From the NCBI GenBank assembly GCA_017428525.1, contig JAFRQQ010000018.1, forward strand, positions 78,300 through 142,299: 64,000 nt of DNA, read 5' to 3'. The position numbers and the translations under genes are program-made. Shown one piece after another: positions 1 to 64,000 of the stretch (positions are counted from its first letter, which is position 1; every line of letters starts with the position of its first letter). The notes under the pieces are model-generated. The model saw only the letters and a program-made list of their open reading frames with translations, was not told the origin of the DNA and ran no database searches. Source of the DNA: Clostridia bacterium. GTDB lineage: Bacteria > Bacillota > Clostridia > Oscillospirales > Acutalibacteraceae.

Positions 1-1
1 C

Positions 2-280
2 TCCGTGATCTTCACCCAGAGCGGCTACTATGCCCGTGAATTCGCCAAGCGTACGGACGGCGGCATGGTCGGCGTCAACGTCGGCATCCCCGTACCCGTG
101 GGCGTCTTCCCCTTCACCGGCCACAAGAAGTCCTTCTTCGGCGACCTGCACTGCCTGGGCAAGGACGGCTTCCGCTTCTACACCGAAACCAAGGCGGTCA
201 CCAGCCGCTGGTTCGATGAGGAAGAGATGAAGGCCACCAAGGTCGACACCTGGGACGGCTCCGTCGGCGGCGACCAGTAA
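2..280 (+). CDS. mmsA: Methylmalonate-semialdehyde dehydrogenase (CoA-acylating), C-terminal fragment
   Basis: The frame enters from outside the window, so only the last ~92 residues are present. They contain the family's C-terminal signature: GMVGVNVGIPVPVGVFPF, then GHKKSFFGDLHCLGKDG, then FYTETKAVTSRWF. These are typical of MmsA/IolA aldehyde dehydrogenases, which convert malonate- or methylmalonate-semialdehyde to acetyl- or propionyl-CoA in valine or myo-inositol catabolism in the cytosol. The catalytic cysteine and NAD-binding part lie off the edge. A terminator follows 20 bases after the stop, so this is the last gene of its transcript. Which pathway it serves cannot be told from the fragment. 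Confidence 0.9.
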   Translation, partial: SVIFTQSGYYAREFAKRTDGGMVGVNVGIPVPVGVFPFTGHKKSFFGDLHCLGKDGFRFYTETKAVTSRWFDEEEMKATKVDTWDGSVGGDQ

Positions 281-299
281 AACCGATCAACCAACCAGC

Positions 300-337
300 G
301 CCGGCATCGAGGAAACTCCATGCCGGCTTTCTCTTAT
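300..337 (+). terminator. Rho-independent terminator after the dehydrogenase
   Basis: An eight-base stem (GCCGGCAT at 300-307, ATGCCGGC at 320-327) with a 12-base loop is followed by a T-rich run (TTTCTCTTAT). It separates the dehydrogenase from the next gene. Confidence 0.8.
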
Positions 338-353
338 CCGACCGGAGGATCGC

Positions 354-2168
354 ATGAAGCATCTGAAAACCATACTCTGTCTCCTGCTGTGCCTCGCGCT
401 GCTGCTCGCCTGCGCTGCCTGCGCCGTGAAAACGCCCGGCGGCGGGCCGACGACGGCAACGACGGAACCGGCAACGGAAGGCGTCACGGAAATCGGCCCC
501 TATGACCCGAACGGCAGGCTGACCGTCAGCACCCTGCGCCGGATGCTGCTGGTCGGCGCAGCCGGCGACACGGCGCGTGACGCGGCGGCGCTGGCAGCCG
601 AGATTTACACCGCCTCGGGGCTGTTCGCCACGCCGCTCGTCACTGAAACGGGCCGGTTTTCCGACAAAGCGGCGGGCGACCTGGTGCTGATCGCCGACGA
701 TTCGCTCGACGCAGAGGCGTTCTCGACCGTTGTCACCGATTCAATTCTGTATTTGTATTATGCGCCTGACAGCGGACGCGGTCTGCTCTACGGCGCGCAG
801 TATCTGCTGCAGCAGATGCTGCAGTCGGCGGACGGCACGCTGGCCTGCGGCGAAGTGAACCGGCAGCCGGAAACCAAAGAGCGCACGATGATGCTCGACT
901 GCGCGCGCAAGCAATGGAGCGCTGCGTGGGTCAAGAACCTGATCGCGCAGCTCTCCTGGATGGGCTTCAACACGCTGGAGCTGCACATGACCGAGGAGCA
1001 GGGCATGCGCTGCAACATCTGGCGCGACCGCGCAGGCAGTGCCGTGCCCGACTGCAACGGCAACGACTTTTCCTTTCTCTGCGGCTGCACGGCCGTTTCA
1101 TGGAATCCGGATTACGCCGAGGATCCCGACGTCTGCTGGACCCGCGATGATCTTGCTGAGATTCTCACCTGCGCGCAGCGGTTTCAGATCGATGTGATCC
1201 CCGCCATGGATCTCCCCTGCCACTGCCGCAATCTGATCCGGCGCGCCGAAGCCGCTGCCGCTGAGGGGTTCAGTTTCCGTTATCAAGGGGAAACGTATAC
1301 TGTCGCTGCGGGCGAAGCGCTCTCTGCCGCAGGATCCGGCGGCAACACGCTCAACATCGCCGCCGAATCTGCGCGCAATCTCAGCTTCGCGGTCGTTGAA
1401 GCCTACGCAGACTTCTTCAGGGACTACGGCTGCGACCGCTTCGGCATCGGCGCGGATGAGGTCACGGGTTCAGACGCCGCCTGGGCAGATTACGCTGCCG
1501 CCGACGGCGGGAACAGCGCGCTCGACGGCTGCATCCGCTACGTCAACGCGCTGTGCGCATTGCTCAAGGGCATGGGCTACACCGTGCGGGCAAATAACGA
1601 TTATCTGTTTTCCGACGCTGCGGCCATTCCGGTCGATCCCGGCCTGCAGGTCTGCTACTGGCAGGCCGCGGACCGCGGCGCCAGCAGCGCGCAGGCGCTG
1701 ATCGACGCGGGGCGGCAGCTGTTCAACTGCGTGGGCAGCTACTGTTACTATGTGCTGCGGCAATCGGGCAGCGGCGTCGACGCGCGCGACGCCGCCTGCG
1801 ACACCTGGGACTTTCACCACGCGACGGCGCAGCGCATTTACGCGGGCTGCGGCGGCGACTGCGGGTTTGACGACTGCCGCTCGCCGGGCGGCTGGCATCC
1901 CGCCCGCCTGTGGGATTACAACAGCCAGCAGCAGACGACGGCCGCAGACGACCGGCTGGCCGGCGCTTACTTCTGCCTTTGGGCGGACTGGGCCGGTCTG
2001 GACACGGAGGAAAACCTCTTCTTCCGACAGGACGATTACGGCCTGACGCCGCGCATGTGGGCCTCCGCCGCAAAAATGTGGGACCGGGACGCCGACGAAA
2101 CCTGCCCGTGGGAAGCGTTTCAGGCAGACCTGACGCACATTCTGTATTCCCCGCTGATCGAGCGATAA
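354..2168 (+). CDS. GH20-like beta-N-acetylhexosaminidase lipoprotein
   Basis: This 604-residue protein is probably an extracellular exo-hexosaminidase releasing terminal GlcNAc or GalNAc. Residues 1-23 are a lipoprotein signal peptide with a lipobox (LLAC, Cys20; Cys23 is an alternative). A GH20 N-terminal alpha/beta domain follows, then a barrel starting near residue 177 (KERTMMLDCARKQ). The key marker is FGIGADEV: Asp368-Glu369 match the paired Asp-Glu of GH20, which uses substrate-assisted catalysis. GGAGG lies just upstream of the ATG. The exact sugar specificity cannot be read from sequence. The family call rests mainly on the DE motif and domain order and is fairly secure, though the barrel start is divergent. 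Confidence 0.75.
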   Translation: MKHLKTILCLLLCLALLLACAACAVKTPGGGPTTATTEPATEGVTEIGPYDPNGRLTVSTLRRMLLVGAAGDTARDAAALAAEIYTASGLFATPLVTETGRFSDKAAGDLVLIADDSLDAEAFSTVVTDSILYLYYAPDSGRGLLYGAQYLLQQMLQSADGTLACGEVNRQPETKERTMMLDCARKQWSAAWVKNLIAQLSWMGFNTLELHMTEEQGMRCNIWRDRAGSAVPDCNGNDFSFLCGCTAVSWNPDYAEDPDVCWTRDDLAEILTCAQRFQIDVIPAMDLPCHCRNLIRRAEAAAAEGFSFRYQGETYTVAAGEALSAAGSGGNTLNIAAESARNLSFAVVEAYADFFRDYGCDRFGIGADEVTGSDAAWADYAAADGGNSALDGCIRYVNALCALLKGMGYTVRANNDYLFSDAAAIPVDPGLQVCYWQAADRGASSAQALIDAGRQLFNCVGSYCYYVLRQSGSGVDARDAACDTWDFHHATAQRIYAGCGGDCGFDDCRSPGGWHPARLWDYNSQQQTTAADDRLAGAYFCLWADWAGLDTEENLFFRQDDYGLTPRMWASAAKMWDRDADETCPWEAFQADLTHILYSPLIER

Positions 2169-2240
2169 GCCCTCGCGTTTGCGGGAATTCCCGATCGGTC
2201 GGTGCTTTCGTCTTCGATCAAGGCATCATAGAAGCAGCAG

Positions 2241-2268
2241 CGCCCCTCTCCGGAAACGGAGAGGGGCG
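2241..2268. terminator. Bidirectional terminator between convergent genes
   Basis: A perfect 12-base-pair stem (2241-2252 with 2257-2268) is closed by a GAAA tetraloop. It lies between the GH20 gene and the oppositely oriented acyltransferase. The flanking T tracts are weak on both strands. Confidence 0.7.
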
Positions 2269-2290
2269 TTCATTGATCTGTATTCTTAAA

Positions 2291-3292
2291 TCAAAGGCCT
2301 GTCAGGAAGCGCGTGATCCTGAATCTGGACGAAATCTCGCAGATGATATAACAGGCGATGACGCTGAGCAGCACCTGCGGGAACATCCAATAGACGCTGA
2401 CGGAAAACAGTTTGTCAATGACGGCCAGGATGACCACTCTGGTAAAGGAATCAATCAGCATAAACTGATACGAGTAGGACGATAATTTAACAATATAACG
2501 ATTGGGCCTGAAATAACCGAAAACAAGGATCAGGAAAGAGAAGGTTGAAACAACCTGCGCAAACGTCAGCAGATACCGCAGCGGCAAGCCCAGACTCTCT
2601 TTCAGATAATAGCCGAGGATATAGACGGCGACGGAGCCCGCAAACAGCAGGAGTTTCGGGCACCTGTTCCGGATGGAATCAATCTCTTTTTTGTATAATT
2701 TCAAAATGATTCCCAATATAAAGTACGGCAAATACTGAATCGCCGTAATGAACTGGAAGACGGAAAGCGCTTTCGGATTCCAGCCGGCAAGCTCGATGAT
2801 ACTATTCACTGCGAATAACAGGAGAAAGGCAACAATCGAAAAGGCTCTGTTTTTTTCAAACCAGATCCATAAGAGCGGCGCGATGCAGAAAAGCACAAAA
2901 ATACAATAGGAAAACCAATACAGATTGCCGAAAACAAACGCATCAATCAGCATGCCCCGATAGCTGTCCGCATGGGCGAATGAATTGGATATGATTAAAG
3001 TATAGACGATTTTCAGGCTTGAGAAAACCAAAAAAGGGACAATGATTTTTGTGAATTTGTTCAGATAATACTTTTTCAGATCCTGTTTATGGTTCAGGTA
3101 GCCCGAAATCAGAATGAAAATAAAGACGCAGAAATAGATCGGAGATATGATCGCCTCAAACCACGAATGAAACGTGCATCCGTAGTCCCCCTTGAGCTGC
3201 GCGATCGAGTGCCAGATCATAACAAAAACCGCACACGTGAATTTGATATAATCAATTGTATAGTTTCTGGCTTTGGTTTTCCCGCTGCTCAT
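2291..3292 (-). CDS. Membrane acyltransferase (acyltransferase-3 family)
   Basis: A 333-residue integral membrane protein of the OafA/WecH-like acyltransferase-3 family, which transfers acetyl or other acyl groups onto extracytoplasmic glycans. The N-terminus (YTIDYIKFTCAVFVMIWH) carries the usual Arg/Lys-plus-His first-helix pattern, and about ten hydrophobic segments follow. I set the start at 3292: AGGAGG sits nine bases upstream of that ATG, while the ATG at 3319 has no ribosome site. The gene is visibly more AT-rich than its neighbours and has many Ile/Phe/Lys codons, which suggests horizontal acquisition. It ends the galE-headed run on this strand. The substrate is unknown; exopolysaccharide or wall polymer is likely. 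Confidence 0.8.
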   Translation of the reverse strand: MSSGKTKARNYTIDYIKFTCAVFVMIWHSIAQLKGDYGCTFHSWFEAIISPIYFCVFIFILISGYLNHKQDLKKYYLNKFTKIIVPFLVFSSLKIVYTLIISNSFAHADSYRGMLIDAFVFGNLYWFSYCIFVLFCIAPLLWIWFEKNRAFSIVAFLLLFAVNSIIELAGWNPKALSVFQFITAIQYLPYFILGIILKLYKKEIDSIRNRCPKLLLFAGSVAVYILGYYLKESLGLPLRYLLTFAQVVSTFSFLILVFGYFRPNRYIVKLSSYSYQFMLIDSFTRVVILAVIDKLFSVSVYWMFPQVLLSVIACYIICEISSRFRITRFLTGL

Positions 3293-3382
3293 TTCTGCAA
3301 GTCCTCCTGTTCGGCTCATTCCTATGCGAAAACACTGCGCAGCCGCCGTGGTGACAGACGCAATCTTGCCCCGCGTTCCCGT

Positions 3383-3448
3383 TCATTCCCCGATGATCGG
3401 GAGCTCGGGGTGATATTGCTTCAGATAGTCCAGCACCTGCGGGAGCAT
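3383..3448 (-). pseudogene. Remnant of a duplicated YcxB-like C-terminus
   Basis: Directly overlapping the YcxB-like stop codon (TGATG) is a 21-codon frame that reads MLPQVLDYLKQYHPELPIIG then E and stop. It aligns without gaps to the last 21 residues of the upstream gene (HVPEILQYLRENKPDVRIIG then A), sharing Pro, Leu, Tyr-Leu, Pro and Ile-Ile-Gly, with conservative changes at most other sites. I read it as the decayed end of a tandem paralogue. A functional 21-residue peptide cannot be excluded but is less likely. Confidence 0.6.
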
Positions 3449-3993
3449 CACGCGCCGATGATGCGCACGTCCGGCTTGTTTTCACGCAAATACTGCAAAA
3501 TCTCCGGAACATGATTGGGGCTGACCGCAATCAGCGCACCGGTCATCTCGTAGGGAAGGAAGCAGGCGCTTTCCTTGAAAACACGGAAAAACGCGATGCC
3601 TTCCCACTTGATACGGATCGTCTGACCGCTTTCGACCCGCACCTCAACGCCGTCGGAATCCAGTATCAGATCCAGCGATTTTCGGTTGCGCTTGAGCAGG
3701 TTGCACATGCGATACAAACGGATCAGCCGCACAGCCGAAACCAGCAGAAGCACAGCCGCAAAACAAGCTAATACGATCGCCGGGACAAACGTCCGATCCA
3801 TATACAGGACCCAACCGGCTATGGCAAGCCATATCACGGCAAATACGCACCAGATCCATTCATATAAAAACCAATTGCGCAGCCACCATGTTGACGGGTG
3901 CTTCATCACCTTGCGGCGTTGCATCACCAGGTTGACGTATTCCCGATAATAAGCGTCCAGCCGCGGCTCCTGCGCTGAAATATGAATCGTAAT
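3448..3993 (-). CDS. YcxB-like membrane protein, probable AUU start
   Basis: A YcxB-like protein of about 181 residues: an N-terminal soluble strand (ITIHISAQEP), two transmembrane segments (WIWCVFAVIWLAIAGWVLYM and FVPAIVLACFAAVLLLVSAV) and a C-terminal PH-like domain. Its function is unknown family-wide. The first in-frame ATG is at 3927 and has no ribosome site. Extending upstream restores the family's N-terminal region and reaches AAAGGAG at 4000-4006, six bases before an ATT codon at 3991-3993. No ATG, GTG or TTG is placed to use that site. The gene therefore either starts at ATT or has lost its start codon. It follows the 70-residue membrane protein by about 26 bases in the same operon. 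Confidence 0.65.
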   Translation of the reverse strand: MTIHISAQEPRLDAYYREYVNLVMQRRKVMKHPSTWWLRNWFLYEWIWCVFAVIWLAIAGWVLYMDRTFVPAIVLACFAAVLLLVSAVRLIRLYRMCNLLKRNRKSLDLILDSDGVEVRVESGQTIRIKWEGIAFFRVFKESACFLPYEMTGALIAVSPNHVPEILQYLRENKPDVRIIGA

Positions 3994-4019
3994 AAGGTTC
4001 TCCTTTCCGGCTCACACCG

Positions 4020-4232
4020 TTACCATGTCATGGCCGACGATACGATCAGGCCTGCGATGATCACGCTGAGCAGCGCGAGCACGCCGGCCGTGCAGACCAT
4101 TGCGGGCAGAAGCGCCAGCAGCCGTCTGCCGCCGCGCAGCCTGTATCTGCGGATCCGCCATCTGCCGTAGACCCAGGCCGGCAGCGCCAGCGCCGAGAGC
4201 ACGATGAACAGATACAGCGCATACGTAATCAT
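4020..4232 (-). CDS. Small two-helix membrane protein
   Basis: A 70-residue protein whose ATG overlaps the stop of the upstream phosphodiesterase (ATGA), so it is probably translated by re-initiation. It has two hydrophobic segments (ALYLFIVLSALALPAWV and LLALLPAMVCTAGVLALLSV) joined by a strongly basic loop (YGRWRIRRYRLRGGRR). That loop predicts both termini outside and a cytosolic positive hairpin. I recognise no family. The tight coupling suggests it works with, or anchors, the phosphodiesterase. Confidence 0.6.
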   Translation of the reverse strand: MITYALYLFIVLSALALPAWVYGRWRIRRYRLRGGRRLLALLPAMVCTAGVLALLSVIIAGLIVSSAMTW

Positions 4233-5011
4233 TGCGCCTCCAGCGGCAACGGCGCGCCCTCCCATTCCGCATCCGGCGCAACGCCAAGCACGGCGCAGAC
4301 CGTCGGCGCGAGGTCGAGGATGCTGCCGCCCGCGGGCTTGCCCGCAGAAAGCTCTGCATTGCTGCAAAGAATCGGAATCGTCATATCCTCCGGCAGATCG
4401 GAGCCGTGGCTGCGCGCGTGGCCGCCGTGATCCGCCGTCACGATCACCAGATAGTCCTCCGAAAGCCCGTCGCACAGCTGTGCGATGCAGTCCCAGCTGC
4501 CGCGCACGGCGCGCAGGTAGTCCTCGCTCATCCAGCCGTCCTTGTGCCCGGCGGCGTCCGACCAGCCGAGATAGACAAAGGCAAAGTCCGGCGCATCCGC
4601 CGTCAGATAGGCCTTCGCGATCGCGGTCAGGCGCGGATTCGCTTCTTCATAGCCGTACACATGACCGGATACATAGCAGCCGAAGGTCAAAGCGTCCGGC
4701 CGCGATAAATCTTTCAGTTCTTCCCAGTTATAAAACATCGCGCAGGTTTTGCCCGCCGCGCGCAGGGTCTCGCACAGCCCGCGCACCGGCCGCACCTGCG
4801 GCACATAGGTATTGGTCAGAATGCCGTGACGGTCCGGCGTGACGCTGTGAAACAGCGACATGTGGCAGGGCAGCGTCACGGAGGGCATCACCGTCTGCGC
4901 CTGCAGAAAGCAGCGGCCCGTTTCCAGCATCTGCTTTGCGAACGGATGCCCGCAGGCCGTCAGTGCGTCCGGGCGCATCCCGTCCACAAGGATCAGCAGC
5001 ACTTTTTTCAT
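4229..5011 (-). CDS. Type I phosphodiesterase / nucleotide pyrophosphatase (alkaline phosphatase superfamily)
   Basis: A 260-residue compact, cytosolic member (no signal peptide) of the metal-dependent alkaline phosphatase superfamily. Asp10 (LILVDGM) and Thr46 (MPSVTLPCH) match the first metal ligand and the nucleophilic threonine. Downstream are the Asp/His pair in WSDAAGHKDG and the C-terminal TADHGGHARSHG metal motif. These enzymes cleave phosphodiesters or pyrophosphates such as nucleotide sugars, phosphonates or sulfates. The protein is shorter than eukaryotic NPPs but normal for bacterial homologues. It is separated by 17 bases from the HD gene and overlaps the small membrane protein by four bases. 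Confidence 0.8.
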   Translation of the reverse strand: MKKVLLILVDGMRPDALTACGHPFAKQMLETGRCFLQAQTVMPSVTLPCHMSLFHSVTPDRHGILTNTYVPQVRPVRGLCETLRAAGKTCAMFYNWEELKDLSRPDALTFGCYVSGHVYGYEEANPRLTAIAKAYLTADAPDFAFVYLGWSDAAGHKDGWMSEDYLRAVRGSWDCIAQLCDGLSEDYLVIVTADHGGHARSHGSDLPEDMTIPILCSNAELSAGKPAGGSILDLAPTVCAVLGVAPDAEWEGAPLPLEAQ

Positions 5012-5028
5012 TTTTCTCTCTCCCCTGT

Positions 5029-5637
5029 TTATTCTTTCAATAAGCCTTCTTTGACCGCCTGATCGAGGATTTCATTGACCGCAATCCACAGCTGCGGCGA
5101 CCAGGTGCGGATGATCTCGTTGCGTTTGAGGATCGTCGGCTTGTGCACATCGAAGGTTTTCCAGGTGTGCCCGCCGGAGAGATAATTGAGGATCAGCGGC
5201 TGAAAGCGGTCCATGATGTTGGCAAAGCGGCTTTCAGGCGTGTCGCACGCTTCGAATTCCTCCCAGAACGCGCGCAATTCCGCGCCCTGCGTCCCCGGCA
5301 GACTGCCGAACAGACGCTCGGCCGCCGCCGTTTCCCGCGCGGCCTTATCCTGATAGCCGACGGTATCATAGGCGAAGGTGTCGCCCGCGTAAATTTCGAC
5401 CAGATCATGCACGAGCGCAAGCTCCGCCGCTTTCGGAATATCGACCGGCTCGGTCGCGTATTCGCTGAGCACCATCGCCGTGACCGCCATGTGCCAGGAA
5501 TGCTCTGCGTCGTTTTCACGGCGGGAGGCGTCGGCAACCAGATTCTGCCGCAGCACCTGCTTCATGCGGTCGATCAGCGCAAGGAATTCCACCTGCTGCC
5601 GCAGACGGTCATCCGATAAAAAATCAAAGGTTTTCAT
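5029..5637 (-). CDS. HD-domain phosphohydrolase (YfbR/HDDC2-like)
   Basis: A 202-residue HD-superfamily protein. The metal ligands are clear: His46 (DAEHSWHMA), His77-Asp78 (LALVHDLVEIYAGD), and a later Asp in FANIMDRFQ. The length and motif spacing fit the YfbR/HDDC2 group of 5'-deoxynucleotidases that dephosphorylate dNMPs. It lies in the same strand run as a phosphodiesterase, so both may act in nucleotide turnover, but that is inference. The ribosome site is weak (GGGAAAAG). Confidence 0.8.
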   Translation of the reverse strand: MKTFDFLSDDRLRQQVEFLALIDRMKQVLRQNLVADASRRENDAEHSWHMAVTAMVLSEYATEPVDIPKAAELALVHDLVEIYAGDTFAYDTVGYQDKAARETAAAERLFGSLPGTQGAELRAFWEEFEACDTPESRFANIMDRFQPLILNYLSGGHTWKTFDVHKPTILKRNEIIRTWSPQLWIAVNEILDQAVKEGLLKE

Positions 5638-5660
5638 TTTTCTTTTCCCACTGTTCGCTG

Positions 5661-7019
5661 TTAATTCTTCAGACTCTGCATCGGCGCCGGGATGCGGCCG
5701 CCGCGGCCGATAAACTTGGCGGGCGATTCCGTGCGCAGGGGCATCACGGGGCCGCCGCCGAGCAGACCGCCGAAATTCAGCTCCTCGCCGACCTGCTTGC
5801 CGATGGCGGGAATCACGCGCACCGCCGTAGTCTTGCTGTTGACCATGCCGATGGCCGCCTCATCCGCGATGATGGCGGCGATCACCTCGGCGGGGGTATC
5901 GCCGGGAATATTGATCATATCCAGACCGACCGAGCAGACGGCCGTCATCGCTTCGAGCTTTGTGATGCTCAGCGTGCCGGCGCGCGCCGCGTCGATCATG
6001 CCGGCGTCCTCCGTAACGGGAATGAATGCGCCGGACAGGCCGCCCACATGGGAGGAGGCCATGACGCCGCCCTTTTTGACCGCGTCGTTGAGCAGGGCAA
6101 GCGCTGCCGTGGTGCCGTGGCAGCCGCAGCGTTCGAGGCCCATTTCCTCGAGAATATGCGCCACGGAATCGCCGACCGCCGGCGTAGGCGCAAGGGAGAG
6201 ATCCACAATCCCGAAGGGCACGCCCAGACGGCGGGACGCTTCGCTCGCCACGAGCTGACCCATGCGGGTGATTTTGAATGCGGTTTTCTTGACCAGATCG
6301 GCCACGGCCGTCAGATCGCCTTCCGGCAGCTTTGCCAGCGCCGCGCGCACCACGCCCGGACCGGATACGCCGACGTTGATCACGCAGTCCGGCTCGCCCG
6401 CGCCGTGAAACGCACCGGCCATGAAGGGGTTATCCTCCGGCGCGTTGCAGAAGACGACGAGCTTTGCCGGGCCGATGCAGCCGCGGTCCGCCGTGCGCTG
6501 TGCGCATGCAAGCACCACCCGGCCCATCAGCGCCACGGCGTCCATATTGATGCCGGTCTTGGTGGAGCCGATGTTGACGGAAGCGCAGACGTGCTCCGTT
6601 GTGGCAAGCGCCTCGGGGATCGCGGCGATCAGTTCCTTATCGCCGGGGCCGAACCCCTTCTGCACCAGCGCGGAAAAGCCGCCCAGGAAATTCACGCCGC
6701 AATCGCAGGCGGCGCGCTCAAGCGTATTCGCGAGCTTGACCGCATCCCGGTCGTCGCAGGCGGCGAGAATCATCGCCGCGGGCGTGACGGAGATGCGTTT
6801 GTTGATAATGGGAATTCCGAATTCTTTTTCGATCTGTTCCCCCGTCGCCACGAGATCCTTCGCATACCGCGTGATTTTATCATACACGCGCGCGCACATG
6901 TGATCCACGTCGCTGTGGCAGCAGTCGAGCAGGGAAATGCCCATCGTGATCGTGCGCACATCCAGATGCTCCTGCTGGATCATGGTGATGGTTTCCAGAA
7001 TATCTCTTGCGTTCAGCAT
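5661..7019 (-). CDS. PFL-family protein (UPF0210/DUF711)
   Basis: A 452-residue protein of the UPF0210/DUF711 family, named for partial resemblance to pyruvate formate-lyase. It lacks the glycyl-radical motif. Recognisable stretches include [24 protein letters not shown] at the N-terminus (split here as [10 protein letters not shown] and [11 protein letters not shown]), [12 protein letters not shown], and the glycine-rich end [12 protein letters not shown]. The length is typical. The gene follows the ACT-domain gene by 12 bases, an arrangement conserved across Firmicutes, so the two probably act together. The biochemical role is unknown; an amino-acid-responsive function is suggested only by the ACT partner. 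Confidence 0.9.
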
Positions 7020-7031
7020 ATCCGCACCCCG

Positions 7032-7301
7032 TCAGATCGTGTGCATGGCGTTGAAAATATCCTCATGCATCGCGTGAATGGACAGGCCCATTTCCGCGCC
7101 GATGGCGGTGATGGTTTCCGCGAAGGCGGTAAAGGGCACATCCGAATCGGAAATATCCACCATCATGATCATGGCGAACAGATCCTGCAGCACAGACTGC
7201 GTGACCTCGATGACGTTGATATTGTGCTTGGCGCATTCCGTGGAAACCTTCGCGAGAATGCCGACCATATCTTTGCCGATAACCGTTATAACTGCTCTCA
7301 T
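7032..7301 (-). CDS. ACT-domain protein (UPF0237)
   Basis: An 89-residue single ACT domain (MRAVITVIGKDMVGILAKVS at the N-terminus), a ligand-sensing fold that often binds amino acids. I start it at 7301 because AGGAGCAAATC precedes that ATG; longer in-frame extensions run through galE and are artefacts. It is the usual partner of the PFL-family gene immediately downstream. It resembles GcvR-type regulators but has no DNA-binding region. Confidence 0.9.
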   Translation of the reverse strand: MRAVITVIGKDMVGILAKVSTECAKHNINVIEVTQSVLQDLFAMIMMVDISDSDVPFTAFAETITAIGAEMGLSIHAMHEDIFNAMHTI

Positions 7302-7326
7302 GATTTGCTCCTGTTTCTTGTATTTA

Positions 7327-8337
7327 TCAATAGCCGTCCGGATTCTGCGACTGCCAGCGCCAGACGTCCTCACACATTTCGTCCAGCCCGCGCTCCGCCG
7401 TCCAGTGCAGCTCCGCGCGCGCTTTGGTCGGGTCGGAATAGCAGATGGCGATATCGCCGGGGCGGCGCGGCGCAAATTCATATTTGACCGGCTTGCCGCA
7501 GGCCTTGGAGAACGCGCGCACCACATCCAGCACGCTGTAGCCCACGCCCGTGCCGAGATTGTAGGTGGTGCAGCTCTGCTCGGCGAGCACCTTTTCGACC
7601 GCCCGGATGTGACCGATGGCAAGATCGACGACGTGGATATAATCGCGCACGCCCGTACCGTCCGGCGTCGGCCAGTCGCTGCCGTTGACGTTCAGATGGT
7701 CGAGCTTGCCGATCGCCACCTGCGCCACATAGGGCACAAGGTTGTTGGGAATGCCCTTGGGGTCCTCGCCGATGCGCCCGCTCTTGTGCGCGCCGATGGG
7801 ATTGAAATAGCGCAGCAGGCACACGCTCCAGCTCGGGTCGGAATCATAGGTGTCGCGCAGGATGCGCTCGATATACAGCTTGGTCGTGCCGTAGGGATTC
7901 GTCGTTTTGCCCTCGGGCATATCCTCACGCAGGGGCGAGGGGTTTTCGCTGCCGTACACCGTGGCAGAGGAGCTGAACACAATCTTTTTGCAGCCGGCCG
8001 CCGCCATCGCCTCAAAGAGCGTGACGCTGCCGCCGATGTTGTTGTCATAGTAGGACAGCGGGTCGCGGATGCTCTCCGGCACGCACTTCAGGCCCGCGAA
8101 ATGGATTACCGCGTCGATACTGTTTTCCGCAAAGATGCGGTCGAGCCCCGCGCGGTCACGGATATCGCATTCGTTAAATTTCACGGTTTTTCCGGTCAGT
8201 TCTTCGATGCGTTTTACACTTTCGCTCTTGCTGTTGCAAAGATTATCGAGTATAATAGTATCATAGCCGGCGTTCAGCAGCTCCACACAGGTATGAGAGC
8301 CGATGTATCCGGCGCCGCCGGTGACTAAAATCGCCAT
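7327..8337 (-). CDS. galE: UDP-glucose 4-epimerase
   Basis: A 336-residue short-chain dehydrogenase-type epimerase that interconverts UDP-glucose and UDP-galactose. It has the NAD-binding GGAGYIGSH (residues 7-15), the serine triad at 122-124, and catalytic Tyr149 and Lys153 in NPYGTTK, spaced as in known GalE. The start at 8337 is set by GGAGGG nine bases upstream; 27 extra in-frame codons lead into the promoter and are not coding. It is the first gene of the leftward run, behind a near-consensus promoter. It supplies activated sugars for glycan synthesis or galactose use. Confidence 0.95.
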   Translation of the reverse strand: MAILVTGGAGYIGSHTCVELLNAGYDTIILDNLCNSKSESVKRIEELTGKTVKFNECDIRDRAGLDRIFAENSIDAVIHFAGLKCVPESIRDPLSYYDNNIGGSVTLFEAMAAAGCKKIVFSSSATVYGSENPSPLREDMPEGKTTNPYGTTKLYIERILRDTYDSDPSWSVCLLRYFNPIGAHKSGRIGEDPKGIPNNLVPYVAQVAIGKLDHLNVNGSDWPTPDGTGVRDYIHVVDLAIGHIRAVEKVLAEQSCTTYNLGTGVGYSVLDVVRAFSKACGKPVKYEFAPRRPGDIAICYSDPTKARAELHWTAERGLDEMCEDVWRWQSQNPDGY

Positions 8338-8367
8338 GGTGCACCCTCCGCAATTGATATTTTCTTT

Positions 8368-8396
8368 ATTATAATGTTTCGGCGCGAAAAAATCAA
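8368..8396 (-). promoter_or_regulatory. Sigma-A promoter of galE
   Basis: On the minus strand, TTGATT (8391-8396) and TATAAT (8368-8373) are separated by exactly 17 bases, just upstream of the galE ribosome site. Confidence 0.8.
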
Positions 8397-8465
8397 CCTT
8401 GCGCCGCCAATTATTCACATTTTCCGTTCATGTTTTTTTTGACCGCTGCAGAAAAGAGGGAGTTT

Positions 8466-9326
8466 ATGTTTGATCTGACCGATCCCGGCACCGTCCAGGC
8501 GCTGCTGCGCCGCCACGGCTTTCATTTTTCAAAATCACTCGGCCAGAATTTTCTGATCGATCCGGAGGTCTGCCCCGCCATGGCGGCCGCCTGCGGCGCG
8601 GATGCGCACTGCGGCGCGCTGGAAATCGGCGCGGGCGTCGGCGTGCTGACCGCAGAGCTCGCCAGGGTCGCGGGCAAGGTGGTCAGCCTGGAGCTGGACC
8701 GCAAGCTCCTGCCCGTGCTGGAGGAAACGCTCGCCGACTTTGACAACATCGAAATCGTCAACCGGGATATTCTGAAAACAGATCTGCCCGCGCTGATCGC
8801 GGAGCAGTTCGGCGACATGCCGGTCTGTGTCTGCGCGAATCTCCCCTATTATATCACCTCGCCGGTCGTGATGACGCTGCTCGAGAGCGGCGTGCCCTTC
8901 CGCAGCATCACCGTAATGGTGCAGAAGGAGGCGGGCGAGCGCCTGTGCGCCGCCGTGGGCACGCGCGCAGCCGGCGCGGTCACGGTGGCCGTGCAGTATT
9001 ACGCAAACGCCGAGGTGCTTTTTGAGGTCGGACGCGACAGCTTCCTGCCCGCGCCGAAGGTCGACAGCGCCGTCATCCGCCTGACCCCCCGCGAAGCGCC
9101 GCCGGTGCAGGTGGCGGATGAGAGCGCCTTTTTCTCGCTGGTGCACGCCGTCTTCGGTCAGCGCCGCAAAACGGCGGAAAACGCGCTGAGCGCCGGACTC
9201 GGTCTGCCGAAGAGCGCGGTGGCCGCCGCGCTGGCCGCCTGCGGCTTTGCGCCGACCGTGCGCGCAGAAACCATGACGATGGCGGAACTGGCAAAACTGA
9301 GCGATGCACTGCCGAAAAAGCAATAA
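8466..9326 (+). CDS. rsmA: 16S rRNA (adenine1518/1519-N6)-dimethyltransferase RsmA/KsgA
   Basis: A 286-residue KsgA methyltransferase that dimethylates two adjacent adenines near the 3' end of 16S rRNA during 30S maturation. It has SKSLGQNFL (22-30), the SAM-binding EIGAGVG (53-59), the acidic LELDR, and the catalytic NLPY motif at 125-128. The start at 8466 follows AGAGGGA; 12 upstream in-frame codons lack a ribosome site. It diverges from galE. This is the clearest housekeeping gene in the window. Confidence 0.95.
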   Translation: MFDLTDPGTVQALLRRHGFHFSKSLGQNFLIDPEVCPAMAAACGADAHCGALEIGAGVGVLTAELARVAGKVVSLELDRKLLPVLEETLADFDNIEIVNRDILKTDLPALIAEQFGDMPVCVCANLPYYITSPVVMTLLESGVPFRSITVMVQKEAGERLCAAVGTRAAGAVTVAVQYYANAEVLFEVGRDSFLPAPKVDSAVIRLTPREAPPVQVADESAFFSLVHAVFGQRRKTAENALSAGLGLPKSAVAAALAACGFAPTVRAETMTMAELAKLSDALPKKQ

Positions 9327-9352
9327 AAGATGAAGAATTTGTAAAGAAACGC

Positions 9353-9382
9353 TTGACAAGCATCCCGTGGCTGTGGTATCTT
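9353..9382 (+). promoter_or_regulatory. Sigma-A promoter of the lysine-riboswitch transcript
   Basis: TTGACA (9353-9358) and TATCTT (9377-9382) are 18 bases apart, ending ten bases before the riboswitch begins. Confidence 0.75.
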
Positions 9383-9390
9383 CAGTAGGT

Positions 9391-9552
9391 AGATAGAGGC
9401 GCGGCGCGCAAAAGTAGCTCCGGCGGCATCGGGAATCGGGCCGGATGGAAAGGGTTCGCCGCCGAGGTGCATGCCTGCCCGCCCGGGGCGCGCGTGTGCC
9501 GGGCCGCAGCGAAAGACGCTGCGGACTGTCACGGATCTGTGGAGCGCTATCG
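9391..9552 (+). ncRNA. Lysine riboswitch (L-box)
   Basis: The leader carries the conserved L-box elements in order: GATAGAGGCGCG at the 5' side of P1/P2, AAAGTAGCTC, GGAAAGGGTTCGCCGCCGAG (the family's most diagnostic block), ACTGTCAC, and the closing GGAGCGCTATC. GATAG (9392-9396) pairs with CTATC (9547-9551) to form P1. A terminator hairpin begins 27 bases later, so lysine binding should promote premature termination. The regulated gene encodes an NhaC-type carrier, a known L-box target class that probably imports lysine. Confidence 0.92.
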
Positions 9553-9578
9553 AAATCGAACCTGACAGGGTTATTTTT

Positions 9579-9616
9579 TGCTCCGGCATCCGTTGAACGC
9601 CGGAGCATTTTATTTT
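9579..9616 (+). terminator. Riboswitch-controlled terminator
   Basis: A nine-pair stem (TGCTCCGGC at 9579-9587 with GCCGGAGCA at 9599-9607) is followed by TTTTATTTT. It lies between the lysine aptamer and the gene, as expected of the off-state of a transcriptional riboswitch. Confidence 0.88.
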
Positions 9617-9629
9617 AGGAGGAATATCC

Positions 9630-11567
9630 ATGAAAAACAAGAGAAGGCTGGTCGCGCTGCTGACTGCCTGCCTGCTGCTCGTTTCGTTCTGCGCGTTCTC
9701 CGCGCTGGCGGAGCCGGAGGAAGCGGCCATGACGGAAGTCGTCACCGACGTCAATCCCGAAATCGCGCCTGCTGCTGCGCCCGGAAGCGAAACGCCGATG
9801 CTGCTTGCAGCGATGCCGGACGAAGCGGAAAAAGCCGCCGACACGGCGGATGCGGCGGCAGCTGAGGACGTTGCGGTCCTCACCGTCGGCGCGGAAGAAG
9901 AAGCAGAAGAAGCTGCGGCCGACCTGACCGACGCGGATGCTGCGCAGGAATATGTGGACAGCTACGCTGACAACCTCGAGAACGACCCCGACTTTGAGAC
10001 AAATATCCAGACCGCGATCGCTACGGTACGTGAGTCGGTCAAGTCCTATGCGACGGTGCTCTCGCTTCTGCCCGCCATCATCGCCATCCTGCTCGCGCTG
10101 ATCACCAAGGAGGTCTATTCCTCCCTGATCATCGGCATCATCGTCGGCGGCGTCATCTATGCCGGCGCCAACTTCCGCGGCATCATGGTGCATGTGGTGC
10201 AGGACGGCTTCATTGCCAGCGTTGCGGATTCCTACAACATCGGCATCATCATCTTCCTCGTGCTGCTCGGCGCGCTGGTCGCCATGATGAACAAGGCCGG
10301 CGGCTCCGCTGCATTCGGCCGCTGGGCGACCAAGCACATCAAGACCCGCACCGGCGCGCAGCTGGCAACCATCCTGCTCGGCGTGCTGATTTTCGTGGAT
10401 GACTATTTCAACTGCCTGACCGTCGGCTCCGTCATGCGTCCCGTCACAGACGGCCACAAGGTCTCCCGCGCAAAGCTTGCCTACCTGATCGACGCCACGG
10501 CGGCGCCGGTGTGCATCATCGCGCCGATCTCCTCGTGGGCGGCGGCGGTGGCCGGCTTTGCAAAGAGCGCGGGTGAAGCCAACGGCATCCGGCTCTTTAT
10601 CCGCGCGATCCCCTTCAACTTCTATGCGCTGCTCACGATCGTGATGATGATCGTGCTCGCGGTCAGCAAATTCGACTACGGCCCGATGAAAAAGCATGAG
10701 CGCAACGCCATTGACAACAACGACCTCTTCACCACCGGCACCAAACAGGCCGTGGAAAAGATGGAAGTCAACGAAAAAGGCCGCGTAATCGACCTGATCC
10801 TGCCCGTGATCATCCTGATCGCTTCCTGCGTTGTGGGCATGATCTATTCCGGCGGCTTCTTCGGCGGCGACAACGATAAGAATTTCATCGGCGCATTCTC
10901 CGATTCCGACGCTTCCGTCGGTCTCGCGCTCGGCGCGGCGTTCACCATCGTTGTGGTCACGATCTATTTCCTGCTGCGCCGCGTGCTGAAATTCAAGGAT
11001 CTCATGGAATGCCTGCCCGACGGCTTCAAGGCCATGGTGCCCGCGATCATGATCCTTGCCTGCGCATGGACCCTCAAGGCCATGACCGATTCCCTCGGCG
11101 CGAAGATCTTCATCTCCCAGCTGATCGAAGGCACGGCGGGCTCCTTCCAGATGTTCCTGCCGGCGATCATCTTCGCCATCGCGGTCGGTCTCTCCTTCGC
11201 CACCGGCACCTCCTGGGGCACCTTCGGCATCCTGATCCCCATCGTGCTCAGCGTCTTCCAGGCGAATAATCCGCTGACGATCATCGCCATCTCCGCCTGC
11301 ATGGCCGGCGCGGTCTGCGGCGACCACTGCTCCCCGATTTCGGATACGACGATCATGTCCTCCGCCGGCGCGCAGTGCGATCATATCAACCACGTTTCCA
11401 CGCAGCTGCCCTATGCGCTGACCGTGGCGGGCGTTTCGTTCGTGACCTATATCCTCGCGGGCGTGCTTGCCGGCACGGGGCTTGCCGTCATCGCGCTGCC
11501 GGTCGGCATCGTTCTGATGATCGGCACGCTGCTGATCGTCAGAGGCGCAACCGCCAAGAAAGCATAA
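9630..11567 (+). CDS. NhaC-family carrier, probable lysine transporter, with secreted acidic N-terminal extension
   Basis: A 645-residue member of the NhaC antiporter superfamily. The membrane core begins near residue 142 (SLLPAIIAILLALI) and contains the family motifs IFVDDYFNCLTVGSVMRP, LIDATAAPVCIIAPISSW and GDHCSPISDTT. The lysine riboswitch upstream points to lysine uptake rather than only Na+/H+ exchange. What is odd is the N-terminus: a signal-peptide-like segment (residues 1-27, ending SALA) followed by ~110 Ala/Glu/Asp-rich residues before the first core helix. Most NhaC proteins begin directly with the core. If cleaved, the acidic region would lie outside the cell. The ATG follows AGGAGGAATATCC. 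Confidence 0.85.
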   Translation: MKNKRRLVALLTACLLLVSFCAFSALAEPEEAAMTEVVTDVNPEIAPAAAPGSETPMLLAAMPDEAEKAADTADAAAAEDVAVLTVGAEEEAEEAAADLTDADAAQEYVDSYADNLENDPDFETNIQTAIATVRESVKSYATVLSLLPAIIAILLALITKEVYSSLIIGIIVGGVIYAGANFRGIMVHVVQDGFIASVADSYNIGIIIFLVLLGALVAMMNKAGGSAAFGRWATKHIKTRTGAQLATILLGVLIFVDDYFNCLTVGSVMRPVTDGHKVSRAKLAYLIDATAAPVCIIAPISSWAAAVAGFAKSAGEANGIRLFIRAIPFNFYALLTIVMMIVLAVSKFDYGPMKKHERNAIDNNDLFTTGTKQAVEKMEVNEKGRVIDLILPVIILIASCVVGMIYSGGFFGGDNDKNFIGAFSDSDASVGLALGAAFTIVVVTIYFLLRRVLKFKDLMECLPDGFKAMVPAIMILACAWTLKAMTDSLGAKIFISQLIEGTAGSFQMFLPAIIFAIAVGLSFATGTSWGTFGILIPIVLSVFQANNPLTIIAISACMAGAVCGDHCSPISDTTIMSSAGAQCDHINHVSTQLPYALTVAGVSFVTYILAGVLAGTGLAVIALPVGIVLMIGTLLIVRGATAKKA

Positions 11568-11599
11568 AAAACCGTCTGCACGGCGGTTGAATTGAGAAC

Positions 11600-11640
11600 G
11601 CCGCGTTCCTGTTTTCTGCGGGAACGCGGCATATTTTATT
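11600..11640 (+). terminator. Terminator after the NhaC-type gene
   Basis: GCCGCGTTCC (11600-11609) pairs with GGAACGCGGC (11621-11630), followed by ATATTTTATT. Confidence 0.85.
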
Positions 11641-11644
11641 GCTA

Positions 11645-11673
11645 TTGACAGGCTGTGTTTTTTTCGTTATAGT
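11645..11673 (+). promoter_or_regulatory. Sigma-A promoter of the GH92 gene
   Basis: TTGACA (11645-11650) and TATAGT (11668-11673) are separated by 17 bases. A CAGGAGGT ribosome site follows at 11693-11700. Confidence 0.85.
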
Positions 11674-11705
11674 TAAAACAGATTCTATGATTCAGGAGGT
11701 GTCTC

Positions 11706-13763
11706 ATGCAATACTGCGATCTTGTCAATATCCGGCAGGGCACGGCTTCCGTCCACCGCTTTTCCACCGGCAACACGCTGCCGCTCACGCAGCTGCCCTT
11801 CGGCATGGCTTCCTTTGCTCCGCAGACCTGCGAGGACAAACGCTGGTATTATCACCCGTCGCACCGCAGTCTGGAGGGCGTGCGCCTGACGCATCAGCCC
11901 TCGCCGTGGATCGCCGATTACGGCGCTTTCGTGTTTCTGCCGCAGCGCGGCACGCCGGCCTGCGGCGGCGAGGAACGCTGGTCGGGCTTTCGCCCGGAGG
12001 AGGCGACGCTGACGCCTTACCTGCTGCAGCTGGAGCTGCTGCGCGCGCGGGCGGTTTTCGCCCTTTCGCCCACGGAGCGCGGCGCGGTGGGCACGGTGAC
12101 CTTCACGGACGATGCGCCGCGGTATCTCTCCGTGCTGCCGGTCAAGGATCATTACGCCTACCGCTTCGACCCGGCGACGCAGACGCTCTTTGCCTCGACC
12201 GATATGAACTTCGGCGGCGACTGCAAAAACTTCCGCGCCTATCTGGCGCTGCGCTTTGACGGCGACGCCGTAGACGCCGACGGCACGCTCTGCGGGCAGG
12301 AACGCGACAACGCGGAGGATCTGCTGACCTCCGGTCTGGCGGCGGAAGGCGAAATGACCTCGATCCATCTGCGGCTCAGGGAGAGCGAAACGACCTTCCG
12401 CCTGGCCGTTTCCTATATCAGCTTCGCGCAGGCGTTGTGCACGCTGGAAGCGGAGACCGCCGGTCTGACACCGGAGGCCGCCTGCGAAGCGGCGCGGGCG
12501 CGCTGGGAATCCTATCTTTCCCGCGTGCAGATCGAGGCGGCGGATGATCGGCAGCTGCGCACCTTCTACTCCTGCCTCTACCGCGCGTTCCTTTATCCGC
12601 ACAAATGCTATGAATACGACGCAGCCGGCGCGCCGGTCCATTACTGCCCGCATGACGGCAGCGTGCGGCCGGGCGTGCGCTACACGGACAACGGCTTCTG
12701 GGACACCTATCGCACGGTCTACCCCTTCTTTTCGCTCGTCGCGCGGGAGGAACTGAAGGAGATGCTCTGCGCCTTTATCAATGAATATGAAGAAAGCGGC
12801 TGGCTGCCGCGGTGGCTCTCCATCGGCGAGCGCGGCTGCATGCCCAGCACGCTGATCGACGCGGTGATCTGCGACGGCGCGGTCAAGGGTCTGATCGACC
12901 CGCCGACGCTGCGGCGCGCGCTTGCGGGGATGCTCAAGCACGCCACGACCGACCCGCCGCATCCGGATTTCGGGCGCAACGGCGCGGCGGATTACTGCCG
13001 TCTTGGCTATGTGCCCTATGAGAATCAGAACAACAGCGTCAACCTGACGCTCGACGCCGCCTACGGCGACTGGTGCATCGCGGAGATCGCAAAGCTGCTC
13101 GGCGAAACGGCAATCGAAGCAGCGTACCGCAAGCGCGCGAAAAACTACCGCAATCTCTTTGATCCGTCGACCGGATTCATGCGCGCGAAGGATCGCAGCG
13201 GCCGCTTCCGCCCGGATTTCTCGCCCGTGGGCTGGGGCCGGGATTACACGGAGGGCAGCGCCTGGCAGAATTCCTTTGCCGTGCCGCATGATGTGGAAGG
13301 CCTGGCCGCGCTCTACGGCGGCAAGGACGCCTTCCTGCAGAAGATCGACGCCCTGTTTGCCACGCCGCCGATCTATGAAATCGTCGGCTATGACTGCGAG
13401 ATCCACGAGATCACGGAAATGGCGGCGGCCGATTTCGGCCAGTGCGCGATCTCCAACCAGCCGAGCTTCCACCTGCCCTATCTTTACGCCGCGCTCGGCG
13501 AGGTCGAAAAAACCGCGTACTGGGTCGAACGCATCTGCAAGGAGGCGTTTTCCGACGCGGCGGACGGTTTCCCCGGCGACGAGGACAACGGCTCCATGGC
13601 GCTCTGGTATGTCTTCGGCGTGCTGGGTTTTTATCCGTTCTGCCCCGGCAAGCCGGAATTTGTCAAGGGAAAAAAGCAGGTGCGCGCCGCCTCGATCCTC
13701 GGCAAGCCCGTCGACGCCGACGCTTTCCCGGGCAGCACGATCCCCTATGACGCATTGATCTGA
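11706..13763 (+). CDS. Cytosolic GH92-family alpha-mannosidase
   Basis: A 685-residue glycoside hydrolase family 92 protein, a group of Ca2+-dependent exo-alpha-mannosidases. Recognisable blocks are LPFGMASFAPQ near residue 31, YTDNGFWDTYRTVYPF near 322-337, and GDEDNGSMALWYVFGVLGFY near 624-643. There is no signal peptide, so it probably acts on imported manno-oligosaccharides. The protein ends about 40 residues after GFYPFCPG; most GH92 enzymes continue with a longer C-terminal beta-sandwich, so the C-terminus looks short. It has its own promoter and terminator and no transporter beside it. Linkage specificity cannot be deduced. Confidence 0.88.
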   Translation: MQYCDLVNIRQGTASVHRFSTGNTLPLTQLPFGMASFAPQTCEDKRWYYHPSHRSLEGVRLTHQPSPWIADYGAFVFLPQRGTPACGGEERWSGFRPEEATLTPYLLQLELLRARAVFALSPTERGAVGTVTFTDDAPRYLSVLPVKDHYAYRFDPATQTLFASTDMNFGGDCKNFRAYLALRFDGDAVDADGTLCGQERDNAEDLLTSGLAAEGEMTSIHLRLRESETTFRLAVSYISFAQALCTLEAETAGLTPEAACEAARARWESYLSRVQIEAADDRQLRTFYSCLYRAFLYPHKCYEYDAAGAPVHYCPHDGSVRPGVRYTDNGFWDTYRTVYPFFSLVAREELKEMLCAFINEYEESGWLPRWLSIGERGCMPSTLIDAVICDGAVKGLIDPPTLRRALAGMLKHATTDPPHPDFGRNGAADYCRLGYVPYENQNNSVNLTLDAAYGDWCIAEIAKLLGETAIEAAYRKRAKNYRNLFDPSTGFMRAKDRSGRFRPDFSPVGWGRDYTEGSAWQNSFAVPHDVEGLAALYGGKDAFLQKIDALFATPPIYEIVGYDCEIHEITEMAAADFGQCAISNQPSFHLPYLYAALGEVEKTAYWVERICKEAFSDAADGFPGDEDNGSMALWYVFGVLGFYPFCPGKPEFVKGKKQVRAASILGKPVDADAFPGSTIPYDALI

Positions 13764-13775
13764 CAATAACAAGAT

Positions 13776-13818
13776 TGCCCCCGGCTGCAGATTGCGCAGT
13801 CGGGGGCATTGCTGTTTT
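13776..13818. terminator. Terminator between convergent genes
   Basis: TGCCCCCG (13776-13783) pairs with CGGGGGCA (13801-13808), with extra pairing inside the loop, then TTGCTGTTTT. It serves the GH92 gene and may also stop the opposing transcript. Confidence 0.8.
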
Positions 13819-13827
13819 CAGTGGGGT

Positions 13828-16800
13828 TTACTTTTTGAGAAACGCCAGGCGCAGCGATTCAAAGAAGCGATTGAAGATCTGCTCAAGCAGGGCCTGGATT
13901 GTGATCATCCGGCGGCTGCTGCCGGCGGCGGGCTGCGGGGTCTGCGACGCGGTCGGCGCATCCGGCGTCACCGTCTGCGCGCTTTCCTGCCGCATCACAG
14001 CCGAGGCCGTGACCAGATCCTGCGGCGCGAAGCTGAAGCTCAGCATGCGTCCGCCGGCCGGTACCGCGGCCGCATAGGACCATTTCAGCTGGGTGATCGA
14101 GATCACGCCGGAGCCCGTATTCCGGATGATGATCGGGCTGGTCGTCGTTTTGACGCCGTCTGAATCCTTCCAGTTGCCGCTCATAACGGAGGAGATATCC
14201 CGGTACAGCTCCGTCGTGCCTTTCACTTCCAGCGCCTTGCTGCCGTTGCCGTACACCGTCGCTTCGCCGGTCGTGCCCGACGCCATGCGCAGGCCGACGC
14301 TCACCTTTGCGGGCGCCGTTGCCGACGACGTGGTCAGGTGGAAGGCGATCGCCTGGCCGGGATTGAGATAGACCTCATTTTTCGGGCCGACGTCCTGATA
14401 ATCCGCCGGCGTGCATTCGGCGTTGCCCGTTTCGAGCAGGACGACGCCGGCCGTGCCGTTGCCGTTCGTATCGCCGAAGGAAGATTTCAGCAGGTCGCGC
14501 ACGCGCTGATAGCCGGCGTTCAGCTCATCGTCCGCCGCGTAGGCGTCATAGGCTGCGCCGCTGATGCTGCTCGGATCGATCGGATCATAGACGCGCACGG
14601 CGTCCACATAGAATTTATAGCTGCTGCCGCCGGTCATGTTCTGCCGTGCGGACCAGCGCGGCTCGACGACGACCTTGTAGGTGCCGTAGCCGGTTGTGCT
14701 GTGCCAGCTGATCACGGGCACCTGATAGACGCCGTTGACCTCGCTGCTGCCGGCGACCCAACCGTAGGCATAGCCTTCGTTTGTCGGCGTTGTGGTGCCG
14801 CGTTGTTCGCCTTCGATGAAGAACGTGCCGCTGCCGGTCTCGCTCGTGTAGTAGATCGGCGTGCCGCTGCTGTCGAGCGATACCTTGCCGTCCTTGAGAT
14901 AGAGCCGGCCGTATTTGTAACCGAAATAGGTGTTGATCAGGGTGGATTCGACGTTGGTTTCCTGCCCGTTTTCGATCTTATAAACGTCCACGAACGCAAG
15001 GCCGGACTGGTTATTCGTCACGGAATAGAAGTCGAAGCCCGTGCCCGAGAAGGTGAAGGTCGCAGTTGCGCCGCCCTTGTTGGCTGCGCTGACCTCGACG
15101 TATTTCGCGTGGCCGAGGGAGTAGGTCGCTTCGCTCGTCGTGTCGTAAGCGTCGTCGAAGCCGTAAACCGGGGACTCCTCATCGCCCGGACGCGTGCCGT
15201 CCTGGAACATACCGGTGAAGTCGGCGCCTGCGTCCTTCCAGGTCAGGCTGCTGTCCTGAGCGACAGCGAAGGAGAAGAAGGACTCCTCATAATAGACGTT
15301 GTTCGCCGGGATGACTGTGACGTTCGCGGTGTAATCCGCGTTGTTGTAGGTCGCGGTATAGGTGAAGGTCACCGCTTCATTCAATACAGCCGTCGGGGTG
15401 AAGGTGACGGCGTTGCCGTTTTTGACCGCCGTGTAGCCCGCGCCGCTCGCCGACACGCTCTTGAGCGTTGCGCCGGGAAGGTCGTTGTCGATGACGTTCA
15501 GCTGGACCGGCAGACCGTAGTCGAGGACGTAGGAATCGTCCTTGGCGGGGCGCTCCCATTTCGCATAGAGCGTGATATCGGCTGACGGGGTGTAGCTCGC
15601 ACCCGCCGCGCCGACCAGTGTGGTGCATGCAGAATCCGCATACCATCCCTCGAGGACATGGTTGGCATAGGTCGGCGACGGCAGTGTGACGCTGCCGGGC
15701 GTCCACTGCGCGCGCATCTGATAGATCGCACCACGGGTCGAACAGAGATTGTTGACACTCTGTCCATCCGTATAGCTGACCGATCCGGTCTCCTTCCAGA
15801 ATTCAATGTTTTTGACTGTGGCGCTGTTGCCGCCGAACACGCGGAAGAGCACGTATTTCTCAACATTCGCGTTACCGTTGTTTGACAGGGTCCAGGTGAC
15901 GGTAAAATGCTGATAGCTGCCGGTGAGCGCGTGAGTGATATTGCCGTCGGTGCTGGTTGAGGATTCGCCGGCACCGTTGACAGCGGAAGCAATCTGCAAA
16001 TAGTTGGTTGTGCCGTAGAAGTAGTTGGTCAACCGGCCGGTGCCCTTGGCGTCGAATTCCAGATGGAAGACTTCGCCCGCGGCGAAGGGCGGCGCGATCG
16101 TATACTGCTTGATCTCCTGATAATCATGGTTGTTATTGGGATCGCCGTTCGTGTGATCCTTGGAGTATTCGGTACCGAAATCGCTGATCAGGCGCGGAGA
16201 GCCGAGCCATCCGGCAAAATTGTCATATACCGTATCAGTCGTATCCGCCGCACCGTTATTATTCTGATAGGTCACAGTGTAGGAGGATTTCGTGAAAGCG
16301 TTGACCGTCAGATTCTGCGCCGTGCCGTAGTTGAAAGTCTGATTGCTCATCGAGCCATCCGTCGCACCGTTGCCGTCAAAAGCGACCTGATAAGTAATCG
16401 GCTTCCATTTTGCCTTCAGCGTTGCCGCAGACTGACCGAAGGTGAAGGTTGTGGCGGTAAAGGTCTTGTAGCCTTCGCTGTCGGTCGTGGCGCTTTCGGT
16501 GTAAGTGCTGTCCGTGCCGACGGTGTGTGTCCAGCCGTCGAAAATATAGCCCGTGCGGGTCGGCTGCACAAGATTCCAGACAGTTTTATAGGAACCGGTG
16601 ATGGTGGAATTCGCCGTGCTGCCGTTCCAGGAGCCGCCGTTCGGGTTGACCGTCACCGTAACGTCGTTGCCTTGATAGTAAAAGGTGCGGCGGTGCTCGC
16701 CGTTGGTAATCTGTGTCTGCGTGATATGTTTGTAAACCACATCCGCATCCGTGTTGATCAAGCCCAGTCCCGTCGCAGGGTTTGCATTGGTGAAGGTGAA

Positions 16801-18516
16801 GTCGACGGCTTTCTGATTCGCCAGCAGCAGATTGCCTTTGTAAGTGAACCCGGTATAGGTTGTGCTCTTGAGCGTGAGCGATGAGCCTGCGCGGATCGCT
16901 TCGGTCTCCACAGGATTCGTCACGCCGGGGACGGCAATGACCTTCCACTCATTGCTGAATACGCCGGTGCTGCTGAGCTCCTTGATGTAGGCCAGATCGT
17001 TGACCTGCGCTTTGTTCTCTGCGGTATTATACTCCGTGCGCAGCGTGTTGGTCTGATTGGAAAGGTTCGTGGTATTCGGCGCGGTGGAATTGGTTGGATT
17101 GCCAACGGCTTCATACACCGCTTTCAGATAGGTTTTCCAGGTGTTGAAATCGCTGGCGTTGGTAAACCACCCGGACTGGAAGCCGTATTTCTGCGCAGTG
17201 TTGATCGCAGTACGCCAGGAGGATTTATTGATGCCTGTAATATTCATGCGGCAGATCAACGTGCAGATCGAATTGTCACCGCCCTGATAGCTGCGGGCTG
17301 CAGCTTTGGAGTAATACTTGCTTGTGCCGTCTGTCACCGCGCAATTCCAGAGAACACCTGTTTTCAGATAGGCAGTATTGCCGGAACTCGTGACCTGATT
17401 ATCCTTGCCGCCCCAGATAATGGTACCGGTGTTATTGTACCAATATGCCTTGTTTCCATAAGAACCCTTTTCGTAATGCCCGCCGGATGTCGGATCGCCG
17501 TTGCCGTCTTGGTTTACAGCCGTCGTTCCGGTAAAATTGCTGATATAGGCATAAGCTCTGTCTGCACTGTCTGTGTCAGTAATGCTAAGACCCAGCGTCA
17601 CATTCGGGACCTGTTTCAGATTGGAGTAACGGCTGGTATCCACAGTCAGTTTGCCCCACGGCGTAACCTCCTGCGCCTCCATCACAACGTCGCCGCTGCC
17701 CGGACCGCTCGGTCGGTAATCATAATGATAGCAGCCCTTCGTGGGCAGGTTAATGCTGGTGGAATCCTCAAGGAAATCTTTGCTGTTCTGCTTGCCGCCG
17801 CCCTGTGAAACGCTGATCAGCGGAAGAAAGCTCGATTTCGGAAAATAGTTGCCGTTATTCGTAATATCATGAATGCCGCTGATATAGCCCAGGGCGCCGC
17901 ACCAGTGGTTGCTGCCGCGGTCGTTCTCCTGCTCGCCTGCTGCAACGATTGGTGAAAGATAAGGCGCATATGCGATCGTCCACGCATAGAACGTTGCGGT
18001 CGTCCCATCCGTCATACTGCAGGTAATCGTCCACTCTAGCGTGCGTGTCTGAGAAGATGAAAGGCCGCTCGAAAGCGTCATCGTGAAATCCGTATCAGAG
18101 AACAGGTTCCCGCTTTTTGACGCAGAGAGCCCCGACAGCGACGCGCCGCTGACACTCACGCTTGTTATAGAGGAAATATATTGTGAATAAATGTAGAACT
18201 TGCCCTTCGTCGCCGTACTCGTATTATCCGTCACCGTATCGACGGAAAACGTGCCGCTGCTGTTGATCGTATTATTGACATAATACTTCACACTCGTAGT
18301 GGTCGTATTGAAATTGCTCTGCGGCGTCATGTAGACCGTTTCCGGCACGGCGATGACGATATCGTTCCACTGGGCAGAACGAATCCGCCCGCTGTCATCC
18401 GCGAAGACAGCCAGCAGGCTGACGCCGGGCAGGCCGACGCCGAGCAGCATTGCTGCAACGAGCAGGACGGACACAACCGTTTTCAGCTTCGATCTGCGCT
18501 CTCCCATTCTTGTCAT
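13828..18516 (-). CDS. Giant secreted protein with InlB-type and cadherin/VCBS-like repeats
   Basis: A 1562-residue predicted surface or secreted protein. A signal peptide covers about residues 1-38 (KLKTVVSVLLVAAMLLGVGL). At least three Listeria-Bacteroides (InlB/Flg_new) repeats lie near 620-730 and 955-990; examples are GYIFDGWTH and LEGWYADSACTTL with ITLYAKW. A VCBS/cadherin-like unit follows near 994-1050 (LPVQLNVIDNDLPG), then beta-rich Ig-like segments. No LPXTG, SLH or CWA anchor is visible. The protein ends in an aromatic amphipathic helix (QALLEQIFNRFFESLRLAFL). GGAGGG precedes the ATG at 18516; 38 upstream in-frame codons have no ribosome site. It is likely an adhesin or matrix component; ligand unknown. 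Confidence 0.8.
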   Translation of the reverse strand: MTRMGERRSKLKTVVSVLLVAAMLLGVGLPGVSLLAVFADDSGRIRSAQWNDIVIAVPETVYMTPQSNFNTTTTSVKYYVNNTINSSGTFSVDTVTDNTSTATKGKFYIYSQYISSITSVSVSGASLSGLSASKSGNLFSDTDFTMTLSSGLSSSQTRTLEWTITCSMTDGTTATFYAWTIAYAPYLSPIVAAGEQENDRGSNHWCGALGYISGIHDITNNGNYFPKSSFLPLISVSQGGGKQNSKDFLEDSTSINLPTKGCYHYDYRPSGPGSGDVVMEAQEVTPWGKLTVDTSRYSNLKQVPNVTLGLSITDTDSADRAYAYISNFTGTTAVNQDGNGDPTSGGHYEKGSYGNKAYWYNNTGTIIWGGKDNQVTSSGNTAYLKTGVLWNCAVTDGTSKYYSKAAARSYQGGDNSICTLICRMNITGINKSSWRTAINTAQKYGFQSGWFTNASDFNTWKTYLKAVYEAVGNPTNSTAPNTTNLSNQTNTLRTEYNTAENKAQVNDLAYIKELSSTGVFSNEWKVIAVPGVTNPVETEAIRAGSSLTLKSTTYTGFTYKGNLLLANQKAVDFTFTNANPATGLGLINTDADVVYKHITQTQITNGEHRRTFYYQGNDVTVTVNPNGGSWNGSTANSTITGSYKTVWNLVQPTRTGYIFDGWTHTVGTDSTYTESATTDSEGYKTFTATTFTFGQSAATLKAKWKPITYQVAFDGNGATDGSMSNQTFNYGTAQNLTVNAFTKSSYTVTYQNNNGAADTTDTVYDNFAGWLGSPRLISDFGTEYSKDHTNGDPNNNHDYQEIKQYTIAPPFAAGEVFHLEFDAKGTGRLTNYFYGTTNYLQIASAVNGAGESSTSTDGNITHALTGSYQHFTVTWTLSNNGNANVEKYVLFRVFGGNSATVKNIEFWKETGSVSYTDGQSVNNLCSTRGAIYQMRAQWTPGSVTLPSPTYANHVLEGWYADSACTTLVGAAGASYTPSADITLYAKWERPAKDDSYVLDYGLPVQLNVIDNDLPGATLKSVSASGAGYTAVKNGNAVTFTPTAVLNEAVTFTYTATYNNADYTANVTVIPANNVYYEESFFSFAVAQDSSLTWKDAGADFTGMFQDGTRPGDEESPVYGFDDAYDTTSEATYSLGHAKYVEVSAANKGGATATFTFSGTGFDFYSVTNNQSGLAFVDVYKIENGQETNVESTLINTYFGYKYGRLYLKDGKVSLDSSGTPIYYTSETGSGTFFIEGEQRGTTTPTNEGYAYGWVAGSSEVNGVYQVPVISWHSTTGYGTYKVVVEPRWSARQNMTGGSSYKFYVDAVRVYDPIDPSSISGAAYDAYAADDELNAGYQRVRDLLKSSFGDTNGNGTAGVVLLETGNAECTPADYQDVGPKNEVYLNPGQAIAFHLTTSSATAPAKVSVGLRMASGTTGEATVYGNGSKALEVKGTTELYRDISSVMSGNWKDSDGVKTTTSPIIIRNTGSGVISITQLKWSYAAAVPAGGRMLSFSFAPQDLVTASAVMRQESAQTVTPDAPTASQTPQPAAGSSRRMITIQALLEQIFNRFFESLRLAFLKK

Positions 18517-18790
18517 TTCAAGCCCTCCGTATCTCATATAAGATGGATCCGCCCGTGCGGGCGAGGTGATTGCCTTGGATTTGTGCGTGCCCTGCGGAGC
18601 GGCGTTCATTCCGCATTCCGCGTTCCGCATTTCGCATCTTCACCGACAAATGTATTCTTGCCTCATTTATTATATAAGAACATCCAACAGCGAGGATGCA
18701 GAATTATGAACAAATTGTAAATAATTTGCCCGATTTTCCCAGCATGGAAAAATCGGGCAAAAAAAACCGGATGCAATTGAAAAAAACTGC
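18517..18790. other. Intergenic region upstream of the giant surface protein
   Basis: This 274-base AT-richer gap holds the likely promoter of the surface-protein gene (TATATAAT-like box around 18668-18680 on the minus strand, no clear -35). It also has a short cluster of TTCCGC/ATTCCGC heptamers at about 18607-18640 and the terminator at 18726-18760. No gene is seen. Confidence 0.5.
18726..18760 (-). terminator. Weak terminator after the flavoprotein gene
   Basis: GCCCGATTTTCC (18728-18739) and GGAAAAATCGGGC (18746-18758) form a 12-pair hairpin with one bulge. The downstream tract on the minus strand (AAATTATTT) is only moderately T-rich. Confidence 0.5.
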
Positions 18791-20080
18791 TCAGAATGAT
18801 TCATACAGCGCCCGCCATTTGGCATAGCGTGCGGGGTCATATTGTGCGGGGAGCGTGCGTTCGAGCGTTTTCATAAGCCGCCTGCGCCGCAGCATATTGG
18901 CCAGCAGCGGCAGGAGCGACGGCGTGGACACAAAGCCGGCCGCCTTGTGCAGCAGATCGGCCGCGGTCTGCTTGCCGCCGTGCAGATCCTTGGTGGTGAG
19001 CACCTGCTTTTCAAACATGATGTTCAGCCGGCGCTCGCCGGCCTCAAGCAGGAAGGATTTTGACGTGTCGTCCGAAAGCTGCCGGCGCAGGGTGCGGCGG
19101 AACCAGGCGGTCTGATAGTCCCAGAGCCGGTCCATCGTCAGCGGGGCTTCCTGCGCGGCGATCACGGTTTCGGCCAGCAGCGCACCGGCGGTCATGGACT
19201 GCGTGATGCCGGAACCGCTGAGCGGCTCGATCATGGAGGCGCTGTCGCCCACAGCGGCATAGCCGTCGCAGACGAACTGCACAAGCGTGCGCCGCAGGGG
19301 GATTTTGGCGTACTGTCCGCCGCGCAGCAGATGCGCGGAGAGATCGCAATGATCCGCGCGGAAATCCGCAAGCGCGTTCTCCACAATGTGCGCATCGATC
19401 CCGCCGAAGGCGCCGACGAGCACATCCATGGCCGCAGGTTCTCGCAGCACCCAGTCAAATCCGCAGGCGCCTGCGTGGAAGAAATAACAGCAGCTGTCCG
19501 GCAGGTCGGACGCCGGAGCCTGCTTCTCATAGATCGCGCGATAGGTAAACATTGTTTCGTCCGCGCGGATTTCGCGCGGCACGCCGCAACCCGCCGGCAG
19601 CTGCGTGCGCACGGGCGAATCCATGCCCGCCGCGTCAATCACCAGATCCGCCTGCAGATCCTCCGTCGGCGTGCGCAGACCGATGACCCGCGTACCGTCG
19701 AGCAGCGGACCGCTGACAGGCGTTTCAAACCGCAGCTGCGCGCCGCTTCCCTCCGCGAGCGCGCAAAGGTGCCGCAGCAGGGCGCGGCGTTCGATATAAT
19801 ACACCGTCTTGCTCAGCTTCTCCTCCGGCGGCCGGACATGCACGGTTTTCGCCGGACTGAAATAATGCAGCGATCCCATCGGACGCATAGTTTCCTCCGG
19901 CGGCGGCGTCAATCCGATCCGCGTGAGCGTCGCCGGGACAAAGCAATCCGACCAGTCATAGCCGAGAGTTTCGCGCGGCTGCTTTTCCAGCACGGTCACG
20001 CTGTGCCCCGCCCGCGCGAGAAGCGCTGCGGCAACCAGACCGCCGTGCCCGGCGCCTGCGACCAGAATCCTCTTTCCCAT
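18791..20080 (-). CDS. FAD-dependent oxidoreductase (geranylgeranyl-reductase/FixC-like)
   Basis: A 429-residue flavoprotein with an N-terminal Rossmann FAD-binding site (ILVAGAGHGGLVAA, GxGxxG at residues 9-14) and the second FAD motif AAVGDSASMIEPLSGSGI. Together these place it among group A flavoprotein monooxygenases and geranylgeranyl-reductase-like enzymes. It is soluble with no signal peptide. The start at 20080 is preferred over the ATG two codons upstream because GAGGG lies six bases before it. It is the last gene of a five-gene operon with a GH127-like enzyme, two phosphoesterases and a GPH symporter. Its substrate, possibly a modified sugar or lipid-linked compound, is unknown. Confidence 0.75.
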   Translation of the reverse strand: MGKRILVAGAGHGGLVAAALLARAGHSVTVLEKQPRETLGYDWSDCFVPATLTRIGLTPPPEETMRPMGSLHYFSPAKTVHVRPPEEKLSKTVYYIERRALLRHLCALAEGSGAQLRFETPVSGPLLDGTRVIGLRTPTEDLQADLVIDAAGMDSPVRTQLPAGCGVPREIRADETMFTYRAIYEKQAPASDLPDSCCYFFHAGACGFDWVLREPAAMDVLVGAFGGIDAHIVENALADFRADHCDLSAHLLRGGQYAKIPLRRTLVQFVCDGYAAVGDSASMIEPLSGSGITQSMTAGALLAETVIAAQEAPLTMDRLWDYQTAWFRRTLRRQLSDDTSKSFLLEAGERRLNIMFEKQVLTTKDLHGGKQTAADLLHKAAGFVSTPSLLPLLANMLRRRRLMKTLERTLPAQYDPARYAKWRALYESF

Positions 20081-20095
20081 ATGCATCCCTCTTTT

Positions 20096-21304
20096 TTATA
20101 AGTTCGCCGTCAGCGACGCGCTCGGCTGACCGTAGGCGTTTTCCGCCGTCACGGCAACCGTCGCGCCGGGCGGCGCAGTTTGCAGAAGAAAACCGACCGT
20201 CTGCGGCAGATCGCCCAGCCAGTACGGGGCGATCACGCGCTGCTGTTCGACGCAGACGCCCGCGGCGTCTGTCACAGCCAGCCGGTAAAGGAAGACGACG
20301 CCGTCATCCGTCGGCTGCGCGGCAGGCAGGGTCACGCGGCACTGCGCGCCCTCCCGGGCAACCGTCACCGCCGCACCCGCCGGAAAGACCGGCGGCGCTG
20401 CCCCGGCTTCCCGCTGCGCGGGCGTGTACTGCCGCTGCGACGCATCCGCGAGCTGCGAAAGCGTATAGACGCAAAGCTGCCTGCCGCTGAAGGCGTCAAA
20501 GCCCCGCAGGCGCAGGGTATGCGCCGCGTCGACCTCAACAAGCCAGAACTGCGCGATCTCCTCATGCCCGGGCGGATGCAGCTTGCGCTCGCCGTTCGCG
20601 GTGAATTCCGCATAGCTGAGCGACCCGGCGCCGACGGCCGTGAACGCGCCTTGCCAGAGGCTGCGCGGATCATTGAGCGGATAATGCGAATGGCCGGAGA
20701 AATCCACGACCTGCGGATACGGCGTGAGCGGGCCGATGAAAAAGTCATGCCCCCAGCCGTCAAACGCGCTGCTGCCGTAGACCGTTTCCTTCACGTGCTC
20801 GTGATGAAAAACGAAAATCGGCCGGTCGGCGTCCGCCGCCGCGGCGTCGGCCAGCTGCTGTGCCAGCCAGTCGCGCTGGGCGTCACTGTAATATTCTTCT
20901 TCGTTTTCGCTCGTGGACAGGCCGATGAAATGGAAGCCGCGCAGCACGCGGTGGAAATCGGCCGTCTGCCCGAGCATCGCCTCCAGCGTCGCGCGGGAAC
21001 GCTTGCCGAAGGTCCAGCCGTCGTGGTTCTTCGCCACCACGGCAAGCACGGCCGTGCCTGCCCGGCGGGCGTCGGTCACGGCCATGCGAAACAATTCAAA
21101 TTGCTCCGGCGTCCCGTTGTCGGCAAGGTCGCCGGTGAAGACCACGGCGTCCAGCGCCGGATAGGCGTCATCCGCCTGCGCGGCGGCATAGGCGCAGTCA
21201 AACACGGCGCGCACGCGGTCCAGCCGCGGATCCTGCGGGGCGCGGATATGGGGATCCGTCGCCACGGCGAAGCGCAGCACGGGGCGAAACGCTGCAGAGG
21301 TCAT
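20096..21304 (-). CDS. Cytosolic calcineurin-like metallophosphoesterase with C-terminal beta domain
   Basis: A 402-residue phosphoesterase without signal peptide. The dimetal motifs are Asp17-x-His19 (ATDPHI), FTGDLADNG, AKNHDGW, FHHEH and FSGHSHYP. The usual GNH becomes KNH: the catalytic Asn-His is kept but the preceding glycine is lost. Residues after ~290 form a beta-rich, Fn3-like region (VTVAREGAQCRVTLPAAQ), as in phosphoesterases acting on secreted or glycan substrates. The start overlaps the GPH symporter stop (ATGA), so the two are translationally coupled. It probably removes phosphate from an imported phosphorylated product; substrate unknown. Confidence 0.8.
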   Translation of the reverse strand: MTSAAFRPVLRFAVATDPHIRAPQDPRLDRVRAVFDCAYAAAQADDAYPALDAVVFTGDLADNGTPEQFELFRMAVTDARRAGTAVLAVVAKNHDGWTFGKRSRATLEAMLGQTADFHRVLRGFHFIGLSTSENEEEYYSDAQRDWLAQQLADAAAADADRPIFVFHHEHVKETVYGSSAFDGWGHDFFIGPLTPYPQVVDFSGHSHYPLNDPRSLWQGAFTAVGAGSLSYAEFTANGERKLHPPGHEEIAQFWLVEVDAAHTLRLRGFDAFSGRQLCVYTLSQLADASQRQYTPAQREAGAAPPVFPAGAAVTVAREGAQCRVTLPAAQPTDDGVVFLYRLAVTDAAGVCVEQQRVIAPYWLGDLPQTVGFLLQTAPPGATVAVTAENAYGQPSASLTANL

Positions 21305-22749
21305 GCTTCCTCCACAGGCGCCGGCGCGCCGCTCATCTCGCGGATCTCATGCAGCTCGCGCAGAATGTTTTCTTTCTTTTTGCCGGTATAATCGTCGAAA
21401 CGCATGATCAGGCCGGGAAGGAAGTTGCCCACGATGCCGGGGATCACAACCAGCCAGAAAATGCCGCGCAGGGTCTGCGGCGTCTGCTCCACCTCGACGG
21501 TCTTGTCGCCGACAGTCACGGCGCTCTTGTAGCCGATGATGCGCAGGCCAAGGTCGATCATCAGATCCTTCCACAGAGAGGACACATTGGCGATCATATT
21601 GTCGAAGGAGAAGACCATGCCCTCGTTGCGCACGGCCGTGCCGAACTTCTTGAAGCTCTTCCACTCCATATAGTCGGTGGAATCCGCCAGCAGGATACGC
21701 CGCGCCGCGCCCATGGCGGCATTCGGGAAGCCCGCGATGGCGATCAGGATGCCGACGATGATCTTGGAGCGGTAGCCGACGAGCATCAGAATGATGTAGC
21801 AGATGCCCGTCCAGAGATAGCCGAAGGACACCATGTCGCGCGAGGAAAGCTTTTTGCCCACGAAGGGCACACTGGCAAGGCCGATATAGGAGAGCGTGCC
21901 GGAGCAGGCCTCAACGATGGATTTCATCTTGAAATCATCGAGCGTCTGCTTGTAGAAGAACGGCAGCGCGTTGTAGCAGACCTGACGCACGGAATCGATC
22001 ACCTTGCCCAATTCGAGCAGCATCAGGGGTTTGTTGAGCAGGATCAGGCGCAGATCGATCTTTGTTTTCTGCTCCACCTCCCGCTGCAGCATCACTTTTT
22101 CCTTCAGCGTGAAGCTGGGCACGATCATCGAGAGGAAGCCGAGGATGCCGAAGATCAGCGCCACCATGAAATAGGCGCTGCGCTCTTCCATCTTCGCCTT
22201 GTCCACAACGACCGGCAGAATCCAGCCGGGCAGCATCGAACCGAGCGTCGCCGCAAAGGAGGCGAAGGTGTAGAAGGTCTTGCGCGCGTCCACATCCTGC
22301 GTCATACGGGCGGAAATCGTCATCAGGGAGATGTCGTAAAACGTATCCGCGATATGGAACAGCAAAAACAGCAGGAAGGACCAGAGGAAACGGAAACTCT
22401 GCGTGCCGCTGGGCACTGTGAAAATCAGGACGGAAGCGATCGTCAGCGGCAGCGCGGAAGCCAGCATGAATTTATTGGACCGGTTCTGCCCGGGCTTGCC
22501 GCTGTCGAGCAGGGCGCCGATGATCGGCGCGGAAACGATGTTGACGATTTTCGTCGTGGATTTCAGCGTCAGCGTGTGCCGGGTTTCCAGGCCCATGTGG
22601 TCACGGAAGAACTGATCCGTGTAGGTGCCCACACAGTCCTGCCCCATCGCGTTGCCGAAGGAGCCGGAGGCAAAGCCGAGCTGCTCCTTCATTGTGAAAT
22701 GCGGGTTGTTTTTAAACGCCTGATATTTTTCTTTCAATGAAGCCATCAT
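21301..22749 (-). CDS. GPH-family sugar:cation symporter
   Basis: A 482-residue MFS-fold transporter of the glycoside-pentoside-hexuronide:cation symporter family, with about 12 membrane helices. The N-terminal FASGSFGNAMGQD and the later SDNMIANVSS-like region (FSFDNMIANVSSLWKDL) are typical. It probably imports an oligosaccharide or glycoside with H+ or Na+. It is coupled by four-base ATGA overlaps to phosphoesterases on both sides, which suggests the transported compound is processed by them. The substrate is best guessed from the upstream GH127-like enzyme, that is, a beta-arabinofuranoside-like sugar. Confidence 0.85.
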   Translation of the reverse strand: MMASLKEKYQAFKNNPHFTMKEQLGFASGSFGNAMGQDCVGTYTDQFFRDHMGLETRHTLTLKSTTKIVNIVSAPIIGALLDSGKPGQNRSNKFMLASALPLTIASVLIFTVPSGTQSFRFLWSFLLFLLFHIADTFYDISLMTISARMTQDVDARKTFYTFASFAATLGSMLPGWILPVVVDKAKMEERSAYFMVALIFGILGFLSMIVPSFTLKEKVMLQREVEQKTKIDLRLILLNKPLMLLELGKVIDSVRQVCYNALPFFYKQTLDDFKMKSIVEACSGTLSYIGLASVPFVGKKLSSRDMVSFGYLWTGICYIILMLVGYRSKIIVGILIAIAGFPNAAMGAARRILLADSTDYMEWKSFKKFGTAVRNEGMVFSFDNMIANVSSLWKDLMIDLGLRIIGYKSAVTVGDKTVEVEQTPQTLRGIFWLVVIPGIVGNFLPGLIMRFDDYTGKKKENILRELHEIREMSGAPAPVEEA

Positions 22750-23852
22750 GCTACCTCCCCTGTCTGAAGTTCACTGTTGCGCACCTGCTGCTGCGTGAAA
22801 CCGCCGTTGGCGTGGACCGTGAGCACAGTATAACCCTGCAGCCAGTCCTTTTCTTCGTAGCCCAGGCGGCTCGCCGTGGTGTAGGAGCCGTAGCCGGAGG
22901 GCTCGATATAGCTGAGCAGCACATTCTCATACATCACGCCGAAGGTGTTCAGATGATCGTGCCCGCAGAACACGGCCTCCACGCCGGCTGCCTTGGCCGC
23001 GTCAAACAGACCGCTGTCAAAGCCGGTGCAGCAGACATTCTCCAGTTTGCCGCCGAATGCGAAGTTCCCCGCTTCGGCCGCCGCCGCGACCTGCGGCAGC
23101 GGAATATGCATCAGGAGCACGGATTTGAACGCGCCGTAGCGCGCGTTGAGCGCCGCCGCCTTCGCGGTGAACCAGGCCACCTGATTCGCGTGCGCGCCGT
23201 CATATTCCGAAGCGTCCGCAGGCACGGCGTATTCCGCGCGGGTCGCGTCGCTCATTTCGTCAAAGGTATCCAGAAAATAGAAGGTCTCGAGCATCTGCCC
23301 GCCGGAATTCACAATCGACAGGGCGTAGTTGCAGTCGCCGTCGATTTCCTCCGCGCCGCGCCGCATCAGGCAGTGGTCGAAGGAGGAGAAGATCTCCGCC
23401 ATCTCCGTGCGGGTGATCGACCAGGGGTTATCCCCTTCGTGGTTGCCGAGCACGCCCGCCCAGTAAACGCCGAGCTTTTCAAAGATTTTGCCCAGCTGCT
23501 TTGCGCGTATGCGGTTCAGGCCGGAGGTGACGTTGTCGCCGCCGAGGAGCACCAGATCCGGCTTTTCGCGCTGAATATTCTCCACCAGATGCGAAACCGT
23601 CAGCTTCGAGGTTGCGTTTTTGCCGTCCAGATGCAGATCCGTGAACATCAGGATTTTGAAGTCGCCCTCCGTTTCCTTGCACACCGTCACGCAGTCTTCA
23701 CCGTCTTCCGTCACGGTCACCTGACTGCCGACCGGTTCGATGCTGTTGATCGGATAGCTCAGCGGGTGCGGCAGGAAGCACCAGGTCACCGCGCCGGCAA
23801 CGATCAGCACCGCCAGCACGGCGCAAAGAACGATCTTGCCTTTCTTCTTCAT
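22746..23852 (-). CDS. Membrane-anchored calcineurin-like metallophosphoesterase
   Basis: A 368-residue phosphoesterase with one N-terminal transmembrane helix (residues 7-24, IVLCAVLAVLIVAGAV) that leaves the catalytic domain outside. The motif set is complete: Asp72-x-His74 (MFTDLHLDG), GGDNVTSG, GNHEGDN, LMHIPLP and FCGHDHLN. It overlaps both neighbours by ATGA. Its extracytoplasmic position beside a glycosidase and a sugar symporter suggests it dephosphorylates or cleaves an external phosphodiester before uptake. That is inference; the family includes purple acid phosphatases and nucleotide phosphodiesterases. Confidence 0.85.
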   Translation of the reverse strand: MKKKGKIVLCAVLAVLIVAGAVTWCFLPHPLSYPINSIEPVGSQVTVTEDGEDCVTVCKETEGDFKILMFTDLHLDGKNATSKLTVSHLVENIQREKPDLVLLGGDNVTSGLNRIRAKQLGKIFEKLGVYWAGVLGNHEGDNPWSITRTEMAEIFSSFDHCLMRRGAEEIDGDCNYALSIVNSGGQMLETFYFLDTFDEMSDATRAEYAVPADASEYDGAHANQVAWFTAKAAALNARYGAFKSVLLMHIPLPQVAAAAEAGNFAFGGKLENVCCTGFDSGLFDAAKAAGVEAVFCGHDHLNTFGVMYENVLLSYIEPSGYGSYTTASRLGYEEKDWLQGYTVLTVHANGGFTQQQVRNSELQTGEVA

Positions 23853-25567
23853 TCGGACTTCTCCTTTCCCGCAGCGGACAGCTGCTTTTGCTGGGTGGGG
23901 CCGTAATTGACCGCCCCGGTGTATGTCACATCCTCCGGCAGAGGATAGTATCCTTTTTTGCGCAGATCCCGCTGATAGAGCCGCACATGCTCGCCGTGCG
24001 GCAGCAGCTCCACCACGTCGCAGCCGCGCCAGCGCGCCGTGAAGGTGACACCGCGCACCGTTTCGCGCACATCGCGCGTGCGCAGCGGGAAGGAGAGCGT
24101 GAGCGTATCGCCCGCCGCGAGCGCCGCCGTCAGGCAGCCGCCCGCTTCCTCGCCGGCAACCGGCTGCCCGTTGTGCAGCAGCACCGGCTGTCTGCCCATC
24201 CAGTCATAGCGTCGGAAGCCCGCGCGGCAGGCCGTTTTTGCCGTCAGCCGGATGCGGCCGTGATTCGGCAGGTCGCTTTCCATGCGCAGCGCGTCCGTTT
24301 CTTTCGCGCAGGGCACGTTGACAATCCACGCGCCGTTTTCCTGCGTGATCGCGTCCTCCCAGACGGCCAGCAGCGCCGTGGGCGCCGTGCCCACACAGCA
24401 GCCTGCCACGGAGCGGAAGCGCAGCAGCGAAATCGAATTCGGCTCGCTGCCGCCCGTAAAGCCGCCGCGGATCCGGCGATCCAGATCGTGATAGGTCAGG
24501 CCGTCTGCATCCGGGCGGTCGTTGTCCACGACCATGTAGCCGGTGTAGCGGATCTGATTCTCCATGAGCTGATTGCGGGCAAAGCGGTTGAAATCGTCCC
24601 AGTATTCCGGATAGCCGCAGCGGATCAGCGCCCGCGCGCAGAGGATCATATCGCGCACGCAGCAGGTTTCGCAATGCTCCTCGGCCGGCGGATGCCACTG
24701 GGCGTATTCCGGCACCCAGCCGAAGGAGAAGGAGATCGAGCGGATGTAATCGTAAATGCCCTTGCCCTTTAATATGTAGGTTTCGTCGCCCGTCACACGG
24801 CCCAGCTCCACCAGTCCGCAGGCGAACCATGCGGCGGAATGCACATGGCCGAAAAACTCCATGTTGTAATTAAAATAGCGGGAGGGCCCCAGCACGAAAT
24901 TGGCCAGACCCACCGCCAGCTCCAGCGCGACCGGATCGCCGGTCTGCACGTGGCGCTGCACAAGCGCGGGCAGCATCAGCGCATTGCGGATCGCCTGCTC
25001 GCCGCGGCCGGTGTGGCGCGTGAGATCAAAGCCGCCCTGTGCGAGATACACGTCGTTGGGGAATTCAAACAGCGGCTCCGTTTCCGTAAAGTCGCCCGAC
25101 CAGAAGGTGCGCACCTTCCGCTCGATCACCAGCGCCCGCATGCCGCGGATCAGCTCCGCCGTGCGCCGCTCCGCCTCAGCGTCCTCGGGAAATTCCGCCG
25201 TGATCAGGTTGAGCGCGGGCAGGATATAGCCCATTTCGTGGAAGGAGGCGTGGATCGTGTGCGTCCAGGGATAGGGATGGCAAAAGCGCAGCCCGTGCGC
25301 CCCCCAGGAGCGCATCAGATGCCGCCGGAAGCCCTGCCGCACCTGCTCGCCCTCTTCGGTGCCGAGCATGCGCATCGCGCAGGTCAGCCCCTCATACCAG
25401 GAGCCGACCAGCTCGGCGTCATCCACGCGGCAATGCGCGGCCTCCGCCGGTTTTTTATTCGGCAGCACCAGCCAATACGGCAGGTAATCCTCCGCCGGAT
25501 CTACCATCTGCGTCAGATACTGATGCACCAGCGCCGCAGATTCCAGCGGATCGAAGGAAACATACAT
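23849..25567 (-). CDS. GH127-like (DUF1680-type) glycosidase with Cys3-Glu zinc site
   Basis: A 572-residue (alpha/alpha)6-barrel-type protein. Glu300 and Cys302 in HCETCC, together with the pair Cys390-Cys391 in VAGCCVGTA, reproduce the Glu/Cys/Cys-Cys zinc site of beta-L-arabinofuranosidases (GH127), where one cysteine is the nucleophile. Overall similarity to classic GH127 looks low, so it may belong to a related family (GH146 or unclassified). There is no signal peptide, so it is cytosolic. The start at 25567 is set by GGAGGT eight bases upstream. It heads the operon that includes the GPH symporter and two phosphoesterases. Confidence 0.65.
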   Translation of the reverse strand: MYVSFDPLESAALVHQYLTQMVDPAEDYLPYWLVLPNKKPAEAAHCRVDDAELVGSWYEGLTCAMRMLGTEEGEQVRQGFRRHLMRSWGAHGLRFCHPYPWTHTIHASFHEMGYILPALNLITAEFPEDAEAERRTAELIRGMRALVIERKVRTFWSGDFTETEPLFEFPNDVYLAQGGFDLTRHTGRGEQAIRNALMLPALVQRHVQTGDPVALELAVGLANFVLGPSRYFNYNMEFFGHVHSAAWFACGLVELGRVTGDETYILKGKGIYDYIRSISFSFGWVPEYAQWHPPAEEHCETCCVRDMILCARALIRCGYPEYWDDFNRFARNQLMENQIRYTGYMVVDNDRPDADGLTYHDLDRRIRGGFTGGSEPNSISLLRFRSVAGCCVGTAPTALLAVWEDAITQENGAWIVNVPCAKETDALRMESDLPNHGRIRLTAKTACRAGFRRYDWMGRQPVLLHNGQPVAGEEAGGCLTAALAAGDTLTLSFPLRTRDVRETVRGVTFTARWRGCDVVELLPHGEHVRLYQRDLRKKGYYPLPEDVTYTGAVNYGPTQQKQLSAAGKEKSE

Positions 25568-25670
25568 GGTCATCCACCTCCGGTTTTTAATAAGAATATG
25601 CGCTGAAAGAAGGCGCGCAGAAGCTGTTTTATCCGCAATCCCCTTCTGTGAAATCATTCTTGATGAATGC

Positions 25671-26489
25671 TCAAAGCGCATCCTTCGGGCAGTTTTTGAC
25701 GCATTCCATGCACAGGATGCACTCCGTGCCGTTGCATCGTTTCCTGGAATTATCGGTGACGTCGACTTCCATCGGGCAGACCTTTTTGCATTTGCCGCAG
25801 TCCACGCATTTTTCCTTGTCGCATTTGATCCGGAGCAGGGAGAAATAGCTCATCGGCTTGAGGAACACGGTGATCGGGCAAAGGTATTTGCAGAATGCGC
25901 GGTTGTCCTTGAAGGCGAATGCCAGCGCAATCCCGGCCGCGTAATAGACGAGATTCCCGATGATGAAGGCCGCAAACATGATGCGCTCGATCTGCCCGAC
26001 CTTCGCGAGAAACAGCGCCGCAACGAAAATCAGCGACGCCGCGAAGGTGAGATAGCGCAGCCAGCCGATCTTTCTGCGCGGCCCCTGCGGCGTTTTATAG
26101 GGCAGGAAATCCAGCACCATCGCCGTCCAGCAGGCGTAGCCGCACCAGCCGCGGCCGAAAATCAGCGGGCCGAAAATCTTGGCGACGGCATAATGGATGG
26201 TCGCCGCCTCGAACACGCCGGTGAACAGATAATACCAGAAGCCCTCGATCTGCATATTCTCCCTGCAGATCAGGCCGAGATACACCAGCATATACAGCCC
26301 GACCAGCAGCTGCACGATCCGCCTGGCGTGCTTATGTCTGCCGATGAGCAGAAACACGCCGAGGGAAACGGCAAGACCGATGTAGCTGAAATTGAACAGA
26401 TAGAAAAGATTGTGCTTCGTCAGCCACAGGGCAACGGCGACCGCCTCAAACACGGCGAACATACCCAGCGGCAGCGCGTATTTTTTCAT
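25671..26489 (-). CDS. Membrane polyferredoxin (NapH/NosR-like 4Fe-4S protein)
   Basis: A 272-residue protein with five or six membrane helices and two membrane-side cysteine pairs (GWCGYACW and CKYLCPI) like those of NapH, NosR and CcoG. These are followed by two C-terminal 4Fe-4S motifs, CVDCGKCKKVCP and CILCMECVKNCP. It should pass electrons between a membrane donor and a soluble or extracytoplasmic redox protein. No partner reductase is adjacent, so the pathway is unknown. AGGAG precedes the ATG. Confidence 0.85.
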   Translation of the reverse strand: MKKYALPLGMFAVFEAVAVALWLTKHNLFYLFNFSYIGLAVSLGVFLLIGRHKHARRIVQLLVGLYMLVYLGLICRENMQIEGFWYYLFTGVFEAATIHYAVAKIFGPLIFGRGWCGYACWTAMVLDFLPYKTPQGPRRKIGWLRYLTFAASLIFVAALFLAKVGQIERIMFAAFIIGNLVYYAAGIALAFAFKDNRAFCKYLCPITVFLKPMSYFSLLRIKCDKEKCVDCGKCKKVCPMEVDVTDNSRKRCNGTECILCMECVKNCPKDAL

Positions 26490-26525
26490 TTGATTGCTCT
26501 CCTCAACACTTGGGCGACCTGCGGT

Positions 26526-27002
26526 TCAATCGTCCAGAATCAATTCCAGATCCGTGAATTTCGGCCGCATTCCCATGGCTTCATAGAAGGCTTTCGCCAC
26601 ATGGTTGCCCTCCCAGACGTTGAGCGTGATCTCATAGCAGTGCAGCTGCTTTGCCTGCGCTTTGACATGCTCGAACAGCGCCTTGCCGATCTGCCGCCCT
26701 CTGCAGGAGGCATCCACGCACAGGTCGTCAATATAAAGGGTCGTGACGGGAACGAGCACGGCGGCGTCCGCCGGCTGCCTGAGGATGCACATCGCATAGC
26801 CTTGCACGGTATCCGTTTCATCCGCCGCCACATAGATCCGCCGGGTTGCGTCCCGGAGCATGGCGGCAACTTCGTTTGCCGTGTACTTTGTGGTGCCGGA
26901 GACAAAAATATCCGGCCGGATCGCCGCATGCACCTCCAGCACCTGACTGAGCAGCTCCAGAATGCGGCCGATGTCTTTTTCCTCCGCGTTTCGTATGATC
27001 AT
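26526..27002 (-). CDS. GNAT-family N-acetyltransferase
   Basis: A 158-residue GNAT acetyltransferase. The acetyl-CoA-binding motif A is CRGRQIGKALFEHV (R-x-x-Q-x-G), preceded by the beta-4 strand TTLYIDDLCVDAS. The C-terminal NVWEGNHVAKAFYEAMGM is the typical motif B. It is cytosolic; the acceptor could be an amino acid, peptide or small amine. GGGAG precedes the ATG. Confidence 0.85.
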   Translation of the reverse strand: MIIRNAEEKDIGRILELLSQVLEVHAAIRPDIFVSGTTKYTANEVAAMLRDATRRIYVAADETDTVQGYAMCILRQPADAAVLVPVTTLYIDDLCVDASCRGRQIGKALFEHVKAQAKQLHCYEITLNVWEGNHVAKAFYEAMGMRPKFTDLELILDD

Positions 27003-27048
27003 CGCGCCCGTCTCCCTTTCGTTTGCCTTGAAAATGCTTCGCGCCGGA

Positions 27049-28224
27049 TCACGGCTTGAGCTCGCCGCTGTTGTTTTTCGTCGCGACTTCCTTGACGGCC
27101 TTGAGCGTTTCGATCAGGATCTGCTTGGCTTTTTTGCCTTTCCACTTCTCGGGATTGGTTCCGAGCACCTTGATCGCCGCGGCCAGCACGGCGTTGCTCC
27201 CGATCTTCTCCTCCACAAACGCGACGACCTCGTCGATCTTTTCCTTGTTGAGCCTGCCCTTGCAGATCTCCTCGGAGAGCGCGATGACCGATTCGCCCAG
27301 CGCGAACACAAAGAACCCGGCCACAACGGCGTTAATGGCAGAGCCCGCCACATTCGGCACGGCCTTGAGCGCGTTGAGCGCCGCGCGCGCGACGGTGGTG
27401 ATTGCCGCGGAGCCGACGATCGCCGTCACCAGATCACCGGAAAAATCGATGTCGTAAATCTTCAGCAGGCTTTTGGCAAGTCCGGTTTCCAGCGGCACAA
27501 GAATGAACGAATCGGGAAACGGAATGGGAACGGCGCCGACCGCCGCTGCGGCCATGGTTGCGCCGACCACCGTTTTCTCCGCGGAAAACCGCTTCTGCTC
27601 GAGGACCAGCCGGGACTGATTGTCAACGCTGATCTGCTGCGCCTCCTCGGCGCATTGCAGCGTCTGCGCGCAAAGGTCGGCCAGCCCCTTCACGGGGACC
27701 GCAACCTCATCGTTGATCCGATATTCCTTTGCGACGACCGGGATCACGGATTTGAAGTTGATCCCTTTTTCTTTATAGAACGCGGCCTTCACCGCCTCGA
27801 TGTTTTCGACCTCGTCCGGTTCCGAATAGGATTTCGTGATCACGGCGAACACCGGGATCCCCTTCCAGCCGCGGATCGCCCGGTTCATCAGATCGATGTT
27901 GTGCGCGAACGTACGCCGCGTGGTGCCTTCGATGCAGTACCAGACCACGTCGATCCCCCGGCCGTCCTCCGCCTTGATCTGCTCCTTGGTGAATTTCTTG
28001 ACCTGGCTGACCGTTTTCATCTGCTGCAGGAAATTGAATTCAAAGCCCTTGGTATCGATCAGGGTCAGCGGCCAGATTTCCGATTCATAAACGGAAATGC
28101 TCTGCGTCTTCCCCTCGCCGATGCCGATCGGGACCTCCTTGCCCGCGATCGCTTCGATCAGCGTGCTTTTGCCTGCGCCGGAATTGCCCAAAACCAGAAT
28201 ATTCATTCTTCTGTTCTCTTCCAT
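27049..28224 (-). CDS. Membrane-associated GTPase with DUF697-like domain
   Basis: A 391-residue GTPase. The G1 P-loop is GNSGAGKST (13-21), G3 is DTKG (57-60), and a G4-like ITKSYSEPDE follows. The C-terminal half has Gly/Ala-rich membrane-insertion helices (GATMAAAAVGAVPIPFPDSF and VAGFFVFALGESVIAL) like DUF697/YcjF proteins. Such proteins couple GTP hydrolysis to membrane remodelling or stress responses. The start at 28224 has GGAGG six bases upstream; 63 extra in-frame codons overlap the next gene and are not coding. It follows the beta-helix gene by 16 bases, yet I see no functional link between them. Confidence 0.75.
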   Translation of the reverse strand: MEENRRMNILVLGNSGAGKSTLIEAIAGKEVPIGIGEGKTQSISVYESEIWPLTLIDTKGFEFNFLQQMKTVSQVKKFTKEQIKAEDGRGIDVVWYCIEGTTRRTFAHNIDLMNRAIRGWKGIPVFAVITKSYSEPDEVENIEAVKAAFYKEKGINFKSVIPVVAKEYRINDEVAVPVKGLADLCAQTLQCAEEAQQISVDNQSRLVLEQKRFSAEKTVVGATMAAAAVGAVPIPFPDSFILVPLETGLAKSLLKIYDIDFSGDLVTAIVGSAAITTVARAALNALKAVPNVAGSAINAVVAGFFVFALGESVIALSEEICKGRLNKEKIDEVVAFVEEKIGSNAVLAAAIKVLGTNPEKWKGKKAKQILIETLKAVKEVATKNNSGELKP

Positions 28225-28240
28225 GTGTTCCCTCCTGTTG

Positions 28241-29863
28241 TCACCGTTTGCCCTCCATGCGGTTGCGCAGCATGTCAAACAGGCAGCGGAAAAACCGCGC
28301 GATCTTTGTGAAAACGCCTTCACGCCGATAGGGCGCATCCGTGCCCGCGCCGCCGTAACAGCCGATGTTGCAGCTGACGATTTCGTTGCCGAAAAAGTCC
28401 GTGCTGCACGCATCCTCCATCACATAACCCGCGCCGATCAGCGGCGAATCTTTGGAGAGCGTGAACGACGCGGGGTCGACGCCCGCCCCCGAGAAGCCGG
28501 GGACCGTGTTGAATTTCGTGCCCGTGATCAGGCCGGATATGCAGTTATAATAACAGTTGTTCGCAAGCACGCTGCCGCGGTATTCGCCGCGGTCGATCGA
28601 CGGATTCAGGCGGTAGCCGTCCTGCAGAACGATAATGTTGTTGACGAAATATGAATCATAGAGCCTGTCGATATCGAAGCGCTGGGAATTGATGATCGTG
28701 TTGTTGTAAAACTTCATCTGCGCCTCGCCCGGGCCGTTCGTGAGCTTGTTTCTGCCCTTGTTGTCGTTGATCGAAAGGCAGTAGCGCACCGTGTTGCCGA
28801 CCTGCAGGCTCGTTTTGGCGTTGTTGACCACAAAGCGCATGTTATCATGCGAATAGATATACTGATAGGTGCAGTGATTGCTCTGCGAATCAAAGTCCAC
28901 GGTCATGCCGTCGCCGACGTTCTTCTGCCCGGCGATCTCGCAGTATTCGATCGTGCTGTTTTCACTGCCCCAGAACCAGGCGGCGGCCGTATAATACAGG
29001 ACCTTTCCGTTTTCGTCCACGCCCTCGCCCTGGCAGCAGTCGATCGCACGGCAATGCGTCATCAGCGCGCCGTCGCAGATGCCGAAAATGACCGCTTCGG
29101 CGTCCATATCATGGAAGTAGGTGTCCGTGATCAGCGCGTCTTTATTATAAACCGGACCGAGCTCGCTGAATTCATCATCCTCCCACGGGCTGCCCTTGCT
29201 CTGATCATAGGCGCCCCAGAGGCTGATGCCGTTGCCGCAGTCATACATTTCGCAGTCCCGGACCGTAAAGCCGTCCACGGGATATAGCGAATGCGCGGGC
29301 AGCCCCTTGACCATGACGCAGGCACGCGCGCCCGCTGCGCCGGTGGACAAATTGTCGCGGCAATCCACCTTGTAATTCTGAATGTTGTGCATCTTCAGCC
29401 GCTCCAGCGTGATTCCGGCGCTCGGCGCCTGCAGCGTGTCGATCCAGATGCCGCCGCCGTTCGGCGCGGTAATCTCCAGATCGCTGACCGTCACATAAGA
29501 GCAGTCAAACAGGCGCAGCACCTCCGTGGGGGCATCCGTCGTCAGAAGCGGATCCGCCCCTTCGCCGTAAGCGGTAATCAGGATCGGCGCATCCGCCGTG
29601 CCGCTGCTGCCGCTGACGGTCAGGGTGCAGGGATACACGCCGCCCCGCCGGAACAGCACGCGGTCGCCCGCCTGCAGGGTGCATTCGGTGACCGGCACGG
29701 TTTTCCAAGCCGTCTGCGGCGAAAGACCGTCGCCCGTTTCATCGCTGCCGTCGATCGCGTCGATATAATAGGCCGTCCCCTGCGCGGGCGCTGCCGCCCC
29801 TGCCGGGCAGGCGCACAGAACCAGAATGCTCATGCACAGCAGGAAAGCGATCATCTTTTTCAT
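28241..29863 (-). CDS. Secreted right-handed beta-helix protein
   Basis: A 540-residue protein with a signal peptide (residues 1-24) and the opening YYIDAIDGSDETGDGLSPQT common to secreted parallel beta-helix enzymes. Its body is made of short repeated strands (VTVSDLEITAPNG, FTVRDCEMYDCGNG, STIEYCEIAG) as in pectate lyase-like and polysaccharide epimerase/lyase folds. It ends with a Phe/Arg amphipathic segment (FTKIARFFRCLFDMLRNRM). Catalytic residues cannot be assigned by eye. It may be a polysaccharide lyase or a binding protein. Confidence 0.75.
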   Translation of the reverse strand: MKKMIAFLLCMSILVLCACPAGAAAPAQGTAYYIDAIDGSDETGDGLSPQTAWKTVPVTECTLQAGDRVLFRRGGVYPCTLTVSGSSGTADAPILITAYGEGADPLLTTDAPTEVLRLFDCSYVTVSDLEITAPNGGGIWIDTLQAPSAGITLERLKMHNIQNYKVDCRDNLSTGAAGARACVMVKGLPAHSLYPVDGFTVRDCEMYDCGNGISLWGAYDQSKGSPWEDDEFSELGPVYNKDALITDTYFHDMDAEAVIFGICDGALMTHCRAIDCCQGEGVDENGKVLYYTAAAWFWGSENSTIEYCEIAGQKNVGDGMTVDFDSQSNHCTYQYIYSHDNMRFVVNNAKTSLQVGNTVRYCLSINDNKGRNKLTNGPGEAQMKFYNNTIINSQRFDIDRLYDSYFVNNIIVLQDGYRLNPSIDRGEYRGSVLANNCYYNCISGLITGTKFNTVPGFSGAGVDPASFTLSKDSPLIGAGYVMEDACSTDFFGNEIVSCNIGCYGGAGTDAPYRREGVFTKIARFFRCLFDMLRNRMEGKR

Positions 29864-29902
29864 ATCCGGTCTCCTCTCCTTCCGATTGGGAACCTGCCGG
29901 CT

Positions 29903-31270
29903 TTATTCGGGCAGCGTGAGCTCCGTGCCGATCGCTTCCCCCGCGTCGAGCCAGACATTCAGCGGAACGACCTTGACGATATAATCGCCCGCCTGCGGCG
30001 CGTCGACCGTGCAGGAACAGGTCGCCGGCATCGGCTCGAAATAGTATTCGGAATAGATCTCTTTTACGAGCACGGCCTTCTGCGGCGCTGACTTGTTGTA
30101 GAAAGAGATGCGGTAGCCGTAAACGCAGATATCATCCTTCGCCTGGTCAAACGTGACCTGCACCTTGCCGTCCCCGGCCGCTTCGGCGGTCACCGCCGCA
30201 TCCGCTTCAAAATAAGGGATCGTCGCGGTCTTCCTGCGCGCGGAGGTATAGACGTAATTCGAGGTATCGAACACATCGTCGATCTGCCAAAGCAGCTGCT
30301 GCTCCGGGTCGTCCGTGTTGGACGGCGTGCGGAAGAAATCGTCGGTCAGCAGATTGAAGGGCTGAATGCGCACGCGGTTCTGCGCGTCGACCTCCACGAT
30401 CAGATACTGCGCGGCGTTCCGGCTGCCCTCGGGCACCGTGTTGTCGCCGATGTCGCGCTCCATTTCAAAATAATTCAGCGTACCCGTGCCGAGCTGCGTA
30501 TATTGATTCTGCCAGATTTCCAGCGGATTGTTGACCGGACCGTGGGAATGACCGGAGAAATTGATCACCTGCGGGAACTGCGCATACACGAGATGCAGCG
30601 GCACGGACATCTGCGTATACCAGCTGCGGGAAACATAAACCGTCTTCCAGATGTGGCCGTGCTGCATGGTGAAGATCGGCTTGTCCGGCGCGTCCTTTTC
30701 CGCCTTCCGGAGCTCCCGCCACAGCCAGAAAAGCTGATCGGGCGTATGCCAGGTATCGGTCGGATTCGGCGACAGGCCGATGATGTGGAAGCCCTTGATC
30801 ACCACATGCTTGTCGCGCGGCTCGCCCATCTGCTTCTCGTAGCCTTCCAGACCGGTTTTGGCAAATTCATGGTTGCCCATCACGGTCACCAGCTGTGTAT
30901 CCTCGCGGATGTTTTCTTTGATGACGCGCTTGAGGATTTCATATTCCTCATCGGCGCCGCTGTCGCAGTTGTCGCCCGCAAGCAGGACCGCGTCCAGACA
31001 CTGATAGGTCGGGTGGCTGTCGCTGTAGCGATAGGCGGTTTCAAACAGCTTAGCCAGCCGCTCGGCGGTGGTGCTGTCACTCGTTGAAATATGGACGTCC
31101 GAGGCGATCGCGAAGCGGAACACCGGAACAAATGCGTCGTCCAGCTCCTGCGCGAGCGCGGCCTCGAGCGTTTCCTGCTTCGCTTTCGAAACGGACGAAA
31201 CCTCGGTCAGCAGCGCGATGAGCGCGACCGGCAGCGCCAGAACGGCGGCCACTCTTCGGAAAAACAACAT
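29903..31270 (-). CDS. Exported calcineurin-like metallophosphoesterase with Fn3-like tail
   Basis: A 455-residue phosphoesterase with an N-terminal hydrophobic segment (AAVLALPVALIALLTEV) acting as signal or anchor. The motifs are IASDVHIS, LAGDNCDSG, MGNHEF, MQHGHIW and FSGHSHGP. After ~residue 340 comes a beta-rich Fn3-like domain (GKVQVTFDQAKDDICVYGY). It is a close structural paralogue of the cytosolic enzyme at 20096-21304: both have a GFHxIGLS segment and SGHSH followed by a conserved Asn-Pro/Asp-Pro and Trp-Q. So two paralogues occur on opposite sides of the membrane. Ribosome site GGAGGGG. Confidence 0.85.
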   Translation of the reverse strand: MLFFRRVAAVLALPVALIALLTEVSSVSKAKQETLEAALAQELDDAFVPVFRFAIASDVHISTSDSTTAERLAKLFETAYRYSDSHPTYQCLDAVLLAGDNCDSGADEEYEILKRVIKENIREDTQLVTVMGNHEFAKTGLEGYEKQMGEPRDKHVVIKGFHIIGLSPNPTDTWHTPDQLFWLWRELRKAEKDAPDKPIFTMQHGHIWKTVYVSRSWYTQMSVPLHLVYAQFPQVINFSGHSHGPVNNPLEIWQNQYTQLGTGTLNYFEMERDIGDNTVPEGSRNAAQYLIVEVDAQNRVRIQPFNLLTDDFFRTPSNTDDPEQQLLWQIDDVFDTSNYVYTSARRKTATIPYFEADAAVTAEAAGDGKVQVTFDQAKDDICVYGYRISFYNKSAPQKAVLVKEIYSEYYFEPMPATCSCTVDAPQAGDYIVKVVPLNVWLDAGEAIGTELTLPE

Positions 31271-31331
31271 GAAAACCCCTCCATTGACAATAAGATCGTT
31301 TGTCTTATGCGTAAGAAAGCCTAGCGCCGGG

Positions 31332-33092
31332 TCAGGCGGACGGCATCGTCCGCTTGCCGGTCAGCTCAAACATATTCCGGTTGAAGCTCATGGTCACCAG
31401 GTGCTGTTTCTGTGACGCGACCTGATTGGAAACGCTTGAAATCACATACGCGCGCAGCGAATCGATCGCCATATCCGCGCTTGCCAGATCAAACTTTTTG
31501 CCCGTATCCCTTGTGACGATGCGAATGACGTTGTCTTCAATCAGGATCGCGCATTCCGCCTGCACATGGACGCCGCTGTTTTTTTCATACACCAGCATGA
31601 ACATTTCTTCAAACAGCAGCATCGCGCGATACACGGTTTTGACGTCAAAGCCGCGCGCCTCCAGCGCCTCGCCGACCTGATCGCGGGTGGCGACGATGGA
31701 ATCGGAATCCACATCAAAGCTGTAAAGCAGCGCCTCCTTGCCCTGCTCTCTGCTCTTGAGCAGCATCGGCGCATCCGCGCCGTAGCGAAGGCGCAGGAAC
31801 GCGTGGGAGGACACCCAGGCCGCGAGCGACGCGGCTGCAAGGCCGGCAAACATGCCGTAAACGCCGAAAAAGTGACCGAGGACGAGGGCAAACGGCACGG
31901 AGAACAGCACGTCGCGGAACGCGCTGATCACGACGCCGAGCGCGATCCTGTCCAGCAGAAGATAGTAGGATGCGGACAGATAAAGCAGACTGACGAACGC
32001 CGACCCCAGCGAAAGGATCCGGAGCCCGGCCACGGCATAGGACGCAACGGCGACGTCGCCGATGCCCAGCAGCACAGGCACGGCCGGTGCGATCAGCTGC
32101 AGGAACACCGTCAGAATGACGCCCTCCGCAAACGCGGTTTTTCTGGCTCTGTTGTATATCGTGCGGATGCCGGGGAAACAGTCCTCGCCGAGATACACGC
32201 TGATGATCGGCGTGATCGCTTCGCCGATGCCGTCAAACACCAGCTGGAATTCCCGGCACAGCGTCACGACCGAAACAAGGATCAGATATTCCGTGCCGAA
32301 GCGGGTACAGACAAACCAGTTCAGCACGGCGTTCCCCGCGCCGAGGTAGAGATAGGTGCTCGCGTCGATGACGCTGTATCGCACAATGCTCACGAGCATT
32401 TTGCCGGAGAAATACAGATTCAGCCGCAGGGAATTGCTCTTTCTGAGCAGGTGCGCAAAAAGGACCGCAAGCGACAGGAACGTGAACAGGCAGGAGGCAA
32501 GGCCGATGCCCCGGATGCCCATGAACCGCACGAGCACCAAGGACGCCGCCAGATTGCCGATCCCCTGCACGAGGTTTGCTGCAATGGAAACGGCTTCGTC
32601 GCCGTCGCTGTAAACCATTTCCGCCATCAGCATATCGAGCGGCATCAGGAGCATGGTGAAGCGCATCCAGAAAAGATAGCCGCGCGCCTGCGCGAGCACC
32701 TGCGCCGAGGGGTGAAACGCCTGCAGAAAGCTCTCGCCGAACAGGCTCGCAAATGAAAACAGCAGCAGGCCGACCACGATCGAAAGCAAAAGCCCGACGC
32801 CGAACACCCGATCGGCCTCTTTCTTTTTGAAGCTGCCCATTTCAAGGGAATAGCGGATCGGCACGCCCAGCGAAAAAACGGAGCCGAAGAAAGCGGAAAC
32901 GGAATACAGCGGCGTCACAAGCGTGATGCCCGCCGCGGCGTTTGACCCGACAAACAGGCCGGCTATGACGGAATCCGATACCAGAAGAACGGATACGACC
33001 ATCATCGTCAGCGTCCCGCCGAGCAGCATCTTGTCATATTTTTTGACCATCAAGGGCCGCTTTTTGTTTTTTTCTTCTTTCTTTCTGCTCAT
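31332..33092 (-). CDS. MATE-family transporter fused to an RsbW/HATPase-like C-terminal domain
   Basis: A 586-residue protein. Residues 1-~430 form a MATE/MOP-type exporter of about 12 helices (GGTLTMMVVSVLLVSDSVIA, then VPLYSVSAFF-like VTPLYSVSAFFGSVFSLG). Residues ~450-586 are an extra soluble domain: AMLLFEEMFMLVYEKNSG resembles the N-box helix of anti-sigma-factor kinases, followed by ECAILIEDNVIRIVTRDTGK, the strand and DTG-type G1 box of HATPase_c folds. The fusion could let ATP or partner binding gate export. It might instead be a lipid II or polysaccharide flippase rather than a drug pump. The ribosome site is weak. Confidence 0.8.
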   Translation of the reverse strand: MSRKKEEKNKKRPLMVKKYDKMLLGGTLTMMVVSVLLVSDSVIAGLFVGSNAAAGITLVTPLYSVSAFFGSVFSLGVPIRYSLEMGSFKKKEADRVFGVGLLLSIVVGLLLFSFASLFGESFLQAFHPSAQVLAQARGYLFWMRFTMLLMPLDMLMAEMVYSDGDEAVSIAANLVQGIGNLAASLVLVRFMGIRGIGLASCLFTFLSLAVLFAHLLRKSNSLRLNLYFSGKMLVSIVRYSVIDASTYLYLGAGNAVLNWFVCTRFGTEYLILVSVVTLCREFQLVFDGIGEAITPIISVYLGEDCFPGIRTIYNRARKTAFAEGVILTVFLQLIAPAVPVLLGIGDVAVASYAVAGLRILSLGSAFVSLLYLSASYYLLLDRIALGVVISAFRDVLFSVPFALVLGHFFGVYGMFAGLAAASLAAWVSSHAFLRLRYGADAPMLLKSREQGKEALLYSFDVDSDSIVATRDQVGEALEARGFDVKTVYRAMLLFEEMFMLVYEKNSGVHVQAECAILIEDNVIRIVTRDTGKKFDLASADMAIDSLRAYVISSVSNQVASQKQHLVTMSFNRNMFELTGKRTMPSA

Positions 33093-33161
33093 TTTTTCAC
33101 CGTCTTTTTTGTTTTGCGTCCAACTGTGGATTCAAAGGGCGGGGCCCGGGAACGACGCCCT

Positions 33162-34292
33162 TCAGCCGAGCTCGCTCCAGGCCTGCGCCAGCTTCTCGAT
33201 AATCGGCAGATTCTGCGGGCACGCGGCCTCGCAGGCGCCGCAGCCCACGCACTGATCCGCGCCGTGCGCCTGCTCCTTGATCCGCCGCAGACCCCAGTCC
33301 TGCGCGGGATCCGTGCAGTAGAGCGAAATATTGTTCCACGCGGAGAAAATCCCCGCGATATTCACCTCGTTCGGGCAGGGCATGCAGTATTTGCAGCCGG
33401 TGCAGCCGATCCGTGTGCGGTCGAGATAGGCCTGCCGCACGTTTTCGATCAGCTGCAGCTCCTGCGCATCCATGCAGCCCGCTTCCGCGCTGTCGAAAAT
33501 GCGCAGATTCTCCGCGATCTGCTCCGGTTCGTTGCAGCCGGAGAGCACGACGGACACCTCGGGATAATTGCACAGCCAGCGGAACGCCCATTCCACCGCG
33601 GAGCGCCGCACCGGGAAGGCGTCGTAAAGCGCCTGCACGTTTTCCGGCGCGCGGGAAAGCCTGCCGCCGAGCAGCCCCTCCATGATGACGACGGGGATCC
33701 CCTTTTCTCCCGCGAGCTTCAGGCCTTTTTCGCCGGCCTGATGATCGATATCCATGAAGTTGTACTGGATCTGCACCATATCCCAGTCGTAATCATTCAG
33801 AATATATTCGAAATCCTCATACGGGCCGTGGAAGGAGAAGCACTTGAAGCGGATCTTTCCTTCCCGTTTCATATCGTCAAAAAACGCCGGCGCGCCGATG
33901 GCCTTGAAGGACTCCCATTCTTTTCTGTTCAAACCGTGCATCAGATAAAAATCAATGTGGTCGGTCTGCAGCTTTTTGAGCTCCTCGGCCAGCAGCGCCT
34001 CCATGCTCGCGCGATCTTTGACCGCCCCGAGCGGCATCTTGGTGGCAATGGTGACCTTGTCGCGGTAGCCGTCCCGCAGCGCCTTGCCCACCACAATCTC
34101 CGAGGTTTTGTCCAGATAAACGTAGGCGGTATCCAGATAGTTGACGCCGCCGTCGATGGCCTGCCGGATCAGCGCGATCGCCTTCTGCTCGTCAATCGTG
34201 CTGTCGCCGGACGCCGCGCCGTTGAAGCGCATGCAGCCCAGACCGAAAGCCGAGGCCTGCACGCCCAGCTTCCCCATAGTACGGTATTTCAT
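33162..34292 (-). CDS. Aldo/keto reductase with two C-terminal 4Fe-4S clusters
   Basis: A 376-residue enzyme. The N-terminal barrel has the AKR tetrad: Asp and Tyr in YLDTAYVYLDKT, Lys in IATKMPLG and His in FYLMHGLN. The C-terminal third carries CTGCKYCMPCP and CVGCGACEAACPQNLPI, typical of the Fe-S-containing AKR subfamily of anaerobes. It probably reduces a sugar-derived aldehyde or ketone, with ferredoxin as an electron route. AGGAGG precedes the ATG at 34292; 27 upstream in-frame codons are spurious. Confidence 0.9.
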   Translation of the reverse strand: MKYRTMGKLGVQASAFGLGCMRFNGAASGDSTIDEQKAIALIRQAIDGGVNYLDTAYVYLDKTSEIVVGKALRDGYRDKVTIATKMPLGAVKDRASMEALLAEELKKLQTDHIDFYLMHGLNRKEWESFKAIGAPAFFDDMKREGKIRFKCFSFHGPYEDFEYILNDYDWDMVQIQYNFMDIDHQAGEKGLKLAGEKGIPVVIMEGLLGGRLSRAPENVQALYDAFPVRRSAVEWAFRWLCNYPEVSVVLSGCNEPEQIAENLRIFDSAEAGCMDAQELQLIENVRQAYLDRTRIGCTGCKYCMPCPNEVNIAGIFSAWNNISLYCTDPAQDWGLRRIKEQAHGADQCVGCGACEAACPQNLPIIEKLAQAWSELG

Positions 34293-34324
34293 CCTATTTC
34301 CTCCTTTTCGGGTTTCTTTGCTTT

Positions 34325-35014
34325 TCAAATTGCATCTGCCGGGCACAGGAAGCGCGCGACGCCGACGTCGCATACGCGAATTCTCTGTCCGTGCCGCTCT
34401 TCCGCCGTCCCCGGGACTTCGCCGGCAAGAATCCGCCCGGCGCCGTCGATCAGCGGCGCGATGACGTCGCGTGAAACCTTCTCCGCCGCGTGCGAGGGAT
34501 AAATCGCGTCAAAATCCTCCCGCCGGGCCAGCCGCCGGAGGCTTGCGATGTAGGCTTCAAAATCTCTCTGCGGCCCGAACATATAAATGTCGCCGTCCGC
34601 CTGGATCGGATCGCCGCCGATGAGGCAGCGGCTACGCCGGTCGAGCACGGTAATGCTTCCCGGCGTATGCCCGGGCAGGTGGAGAATCTCCAGCTCCCGC
34701 GCACCAAGATCGATCACGTCGCCGTCAAAGACCGGGAGGATGCGCCCGCGCCCGTGCTGCACATTGTGATAAAACGCCGCTTCGGCCGGATGCATATAGA
34801 ACGACGGAAACTGCGCGTTCGACGCGATATGATCCCGGTCCGCGTGCGTATTCAGCAGTTCAAACGGCAGATCGGTCTGTGCCGCAGCCATTGCGCGGAT
34901 ATCCAGGCCCGTCATGCCGGTGTCGATCACCAGCGCGCGTTCTTTGCCCGCAAGCAGGAAGATCCGCACGCCCCGGTCCGTCTGCACCCAGGTATCGGCG
35001 AACAGCTCTTTCAT
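34325..35014 (-). CDS. Metallo-beta-lactamase-fold hydrolase
   Basis: A 229-residue MBL-fold protein. NTHADRDHIASN supplies the HxHxDH-type metal motif with alanine and arginine spacers. Further ligands are in LPGHTPGSITVLD, GGDPIQADG and IYPSHAAEK. It is soluble with no signal. The family includes glyoxalase II-type thioesterases and lactonases. It lies between GH78 and the Fe-S aldo/keto reductase, so a role on a sugar lactone is possible but speculative. Confidence 0.85.
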   Translation of the reverse strand: MKELFADTWVQTDRGVRIFLLAGKERALVIDTGMTGLDIRAMAAAQTDLPFELLNTHADRDHIASNAQFPSFYMHPAEAAFYHNVQHGRGRILPVFDGDVIDLGARELEILHLPGHTPGSITVLDRRSRCLIGGDPIQADGDIYMFGPQRDFEAYIASLRRLARREDFDAIYPSHAAEKVSRDVIAPLIDGAGRILAGEVPGTAEERHGQRIRVCDVGVARFLCPADAI

Positions 35015-35044
35015 CGCGTTTTCATCGCCCCTTTCTGTCGTTTG

Positions 35045-37009
35045 TCAGTCGATCAATTGAAACGTCATCGGTTTCCCGGCTTCCAGTGGCGTTTCCGTTT
35101 TGCCGTCGAAAAACACCCCGCCGGGCACGGTGGCGGTCACCGTCACGGTCGGCCGTTGATACGTCAGCCGCACCTCGCCCGCGCCGACGGGCACGGTCGC
35201 GTCAAACGACTGCCAGCTTCCCGGCTGCGGCGCAACACGGAAGGCGCTGCCGCCGACGCCGGTCGGCCGCACGCCCGCCACATAGCGGCAAAGCAGCAGG
35301 ATCGGCCCGCAGCCCCAGGCGTGGCAGAGCGATTTGCCGAAGGGCGCGCCGTACATGGCATAATGCGCCGCGCCGGACTGCGTCGGGTCGAACGCTTCCC
35401 AGACGGCGGTCGCGCCGGCCTGCAGCATCCCGCCCCAATAGGAAAGGATATAGGCCTGCGCCGCGGCAATTTTGCCGGCCTCGCACAGCGCAAGCAGTTC
35501 ATAGAGCTTGAAATACGGCGTTGTGATCGCCGGAAGCGCCGGATTCAGCAGCGCGTTTTCGATCACCCGCCGCTTCTGCGCGCCCTCCACCAGTTCATAT
35601 AAAACGGCGAAGCTGTTGGTCTGCCGGGTGACAAAGCGCCGGCCGGAGGAGAAGGAATCCACAAACGCGCCCTTTTCCTCATCCCAGAAATCCTTCAGAA
35701 TGCGTTCCTTCAGCGCCGCGGCGGCCGCGCTGCTGCCGTCCGGCTCATCCATGACCCGGGAGAGCGCCGCCATGGCAAGGTGGGTTTTCCAGAGCACGAT
35801 CTGCTCGAAGCAGACGGGATCCTCCTTGTCGAGCTCGCCCCAGTCCACAAAAATCCAGTCGCCCTGCCGCCGGACCGCATAGCCGTTTTCGTCCAGCCGG
35901 GAAACCAGAAACGCATACAGCGCCTTGACGTTTTCCCAGACCTGCCGCACAAAGGCGCGGCGCCCGGTGGCTGCGTAATGCTCCCAAAGGGAAATGATCA
36001 GAAACGCGGTATAATCGTTGATGGTATTGATATGCCGCCGATAGGGCGGCTTGCCGAGCAGGGCTGTGATCGTGCGCTCCGTGACGGACGGATCATTGTA
36101 AAGATACCGCGCGATCATGAAAGACTGATACGCGTCTCCCGACCAGACCCAGCGGTCGCGCTTGATGCCGTCCAGGAAGAATTCCCGCGTATTCAGGTGG
36201 AACGTGCGCACGCAAAGCGCCCAGATTTCATTGAGCGTCGGCACATCGGACGCAAAGGATGCTTTGTCCTCGATCGGCAGATACTCCTCACGCGCCGTGA
36301 GCGCGGTCTCGGCTGCCCGGTCGCCGCAGACGGCGATATAGCGGAAGGCCCGCGCGGGCCGCGTCGCTTCGTCCCGGTCCGTCAGCGTTTCCCGTATAAT
36401 TGCATGCGCCGGGTCCAGCGCCTCTGCTCGGCTTTCCCCGTAAACCAGCTGCACCGACGCGCCGGCGGGCAGCGTGACCTCCGCCGGTCCGAATGCCTCC
36501 TGCCCGAAATCGTAAAGCACGCCGTTTGCAATCGGTTCAACGGAAACCGGCGAGAGCGCGCGGTAAGCGAACGGAAACACGGCGGGATTATCCGCGGCGG
36601 AGCAAAACGCAGGCGCGCAGGCTGCCGGAACCGGCTGCGCGTCATAGCGTTCGGCCATCCAGCTTTCGTCCGTCACAAGCAGCTCGGAATCGATAAAGAG
36701 CGCGGGAAAGGCGTCAAAATCAAAGAGCTCCACCGCAAGATCGCAGCGGCCCGCTTGCACCGGGATCGGCGCGTTGACGGGATACAGCTGCGCCCCGAGG
36801 CGCACCATGCCCCTGCCGCGGGTCACGGCGGTGAAAACGCCGTCGCGCTGCACCGTGAAGCTTTTCAGAAACCGCACGCTGACCTCCGGCCGGCTGACGT
36901 GCCAGACGCAGGGATAATCGCAACCCAGCTCCTGCCGCCGGAAGGACAGCAGCATATGATGATAGATCTCAAATTCGCCCGGATACCAGATCCACTTTGC
37001 CTGTTTCAC
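35045..37009 (-). CDS. GH78-like alpha-L-rhamnosidase, cytosolic
   Basis: A 654-residue protein. It has an N-terminal beta-rich region (AKWIWYPGEFEIYHH) and an (alpha/alpha)6 catalytic domain with FFLDGIKRDRWVWSGDAYQS, the GH78 block carrying acidic catalytic residues. Also present are QGDWIFVDWGELD and a C-terminal beta-sandwich. No signal peptide, so it acts on imported rhamnosides. The start is taken as the GTG at 37009, preceded by GGGAGGAAACT; 11 upstream codons lack a site. A strong promoter lies 75 bases upstream, so it is probably the first gene of the long leftward run. Confidence 0.8.
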   Translation of the reverse strand: MKQAKWIWYPGEFEIYHHMLLSFRRQELGCDYPCVWHVSRPEVSVRFLKSFTVQRDGVFTAVTRGRGMVRLGAQLYPVNAPIPVQAGRCDLAVELFDFDAFPALFIDSELLVTDESWMAERYDAQPVPAACAPAFCSAADNPAVFPFAYRALSPVSVEPIANGVLYDFGQEAFGPAEVTLPAGASVQLVYGESRAEALDPAHAIIRETLTDRDEATRPARAFRYIAVCGDRAAETALTAREEYLPIEDKASFASDVPTLNEIWALCVRTFHLNTREFFLDGIKRDRWVWSGDAYQSFMIARYLYNDPSVTERTITALLGKPPYRRHINTINDYTAFLIISLWEHYAATGRRAFVRQVWENVKALYAFLVSRLDENGYAVRRQGDWIFVDWGELDKEDPVCFEQIVLWKTHLAMAALSRVMDEPDGSSAAAAALKERILKDFWDEEKGAFVDSFSSGRRFVTRQTNSFAVLYELVEGAQKRRVIENALLNPALPAITTPYFKLYELLALCEAGKIAAAQAYILSYWGGMLQAGATAVWEAFDPTQSGAAHYAMYGAPFGKSLCHAWGCGPILLLCRYVAGVRPTGVGGSAFRVAPQPGSWQSFDATVPVGAGEVRLTYQRPTVTVTATVPGGVFFDGKTETPLEAGKPMTFQLID

Positions 37010-37084
37010 AGTTTCCTCCCGCACTGCGGCGCCGCCGCGCAAATCGACAGCCGCCGCGCAAAACCCATAGATTCATCCATGATA

Positions 37085-37113
37085 ATTATACCAACAATCA
37101 ACCGGTTTTTCAA
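37085..37113 (-). promoter_or_regulatory. Sigma-A promoter of the GH78 gene
   Basis: On the minus strand, TTGAAA (37108-37113), 17 bases, then TATAAT (37085-37090), with an extended TGG before the -10 box. Confidence 0.85.
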
Positions 37114-37153
37114 TCTTTTTTTATATAAAGTTGATAGATTCTTATATTTGAGA

Positions 37154-37187
37154 TAAAAAAATACAGCCGGCGCGGGTTTCCGGCTGT
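37154..37187 (-). terminator. Second terminator after the RiPP-like operon
   Basis: On the minus strand ACAGCCGG and CCGGCTGT (37180-37187 with 37163-37170) form a stem with a nine-base loop, followed by ATTTTTTTA. Confidence 0.85.
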
Positions 37188-37226
37188 CCGCCACGGGGCG
37201 TGTGCGCTGCGCGGCGTTTCGGGCGC

Positions 37227-37273
37227 AAAAAAGCCGGGCTTTCAAATCGTGAACGATGAAAGCATCCGGCTTT
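37227..37273 (-). terminator. First terminator after the RiPP-like operon
   Basis: A long hairpin on the minus strand (AAAGCCGG ... CCGGCTTTTTT, with inner pairing GCTTTCA/TGAAAGC-like) begins seven bases after the ABC exporter stop and ends in six Ts. Confidence 0.88.
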
Positions 37274-37279
37274 GGTGTA

Positions 37280-39001
37280 TTATTCAGTTGCAGCGGCGTC
37301 CGCTGCGCATTCCCGGCTGTATTCAAAGCCGTGGGGCGTCACGCGGATGATCTGATCGGCATATTTGAGCGCCGCGTGCCGGTGCGTCACGCACAGGACG
37401 GTGGGGTGATGCGGCAGGGCGGCGATGGAGGTCAGGATCCGCTTTTCCGAATCGTGATCCAGCGCCGAGGTCGCCTCATCCAGGATCAGCACCGCCGGCT
37501 GCGTCATCAGCGCGCGGGCGATGGAAATGCGCTGTGCCTGCCCGGTGGACAGACCGGCGTTGCGCTCGCCGATGCGGGAGTGGATGCCGTGCGGCATCGC
37601 GTCCACGAAATCCAGCGCGTCCGCAAGGCGCAGCGCCTCGCGCGCCTGCTCCTCATCCGCGTTGTCAACGCCGAAGCAGACGTTGTCCAGGATCGTGCCG
37701 CTGAAGAGCGTGTTGCCCTGCGGCACATAGCCCATCCTGCGCCGCAAGGCGCGGCCGGCAGGGTAGGACTTGCCGTCGGGCGTGATGTATGCGATCTCGC
37801 CGGTCTGCGGCGTAAGCAGATGCATCAGCAGGTGCAGGAGCGTGGTCTTGCCGCCGCCCGAGGGGCCGACGATGACCGCGATCTCGCCCGGCTCTATGTC
37901 ACAATGAAAATGATTGATCACCTTTTCGTCGCGGCCGGGGTACTGGAAGTTCAGATCCCGCGCCACGATGCGGAAGGCGTCGCCTTCCGGCGGCTCCCCG
38001 TCCTCCATCTCGCCGGTGTCGCCGATAAACGTCACCTCATCCAGCTTGCCGGCCGAAACGAGGGTGCGCACGAAGGCGGGCAGCGCGGAGGCAAAGCGGG
38101 AGACCGGGCCCTGGATATAGCCCTCGAGCGCGATCAGCATCGACAGCGTGCCGTAGGTGACGACGCCCCGGTGCAGATTCATCAGCGACCAGCCGAAGAC
38201 CAGCAGGTAGCCGGCGTTGAAGAAGACGTCCATACCGGTGCCGGTGACGCAGGAGAAGCGGTTTTTCTTTCGCAGCGCATCCACCTTGGCATGATACAGC
38301 TGCTCCAGATGCGCGGACTGCGCGTCCTCCCTGCACATCGCCTTGACCACCGCCAGGTTGTTGCACAGCTCCGTCTGGAACGAGGATTCATCCACGCTCG
38401 CCTGACGCAGATCCTCCTGCAGCGGCATCATCCGCAGGCGCAGGAGCAGCATCGTGACCGCCGAGACCGCGCCGCCGGCCAGCAGAACCAGCAGGATCTC
38501 CCGGTTGACGGTGAACACGATGCAGGCGGTCACCAGCAGCTGCAGCGCCGCGCCGACCAAACCCGGGAAGACGTCGCAGGCAAAGTCGGCAATCTCGGAG
38601 GAATCGCTGGAAATGCGGGTGTTCAGATCACCCACGGACATCGAGGTGACCTTCAGCATCTGCGCCTGCAGCACGGCCTCATAGACCCGCTTGCGCACGC
38701 TGAAGGTGATCTTGACGTAATACATGGAGGTCAGATAGCCGAGAATGCCGCCGCCGATCGTCCACACGGTGAGCAGCACCGCATACAGCACGAAATGGCC
38801 AGACATATCCTCGGTGGTCGACCGGTCGATCATCTGCTTGACAAAAACGGAGAAGAAGATTCCCATCAGCATCTGCGCGATATTCAGCGCGAGGATGCCG
38901 AGAAGATAAAGCTTGAATTGTTTGACCACCCTTGAGACCCAGGAGAGCAGATAGAGATGCTCCATGAGCACGCGGAATGATTTCCGGATCCGTTCTCTCA
39001 T
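37280..39001 (-). CDS. ABC exporter of the RiPP-like cluster (fused permease and ATPase)
   Basis: A 573-residue half-transporter. Residues 1-~310 form a six-helix type IV exporter domain (LGILALNIAQMLMGIFFSVF; IGGGILGYLTSMYYVKITFS). The ATPase domain follows, with Walker A VGPSGGGKTTLLHL, signature LSTGQAQRISIARAL and Walker B AVLILDEATSALD. It lacks an N-terminal C39 peptidase, so leader removal must come from another protein. Its ATG at 39001 overlaps the kinase stop (ATGA) and is seven bases after AGGAGG. It is the last gene of the operon and the probable exporter of the modified peptide. Confidence 0.9.
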   Translation of the reverse strand: MRERIRKSFRVLMEHLYLLSWVSRVVKQFKLYLLGILALNIAQMLMGIFFSVFVKQMIDRSTTEDMSGHFVLYAVLLTVWTIGGGILGYLTSMYYVKITFSVRKRVYEAVLQAQMLKVTSMSVGDLNTRISSDSSEIADFACDVFPGLVGAALQLLVTACIVFTVNREILLVLLAGGAVSAVTMLLLRLRMMPLQEDLRQASVDESSFQTELCNNLAVVKAMCREDAQSAHLEQLYHAKVDALRKKNRFSCVTGTGMDVFFNAGYLLVFGWSLMNLHRGVVTYGTLSMLIALEGYIQGPVSRFASALPAFVRTLVSAGKLDEVTFIGDTGEMEDGEPPEGDAFRIVARDLNFQYPGRDEKVINHFHCDIEPGEIAVIVGPSGGGKTTLLHLLMHLLTPQTGEIAYITPDGKSYPAGRALRRRMGYVPQGNTLFSGTILDNVCFGVDNADEEQAREALRLADALDFVDAMPHGIHSRIGERNAGLSTGQAQRISIARALMTQPAVLILDEATSALDHDSEKRILTSIAALPHHPTVLCVTHRHAALKYADQIIRVTPHGFEYSRECAADAAATE

Positions 39002-39849
39002 GCGCATCCCTCCTCCTGCCGCATTGCGCGGCGCGCGTATGCCACAGCCACGCGGGCTGCCGCGTCCTCCATCGTGCAGGTCAGCCGCGCGCAGGGCAGC
39101 GCCTGCGCCGTCGGCGCCAGTTCGTTCATCGTGCGCCCCAGCGCGCCGGGCGTGAAATGATCCGCCACCATGCGCTGGGCCAGCAGCGCGAGCTTCTGCA
39201 GCCCGTCGACCGGTTCGGCCCGGTTTTCTTTGCCGCGCTCCAGAAAGAAGACGCCCCCGAGGGGCAGCGCCTCTGCGCGCGCAATGCCAGAGCTGCCGCA
39301 CCAGGGCAGGCCGTGCGCCGTGACCGGGCGTTCGCCGGCAATGACTGCCAGCTGATCGCCGTTGAAATCCTCCGCGCCGAACACCTTGCGCCAGAGCGCG
39401 GCGTGGGTGGTCTTGCCCGTGCCGCTCGGCGCGCTGAACGCATAGACGCGCCCGTCCAGAATGACGGAGGCGCTGTGCAGCACGTAAACGCCCCGTCGCT
39501 GCAGCAGGCAGTAAACGCTGCCCTTGATCGCGTCCATGAGCTCAAACGGCGCGGGGGCGTCGTCCTTCGCGACCGCAATGATTTCAGGCAGCGGCGCATC
39601 CGGGCGCAGGAGCGTGCCGATGATCCGCTCATCCTCGCGGTAGAGCATACGCACCGCATCCGGCCAGACGGTCACGCGTTCTTCCATTTCATAGGTTTCG
39701 CCGCCGGACCGCTGCAGGAGCTCCGCAGCCCCCAGGCGCACGCAGGCCTCCGGCGCGCCCGCAGTGAAATACGGGTGAAAGCCCGGGTCAATCCAGGCGT
39801 CCGGCACGTCCAGACCGATCCGCAGACCGGTCACGTCGATCACGCGCAC
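38998..39849 (-). CDS. HPr-kinase-like protein (RiPP-associated kinase)
   Basis: A 283-residue HprK-related kinase. The P-loop is SAPSGTGKTTHA (Lys146), preceded by VYVLHSASVILDGR with the characteristic His. Later come DFNGDQLAVIAGE and a short C-terminal helical region. It is much like the stand-alone HprK-type proteins in Firmicute lasso-peptide clusters, some of which phosphorylate the peptide's C-terminal Ser. It lacks the HPr(Ser)-specific N-terminal domain. The start is GTG, four bases after the PqqD gene; its ribosome site (GAGGA) lies inside that gene's end. The substrate is probably the adjacent precursor, by analogy. Confidence 0.75.
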   Translation of the reverse strand: MRVIDVTGLRIGLDVPDAWIDPGFHPYFTAGAPEACVRLGAAELLQRSGGETYEMEERVTVWPDAVRMLYREDERIIGTLLRPDAPLPEIIAVAKDDAPAPFELMDAIKGSVYCLLQRRGVYVLHSASVILDGRVYAFSAPSGTGKTTHAALWRKVFGAEDFNGDQLAVIAGERPVTAHGLPWCGSSGIARAEALPLGGVFFLERGKENRAEPVDGLQKLALLAQRMVADHFTPGALGRTMNELAPTAQALPCARLTCTMEDAAARVAVAYARRAMRQEEGCA

Positions 39850-39852
39850 CGC

Positions 39853-40131
39853 TCAGTCCTCGAGCAGGCGCAGTTTGCGCAGCGTGTCGCAGAACGCGCG
39901 GATCTCCGTCTCCAGCGTTGCTTGCTCGGCCGGCGATGCGGGCAGGAATTCCTCCGCCGCGCGGCGCAGCAGCGTCGCCTCGTCCGGCGCGTCCCGCAGG
40001 GCGCCGAGCACCCAGGCGGCGGTGTCGTTGAGCTGATAGACCATGCCGCCGTCGATGACCGCCTGCCCCTGCGGCAGCAGCACCTGCCGCCCGGCGATCT
40101 GTTCGAGCTGATAAGTATCGTTCAGTTTCAT
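39853..40131 (-). CDS. PqqD-family peptide-binding (RRE) protein
   Basis: A 92-residue PqqD-like RiPP recognition element. Marks are YQLEQIAGRQVLLPQGQAVI at the N-terminus and MVYQLNDTAAWVLGALRD, the winged-helix region that grips leader peptides as an extra strand. Such proteins present precursors to modifying enzymes. It starts the downstream half of the operon after the precursor's terminator and is tightly coupled to the kinase. A GGAGG ribosome site precedes it. Confidence 0.88.
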   Translation of the reverse strand: MKLNDTYQLEQIAGRQVLLPQGQAVIDGGMVYQLNDTAAWVLGALRDAPDEATLLRRAAEEFLPASPAEQATLETEIRAFCDTLRKLRLLED

Positions 40132-40157
40132 TTCATTTCCTCCGGAAAAAACCGTGT

Positions 40158-40188
40158 AAAAAAAGAATGGGACCCGTTGGAGGGTCCC
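40158..40188 (-). terminator. Intrinsic terminator between precursor and PqqD genes
   Basis: On the minus strand GGGACCC and GGGTCCC form a stem around a six-base loop, followed by ATTCTTTTTTT. It should cut transcription after the precursor and allow only partial read-through into pqqD-kinase-exporter. Confidence 0.85.
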
Positions 40189-40191
40189 TCC

Positions 40192-40235
40192 GACAGGAAG
40201 ATGGCGCGGGACTTGGCGCCCGCACCATTTCTGTC
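40192..40235 (-). repeat. Large imperfect hairpin in the precursor 3' untranslated region
   Basis: GACAG...CTGTC arms enclose further pairing (GGTGCGGG with CCCGCGCC) around a short loop, just after the precursor stop and before the terminator. It probably stabilises the precursor mRNA. Confidence 0.6.
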
Positions 40236-40259
40236 AGTTGGCGCTGAGAACAGTCTTGC

Positions 40260-40448
40260 TCAGGGATTGTGATGACCACCCTGGCCGTTGCCGTGCCAAT
40301 CACCGTGGCCCTCGCCGTGGTTGTTGCTGTTCTCATTGCCGTCGCCCCAGCGACCGTTGTTGCTGTTGTTGCCGGACTTCTTCGCGAAGACCTGCTCAGT
40401 CTCCAGCGCTGCGATCGCAGTGATCTCGGGGGTCTCAAAATTTCTCAT
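40260..40448 (-). CDS. Putative RiPP precursor peptide, Gly/Asn/His-rich
   Basis: A 62-residue peptide. The leader MRNFETPEITAIAALETEQV contains FETPEI, close to the YxxPxL motif that RRE proteins recognise in lasso leaders. After AKKSG (residue 26) the tail is low-complexity: 36 residues with 10 Gly, 10 Asn, 5 His, 2 Trp, 2 Ser and no Cys, Thr or Lys, ending GGHHNP. The start at 40448 is six bases after GGAG; the ATG four codons earlier sits on the ribosome site. It lies between the S26 peptidase and the PqqD gene, with its own hairpin and terminator. I recognise no named peptide class. Confidence 0.75.
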   Translation of the reverse strand: MRNFETPEITAIAALETEQVFAKKSGNNSNNGRWGDGNENSNNHGEGHGDWHGNGQGGHHNP

Positions 40449-40482
40449 TTTGATCTCCATCCTTTCAAAATGATTTTTCTTT

Positions 40483-40905
40483 TTATTTCTTCACAAGCTC
40501 AAGGAGCCTGCGTCGAAAGCGTTTGGTATGCGTCCAGATCAGGACGTAGACAAGATAGAAAATGTTGCGCGCGGAGAATTCCCTGCCGTTGCGGCAGATG
40601 CGGTCCGCGCGGCCGTAGACGTCGGCCAGCGGAATGCCCCGCTCGACGGAGAGATTGCCGTCCCCCATGATATCGCAGGTTCCGGCGGCTTCGTTTGTCT
40701 GCAGCACCCGGTGCACGACCAGCGTGCCGTTCGCGTCGCGATAGAACACAAGGTCGCCGGCCTTCGGCGCGCCCTGCAGCGGGCCGACCACCACGCTGTC
40801 CGTTTTGCCGTTCAAAAGCGGCAGCATGCTCGTGCCCTGCGGCGTGAGGCGGACTGTGTGCCCCTCGGCGATCAGCGCGACGGTGATGGATGCATCCTCG
40901 ATCAT
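40483..40905 (-). CDS. S24/S26-type (signal-peptidase-like) serine protease with Ser-His dyad
   Basis: A 140-residue protein with the signal peptidase I box LTPQGTSMLPLL (Ser26), then GDLVFYRDANGTLVVHRVL, where His65 replaces the usual catalytic Lys, as in SipW/ER-type signal peptidases. MGDGN supplies the conserved Asp region. A weakly hydrophobic C-terminal segment (NIFYLVYVLIWTHTKRF) may hold it at the membrane. Its start overlaps the nucleotidyltransferase stop (ATGA). It lies directly before the precursor gene, and no C39 or lasso B2 protease is present, so it is the best candidate to remove the leader. Confidence 0.82.
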   Translation of the reverse strand: MIEDASITVALIAEGHTVRLTPQGTSMLPLLNGKTDSVVVGPLQGAPKAGDLVFYRDANGTLVVHRVLQTNEAAGTCDIMGDGNLSVERGIPLADVYGRADRICRNGREFSARNIFYLVYVLIWTHTKRFRRRLLELVKK

Positions 40906-42002
40906 GCCACTTCTCCGCTGAAATCCACTTCGTAATGCCAGAGCAGGCGCATCGCCGCCCAGCCGACGAAGGTGGAAAAGGTGTATTTGTTTTTAAAGAT
41001 CCGCTTGGGCAGCCATTGATACTGGTGGAAGAATTCGCCGTCCCGCTCAATGCAGATATTCGGATAAAACTTCCAGTCGCCGGGCATCCGGCTGATATAC
41101 TGCTCCCAGTAGGTTTCCTGCCCTGCGTTGAACATGAGCCGCAGGAAGGGCTCCATGCTGCAGCCGGTCTTCTTCCAGAAATCCCGGCGCATGCCCAGAT
41201 ACTTCATGCAGAAGCACAGCAGCGCGTTGCAGATGCGGGTGAAGCGCAGCTTGCGGATCATCCGCCGGAAAGCCGCCGCGTCGATCTCCGGCGCATAGCG
41301 GTTGATGAACGCGGTCAGATCCATGAGCATATGCAGCGTCACTGTATGCACCATCAGATGCTTCCCCGCGTGATAGATCAGATAAAGCAGGTGGAGATCC
41401 GGCCTGAGCGTGTCATACCGCCCGTCCGCGGACGGCACGATCGCCTCTTCCGAAAAGCAGCCCTGCGCGCGCAGATACTTGCGCTGCCGGGCGCTCAGAC
41501 GCTGAAAATAGAGGTAATGCGCCTCGATCATCACCCCGGCGGACGTTGCGTAGGTATCCACGCCGCACTGGCCGTGATCCATGTCCCTGTCCATCGGGAT
41601 CTGCAGCTCCTCCATCATCCGGCTGAAGGCTTCCCGCTGCCTGCCGGGCACAAACAGATCGATATCTCCGCTCGTGCGCACGACGTTTGCCGGATAGCAT
41701 TCGTTGATCACCTTGCCCTTGAGTACGGCCGCTTTGATGCCGCGGCTGTGCATTTCGGCAAACAGCAGCAGCAGCGTCTGCTCAAGCGAACGGTGATACA
41801 GCAGATGCCCGAAGGCGTTCTCCGGCTTGCGAAACGGCGCGAGCGTCGGATCCTCGCAGCAGTCGATCATGCTTTCCATCCCGTGGAGATAAAACAGCTG
41901 CCGCATCATGGCGGGCTCCGCCGCGGGCAGCGGCGTGTGCTCCTGATAGAGGATGTGCCGCGCGATCGCCGTCAGGGAATTGATTTGTGCCCGATCGAGC
42001 AT
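40902..42002 (-). CDS. Nucleotidyltransferase-family protein of the RiPP-like cluster
   Basis: A 366-residue protein of the nucleotidyltransferase family found in several Firmicute RiPP clusters (NTP_transf_5 type). Key marks are AAVLKGKVINECYP (Lys95-Gly96) and RTSGDIDLFV with metal-binding Asp113 and Asp115. The remaining C-terminal half is helical. It might nucleotidylate the peptide or a partner. The start at 42002 follows CGGAGGAGG; 46 extra in-frame codons extend into the promoter region. It is the first gene of the operon, behind a TTGACA/TATGAT promoter. Confidence 0.82.
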   Translation of the reverse strand: MLDRAQINSLTAIARHILYQEHTPLPAAEPAMMRQLFYLHGMESMIDCCEDPTLAPFRKPENAFGHLLYHRSLEQTLLLLFAEMHSRGIKAAVLKGKVINECYPANVVRTSGDIDLFVPGRQREAFSRMMEELQIPMDRDMDHGQCGVDTYATSAGVMIEAHYLYFQRLSARQRKYLRAQGCFSEEAIVPSADGRYDTLRPDLHLLYLIYHAGKHLMVHTVTLHMLMDLTAFINRYAPEIDAAAFRRMIRKLRFTRICNALLCFCMKYLGMRRDFWKKTGCSMEPFLRLMFNAGQETYWEQYISRMPGDWKFYPNICIERDGEFFHQYQWLPKRIFKNKYTFSTFVGWAAMRLLWHYEVDFSGEVA

Positions 42003-42111
42003 CCGCCGGCCTCCTCCGAAGCAATCCGGCTTCCCGCAAAGGCAGGCGCCGGTTTGCGTGATTTTGCCTCCAGAAACGGCATCGTTCTGCAGTAAGCTGG
42101 AACTAACAGTT

Positions 42112-42140
42112 ATCATAACACAGCATGCAAAAGATGTCAA
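42112..42140 (-). promoter_or_regulatory. Sigma-A promoter of the RiPP-like operon
   Basis: On the minus strand TTGACA (42135-42140) and TATGAT (42112-42117) are exactly 17 bases apart. Confidence 0.85.
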
Positions 42141-42218
42141 TAATTTTGGTTAAAAAACACCATTCTTGTTATTATTTACAGGTTGTATTTTTTTTTTTTT
42201 GAAAAAGTTGGCATTATT

Positions 42219-42241
42219 GACAAAATACAGGCTTCCGCCTG
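42219..42241 (-). terminator. Weak terminator after the phosphoesterase gene
   Basis: CAGGC-GGAA-GCCTG on the minus strand, followed by TATTTTGTC. The stem is only five pairs. Confidence 0.45.
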
Positions 42242-42286
42242 ACTGCGCGATGCCGGAAACGGCCGCGGCTCTGCGCGGACCCGAGC

Positions 42287-43489
42287 TCAGTCCGGATATC
42301 TGACGGTGCGGCCGGTGACGGCCTGCACGAAGACGACGGCGAAGCTCTGGAAGAACTTCTGCAGCGCGCCGAGGAAGCGGATCTGCGAAAGCAGGCTGCC
42401 GTCCTCCCCTGTTTTTTCAAGCGCTCTGACCTGCGGCGTGTTCACGAAATCGAACCAGCGGACCACGCGCGTTTCATACCGATCCGGCGCGGCTTCATCC
42501 AGCTCGATCACGCGGTAGCCGTACTGCGTGGAGAAGGCGTCGCCGTTGAATCTCGTTGAGAGCGAGTTGACGATATCGATGCCCTGATACTGCACGCCGA
42601 AGGCGTTGGTGTGGTCGTGGCCGGTGAACATCGCGAGCACGTCCCCGCGCGCGACCATCGCGGCAAACTGGCCGTGGTTATAGTAGCCCGGGCAGGGCAT
42701 TTCATGGAGCATGCCGTAATTCTTATACTCTTTGGAGAAGCGGTAATATTCCCCGTCGTGATAAATCCGTTCATAGGAAAAGGCCGTCCAGTAATCCTTC
42801 TCCTCGAGCGCGTCGTAGATTTCGGGCACGATGATGTGCTGGAACGCGAGCGAATAGATCTTTTTGCCGCTCTGCCGCTCTGCAGCCTCAGACTGCGCGG
42901 CATACCACGCGACCTGATCCTCGGCCACATTCGCATAATGCCCTTCCGCGTCATAATCGCCGGAATCGAAGACCCAGAGATGGAATTTCAGCTCGTCGCT
43001 TTTCGACGCATACAGCGGCACGAGATAGGTGCCGCAGCCGGTCAGCGCCGCGCCGTCGTCAATCGAAATCGAGCAGGGATAGCTGTTGTAAAGCGCCATC
43101 ATTTCTTCCCGCGTGTAAGCGCCGTTTTCGGAATCGTGGTTGCCGAAGGTCACGGCCACGGGGATTTCTCTGCTGTCAAAGACCGACATGAGCGCGTCCA
43201 CAAGCTGCGCGGTGTGCGCATAGGTATCCTCCGGGGCGAGGTCGCCGGTCAGCATCACAAGATCCGGCTGCTCGACGTCGCAGGCCATGGCGATCAGGCG
43301 CACGCTGTCCGCGACGTTGTCGTCGTGCAGGTGCGTGTCGGTGATATGCAGGATTCTGAAGCGGCCGTTTTCGTTGAACCGCAGCGGCGCGGTGACAAGG
43401 CTGTCGTCCGCGGCGGCAAACAGCACAGCGCCCGATAGGATCGCGGCGCAGAGCAGGAGCGACAGGAGCGCTTTCATCGTTGTTTTCAT
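42287..43489 (-). CDS. Secreted calcineurin-like metallophosphoesterase
   Basis: A 400-residue phosphoesterase with a signal peptide (residues 1-27, ending FAAA). Complete dimetal motifs are seen: HITDTHLHDD, TGDLAPED, FGNHDSENG, AFQHIIVPE and FTGHDHTNA. Its closest relatives by motif are bacterial secreted purple-acid-phosphatase-like enzymes. The C-terminus carries an aromatic amphipathic segment (LGALQKFFQSFAVVFVQAV). GGAGG precedes the ATG. It follows the GDPD gene in the same strand run, so both may act on exported phosphodiesters. Confidence 0.87.
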   Translation of the reverse strand: MKTTMKALLSLLLCAAILSGAVLFAAADDSLVTAPLRFNENGRFRILHITDTHLHDDNVADSVRLIAMACDVEQPDLVMLTGDLAPEDTYAHTAQLVDALMSVFDSREIPVAVTFGNHDSENGAYTREEMMALYNSYPCSISIDDGAALTGCGTYLVPLYASKSDELKFHLWVFDSGDYDAEGHYANVAEDQVAWYAAQSEAAERQSGKKIYSLAFQHIIVPEIYDALEEKDYWTAFSYERIYHDGEYYRFSKEYKNYGMLHEMPCPGYYNHGQFAAMVARGDVLAMFTGHDHTNAFGVQYQGIDIVNSLSTRFNGDAFSTQYGYRVIELDEAAPDRYETRVVRWFDFVNTPQVRALEKTGEDGSLLSQIRFLGALQKFFQSFAVVFVQAVTGRTVRYPD

Positions 43490-43520
43490 TGTACTTCCTC
43501 CTTGACCGGGTCCGGCGGCG

Positions 43521-44366
43521 TCACGCCTTTTGCTGCGCGCGCCACCATTCCGTATAGGCGTCCGGATAATTCGTCTTGAAGCCCGTGACGCCCATTTCGC
43601 AGATCTGCGCCCACCACGCGGGATAATCCCCGAGGTTGGAGAACACCTTGATGCCCATCGCTTCGAACATCTCGACGTCCTCTTTCGTGAAGGCTTCGTT
43701 GTTCAGGCCCACTTCCCACAGGTCGGCGCCGCGCACGAAGGCCATGGTCTGCTCGTTGATAAAGCGGATATTCGCGCCCAGACGCAGACCGGCGGGCTTG
43801 CCTTTTGCGCGGTAATGCGCCTGCATCTCCGCGAGCACCTCCCAGTCGCCTGAGAACAGAATATATCTGGAAACATTGGGCGAGGCGGCGAGGATCTCAT
43901 CCATGCGCGGGCACATGCCCTTGCACTTGAATTCGACCTCGACGTTGAGCTCGTAATCCACCGTCGCAAGCCAGGCGTCGAATTCCGGCATGGTGATCAG
44001 GTGCGTCACGCGATCCTCTCTGTAATCCGGCGGCGTGATCATGCGCCGTCCGCCGTCGTGCTCCGTCCACGGATCGGGCGGATACTTGAGCTTGAGCGCA
44101 TCGCGATAGGGAATCTCGAACTGCTTGATTTGCGCGGCGGTCAGATCCTGCAGCCGGTCCCTGTGCCGCTCGAAGGTCATGTAGCCCATGGTGCCGTTGT
44201 GGGTGACGATGATTTCGCCGTCGCCGCTGAGCTGGATATCCATTTCGATGCCCTCGCAGCCGAGCTCCGCCGCCTTCTGAAAGGCCTCAAGCGAATTCTC
44301 CGGCGCGAACTGGGTCACGCCCGTGTGGGCAAAGCGCATGGGCATGCCGCAATAGTCTTTGTTCAT
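43521..44366 (-). CDS. Glycerophosphodiester phosphodiesterase (GDPD) family protein
   Basis: A 281-residue GDPD-domain protein with no signal peptide. The motif RFAHTGVTQFAPENSLEAF is the family N-terminus, although Thr15 replaces the usual Arg in AHRG. GIEMDIQLSGDGEIIVTHN gives the metal-binding Glu/Asp and the second catalytic His. GDPDs hydrolyse glycerophosphodiesters to glycerol-3-phosphate plus an alcohol. The AHTG change could alter substrate choice. The start at 44366 follows GGGAGGAAGAAACA; a promoter with an extended -10 box lies just upstream. Confidence 0.85.
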   Translation of the reverse strand: MNKDYCGMPMRFAHTGVTQFAPENSLEAFQKAAELGCEGIEMDIQLSGDGEIIVTHNGTMGYMTFERHRDRLQDLTAAQIKQFEIPYRDALKLKYPPDPWTEHDGGRRMITPPDYREDRVTHLITMPEFDAWLATVDYELNVEVEFKCKGMCPRMDEILAASPNVSRYILFSGDWEVLAEMQAHYRAKGKPAGLRLGANIRFINEQTMAFVRGADLWEVGLNNEAFTKEDVEMFEAMGIKVFSNLGDYPAWWAQICEMGVTGFKTNYPDAYTEWWRAQQKA

Positions 44367-44405
44367 TGTTTCTTCCTCCCGAATCATGATGCCGAGTCCG
44401 GCTTC

Positions 44406-44433
44406 ATTATACCATATTCCGTCAGAATTACAA
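44406..44433 (-). promoter_or_regulatory. Promoter of the GDPD gene
   Basis: On the minus strand TTGTAA (44428-44433), 16 bases, then TATAAT (44406-44411) with TGG directly before it. Confidence 0.7.
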
Positions 44434-44444
44434 CCGGATTTTGC

Positions 44445-44481
44445 AAAAACCCCGGAGCAATGACCTGCATTCCTCCGGGGT
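44445..44481 (-). terminator. Terminator after the GPH symporter gene
   Basis: A nine-pair stem on the minus strand (ACCCCGGAG/CTCCGGGGT) runs into TTTTTGC. Confidence 0.85.
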
Positions 44482-44514
44482 CCCGATTCAATTGCGCTTC
44501 CTCTGCGAAAAAGG

Positions 44515-46110
44515 TCAGCTGAGCTCCGGCGTTTCCCCGACGTCGCTCACGGCCGCGCCCAGATTCTCCTCATGCCGCGCGGCGCGGATCTCCTCGAGAT
44601 CCTTATACATCTGCCGCTTCGTTTCACCCTCCACGTTGTAGAGCGTCTTGAGGATGATCGCCTTGAACAGATTCGCAAACGCATAGCCGAACAGCAGGAA
44701 CGCGAGCAGCCACAGGCAGGTTTTGAGGTAGGTGGGCTCCTTCTGCATTGTTTCGACCAGGTTGCCCTCTGAGGAGGACTGATAGCCGACCCAGGCGATC
44801 ATAAAGGGGATCGCCAGCTCCTTGAGGTAGTTGATGGCGGTGTTGATCCAGCCGGGCACGATGCCCTGAATCGCTTCCATGCGCTCGCCCGTCTGCCACT
44901 CCAGATAGTCGTAATACTCCACGACGAAGTGGGAGTTGGACAGCTCCTGAATGCCGATGCCCACGCCGAACAGGAAATAGAACACATAGAAGAAGATGCT
45001 GTTCCAGCCCGTGAAAAACATCAGGCCCATCTTCGCCTCGGCAAAGCAGATCAGGAACAGAATGCCCGCGGAAATCATCGAATACGGGCCGCAGAATTTC
45101 AGGAGCTTTGTCGGCTCGTGCTTCTGGGAAAGCTTCGCAGTGAGCACGTTGCCGACCACGGTGCCCGCCGCGGTGGGAATCGTCAGCAGCAGGTTCTTCG
45201 AGGAGCCGACGGTGATCGCGGCGAGATAGGTGGAGAATTTGCCGAGCGCCGCGAAGTTATTGACCCAGCTCATATATTGATAGGCGCGGTAATTCCTGTA
45301 TTGGAACAAGGAGAACAGCGCTTTGGAAACCTTGACCTTCTCCTTCTTCGGCAGCTCGATGCGCTCCTGACAGAACAGGCCGCACATCAGGTTACCGAAC
45401 GCCGTCACGATGGCCGCGACGATCGCGAGGGTCATGTACATCTTATTCTTGTCGTCGCTGAACAGGCCGTAGACGAAGGTGCCCAGATACGCCCCGCCGT
45501 AGCCGATGTAATAGGACAGCTGCCACACGGTGGCGACGGTCTTTTTCTCCTTGGGATTGGGCGAAATCACCTGCGAAACATTCTGGCCGAAGTTGTTGAA
45601 GGCGTTGAAGATCGTCTGGCACAGGGCGATGCCGTAGCGGAACAGCGTCATTTTGCGCAGCGCGACCGACGCCGCGGCCTTCACCGCTTCCGTCGCGCCC
45701 GCCTGATTGCCGGCAATCACAGCCGCGGACCAGGTCTTGGGCACATAGAAGAACAGCACGGTCAGCGTGAAGATCGGCACCAGACAGATGATGTACCAAT
45801 GACGGTACCGGCCCCAGCGGGTCTTCCATTTCTGCACGATGACGCCGGCGATCAGGCCGATGAGAATGCCGGCGACCGTCGTGAGCGTGGTCTGCACGGC
45901 AAGGATCTTGGCGATCTGATCCGAGTCGACGCCGACCGGGCCGTAATACAGCTCATGGAGGAAGGCGGCGGCGAGCGTGCCGGTCAGCGTTGTGCCGAAC
46001 ATGCCGCCGATGCGCGCGAGCATCAGGCAGACGTATTCGAATTTCGTTACGTTCTTCTGCTGCTCGGGCGGAAGCGCGTTTGCGGGTCTTGCGGTTGCGG
46101 AAGTACTCAT
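44515..46110 (-). CDS. GPH-family sugar:cation symporter, second copy
   Basis: A 531-residue MFS-fold transporter of the GPH family with ~12 helices. Typical regions are TRWGRYRHWYIICLVPIF (the helix 2-3 loop) and NAFNNFGQNVSQVISPNPKE. Compared with the copy at 21301-22749 it has longer hydrophilic ends and a loop of about 30 residues after helix 4. It is probably an importer for a glycoside. It follows the phosphoesterase gene by 24 bases from the shared promoter at 47523-47551, repeating the symporter/phosphoesterase pairing. Confidence 0.87.
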   Translation of the reverse strand: MSTSATARPANALPPEQQKNVTKFEYVCLMLARIGGMFGTTLTGTLAAAFLHELYYGPVGVDSDQIAKILAVQTTLTTVAGILIGLIAGVIVQKWKTRWGRYRHWYIICLVPIFTLTVLFFYVPKTWSAAVIAGNQAGATEAVKAAASVALRKMTLFRYGIALCQTIFNAFNNFGQNVSQVISPNPKEKKTVATVWQLSYYIGYGGAYLGTFVYGLFSDDKNKMYMTLAIVAAIVTAFGNLMCGLFCQERIELPKKEKVKVSKALFSLFQYRNYRAYQYMSWVNNFAALGKFSTYLAAITVGSSKNLLLTIPTAAGTVVGNVLTAKLSQKHEPTKLLKFCGPYSMISAGILFLICFAEAKMGLMFFTGWNSIFFYVFYFLFGVGIGIQELSNSHFVVEYYDYLEWQTGERMEAIQGIVPGWINTAINYLKELAIPFMIAWVGYQSSSEGNLVETMQKEPTYLKTCLWLLAFLLFGYAFANLFKAIILKTLYNVEGETKRQMYKDLEEIRAARHEENLGAAVSDVGETPELS

Positions 46111-46134
46111 TTTCGGATCCTCCTGTCCATCAGT

Positions 46135-47487
46135 TTAAGAAAGCTTGAGCACGGCGTTGTAGTCGTCGATGCCGTAATTTCCGACCGTGTGTTTCATCGT
46201 TTCATAAAAGTCGAGCGTCTCGCCCTGGGAGCCCTTGATGGTCTTGACAAACGGACGCACCCGTCTGAACGCCCTGAGCAGGAAATCGCCGCGGGGCGTG
46301 CCCTCCACGTAGGGCTGATTGCCTTCAAAGACCACGCGCACGAGATCGACCGCGAAATCGGCGAACAGCTCTTTTTTGATGCTCGGATCCACCTTGATCA
46401 TCAGCAGACGACCGACTCCGCCGAGCGTGAGCTTCGCGAGCCGCTTGCCGACCGCGGGAATGATCTTCAGCGTGGCGGGCGTTCTCTTTACATGCGTTTT
46501 TCTGAAAAAGACGTCCGGATTGTTGGCCATGCCGTCGATGACCGTGCGCAGCAGCCGGTCAAACTGCGCCTTGAGGTATTCCTCGCCGGTCTGCCCTTTT
46601 TTATCCCAGTCAAACTCGGGGATCGGAATGCTCTTGATTTCCACGGTGTCCGCATCGGTGATCGTGACGTGCCGCAGGAAGGCGGGGCAGCCGATGGCAG
46701 AGCCGGTGCACACGTCATAGAACTTGTTGCCCTTTGCCGTTTCGACCACGTTGACGCTCTGATTGTGCATGTGGCCGGTAAAGATCAGATGCACGCCGTT
46801 GTCGGCGAGCGTGTCGATCAGCTTCTGCGCCTCGGCCTGACGGGCGTCCGGCACAACGGAGAGGACCGGCTGGCCGGCGAGCACGGGATAATGCTCCATG
46901 GCGATCATCATCTTGCCGTCCGCCTGCGCCTGCTTCGCCTGCGCCTCGATCCAGCCGAGGAACGCGTCGTCATAGGTGATGTGCTTCTGCCCGTCGATAT
47001 CGTTGCAGATCACCAGCAGCCGCACATCGTCGGACAGCGCGGCGACATAGGACAGATGCTCCCGGTTGAACGCGATCGCGTCGTCGTAGCCGAAGTCCTT
47101 GTAGTAATCGTAAAGCTCCGTGAATTTCGTGCCCTCGACCGTGCCGCGTCCGTTTTCATTGAAGCAGAACGGCTCGTCGTTGAAATCGTGACCGGCGGTC
47201 ACCACAAAAATGCGTTTGCCGCTTTTTTCCTTGCAGTCATGCAGCAGTTTCGTGAACGCCTGATGGCTTTCCTTCTCTCCGCAGAAAGACAGATCGCCGG
47301 CAATCAGGATCGTGTCGGCTTCGTCGGCCGCGGTCAGCCAGTCAAACACGGCCTCGTTGATCGCCTGCGTTTCGGCAAAGCATTTCTGCTCGGAATCCAT
47401 GAATTCCTCATACTCTTTCCCGTAAGCGCCCAGGCTGTTTTTGAAATAGTGGGTATCCGTCACCAGATAGAATTTTACCGGATCCAT
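46135..47487 (-). CDS. Calcineurin-like phosphoesterase, cytosolic, variant AGHD motif
   Basis: A 450-residue phosphoesterase without signal peptide. The motifs are LVTDTHYF, IAGDLSFCG, VTAGHDFND, MEHYPV and FTGHMHN. The usual GNHD/E is AGHD, so the catalytic Asn is replaced by Gly; other metal ligands stay. The protein has an extra C-terminal region of ~120 residues with basic patches (IKKELFADFAVDLVRVVFEG). The start at 47487 follows AAAGGAGG; 18 upstream codons are spurious. It is transcribed with the GPH symporter. Confidence 0.82.
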   Translation of the reverse strand: MDPVKFYLVTDTHYFKNSLGAYGKEYEEFMDSEQKCFAETQAINEAVFDWLTAADEADTILIAGDLSFCGEKESHQAFTKLLHDCKEKSGKRIFVVTAGHDFNDEPFCFNENGRGTVEGTKFTELYDYYKDFGYDDAIAFNREHLSYVAALSDDVRLLVICNDIDGQKHITYDDAFLGWIEAQAKQAQADGKMMIAMEHYPVLAGQPVLSVVPDARQAEAQKLIDTLADNGVHLIFTGHMHNQSVNVVETAKGNKFYDVCTGSAIGCPAFLRHVTITDADTVEIKSIPIPEFDWDKKGQTGEEYLKAQFDRLLRTVIDGMANNPDVFFRKTHVKRTPATLKIIPAVGKRLAKLTLGGVGRLLMIKVDPSIKKELFADFAVDLVRVVFEGNQPYVEGTPRGDFLLRAFRRVRPFVKTIKGSQGETLDFYETMKHTVGNYGIDDYNAVLKLS

Positions 47488-47522
47488 GCAGCCCCTCCTT
47501 TGTCTGTATTGACATTGATTCC

Positions 47523-47551
47523 ATTTTATCATATAAATCACGGTTTTTCAA
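47523..47551 (-). promoter_or_regulatory. Promoter of the phosphoesterase-symporter operon
   Basis: On the minus strand TTGAAA (47546-47551), 17 bases, TAAAAT (47523-47528). Confidence 0.8.
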
Positions 47552-47619
47552 CCACAAATTCGCCGTTCTTTCCGGATTTGCGCATCGTCCGCCAACCCGG
47601 TGTTGCCGCAAAATCGCAG

Positions 47620-47648
47620 TTGAATCCCGAAAAAAAAGATGCTATAAT
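47620..47648 (+). promoter_or_regulatory. Promoter of the GH95 gene
   Basis: TTGAAT (47620-47625), 17 bases, TATAAT (47643-47648). It diverges from the phosphoesterase promoter about 70 bases away. Confidence 0.85.
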
Positions 47649-47679
47649 GTTGCAAACGCAGAATTGACGGAGGCGACCT

Positions 47680-50355
47680 ATGAAACGAATCACGGCGTGG
47701 AGCCTGCTGCCCGCGCAGCCGCTTGCGAAATTGCGGGTGCTGACTGCGATCCTGCTGTGCCTGATCACGGGCGGCAGCTTTTTCGGCAGCATCGGAGATC
47801 TATTGAGAGCGGGGAATGTCGACATGATCCGGAACAGCCACACAAAATCCTTCGCGACGGCTTATACGGCGCTCGTGCCGTATGCAAACAACGACAAGGA
47901 CCGCCTGAGCTGGAGCGAAGGCATGGTCACGGGCAACGGCGAGAACGGCGCCGTGTGCGCGGGCGCGCCCTACGGCGATACGCTCATTTATCAGAATATC
48001 AATTTTATCCTGCCCTCAAACGATCCGCGTGAAACGCCGGACGCGGTCACAGGCGAGCTGGAGCAGGCCCGGCAGTCCGTGATCCGGTTTGACGACAGCT
48101 GGGATATCAACGGCCGCGTGCCCTCCTATTTTTACTCCTTCCATCCCGGCCCCGTGCTGCGCATGGAAAGCCGGAAGCATCTGTATCACAATTATATCCG
48201 CTGGACGGATTTTGAAACCGCCGAGGTCGGCGTGCAGTACACCGATCTGAACGGGACCTGGGCGCGCACGACCTTCTCCTCCCGCGCAGACAACGTGACA
48301 ATCACGAAGATCGCCGCGTCCAGCATCGGCGCGAAGATCGATCTGACGCTCTCGCTGGACGATCTTTATTCCATGCGCGGCTTCGGCGGCGACTGCCAGA
48401 ATCTGCGCTATAAAAAGCTGGTGGACGACAGCGCGGACTGCATCGCGCTGATCGCGCATTATCCGGACTATGAAAACAGCGAGCTGCGCCGCGGCGGTTA
48501 CTGCGGCTGCATCCGGGTGCTCGTCGAGGGCGGCAAAAAGGAGCGCATCGTGCTTGCGGATTCCAATGACTCCGAAAACGTGGCAGCGGAAAAGAATCCC
48601 GCCATCCGCATCACGGACGCCGCCGCCGTTTATCTGATCGCCAAATCCGACCGCACGCATGAGATGGGCGACTACGGGGCCTTCGCCGCCGCCGATTCCT
48701 ATGCCCTGCTCGACACGCTCAAAGCGGACACCGCCGACGTGGCGGCGCGCTACACGGTCGACGGCGCATTCGATTATGATGCGGCGCTGCAGCCCCACGC
48801 CGAAAAGCAGTCCGCGCTGTTCAACGCCGTGCGGTTCGACCTGGGCGACAGCCTGCAGGAGCAGGTGGCGAACGAGCACCTGATCAAAATGCAGCAGCAG
48901 AGCGACGCGCTGCTGCCCGCCATGGTGGAGCGGGCCTACAACCAGGGCCGCTATGTGCAGATCTGCTGCGCGGGGCAGTCGTTCCCGCGTCTTTACGGCA
49001 TGTGGACCGGCGAATGGAATCCCGCCTGGCGCGGCATCTATACGATGGACGCGAACGTCAACCTGCAGGCCTCCGGCATGAACACGGGCAATATGCGCGA
49101 CGCGGGCGAGGGCTACATCCGGTTCGTGCTCAGACAGATTCCCGATTGGGAGGAGAACGCCGCGAAAACCTACGGCATGACAAACGCCATTCAGGTGCCC
49201 GTGAACACCGACGGCGACCGCGCGATGATGGTGGAATACTACAAGCCCTATCCGTTCGAATACTGGAACGCCGGCGCGAGCTGGATGCTGCTGCCGATTT
49301 TCGAATACTGGCAGTGCTACGGCAACCGGCAGATCGAATTCAACGGCGAACAGCTCGACCTGGAAAAGGATATTCTCCTGCCGCTGCTGACCAAGCAGGC
49401 AAATTTCTGGGCGCAGCTCGTCACGCCGGAATACTTCACGGACGCCGACGGCAAGGCGCGCTATGAAGCAGGCAAAACGCAGTTGAATCCGGGCGAAAAA
49501 TACCTGATCATCCCCTCCTATTCCCCCGAAAACGCGCCGCTGGGTTACAATTCGCCGATCACGGCCAACGCGACGATGGATATTTCCGCGGCGAAGGACG
49601 GCCTGCGTATGACGATCGCGATCGAAAACGCGGTCAAGGCGCCGGGCTATGAGGAACGGGTCGCCGACTGGGAGGCGCTCGCCGCGCTGCTGCCGGACTA
49701 TCAGTTCGATGAAAGCGGCGCGCTGTGCGAATGGGCGATGCAGGAATACACGGAAAACAACAAGCACCGCCACATCAGCCATCTTTACGCCGCCTGGCCG
49801 GCGATTGAAACGCAGAACGATCCGGCGCTCGCGGCCGCCTGCAATCAGGCGATCGAAAACCGCAACCGCGAAAACGCGGGCGAGGACGACACCGCCTCCC
49901 ACGGCTGGGTCCACAAGGCGCTCGTCGCCGCGCGGCTGAAAAACGCCGCCTCCGCCTGCCACTCGCTCTTTATGCTCATGGCGGATCATCTCTATTATTC
50001 GTCGCTGATGACGGATCACTATACGCACGGGAGCTGGGGCGTGTTCTGCACGGATACGGCGATCGGCACGGTCGGCGTGATCGACGAGATGCTGCTGTAT
50101 TCCGACAGCGGCGTGATCGAGGCGCTGCCCGCCCTGCCCGCAGACTGGTCCGAAGGAAGCATCGAGGGCCTGCGGGCGCGCACGAACGCCGAAGTTTCCC
50201 TGCGGTGGAACGCGGAAATCGTGACGGTCACGGTGACAAGCGACAAGGCGCAGACGATCGACATTTCCGTTTACGGCGGCGCGGCGCAGCGCGTTTCCTT
50301 TGCGGCGGGCGAAACAAAAACGCTCTCCCTGCCCATGCCGGCACGCGCGCAGTAA
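47680..50355 (+). CDS. GH95-family alpha-L-fucosidase, exported
   Basis: An 891-residue protein. Residues ~20-40 are a hydrophobic export segment (VLTAILLCLITGGSFFGSI). The body has GH95 features: the N-terminal super-sandwich (TGNGENGAVCAGAPYGDTLI), GRYVQICCAGQSFPRLYGMW in the (alpha/alpha)6 barrel, DANVNLQASGMNTGN, and HRHISHLYAAWP. The C-terminus has ALPALPADWSEGSIEGLRAR then EVSLRW. GH95 enzymes remove alpha-1,2-linked fucose (some act on L-galactose) from host or plant glycans. The upper half of the PANLQGIWN-type region is divergent (FPRLYGMW), so specificity may differ. GGAGG ribosome site. Confidence 0.82.
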   Translation: MKRITAWSLLPAQPLAKLRVLTAILLCLITGGSFFGSIGDLLRAGNVDMIRNSHTKSFATAYTALVPYANNDKDRLSWSEGMVTGNGENGAVCAGAPYGDTLIYQNINFILPSNDPRETPDAVTGELEQARQSVIRFDDSWDINGRVPSYFYSFHPGPVLRMESRKHLYHNYIRWTDFETAEVGVQYTDLNGTWARTTFSSRADNVTITKIAASSIGAKIDLTLSLDDLYSMRGFGGDCQNLRYKKLVDDSADCIALIAHYPDYENSELRRGGYCGCIRVLVEGGKKERIVLADSNDSENVAAEKNPAIRITDAAAVYLIAKSDRTHEMGDYGAFAAADSYALLDTLKADTADVAARYTVDGAFDYDAALQPHAEKQSALFNAVRFDLGDSLQEQVANEHLIKMQQQSDALLPAMVERAYNQGRYVQICCAGQSFPRLYGMWTGEWNPAWRGIYTMDANVNLQASGMNTGNMRDAGEGYIRFVLRQIPDWEENAAKTYGMTNAIQVPVNTDGDRAMMVEYYKPYPFEYWNAGASWMLLPIFEYWQCYGNRQIEFNGEQLDLEKDILLPLLTKQANFWAQLVTPEYFTDADGKARYEAGKTQLNPGEKYLIIPSYSPENAPLGYNSPITANATMDISAAKDGLRMTIAIENAVKAPGYEERVADWEALAALLPDYQFDESGALCEWAMQEYTENNKHRHISHLYAAWPAIETQNDPALAAACNQAIENRNRENAGEDDTASHGWVHKALVAARLKNAASACHSLFMLMADHLYYSSLMTDHYTHGSWGVFCTDTAIGTVGVIDEMLLYSDSGVIEALPALPADWSEGSIEGLRARTNAEVSLRWNAEIVTVTVTSDKAQTIDISVYGGAAQRVSFAAGETKTLSLPMPARAQ

Positions 50356-50383
50356 CAGACAAAATCAGAACAGAGAAAGAAAA

Positions 50384-50412
50384 ACAGGCGAGCGCGCGGC
50401 TCGCCTGTTTTT
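50384..50412 (+). terminator. Terminator after the GH95 gene
   Basis: ACAGGCGAGC (50384-50393) pairs with GCTCGCCTGT (50399-50408), then TTTTTG. The 97 bases that follow, up to the convergent DUF4838 gene, contain nothing I can identify. Confidence 0.88.
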
Positions 50413-50509
50413 GATTTACGAAAGAGATGATTCGTTTTACAGGGTTTCTTTCACCGTCTGGACGATGACCGGCAGGCTGCCGAACGGCGCTGACCTGCGC
50501 AATCCCGCT

Positions 50510-52393
50510 TCACATGTCGCCGTAGAGCTTTGCCAGTCCGTGATAAAGCGAAACGACCGCCGGGCTGATGAAATCCCAGAAGGCGTTGTCATACAGCGTG
50601 GTCCAGCAGAACGGGATGCGCAGCAGATGCAGCGCGTAGCAATCCGACAGCTGCCGCTGACGGTTGCTCTCCCCCAGCCAGGTGATCCCCGCGTCGACCA
50701 GATCCAGATACAGCGCGTCCCGGGCTTTCATGCGCTGATAGAGCGTGTGAAACGCCGAAAACTCGCCCTTGCTGTTGGCGCATTTCCAATAGCGCCAGCA
50801 GAATTCCGAGCGGTGCACGCGGTCCTTCTGCGCCTGCGTCTGCGCGCCGGCCGCCGCCGCGGCCCAGAGGGCGTCAAACGCCGCGACGTCGCTCGTTTTT
50901 ATGCCGGGCAGCGAGCCCTTCGCCCTGTCAAAGATCTGCGCGTGCTTTTTCGCCGTCACGCCCTTTTCGCAGCAAAGGTCGATGAAGGTCCGGATGGACG
51001 CCCACCCGTCGCCGTAGTAAAACGCCAGAAAGCCGTTCATCTCGCTGTCAAAATCCCGGTAGGGATCCTGCATCAGCTTCGCCTGCAGATACAGGCGCAG
51101 GTCGCTGAATTCTCCATCGCACAGTTGCGTCTGCGGGTTGCCCTCGCCGTAAACGCCCTTGACGTTGTTTTCATAAAAGATCTGCAGGTTGCGCTGCATC
51201 ACGTGGAGATTCGGGAAGAAATTGATATATTCGCTGTAATTGGTGCCGTAGTCCCAGACGTAAATGCGCTTGCAGATTGCCGACCAGTCGCGCAGATCCT
51301 GCATGAAACTGACGTTTTCCGCGCAGGCGGGGTCGTCGAGCGGATGGCCGAAGCAGCATTCGATCGAGCAAAGGCGGATAATGACGTTGTCCCGCGGCAC
51401 GACCTTCGTCGGCGCCTGCCGCGAATACTGATAGGCAAAGGTATCGACCGCCACATTGTCATAGCCCGCCGCCGCGACCGCATCGGCGATCGTATTGGCA
51501 AAGGTGACCATCGTGCCGGCGTGAGAGCCATTGGCCTCGTCGAGCGCCTTGCAGTCGGGGCAGGTGCAGTAATCGCCGTTATCGTGCTGTGTGACCGAAA
51601 CGATCTGCAGCGCCTGCTGCGGGTCGTGACTGCGTGCGAGGAGCGAAAGCACCTCCTGCGTCACGATGCGGATGGTTTTGGGATGCGTGAGACAGAGCTG
51701 ATTCGGCGTGCGCTCGCCGTCATGCAGGGCGAAATACTCCGGGTGGGCGTCGAAATAGACGGCGGCGCTGCAGAACTGATTTGTGAGCGTATGCGCAAAG
51801 CCGGAGAGATAGCGGATGCAGCCGCCCATCTCCTCGGGCGTGTTGGAATAAGTGCCGCCGCTGATGCCGTTTGCAACAGTGAACTCCGGATTCTGCCCGT
51901 TTCGCCAGTCGGTTTCGGTGTACTCGAAATACGGCGTATACGCCAGCGCATAATCCGCGGGCACTTCGACCGTCCGGGCCGCCGGAATCAGGTAATCCTC
52001 ATTCGTATAAAACCGGCAGCCGCACGCGTTTTCGAGAAACGCAAATACACCGTAGATCACGCCGCGTTTGCCGCCGCCGGCAATGCGGAGATTGCCCGCT
52101 TCCGCCTTGACGCTGTAAGCGCCCTCCGCAAGGACAGCGTCATGCTGCAGAAGGATCTGCGTCGGCGCGTCGGCGGATGTGACGATCGGAACGGTCTGCC
52201 CTGTAAGCTCGGCAAAGAACTTCTGCAGCGTCCGCGCGGCATACCCCAGCGTTGCCGGCGCAGCCTGCGGCAGAACGATCTGTGCGTCCGCGTTTTCTCC
52301 CGCAAGCAAAAGCACTTGCTCCGCGCTTGCGCAGACGGAAAAGCAGCCGAGCAGCAGCACAAATGCAAGGACCCCGGAAAGCGCTTTTTTCAT
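50510..52393 (-). CDS. Secreted DUF4838 glycosidase-like protein
   Basis: A 627-residue protein with a signal peptide (residues 1-24, ending ASA). After an N-terminal alpha/beta domain of the type preceding many glycosidase barrels (YAARTLQKFFAELTGQTVPI) comes the DUF4838 core: QHDNGDYCTCPDCKALDEAN with a Cys-x-Cys-x2-Cys pattern, then GTMVTFANTIADAV. The Cys arrangement is typical and could bind metal. DUF4838 proteins often accompany GH genes and are likely glycoside hydrolases acting on host or plant glycans; the catalytic residues are not known to me. GGAGGG ribosome site. Confidence 0.82.
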   Translation of the reverse strand: MKKALSGVLAFVLLLGCFSVCASAEQVLLLAGENADAQIVLPQAAPATLGYAARTLQKFFAELTGQTVPIVTSADAPTQILLQHDAVLAEGAYSVKAEAGNLRIAGGGKRGVIYGVFAFLENACGCRFYTNEDYLIPAARTVEVPADYALAYTPYFEYTETDWRNGQNPEFTVANGISGGTYSNTPEEMGGCIRYLSGFAHTLTNQFCSAAVYFDAHPEYFALHDGERTPNQLCLTHPKTIRIVTQEVLSLLARSHDPQQALQIVSVTQHDNGDYCTCPDCKALDEANGSHAGTMVTFANTIADAVAAAGYDNVAVDTFAYQYSRQAPTKVVPRDNVIIRLCSIECCFGHPLDDPACAENVSFMQDLRDWSAICKRIYVWDYGTNYSEYINFFPNLHVMQRNLQIFYENNVKGVYGEGNPQTQLCDGEFSDLRLYLQAKLMQDPYRDFDSEMNGFLAFYYGDGWASIRTFIDLCCEKGVTAKKHAQIFDRAKGSLPGIKTSDVAAFDALWAAAAAGAQTQAQKDRVHRSEFCWRYWKCANSKGEFSAFHTLYQRMKARDALYLDLVDAGITWLGESNRQRQLSDCYALHLLRIPFCWTTLYDNAFWDFISPAVVSLYHGLAKLYGDM

Positions 52394-52435
52394 GGTTCTC
52401 CCTCCGTATTCTTAAAAGCGAATGATGGATTGCGT

Positions 52436-53644
52436 TCAGCCCTTCGGCATGGTTTCATAATCAGCGAGATTGAGAAACGCGCAGGCGACGCCGCTTTGCG
52501 AGAGCAGATCGGTGTAATTCTCCGGATCCTCTGCGCCGGAGCAGAAATACGGATCGTACAGCCCGTCTGCATCCTTTGTCGCAAGCTCGTTGCGCATCAC
52601 GGCCGCGCAGTGCGCCAGCGCCGCGGCGTCTTTCTGCGGGTCGACCTCATAGAATTTCACATAACTGCGCATCAGCCAGCCGATGCACCAGGCCTTGAAG
52701 ATCGGATTCGCGTTCATCCGGATCACGGTTTCCCCCTGCGCCGTCGCCGTTTCGGTGAAGATATGCGGCAGCGTCGCGTCGACCGTCGCTTTTGTCAGCG
52801 CGTAATACGTTTCTTCACCCGTGATTTCATAGAGCAGACTGCCCGCGTAAATCATCGTCGCCTGATTGTACGCGCCCTTCCACCGGTTGCCGATGCGGCC
52901 GTCCAATCCGACGCTGTCGCAGAACAGATCGTGCTCGCGCAGGGTCCGATTCATCCAGTCGTAGATCATCCTGCCGCGTGTAAGGTATATTTCTTTGCCC
53001 GTCATCTGATACGCGAGCAGGAACGCGATGGCGCCCGGCGCGTTGGAACAGGCGTTTTTCGAGCTGTATGCGGCGGACCAGTAGATGCCGCCGCCCGCGA
53101 CGTCATCCCAGCCCGTCCAGAGGAAGTCCAGATTCTTCTCCGCGGCGGAAAGCAGCGACGCGTCCCCGAGATTGCGATAGCCGAGCAGCAGCTGGATGCA
53201 GACCCATTCGTTGTCGTCATAATAGTAATCGCCGCTGTTGCCCGCCGAGGCGTTATAATAGCAAATGCCGTCATAGGCGCCGGACGGCGTTTCGAGCGCG
53301 CCCTCCGCCGTCAGATAACGGGAAAACCCCTGCTTGAGCGCGTCGGCATAGGCGACCCGCAGCCGGACAGAGCCGGGATAGAGCCGATACGCATCCGCCA
53401 TCGCTTCCGCAAAGGCGGCCGCAGGCCAGACGTAGGGCATCCCCTTTTCGTCGATTTTTCTGTTAAAAGTGTGCGTGCGCGCATCATAGCATTGATCGAC
53501 CAGAAGCTCCGTGAGCGCATAGCCCGCCCGCGAAAACTCATGCGCCGCAAGCGATGCGGACCGCCCGAAATCCAGTCTGCCCGCGCCGAAAAAAGAAGAA
53601 AAAAAGATGAGCACGCTGAGCATCAGCGCCGAGAGTTTTTCCAT
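52436..53644 (-). CDS. GH76-like alpha-1,6-mannanase, exported
   Basis: A 402-residue (alpha/alpha)6-barrel protein. The N-terminal hydrophobic segment (SALMLSVLIFFSSFFGAG) exports or anchors it. The GH76 catalytic pair is Asp143-Asp144 in YYYDDNEWVC, with GGGIYWSAAYSSKNACSN and YNQATMIYAG matching other family blocks. GH76 enzymes cleave alpha-1,6-mannan backbones such as those of fungal walls or mycobacterial lipomannan. A cytosolic GH92 elsewhere in the window could finish such oligosaccharides. It is shorter than most GH76 but complete over the barrel. AAAGGAG precedes the ATG. Confidence 0.8.
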   Translation of the reverse strand: MEKLSALMLSVLIFFSSFFGAGRLDFGRSASLAAHEFSRAGYALTELLVDQCYDARTHTFNRKIDEKGMPYVWPAAAFAEAMADAYRLYPGSVRLRVAYADALKQGFSRYLTAEGALETPSGAYDGICYYNASAGNSGDYYYDDNEWVCIQLLLGYRNLGDASLLSAAEKNLDFLWTGWDDVAGGGIYWSAAYSSKNACSNAPGAIAFLLAYQMTGKEIYLTRGRMIYDWMNRTLREHDLFCDSVGLDGRIGNRWKGAYNQATMIYAGSLLYEITGEETYYALTKATVDATLPHIFTETATAQGETVIRMNANPIFKAWCIGWLMRSYVKFYEVDPQKDAAALAHCAAVMRNELATKDADGLYDPYFCSGAEDPENYTDLLSQSGVACAFLNLADYETMPKG

Positions 53645-53671
53645 CCGACCTCGCTCCTTTCCCTGTCGTTT

Positions 53672-54406
53672 TCAGCGTTGCGCGCCGTGCGTTTCCGTTT
53701 CCTGTTTTCCTGCTGGCTTCCACGGCCGTCCCGCGGCAAGCCATCCGTTATTCTCCCAGTATGCTTTCTCTTTCGGCGACGCGCCCAAGCCCTTGATCTG
53801 CATCTTGCGCATCAGGCCGAACATCAGTCTGGTTTTCAGCCCGACGCGGACGTCCTTTTTCTCCTCGATCACGCCTGCGAGCTTTTTCATATCCTTTTCG
53901 ATCCGCGCTTTTTTCTTTTCGGAAACCTGCGCCCAGCCCATCGCCTGAACGGAAATGCCGTATTTTTTCACATACGGCACGCCCCAGTAAAACAGCGCGT
54001 TCGCAATATCCTTGACCGCGCTTTTCGCACCCGAGCCGGCCGCCGTCGAAATCACGACGGCTTTTTTGCCGAACATGCAGGCCCTGGGCTTATGGGACAT
54101 CCAGTAGGTGAACGTCAGATCGATCAGGGACTTCATCGGCGCAGACGCCCGCATGCAGTAGGTCGGCGTTGTGAAAATCAGCAGATCGGCCGCTTCGATC
54201 GCATCCGTGATGCGCTTCTTTTCCGCGTAATACGGGCAGTCCGCTTCCTCCTCGATGCAGGCGTAGCATCCGACGCAGAAGTGCTCAAGATCCTTCGGCA
54301 GAAAGAATTCGCTGATCTGACTGCCGGGAAACTGCGCCGCAAGCATGCGGCCGATGTGGCAGGAGCTGCCCTTGTGGTTCTGCCCGTGAATCATTGCGAT
54401 CTTCAT
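53672..54406 (-). CDS. Iron-sulfur flavoprotein-like FMN reductase
   Basis: A 244-residue flavodoxin-fold protein. The N-terminal MKIAMIHGQNHKGSSCHIGR is the FMN-phosphate loop. Cys44, Cys47, Cys50 and Cys57 (FCVGCYACIEEEADCP) form the compact C-x2-C-x2-C-x6-C cluster motif of archaeal/clostridial iron-sulfur flavoproteins (Isf). The later FTTPTYCMRASAPMKSLIDL is the flavin-binding loop. It probably passes electrons from ferredoxin or NAD(P)H to quinones, O2 or H2O2. The start at 54406 follows GAGGGG; a long 5' in-frame extension is not coding. Confidence 0.82.
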   Translation of the reverse strand: MKIAMIHGQNHKGSSCHIGRMLAAQFPGSQISEFFLPKDLEHFCVGCYACIEEEADCPYYAEKKRITDAIEAADLLIFTTPTYCMRASAPMKSLIDLTFTYWMSHKPRACMFGKKAVVISTAAGSGAKSAVKDIANALFYWGVPYVKKYGISVQAMGWAQVSEKKKARIEKDMKKLAGVIEEKKDVRVGLKTRLMFGLMRKMQIKGLGASPKEKAYWENNGWLAAGRPWKPAGKQETETHGAQR

Positions 54407-54578
54407 CTCGTGTTTCCCCTCGCCGTTCTTCCCCGGTCCGCCGCCTTTGCCGCATGCAAAAACGCGGATCCGGTTCGCTACGTTCATTGTAGCATACTTC
54501 CCCGCATCATTCAACCGCCTTTTCGCAATCGGCCGCGCTTGTGCATGCCTCAAAAGATCAAATACAGAGCAAGCAAAA

Positions 54579-54608
54579 AGCCGCTGCGAATGCAGCGGCT
54601 CCGTTTTT
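54579..54608. terminator. Bidirectional terminator between DUF2812 and flavoprotein genes
   Basis: AGCCGCTGC (54579-54587) pairs with GCAGCGGCT (54592-54600). T tracts flank it on both strands (CCGTTTTTT and TTTTGCTT), so it also ends the leftward DUF2812 transcript. Confidence 0.78.
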
Positions 54609-54674
54609 TGCCTGCCGGTGACGCCGTTTTTCTTTCCGACGGTGCAGACCGCGGCGCAGAAAGAAAGACCGGCT

Positions 54675-55220
54675 TCATTGCTCATATTTTTTCCTGATTT
54701 TTCTGAGCTTGATCCCGCAGTAGACGATCAGGAACGAGTAAAGGACAAACATCACGCCGAAGAAAATCGCCAGTCCTTTCCCGAAGGCACTGCCGTCCCC
54801 GAGGCCGAAGTGCAGAAAGTTCGGGATCACACAGCACAGGAACAGGATCTCCAGCGGCAGCAGGCGCGTTTTCACAATGCTGCTTACAAATTCCAGCTTC
54901 GACTCCCTGTCGGAGAACAGCTCGCCGTCCTCCTGCGCCTGCGCCTGATCGGCGGGCTTCCTGAAATAGAGCCAGCCGAGGCATTCCGCAAAATACTCCC
55001 AGCCGAAATCGGCGAGCATCTGCAGATAGTCGGGCGTCTGCTTTTCGTTTTTGTAATCGAGCCTGTAAATCACGTCCTCCGGTTCGCAGGATTCAAAACG
55101 ATAGACGCAAGGCGGCGTCATTTTCACGAGCTTCCACCCGCTGCCGTGCATGGTTCTCAGCCAGCGTTCTTCTTCCTCAAAATCGGCAATTGTATAAAAG
55201 CGAATTACAGTTTTACGCAT
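54675..55220 (-). CDS. DUF2812 membrane protein
   Basis: A 181-residue protein of the DUF2812 family. The soluble N-terminal part (RFYTIADFEEEERWLRTMHG, then GWKLVK and DYKNEKQTPDYLQMLADFGW) is followed by two membrane helices (LPLEILFLCCVIPNFLHFG; FFGVMFVLYSFLIVYCGI). It is usually encoded next to a PadR-type regulator, as here, where the ATG at 55220 lies eight bases inside the regulator gene after AAAGGAGAGATCC. The function is unknown; a stress-sensing role paired with PadR is likely. Confidence 0.85.
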   Translation of the reverse strand: MRKTVIRFYTIADFEEEERWLRTMHGSGWKLVKMTPPCVYRFESCEPEDVIYRLDYKNEKQTPDYLQMLADFGWEYFAECLGWLYFRKPADQAQAQEDGELFSDRESKLEFVSSIVKTRLLPLEILFLCCVIPNFLHFGLGDGSAFGKGLAIFFGVMFVLYSFLIVYCGIKLRKIRKKYEQ

Positions 55221-55536
55221 GGATCTCCTCTCCTTTGCTGTTTTTATAGAGTCTTTCAATTCGTCTGATTTCCGTTTCCAGGATTTCTCTGCCGAGCGCC
55301 GTAAGCTGATACAGCTTGCGTTTCTCCTCCTCGCGGCAAAACGTGATCAGACCGTCCTTTTCCATTTTGGAAAGCGTGCCGTACATGGTCCCCGCGCTGA
55401 TCGTTACCTCGCCGGCCGTCATCTCTTTCACCTGCCGGCTGATGCCGTACCCGTGCTGCGGCGACTGCAGGCAGAACAGAATGTAAAAGCCTGATTCGGT
55501 CATGGGAACATAGATGCGTTTGATTTTCTCGTCCAT
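55213..55536 (-). CDS. PadR-family transcriptional regulator
   Basis: A 107-residue winged-helix regulator. The motifs QSPQHGYGISRQVKEMT and VTISAGTMYGTLSKMEKDGL are the PadR recognition helices; the C-terminus (LGREILETEIRRIERLYKN) forms the dimer helix. It probably represses its own operon through the palindrome at 55566-55608 in answer to an unknown ligand. It is translationally linked to the DUF2812 gene. Confidence 0.92.
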   Translation of the reverse strand: MDEKIKRIYVPMTESGFYILFCLQSPQHGYGISRQVKEMTAGEVTISAGTMYGTLSKMEKDGLITFCREEEKRKLYQLTALGREILETEIRRIERLYKNSKGEEIHA

Positions 55537-55565
55537 ACGGGGCTCCTCCTTTCTATCAAATTTCG

Positions 55566-55608
55566 ATGCATCGGACTTCGATATACATTATATCGAGGTT
55601 CGATGCAT
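55566..55608. promoter_or_regulatory. Nested palindromic operator of the PadR operon
   Basis: Outer arms ATGCATCG (55566-55573) and CGATGCAT (55601-55608) share an exact centre (55587) with inner arms TCGATAT (55578-55584) and ATATCGA (55590-55596). The inner palindrome covers the -10 box. This is a strong candidate PadR operator. Confidence 0.8.
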
Positions 55609-55615
55609 TTGTCAA
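55587..55615 (-). promoter_or_regulatory. Sigma-A promoter of the PadR-DUF2812 operon
   Basis: On the minus strand TTGACA (55610-55615) and TATAAT (55587-55592), both perfect consensus, are 17 bases apart. Confidence 0.9.
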
Positions 55616-55661
55616 GAGGTTTTTCAAAATAATTTTTCACCCTGCGGCAAACCGTCCGGAA

Positions 55662-55697
55662 ACACAAGAATCCCCCGAAGCAAATCGCTTCGGGGGA
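55662..55697 (-). terminator. Terminator of the GH operon
   Basis: An 11-pair stem (TCCCCCGAAGC at 55671-55681 with GCTTCGGGGGA at 55687-55697) is followed on the minus strand by TTCTTGTGTTT. Confidence 0.8.
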
Positions 55698-55709
55698 GGC
55701 GTGCGGCGC

Positions 55710-56915
55710 TTATGATTCCGCGCCGGTGATGATGTCTTTCACCGCGTAATACGCGGGCTTTGGCGTGCCGTCAAGGTAAAACAGGCCCCATCTGGTTTCA
55801 AACGGGCACCAGGTGTGGCCGCAGGCCCAGCACCGCTCCATATCCTGGCAGCAGTAGATGATCATGCCCGCAAGGCAGTTCAGCTTTTTCAGCTCGCCCA
55901 TGACCCGCCGGAAGTACTCCGCCTGCCCCTCCGGCGTGTGCGGGATGCTCTCCATCGTTTCGGCGGCTGTTTCGCCGTAGAAATGCTGATACTCCTTTTC
56001 AAAGACGATCTCCGCCCAGCGGTCCTCGTCGTCCGGATAGCCGTCCTTCAGCCGCTGCTGAAACTGCGGCGGCAGCTTGCGGATGAAATTCATGCCGTCC
56101 GCGATGGCTTCGGCCTCGGTGGCATACCCGTAGTAGCCGAGGATTTCCGCCTTCTGTTCGGCTGTTTTCGGCCCGCCCTCGCTCCAGAAGCCGAACTCCT
56201 GAATGAGAATGGGCTTGCAGGTGTTCCTGTATAACTCCTTCACTTTCTTCGCGTAGTCGCTCGCTTTCGCGTTGCCCTGGTTGCCGGTATACAGATCGAT
56301 GCCCACATAATCGCAATACGGAAGATAGGGCTTCATCAGCTTGTGCAGATTTCGGCTCATATCCGCCGAATTGTAGCCGATGGGGAAGTTTTCCGTGACC
56401 TTGTCCAGCGCTTCGAGCTGGATGCCGATAAAGACCGCCGCTTCTTCCAGCGTCAGCGGTTTTGTGAAGGTGTCCAGCCCCATTTCGTTTGTGACCTGAA
56501 ACGCGCCCGTGATGTCTTTGAGATCCTCATAAAGAAACACGGCGATTTCCTGCGTCTTTTCAACCTCTTCCACGGGATTGAAGCCGCCGATATTGAAATA
56601 ATCTTTGGGATAAGGCGTGACCGCCATGACCTTGAAGCCGCGGTCGGTGTAGCCCTTGGCGCGGGCTTTAAAATCCAGATAATGACCGCTGATCTCCCCG
56701 GCCTGATTGTAGGGATAGGGAATATCGAACCGCACCCATTGCAGCCCCGCGTCGCCGAGCAGCTCGTAATTCTCATTCGGGTGGCAGACGCCGTAAATAT
56801 AGCCGCCGGTCTGCGCGAGGAGCGCCTGCACATTCCGATCGGGCAGATTGAAGATGCTGCCGAAAAAGCAGGAGATGGTGATGATGACCGATTCAAAAAA
56901 CGCGAGCACTCTCAT
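55710..56915 (-). CDS. Clan A (GH5/GH39-like) glycoside hydrolase, exported
   Basis: A 401-residue TIM-barrel protein. A hydrophobic N-terminus (ESVIITISCFFGSIF) precedes it. The paired catalytic glutamates of clan A fit Glu144 in QVTNEMG (acid/base) and Glu240 in ILIQEFGFWSEGG (nucleophile), the latter on the expected strand 7. Near the end ACGHTWCPFETRWGLFY is rich in Trp/Cys, probably lining the substrate site. I cannot assign an exact GH family. Its ribosome site lies inside the end of the GH39 gene, with the two genes three bases apart. Confidence 0.72.
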   Translation of the reverse strand: MRVLAFFESVIITISCFFGSIFNLPDRNVQALLAQTGGYIYGVCHPNENYELLGDAGLQWVRFDIPYPYNQAGEISGHYLDFKARAKGYTDRGFKVMAVTPYPKDYFNIGGFNPVEEVEKTQEIAVFLYEDLKDITGAFQVTNEMGLDTFTKPLTLEEAAVFIGIQLEALDKVTENFPIGYNSADMSRNLHKLMKPYLPYCDYVGIDLYTGNQGNAKASDYAKKVKELYRNTCKPILIQEFGFWSEGGPKTAEQKAEILGYYGYATEAEAIADGMNFIRKLPPQFQQRLKDGYPDDEDRWAEIVFEKEYQHFYGETAAETMESIPHTPEGQAEYFRRVMGELKKLNCLAGMIIYCCQDMERCWACGHTWCPFETRWGLFYLDGTPKPAYYAVKDIITGAES

Positions 56916-56918
56916 TGG

Positions 56919-58301
56919 TTAGCCTCCCGACCCTGATGATTTGAATGTAATGTAAAGCATCGAGCCGCTTTCGATCACGTCCGGCAGCGGGATCTCGACC
57001 CATGCGCATTCTTCGTTGACCGTCATGCATTTCTCCACGGCATACGCCCCCGCGTCGATCCGGAGTTTCCGGTCTTTTTTGTCGGACACATTCGCGATCA
57101 GAAGCGCCTGCCCGTCCTCCCCCGTCGCGGCCACCGCATACAGATCGTCGCGCAGGCGCAGGTTTGTGATGTCCGCCTGCTGCCCGAGCCGGTACAGCTG
57201 CCCGAACGCCCAGAAGCCGTAATAGGCCGCAGAGGGCTTGTGATCCCGCACGAACATGCCCGCGTGCACCGACGTGGGAAGGTCATCCGCGCAGTAGTAA
57301 TGCGCCATATCCAGGCCTTTGTTCTGGAACATGAGCAGCATCGACGTCTGATTTGCGCCGTAGCGGCGGTCGATGAGATCGTTTTCCGTCGGATTGTAGT
57401 TCCACTCGTCGACGATGATCTCCGTTTCGCCGTAGCCGGCTTTTTGCAGCTTTTCCCGCACGTAATCAATGTAGCGGGCATTCTTTTCGGTCGTGGTGTA
57501 GCTGTGCCAGGTGAAAAAGTCCATGGGCGTGTTGTGCGCCGCAATATAGGCAAGGAAGTCTTCAAAGAACGTGATGAAATATTGATTCTGTGAACTGGAG
57601 CCGGTATTGACCGCATTCGTTTTCGTCAGCGCGTAAAAGCCGCAGGAGCCGTAGCCGCCGATTTTCAGGTCGGGAAATTTCTGTTTCAGATAGGTGGCCG
57701 TCACGTCGTAAAGGCGGTAGAATTCTTCCGGCGTGCCCTGCCAGAAGTTGTTTTCGGCCGGCACCGGCTGGCAGTCGGGTTCGTTGTAGATTTCCCAGTA
57801 TTCGATATTGTAGCGGAAGCCGTTTGCCCAGCCTTCGTTGTAGTGGAGAATGATGTGCGCGCAGATCTGCGCCCACTTTTCAAAATCCGCGGGCGGCTGC
57901 AGATGCGGACGCATGCGCTCCGGGTCGCTCCAGCTGATGCCGAAGCGGAAGAACGGCGCCATGCCGGCGTCAACGATCGACGCGATCACCTCGTCGCAGT
58001 CCGCAAAGCAATAGGCGCTTTCATCCTCGACGTCTGCGGAAAAATCCGGAAAAATGCAGTGGATATCCGTCGCGTGAATGTCGTGCGTTCTGCAATAAGG
58101 CATGTTCGCTTCGGTAAAATAACGGTTGATTTCGCTGCCCGTCACGTATTCCGGCATCCGGCCGATGCCGTGCACGGGTCTGATCTCGCCGACGACGTGA
58201 TCAAAGTCAATCCTGATCACATCCGGGGTGAAAATCAACTGCGCCAAAGAAGTGAAAAAGGTCAGAATGGCCGCAAGCGCGGCGCCTGCTCTTTGCAGCA
58301 T
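56919..58301 (-). CDS. GH39-like glycosidase, exported
   Basis: A 460-residue protein with an N-terminal hydrophobic helix (ALAAILTFFTSLAQLIF). The TIM barrel carries Glu174 in YWEIYNEPDC (acid/base) and Glu299 in EIIVDEWNYNP (nucleophile), both as in GH39 beta-xylosidases and alpha-L-iduronidases. A C-terminal beta-sandwich follows (DGQALLIANVSDKKDRKL). The target could be xylan, an iduronate-containing glycosaminoglycan or an arabinoside. The start at 58301 follows GGGAGG; 11 upstream in-frame codons lack a site. Confidence 0.8.
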   Translation of the reverse strand: MLQRAGAALAAILTFFTSLAQLIFTPDVIRIDFDHVVGEIRPVHGIGRMPEYVTGSEINRYFTEANMPYCRTHDIHATDIHCIFPDFSADVEDESAYCFADCDEVIASIVDAGMAPFFRFGISWSDPERMRPHLQPPADFEKWAQICAHIILHYNEGWANGFRYNIEYWEIYNEPDCQPVPAENNFWQGTPEEFYRLYDVTATYLKQKFPDLKIGGYGSCGFYALTKTNAVNTGSSSQNQYFITFFEDFLAYIAAHNTPMDFFTWHSYTTTEKNARYIDYVREKLQKAGYGETEIIVDEWNYNPTENDLIDRRYGANQTSMLLMFQNKGLDMAHYYCADDLPTSVHAGMFVRDHKPSAAYYGFWAFGQLYRLGQQADITNLRLRDDLYAVAATGEDGQALLIANVSDKKDRKLRIDAGAYAVEKCMTVNEECAWVEIPLPDVIESGSMLYITFKSSGSGG

Positions 58302-58393
58302 CCGATCGCCTCCCGCTGTTTTTTCCGGCGTCATCGCCGGATTTCTCTTTCCCGCATCGGGATGATCCGTATCCCGGATCGGAATCCGTTTTT

Positions 58394-60757
58394 CTATTTC
58401 GCCTCAAACCGCAGCTGCAGGTCCGCATCGGGGCTGACCGAAAAAACGGCGAATCCCTGATCGATTCCCTCAAACGCGATCCCCGCCGTTTCGGTGAACC
58501 AGCCGTCCCGGTAAATCACACGGCCGTCCAGCGTCACCATCTGACCGTCTGCATACGGCACACAGATGCGCGCCGTCGCCTCCTTCGGCACGGTCGCATC
58601 CAGCAGGAACGCGCCGTCGGCAAAGCGCTGTGCGGTGACGCGGATGAACCCTTTGACGGTCGGAACTACGCATCGTACAGTGTCGGGCGTCGTCAGCTGC
58701 GGTCGGATGAGGAAGGCGGCATACCCTGCCTGCACCGGCCGGATGCCCGCGAAATACTTGCTCATGATCACCAGCGGTCCGCCGGACCACGCGTGATTCA
58801 TCGTGCCGTCGGCCTTTGTCCAGCCCTCCCAGAGCGTGGAGTAGTCTTCCTTGATCATCGCGTCATATCGATCCAGCATCCGGGCTTTCGCCGCGTCGAA
58901 CCGCTCCATCTGACAGAGCGCTTCGAGCACATAATACTCCATGTAGGGGCTCGCGTTTTTCGTTTCCGTCAGCACGGACGCAATGGCGTCATACTGATCC
59001 GACTCCGCCAGCCCGGAAAGGACGGCCAGCGCGTTTGCCCGGTCGTCCGGGCGCAGGACGCCGCCGCTTTTGTAGCCGCCGCTCGTCCAGAGCGACGCAT
59101 AGCCGGTTTTGATCTCCTGCATATTTGCCGCGAGCGCATCGCTGTTTTTGCCGAGGACCTCCGCCATATTCCGAATGGAGGAAAGCGCATAATAATACCA
59201 GGCATTCTCGATCGCTGCCGTATCCGCGAAATTGCCCCAGTCCATCCAGTCCCAGGAGCCGGTGCGATGCACGACCAGATGATCGTCGCCGATCGTCCAG
59301 AGATCAACGTAAACGACGGCCGCGTCATAGACCGTTTCCAGGAACTTCCGGTCGCCCGTGTATAGATAATACGTCCAGAAGCCGCAGATGCCCGCAAGCT
59401 GCTGCACGGGCAGCTCATGATAGGCCTGATCGACCGGCACAACGGTTTGCAGCACATGCGTTTCGCTGTCGATGTGCCCCAGCATGGAGGCGACGCCCTT
59501 CTGATAAAGCAGATACGCGTCGGCGTCCAGCGCATACATCGACATGGCCATTTCGTTTGTCACGTCGCCCCACCACTGCGCGCGCTCCCGGTCCGGGCAA
59601 TCCATAAAGTTGTCGCGCATGGTGAGATACAGGGTGCGCAGGGATTTCTGCCAGAGCGTATTGAGCGCCGCGTCGTCGCATTCATACAGTCCGGAAAACG
59701 CCGTATCATAGCCGGTTTCCCTGTATTTCAGCTCCAAGATCTTCACGCCCGCCGGAATCTCATAGGAAATCTGCTCCCCGTTGAACCAGCCGAGCGCCTC
59801 AAATTCCTGCACGCCGTCCTTCGTGACATAGGTGTCGCTCACGGCGCCGATCCAGGTGTTCTCGGTCAGGATCCGGATCTTTTTGCCCGCCTTCGCTTCG
59901 ATTTTCAGATAGGGCGTGCACTGCGCGTTATACGGAATCTCCAGCGTGATGACTCTTTTGAACCAAGGCCTGAAGCCCTTGTAATTTTCTGAATTTTCAT
60001 AGTTCCGCAGCCCGTAATCCTTCAGCAGCGGAATGCCGCGCGGATAGAGCTGCCCCCACGGCGCGCAGCCGCCGATCCCGTTTTCTGTTGCCTGTGCCCA
60101 GGCGCTGTCGTCAAACCCGGGAGACAGCCAGTCGCCGATTTCCTGCCGCGCATCATAATAGATGCTGAATTCCGGCAGCCGGTAATTCGGCTGCGACCCG
60201 CCGGCGTCATTCCGATAAGCCGCGTTGCGCTGCACCTTCCAGCTGCAATCGGAGCGGATGTCCCCCGCTTCAAAGAGGAAGCCCGCCTTGCCGCTGTCGG
60301 TGCTCGAAAAGCTCTGATCCTTGCCCCAATACCAGACAAGCGCGCAGATGACGTTCCTGCCGGTGTGCAGATATTTGCCGATTTCGACGGTATCATAGTA
60401 ACTGTCCTGCAGCGTCGGCCCGCGTTTGACCCCGCCTTCAAAGACGACCGGTTCGCCGTTGATATACAGCCAGTACTTGGAATCGGCGGAAATACAGGCC
60501 GTCAGCGTTTCGGGCAGCTCGGAGAGCTCCACGGTTTTCCGGAAACACATCCACACGTTTTCCTCGCTGCCGTCCGAGGCGTCCCAGATATAATCGGCCG
60601 TCCAGTCGGTTTTCGGCGTTGTGTCGATCCGCCTGTAGGGCACAGACGTTTCGGGCACGTCGTAGTCGTTTTTGAAAGACGGCTCTCCGGTTTTGCCGCC
60701 GAACAGGGAGGAAAAGAAGGCGGCGACCGCCATAAAGAAAGAAATGATCCGATTCAT
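58394..60757 (-). CDS. GH78 alpha-L-rhamnosidase, exported
   Basis: A 787-residue multidomain enzyme. The N-terminal signal-like segment is ISFFMAVAAFFSSLFGG. Beta-rich domains follow (WTADYIWDASDG; SADSKYWLYINGEPVVFEGG), then the (alpha/alpha)6 catalytic domain with NFMDCPDRERAQWWGD, the diagnostic GH78 block, and a final beta-sandwich (GAFLLDATVPKEATARICVP). It removes alpha-linked rhamnose from plant glycosides or pectin side chains. First gene of a three-GH operon; GAGGTG ribosome site. Confidence 0.86.
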   Translation of the reverse strand: MNRIISFFMAVAAFFSSLFGGKTGEPSFKNDYDVPETSVPYRRIDTTPKTDWTADYIWDASDGSEENVWMCFRKTVELSELPETLTACISADSKYWLYINGEPVVFEGGVKRGPTLQDSYYDTVEIGKYLHTGRNVICALVWYWGKDQSFSSTDSGKAGFLFEAGDIRSDCSWKVQRNAAYRNDAGGSQPNYRLPEFSIYYDARQEIGDWLSPGFDDSAWAQATENGIGGCAPWGQLYPRGIPLLKDYGLRNYENSENYKGFRPWFKRVITLEIPYNAQCTPYLKIEAKAGKKIRILTENTWIGAVSDTYVTKDGVQEFEALGWFNGEQISYEIPAGVKILELKYRETGYDTAFSGLYECDDAALNTLWQKSLRTLYLTMRDNFMDCPDRERAQWWGDVTNEMAMSMYALDADAYLLYQKGVASMLGHIDSETHVLQTVVPVDQAYHELPVQQLAGICGFWTYYLYTGDRKFLETVYDAAVVYVDLWTIGDDHLVVHRTGSWDWMDWGNFADTAAIENAWYYYALSSIRNMAEVLGKNSDALAANMQEIKTGYASLWTSGGYKSGGVLRPDDRANALAVLSGLAESDQYDAIASVLTETKNASPYMEYYVLEALCQMERFDAAKARMLDRYDAMIKEDYSTLWEGWTKADGTMNHAWSGGPLVIMSKYFAGIRPVQAGYAAFLIRPQLTTPDTVRCVVPTVKGFIRVTAQRFADGAFLLDATVPKEATARICVPYADGQMVTLDGRVIYRDGWFTETAGIAFEGIDQGFAVFSVSPDADLQLRFEAK

Positions 60758-60808
60758 TCAACTGCACCTCGTAAATCAAAACGTGTATGCGCGCAGCAGT
60801 TTATGAAG

Positions 60809-60835
60809 AAAAGCGCTCGCGCGACGATCGCTTTT
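60809..60835 (-). terminator. Terminator after the small membrane protein gene
   Basis: On the minus strand AAAAGCG (60835-60829) pairs with CGCTTTT (60815-60809), then CTTC. Modest stem. Confidence 0.5.
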
Positions 60836-60891
60836 CCCGTTTTTTCCGCGCCGGTGCGACTGCCTGTCGCTGCCGCAGAGGCTAATGACGT

Positions 60892-61341
60892 TCATGCCGC
60901 CGTCCCCTGCGCGTTCCTGACGGTCACATAGAGATGCCCGATTGCAAACAGGACGGCGAAGCCGACAAGCAGCCAGTGCCGCAGCAGGAGCCCGCTGAGC
61001 AGGAAGATGCACGCGGGAAGGATCGCCAGCGCAAGCGCGCGCCCTATGCTCCGCTGCCTGAAATACAGGGCGAACACGATGTAATACACCGCAAGGAGCG
61101 CGGCGTTGCCTGCCACGTAAAGTAGCATCTGCGCAACGCTTTGAAAGCCGAACTCCCATACGAGCAGCGGCAGCCACATGAGAACGATGCAGGCGTATCT
61201 GCCGATCTGCTCCGTCAGATTCATCAGCCGGTTGGTGCAGAGGTTTTTTTCGTCCTTGTTTTTGATCGCGTAATCGATATTCGGCAGCAGCATCAGAAGG
61301 ACGATGACCGCCCCGAACAGATTGATCCATCCGAATTTCAT
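60892..61341 (-). CDS. Membrane protein of unknown function
   Basis: A 149-residue protein of four or five hydrophobic helices: INLFGAVIVLLMLLPNIDYA, YACIVLMWLPLLVWEFGF, MLLYVAGNAALLAVYYIVFA, ALALAILPACIFLLSGLLL and LLVGFAVLFAIGHLYV. I recognise no family. It resembles small clostridial membrane proteins found near transport or stress genes. GGAG precedes the ATG. It is 71 bases downstream of the cytidine deaminase gene. Confidence 0.7.
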   Translation of the reverse strand: MKFGWINLFGAVIVLLMLLPNIDYAIKNKDEKNLCTNRLMNLTEQIGRYACIVLMWLPLLVWEFGFQSVAQMLLYVAGNAALLAVYYIVFALYFRQRSIGRALALAILPACIFLLSGLLLRHWLLVGFAVLFAIGHLYVTVRNAQGTAA

Positions 61342-61412
61342 ATCGCATCTCCGTTTCCGGGACTTTGCCGAGAAGCAAAAGCTCTTTTTCAGCGAGCTGT
61401 CGCTTCATGTTT

Positions 61413-61805
61413 TCAGATCCACCATGCCGGCGTCAAGTCCCCGAGCGTTGCCGTTTTCCGCCGCGCATAGTCCAGCATGATCTCGATCTCCCGATACCTG
61501 CCCGGCATCAGCTGCGCCATGAATTCTCTGCAGGCGCCGCACGGCGCGCCGGTGGTGCCGTCCGGCATGATCGCAAGAACGCGCCGGATCTCATCTTCGC
61601 CGTTTGTGATCATATTGAAAATCGCATTCCGCTCTGCGCAGATTCCGAGCGCACAGGATGTATCCACACAGACGCCGGTATAGATTTTCCCGCTTGCGGA
61701 TTCAATCGCGGCCGCAACGCCGCCGGCACTGATGCGCGCGGAAATCTCCCTCTGCTTCTGTACGGCCTTCGCCGCCTGATAGAGCGCTTCCCATATCTGT
61801 TCCAA
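61413..61805 (-). CDS. cdd: Cytidine deaminase
   Basis: A 130-residue zinc deaminase that converts cytidine or deoxycytidine to the uridine form in pyrimidine salvage. Zinc ligands are Cys56 (ICAERNAIF, with proton shuttle Glu58) and Cys89/Cys92 in PCGACRE. The start is TTG at 61803-61805, eight bases after GGAGG; an ATG between them is out of frame. It could be a blasticidin-S-deaminase-like variant, which shares these motifs. Confidence 0.9.
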   Translation of the reverse strand: MEQIWEALYQAAKAVQKQREISARISAGGVAAAIESASGKIYTGVCVDTSCALGICAERNAIFNMITNGEDEIRRVLAIMPDGTTGAPCGACREFMAQLMPGRYREIEIMLDYARRKTATLGDLTPAWWI

Positions 61806-61872
61806 CGCATTTTCCTCCGTGGTTCTTCGGCCTGTCAGGATGCTTTTTCCCCGATCGTTTGTGGTTCTTTTC

Positions 61873-63708
61873 TTATTTCGGATCGACTTCCAGCAGCCCG
61901 CCGAAGCCCTTGACGATATCGGAGGCGCTGTGGTCGGAAACGGTCATCAGCATGGAATTGGACACCTCGTTGCCGCCCTCGCCGTTATAGATGAGCAGCG
62001 GCGTCAGGATGCCCTGCGTTGTGATGGTGTCGGGCAGATTATACCCGATCGCGTCGTTTGTGATGCCCATCACAAGCACCTGCTTGTCCGCATCTCCCGA
62101 CGTCTCTCTGACCATCGATTCAAGGGTTCTGTATTCCCAGTCCTTTCCGCTCCAGGACTGCGGACCGGTCCATTTTGTGGCGCCGTCATAGTCTTCCTTC
62201 GTGCCGTAAACGCAGGCGGGCGCAAGCTCGCCGGGCACGGTGAGGAACGCGACGTCATCGCCGAGCTCGATGTAACCGAGCTCCACCATGATGCCGTAGC
62301 CGCTTTCGGCCGTGGAGGAACGCACGGCATTGAAGCCGAGCACGCCGGTCGCGGCGCCGACCTCCATCAGGCCGAAATCGCAGTCCAGCAACAGCTCCGT
62401 CGCCTTGACGTTAATCACGGGCGCAACGGCCTGCTTCTCAACGGCCGCATCCATGACGTAATGCGCAAGGGCATACCCCTTTTTATACATGTCGCCGAAG
62501 CCCGGCTCGCAGCCCTCATAGAGCTCCGCCGTGACGTCTTCGCCGTAGCGCCGCACCCAGTCCTCTCTTGTGAGCGCTTTGGAAGCCGCCCACGCCTCGG
62601 CGTCCGCGCCGATGGCAACATCCGGCGAGGAGACGCCGGCCTGCGTGCCCTGCAGGAACAGGAAATCATAGCCCGCGTCCTTCATGGCCAGCTTTATATA
62701 GTAGGGATAATCGCAGTCGGTCATGTGGGTATCCTGCGCATTGGCGGACACGGGATGCGCGCCGATATTGGTCACAATGGTCTTTTTGCCGCTGTCGGAT
62801 TCAAAAAGGAACGAGGAGAACCGGTTCTGCGTTTTTGCGCCGCTGTGGAACTTATCTCGCGCACCGTCGGTTTCGGCGGTATTGAAGAAGGAAAGAGTGC
62901 CCTCTTCCATGCCCGCAAACGCACGCGCGACGGCGTCCGACGCCTTGTCGACCAGCGTGTCGTGCATCTCCTCATCGAGCGTGAGCAGATACTGCCCCGG
63001 GAGAAACCGCTTGACGAGATTGGCAAGCAGGACGCTGACAATGCGTTTCCAGTACATGCCCTGAATGTCAAGGCCCGCGTGGCAATGCGTGGCGCTGACC
63101 GTGCAGGAAAGGATGTCCGCGGCCGTGACGCCGTATGGCTGCAGCATTTCCTCCACGCCCTTACGGATGTCGCGGCAGGTGCGGCTGGTGATGCCCACGC
63201 CGTCAACGCTGATCATGATCAGCAGATCCTCCTGCCCGTTGCTGTTTGTGTCGCAATGATTGGAAAGCACCAGCACGTTGACATACTGATCCGAATAGAG
63301 CTTGTTGATTTCCGCCTGATAGCCGCCGCCGCTGTGCATCTTATCAAGGCAGTAGCCCGCGGGGTCGGGATTGCCCGCGGCGTCGCGGCGCCACTGCACG
63401 GGGATCACACTGTTGTCGGCAAAGCCGGCTTTCCAGCCCGTGCCGCTGACGCTGCCGTCGATGCCGGGATAGAAACAGTCGCTCTCGCCGATTTTATAGT
63501 CCTTCGCGTTTGGAATGCCGAAGCGGAGATTCACGGCCGTGAGCGCCGCAAAAATCCCGTCCTGCACAACGCCGAACACGCGATCCACCGCGTGCGCAAA
63601 GAAGCCGTACCCTTCCCCGCCGCCGTCCGCGGCAAACGCGCTGACGGATGCGCCGGCAAGGATCGCGGCGGCAAGGATGATCGCTGTTGCTTTTTTCAGT
63701 TTTTTCAT
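61873..63708 (-). CDS. Secreted neutral-ceramidase-like hydrolase
   Basis: A 611-residue protein with a signal peptide (residues 1-27, ending AFA). An aromatic amphipathic stretch follows immediately (GYGFFAHAVDRVFGVV). The core carries LSCTVSATHCHAGLD, much like the TATHTHSGP metal motif of neutral/alkaline ceramidases, then VTNIGAHPVSAN and FLQGTQAGVSSPD, equivalents of the family's other active-site blocks. Ceramidases cleave the amide of ceramide. Sequence is diverged, so a different amide or ester substrate is possible. AAGGAG ribosome site and an upstream promoter. Confidence 0.68.
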   Translation of the reverse strand: MKKLKKATAIILAAAILAGASVSAFAADGGGEGYGFFAHAVDRVFGVVQDGIFAALTAVNLRFGIPNAKDYKIGESDCFYPGIDGSVSGTGWKAGFADNSVIPVQWRRDAAGNPDPAGYCLDKMHSGGGYQAEINKLYSDQYVNVLVLSNHCDTNSNGQEDLLIMISVDGVGITSRTCRDIRKGVEEMLQPYGVTAADILSCTVSATHCHAGLDIQGMYWKRIVSVLLANLVKRFLPGQYLLTLDEEMHDTLVDKASDAVARAFAGMEEGTLSFFNTAETDGARDKFHSGAKTQNRFSSFLFESDSGKKTIVTNIGAHPVSANAQDTHMTDCDYPYYIKLAMKDAGYDFLFLQGTQAGVSSPDVAIGADAEAWAASKALTREDWVRRYGEDVTAELYEGCEPGFGDMYKKGYALAHYVMDAAVEKQAVAPVINVKATELLLDCDFGLMEVGAATGVLGFNAVRSSTAESGYGIMVELGYIELGDDVAFLTVPGELAPACVYGTKEDYDGATKWTGPQSWSGKDWEYRTLESMVRETSGDADKQVLVMGITNDAIGYNLPDTITTQGILTPLLIYNGEGGNEVSNSMLMTVSDHSASDIVKGFGGLLEVDPK

Positions 63709-63804
63709 TTTTCTGCTCCTTCCGGGGTCTCATTCATGGGATTCTGTTCCGTTGTCTTCTGCACCCGAACGGCAGAATGCCCACGCATTATATGTCGCAT
63801 TCAA

Positions 63805-63834
63805 ATTATACCATAGGCGGCCGCTGTTTTTCAA
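63805..63834 (-). promoter_or_regulatory. Promoter of the ceramidase-like gene
   Basis: On the minus strand TTGAAA (63829-63834), 18 bases, TATAAT (63805-63810), with an extended TGG. Confidence 0.78.
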
Positions 63835-63921
63835 TCCGTTTTGCAGACTTTCTTTCCGATTCGGCAGCCTTTCATAATCCAGTATTGGTTTTGCGGGGCA
63901 TAAATCGCCCATAAATGCGTC

Positions 63922-63971
63922 AAAGCCGCACTGACATACATCAAGTATGCCATGTGCGGCTTTTCCTTTTT
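63922..63971. terminator. Nested hairpin with T-rich flank
   Basis: AAAGCCGCAC (63922-63931) pairs with GTGCGGCTTT (63954-63963); inside, CATAC and GTATG pair as well. TTTTCCTTTTT follows on the plus strand. It looks like a terminator, perhaps for a gene beyond the edge read on either strand. Confidence 0.6.
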
Positions 63972-64000
63972 CTGAACAATTTCTGCTCCTGCAAAACTGT

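Follow-up and report, generated by a model that had tools for sequence, protein, structure and literature searches.

This locus raises the question of what kind of peptide is made by an operon that encodes a precursor, an RRE protein, a kinase and an exporter and lacks a lasso cyclase. Within the window, that is, the whole 64,000-nucleotide stretch of DNA analysed here, which probably comes from a Clostridia bacterium of the gut, six minus-strand genes form one operon: a nucleotidyltransferase, a Ser-His S26-like protease, the precursor, a PqqD/RRE protein, an HprK-like kinase and an ABC exporter. Gene calls and family searches confirmed this order, and the absence of a lasso cyclase and B2 protease from it, as given in the first-pass annotation. 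The precursor and the five other operon genes are co-located in a second genome of the same genus (locus L148; the flanking gene at 48016 was left out of this comparison), indicating that the gene set is more than a chance association. Likened by gene functions and published description, the operon is quite probably a Clostridial variant of the pathway for linear polyphosphorylated peptides (LPP), and its best reading is phosphorylation combined with leader cleavage by the S26-like protease.

Signals at both ends of the operon agree with the promoter and two terminators proposed earlier. A promoter-like site precedes it on the minus strand at 42112–42140 (TTGACA-17-TATGAT with TG before the second hexamer, 11/12), a consensus match only, in a region holding seven promoter-like sites against 1.4 expected. 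At the operon end, two terminator-like hairpins with T runs are present (37140–37285, minus strand; z −4.3), which a simple terminator scan limited to loops of 3–8 did not list. A further terminator-like hairpin (40169–40188, minus strand) lies between the precursor and RRE genes, directly behind the precursor; it is one of 11 terminator-like sites in the terminator scan, where 4.7 were expected, and its stem is the same in L148. This hairpin is likely an attenuator, through which precursor transcript would come to exceed machinery transcript. It was absent from the first-pass account. Two other origins or roles were tried and rejected: anti-phage defence, with five of the six proteins run against PADLOC and nothing beyond generic ATPase matches for the ABC protein, and viral origin, with no RRE relative among the viral contigs searched.

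The first gene encodes a 366-residue, LppN-like NTP_transf_5 nucleotidyltransferase (40902–42002, minus strand; PF14907, E 1.6e-26). Its start is likely the ATG at 42002 behind GGAGG, preferred since the −35 box of the promoter-like site begins with the TTG at 42140. A PDB search with this protein gave nothing useful. Overlapping it by 4 nt is the gene for a 140-residue, LppS-like protease of S26/S24 fold (40483–40905, minus strand). This protease has no Pfam match and reaches the NCBIfam archaeal signal peptidase I family at only 2.4e-4, under the family cut-off; a PDB sequence search returned SEC11 and signal peptidases (best 5.1e-4), and its top fold matches are LexA, SipA and SEC11 (E about 0.001). 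The Ser-His dyad seen in the first pass, Ser26 and His65, is present in 86/86 aligned sequences, window included, as are G24, M27, P29, R66, G81 and D82. S26 and H65 are 39 residues apart, as are S29 and H68 in LppS as published, and D82 may be compared, by description, with D93, the published third catalytic residue of LppS. A search with a profile of the protease, made without genomic context, had 6053 candidates, of which 4169 protein clusters scored E <= 1e-8; no Paenibacillus name appeared among the 120 matches listed, most of which were nameless.

The 62-residue peptide that had been noted beside the machinery, with a leader and a tail, was confirmed as the frame at 40260–40448 (minus strand), with a predicted leader (residues 1–22) carrying F4xxP7 and V20-F21-A22 and a predicted core (residues 23–62) that opens with KKSG and has a tail rich in Gly, Asn and His. 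Its conservation beside the RRE in relatives also held when checked: precursors lie next to the machinery at P0105, P0106, L148 (two copies, in tandem) and L149. The leader motif is FETP in the window, L148 and L149, and YEKP in P0106. If the cut follows V/I-F-A, a Ser, residue 25 in the window precursor, falls at core position +3 in all five close precursors, and in the tandem paralogue L148b it is the only Ser, Thr or Tyr of the core. Both the V-x-[AST] cut idea and the lone-Ser observation predate the comparison with the LPP paper (PMC13381572). Window and P0106 share 33 of 40 core residues (counted by eye). In the comparison with L148, conservation is higher in the core than in the leader and the machinery; in that with the near copy L149 it is not.

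Behind the precursor follows a 92-residue, LppB-like RRE protein of the PqqD family (39853–40131, minus strand; PF05402, E 2.6e-9) and then a 283-residue, LppK-like kinase of HprK/PEPCK fold with a GTG start and the P-loop SGTGKTTH (38998–39849, minus strand). This copy of the kinase has no Pfam match. It was assigned by fold, since the kinase profile matched PDB sequences only weakly (best 0.005); the model (pLDDT 94.3) matches PEPCK and HprK/P folds. The kinase gene overlaps that of an LppD-like, MsbA-type ABC exporter (37280–39010, minus strand; PF00664, PF00005), which scores 3.6e-72 against TIGR02203, under the family cut-off. In line with the earlier description of an exporter without a C39 domain, none was found among its 19 Pfam matches.

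Among 300 genomes from the family to which the window belongs, 137 have a kinase match at E <= 0.001, its own genome included, although not all are of this type. The kinase loci compared numbered 134, or 129 without five near-duplicates, and 95 once 34 with short flanks were set aside. In 53 of these 95, a PqqD and an S26 protein are found no more than 3 kb from the kinase, and all three genes share one strand in 44 of the 53; near the kinase, one or both are missing in the other 42, and all five partners in 16. These genome and triad counts, together with the 4169 protein clusters, suggest that the LPP kind is widespread among gut Clostridia. A recognisable precursor is lacking next to many triad loci. 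Fusions of RRE and kinase occur in 17 of the 129 loci, and 11 of these 17 hold a protein with a leader of the form aromatic-xxP...E[GD]V[YF]; the leader-bearing proteins of these fusion relatives have 116–165 residues and are not small peptides.

Leader motifs were scored near to and far from the kinase. A permissive pattern, used as the first motif test and rejected as too loose, occurred near the kinase in 39/948 same-strand and 20/663 opposite-strand cases and far from it in 34/1372 and 35/1337, a weak excess. A tight motif gave 15 near and 1 far matches in 127 loci, a partly circular result, as the motif was drawn from many of the loci on which it was scored; the 15 include L049, the orthologue of the window locus itself. 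A looser form of it gave 39 near and 12 far, and another loose form 57 and 47. Among 40 further loci, the strict pattern was found within 4 kb in nine, of which two are orthologue loci and three look like chance frames. The extended leader motif published for LPP had 1 near and 4 far matches in 127 loci and found no precursors. L148 and L149 were left out of the counts for the tight motif, the two looser forms and the published motif.

What argues for the LPP reading is the match in predicted function between all six genes and the set published in May 2026, described as a signal peptidase (SpI), an RRE, an HprK-like kinase, an NTP transferase, an MsbA-like transporter and a precursor (PMC13381572). 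By that account, the SpI requires Ser and His, in keeping with the invariant Ser26 and His65 here, and the kinase acts only on core Ser3, in keeping with the Ser at +3 under the inferred cut. The reading is further supported by the recurrence of PqqD and S26 near the kinase (53/95), by the RRE-kinase fusions with their leader proteins (11/17), and by the lack of an S26 protease at all seven lasso B2 loci. For the window system, we infer a route, with its sites and its order of events, in which the PqqD-type RRE would grip the precursor at the FxxP motif of the leader. The HprK-like kinase would then place phosphate on the Ser at core position +3, leader removal by the Ser-His signal-peptidase-like enzyme would take place behind Val-Phe-Ala, and the linear core would leave the cell through the ABC transporter. 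The first interpretation therefore stands in part: a linear peptide pathway without a cyclase, with HprK-type kinase and S26-type peptidase as likely primary steps, is retained, and novelty as a system is not, the same gene set having already been published, so far as the description of the LPP set goes.

The alternative that survives best, possible but less likely than not, is that the primary phosphorylation is only a scaffold, on which the nucleotidyltransferase, or enzymes encoded at other sites of the genome, would complete a phosphoglyco- or nucleotidyl-peptide. This idea extends the LPP reading and does not oppose it. In the pseudomycoidin lasso cluster, kinase and nucleotidyltransferase are described as placing one or two hexoses on phosphoserine (PMC8498205), and by this precedent the product here might carry a sugar on the phosphate; the K-G, R and D-x-D active-site motifs of NTP_transf_5 are kept in 33/33 aligned sequences, window included. 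Against it, NTP_transf_5 lies within 3 kb of the kinase in only 12 of the 95 loci, and the test host of the LPP study reportedly showed no effect of LppN (PMC13381572). This last result also favours a quite improbable alternative, leader-guided secretion without peptide modification, in which export would run through the RRE, the S26 protease and the ABC exporter together, with another target or a regulatory role for the kinase and the nucleotidyltransferase. The long leader-bearing proteins of the fusion relatives fit that alternative too, but the fusions themselves tie the kinase to RRE-bound substrates, and the published kinase is described as modifying the precursor, which is poorly cut when unmodified (PMC13381572).

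Nucleotidyltransferases and HPr-kinase homologues are described as typical accessory genes of Firmicute lasso clusters. Of the seven lasso B2 loci, six have NTP_transf_5 matches and six have weak HprK-like matches (22–38 bits). The lasso B2 protease, already missing in the first pass, has no PF13471 match in the source genome, which is 96% complete; among 50 genomes with related kinase loci, seven have a PF13471 match at E <= 0.001 and two reach the family cut-off, in both cases on contigs other than that of the kinase locus. Asn_synthase (PF00733) matches lie only on contigs C9, C14 and C2, the window being on C13. With these results, with five precursors that end in NP, HH, NP, KP and GN rather than in Ser, and with lasso kinases in a clade of their own (0.982), a lasso cluster using a remote cyclase and B2 protease is extremely improbable and can be set aside.

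Returning to the LPP reading, the conserved core and the single candidate phosphosite make phosphosite, cut site and function directly testable. A broader proposal, speculative and on balance unlikely, is that the LPP kind has a large branch in Clostridia with a separate leader code (aromatic-xxP followed by V/I-x-[AST] ahead of the cut) and frequent RRE-kinase fusion, phosphorylating and secreting whole small proteins as well as peptides; the window product would be an unvarying phosphopeptide rich in Gly, Asn and His, which might bind metal and would be under tighter conservation than the machinery behind it. If true, this would point to one lasting extracellular job and not to a diversified antimicrobial.

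Among known systems, the phosphorylated lasso peptides paeninodin and pseudomycoidin, as described (PMC8498205), share with the window an HPr-kinase homologue, nucleotidyltransferase, RRE and exporter. Unlike them, the window has an S26-type protease in place of cyclase and B2, a precursor without a C-terminal Ser, and a kinase of a different clade. The 'RRE-containing' antiSMASH rule, hits of which are reported in rumen genomes (PMC13289728), is a generic label without a mechanism and would probably catch this cluster.

The definition of the LPP family drew on 199 signal-peptidase homologues, with 126 of these in the main network cluster and mostly from Bacillota; the gene cluster studied comes from Paenibacillus alginolyticus DSM5050, a Bacilli species (PMC13381572). 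Compared with the system as published, the window likewise has all six predicted functions, a short precursor (published range 35–200 residues) with an aromatic-xxP leader motif, an archaeal-type signal peptidase with Ser and His, a Ser at core +3 under the inferred cut, and one precursor (two in L148, one to three per published cluster). A macrolactam cyclase is needed in neither, and no Asn_synthase lies in the window operon or among its named neighbours. The window differs in its leader, where P-12-V-F-A departs from the published consensus Px9Fx[T/A] and FxxP has F in place of the Y of [Y/W]xxP; in its gene order, N-S-A-B-K-D against A-K-B-S-D-N in the published construct; in its Clostridia-type genome, although the published, mostly Bacillota set may include Clostridia; and in its named neighbours, which are neither a capsule nor a lasso locus. 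Its kinase is closest to RRE-kinase fusion proteins, and its core is conserved between species, whereas the paper reports highly variable C termini. The precursors here use a leader code different from that described for LPP, in one branch with a little-changing core, and the window operon is likely a variant branch of this new family.

The first-pass annotation had proposed a six-gene operon here, and the arrangement proved real and coherent: all six genes are encoded on the minus strand. A promoter-like site (42140-42112) precedes them, and two hairpins near 37150-37280, which came from a hairpin analysis and are absent from the list of a simple terminator scan, follow. Pfam matched the nucleotidyltransferase (PF14907, 1.6e-26), the PqqD-type RRE (PF05402, 2.6e-9) and the ABC exporter (PF00664/PF00005; no C39), and gave no match to the window copies of the protease and kinase. 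Residues G24, S26, M27, P29, H65, R66, G81 and D82 of the protease were invariant in 86/86 aligned sequences, a PDB sequence search matched it to SEC11 and signal peptidases, and its model (pLDDT 94.5) returned LexA, SipA and SEC11 as best folds (E about 0.001). The kinase model (pLDDT 94.3) matched PEPCK and HprK/P folds, and the P-loop and D165 are kept. Among the matches listed, the closest named relatives were MAGs called Clostridia bacterium; the kinase is 99% identical in one such MAG from sheep duodenum.

Relatives backed the start of the annotated 62-residue precursor at 40448. A protein database search with it gave two matches only, P0105 and P0106. Locus L148, in a congeneric genome, codes for P0105 (L148a) and a second, tandem precursor (L148b), and locus L149 holds a near copy of the window precursor. 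Compared with L148a, the leader part (residues 1-26) carries 11 non-synonymous changes over 61 sites (dS 0.74) and the 26 codons after residue 26 carry one over 65.3 sites (dS 0.75). The comparison with L149 gave the reverse, with 0/60.3 in the leader part and 3/83.7 in the core, numbers being small throughout, and L148b retains the leader and KKSG start with a different Gly-Asn-His tail. Given this reversal, the small counts and the differing tail, tight conservation of the core, which rests on the L148a/P0105 and P0106 sequences, is a lead and not a proof. Five machinery genes show a dN of 0.10-0.23 relative to L148, and six flanking genes 0.005-0.047. Because dS is also higher in the operon genes (0.46-0.57) than in the flanks (0.15-0.40), exchange of the segment between lineages would explain this divergence as readily as fast change.

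The aromatic-xxP motif suggests that the RRE would bind FxxP of the leader. The kinase would then phosphorylate Ser25 (core Ser3), the single hydroxyl residue that all five cores share and the sole one of the L148b core. Signal peptidases prefer particular residues at -3/-1; together with the V/I-x-[AST] pattern common to many leaders, this points to leader cleavage after Ala22, and the linear core would then be exported. A terminator-like hairpin, with the same stem in L148, stands between the precursor and RRE genes and would favor excess precursor. For the nucleotidyltransferase, a precedent described from lasso clusters is transfer of a hexose onto phosphoserine (PMC8498205).

Kinase matches were found in 137/300 genomes of the window's family, and a genome-contig scan with a kinase profile, from which the best 80 loci were taken, gave at least 80. 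At the 95 kinase loci flanked by 3 kb or more on each side, partners within 3 kb included PqqD (67), S26 (60), both (53), an ABC exporter (40), a radical-SAM-type protein (15) and NTP_transf_5 (12); 16 of the 95 had none of these. RRE-kinase fusions occurred at 17 of 129 loci, 11 of them encoding a protein whose leader carries E[GD]V[YF]. In a midpoint-rooted tree of 136 tips, the window and L148 kinases cluster with 16/17 fusion loci (support 0.992), and seven kinase matches from loci with the lasso B2 protease form a separate clade (0.982). Lasso B2 is rare in the class (7/391 genomes at E <= 1e-8); HprK-like and NTP_transf_5 matches each occur in six of these seven loci, and S26 in none.

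Near PqqD-HprK fusions, seven loci (L051, L054, L056, L057, L059, L060, L066) encode proteins 116-165 aa long whose leader reads aromatic-xxP...EGV[YF]A[AG]SG; NCBIfam and Pfam searches with the L060 and L066 proteins gave no convincing family match. In a second kind of cluster, an HprK-like kinase and PqqD lie beside Cys-containing leader peptides at L037 (contig C11 of the window's own genome), L047, L162 and L171, L047 and L162 also having a radical-SAM-type protein within 3 kb. These peptides end in Ser (...NVYNS, ...NVFTS, ...TAFLS and ...VVYDS, respectively), which would suit a C-terminal-Ser-modifying kinase; a similar peptide at L048 ends in Gly. The window's own genome also holds L036 (contig C15, about 228-240 kb), with an RRE-kinase fusion, S26, NTP_transf_5, ABC exporters and a leader peptide, MEELTMYQSPDLVKV..., and, on contig C7, an orphan leader-like peptide, MNKELYEVLELEVIAFEAEDVITTSPVEPTTGEFETPII (L189:1501-1620). 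Contig C7 gave no match to PqqD or HprK-like proteins, and the orphan may be processed in trans. L035 is a further kinase-RRE-S26 triad.

The operon's named neighbors are phosphoesterases, a GDPD, an MFS sugar transporter, glycoside hydrolases, a MatE transporter, an aldo/keto reductase and a beta-lactamase-fold hydrolase; two other neighbors searched had no Pfam match, and no capsule locus is among those named. Directly downstream lies an alpha-L-rhamnosidase gene (35045-37042), which L148 lacks at the corresponding site; there the two flanks of the gene adjoin. Elsewhere in the window, a lysine riboswitch (9386-9557, 88 bits) precedes a Na+/H+ antiporter family gene (9630-11567, plus strand).

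The operon had been put forward as a candidate for an undescribed system, an idea overtaken by print: Popov et al. (Nat Commun 2026) describe linear polyphosphorylated peptides (LPP), their role reported as unknown (PMC13381572). As described there, the kinase LppK adds one to four phosphates with core Ser3 as the only site, the archaeal-type signal peptidase LppS cuts after F-E-T with help from the RRE LppB, and the NTP transferase LppN had no detectable effect in the test host (PMC13381572). Unlike LPP as described, the window leader departs from the consensus Px9Fx[T/A], and gene order and genomic surroundings differ (PMC13381572). Since the leader departs from this consensus and LPP was compared by description, the operon is classed as an LPP-type variant from Clostridia and not as a proven member. 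A large Clostridial branch of that kind, with its own leader code, frequent RRE-kinase fusion and a fixed core in the window branch, seems rather unlikely, its odds lowered by the L149 comparison, by the higher dS and by the chance that the published LPP data set already holds Clostridial members. As a variant, the operon shares with LPP the same six gene functions, a peptidase Ser/His pair with identical spacing (39 residues) and, provided that the window cut follows V-F-A, a Ser at +3 (PMC13381572).
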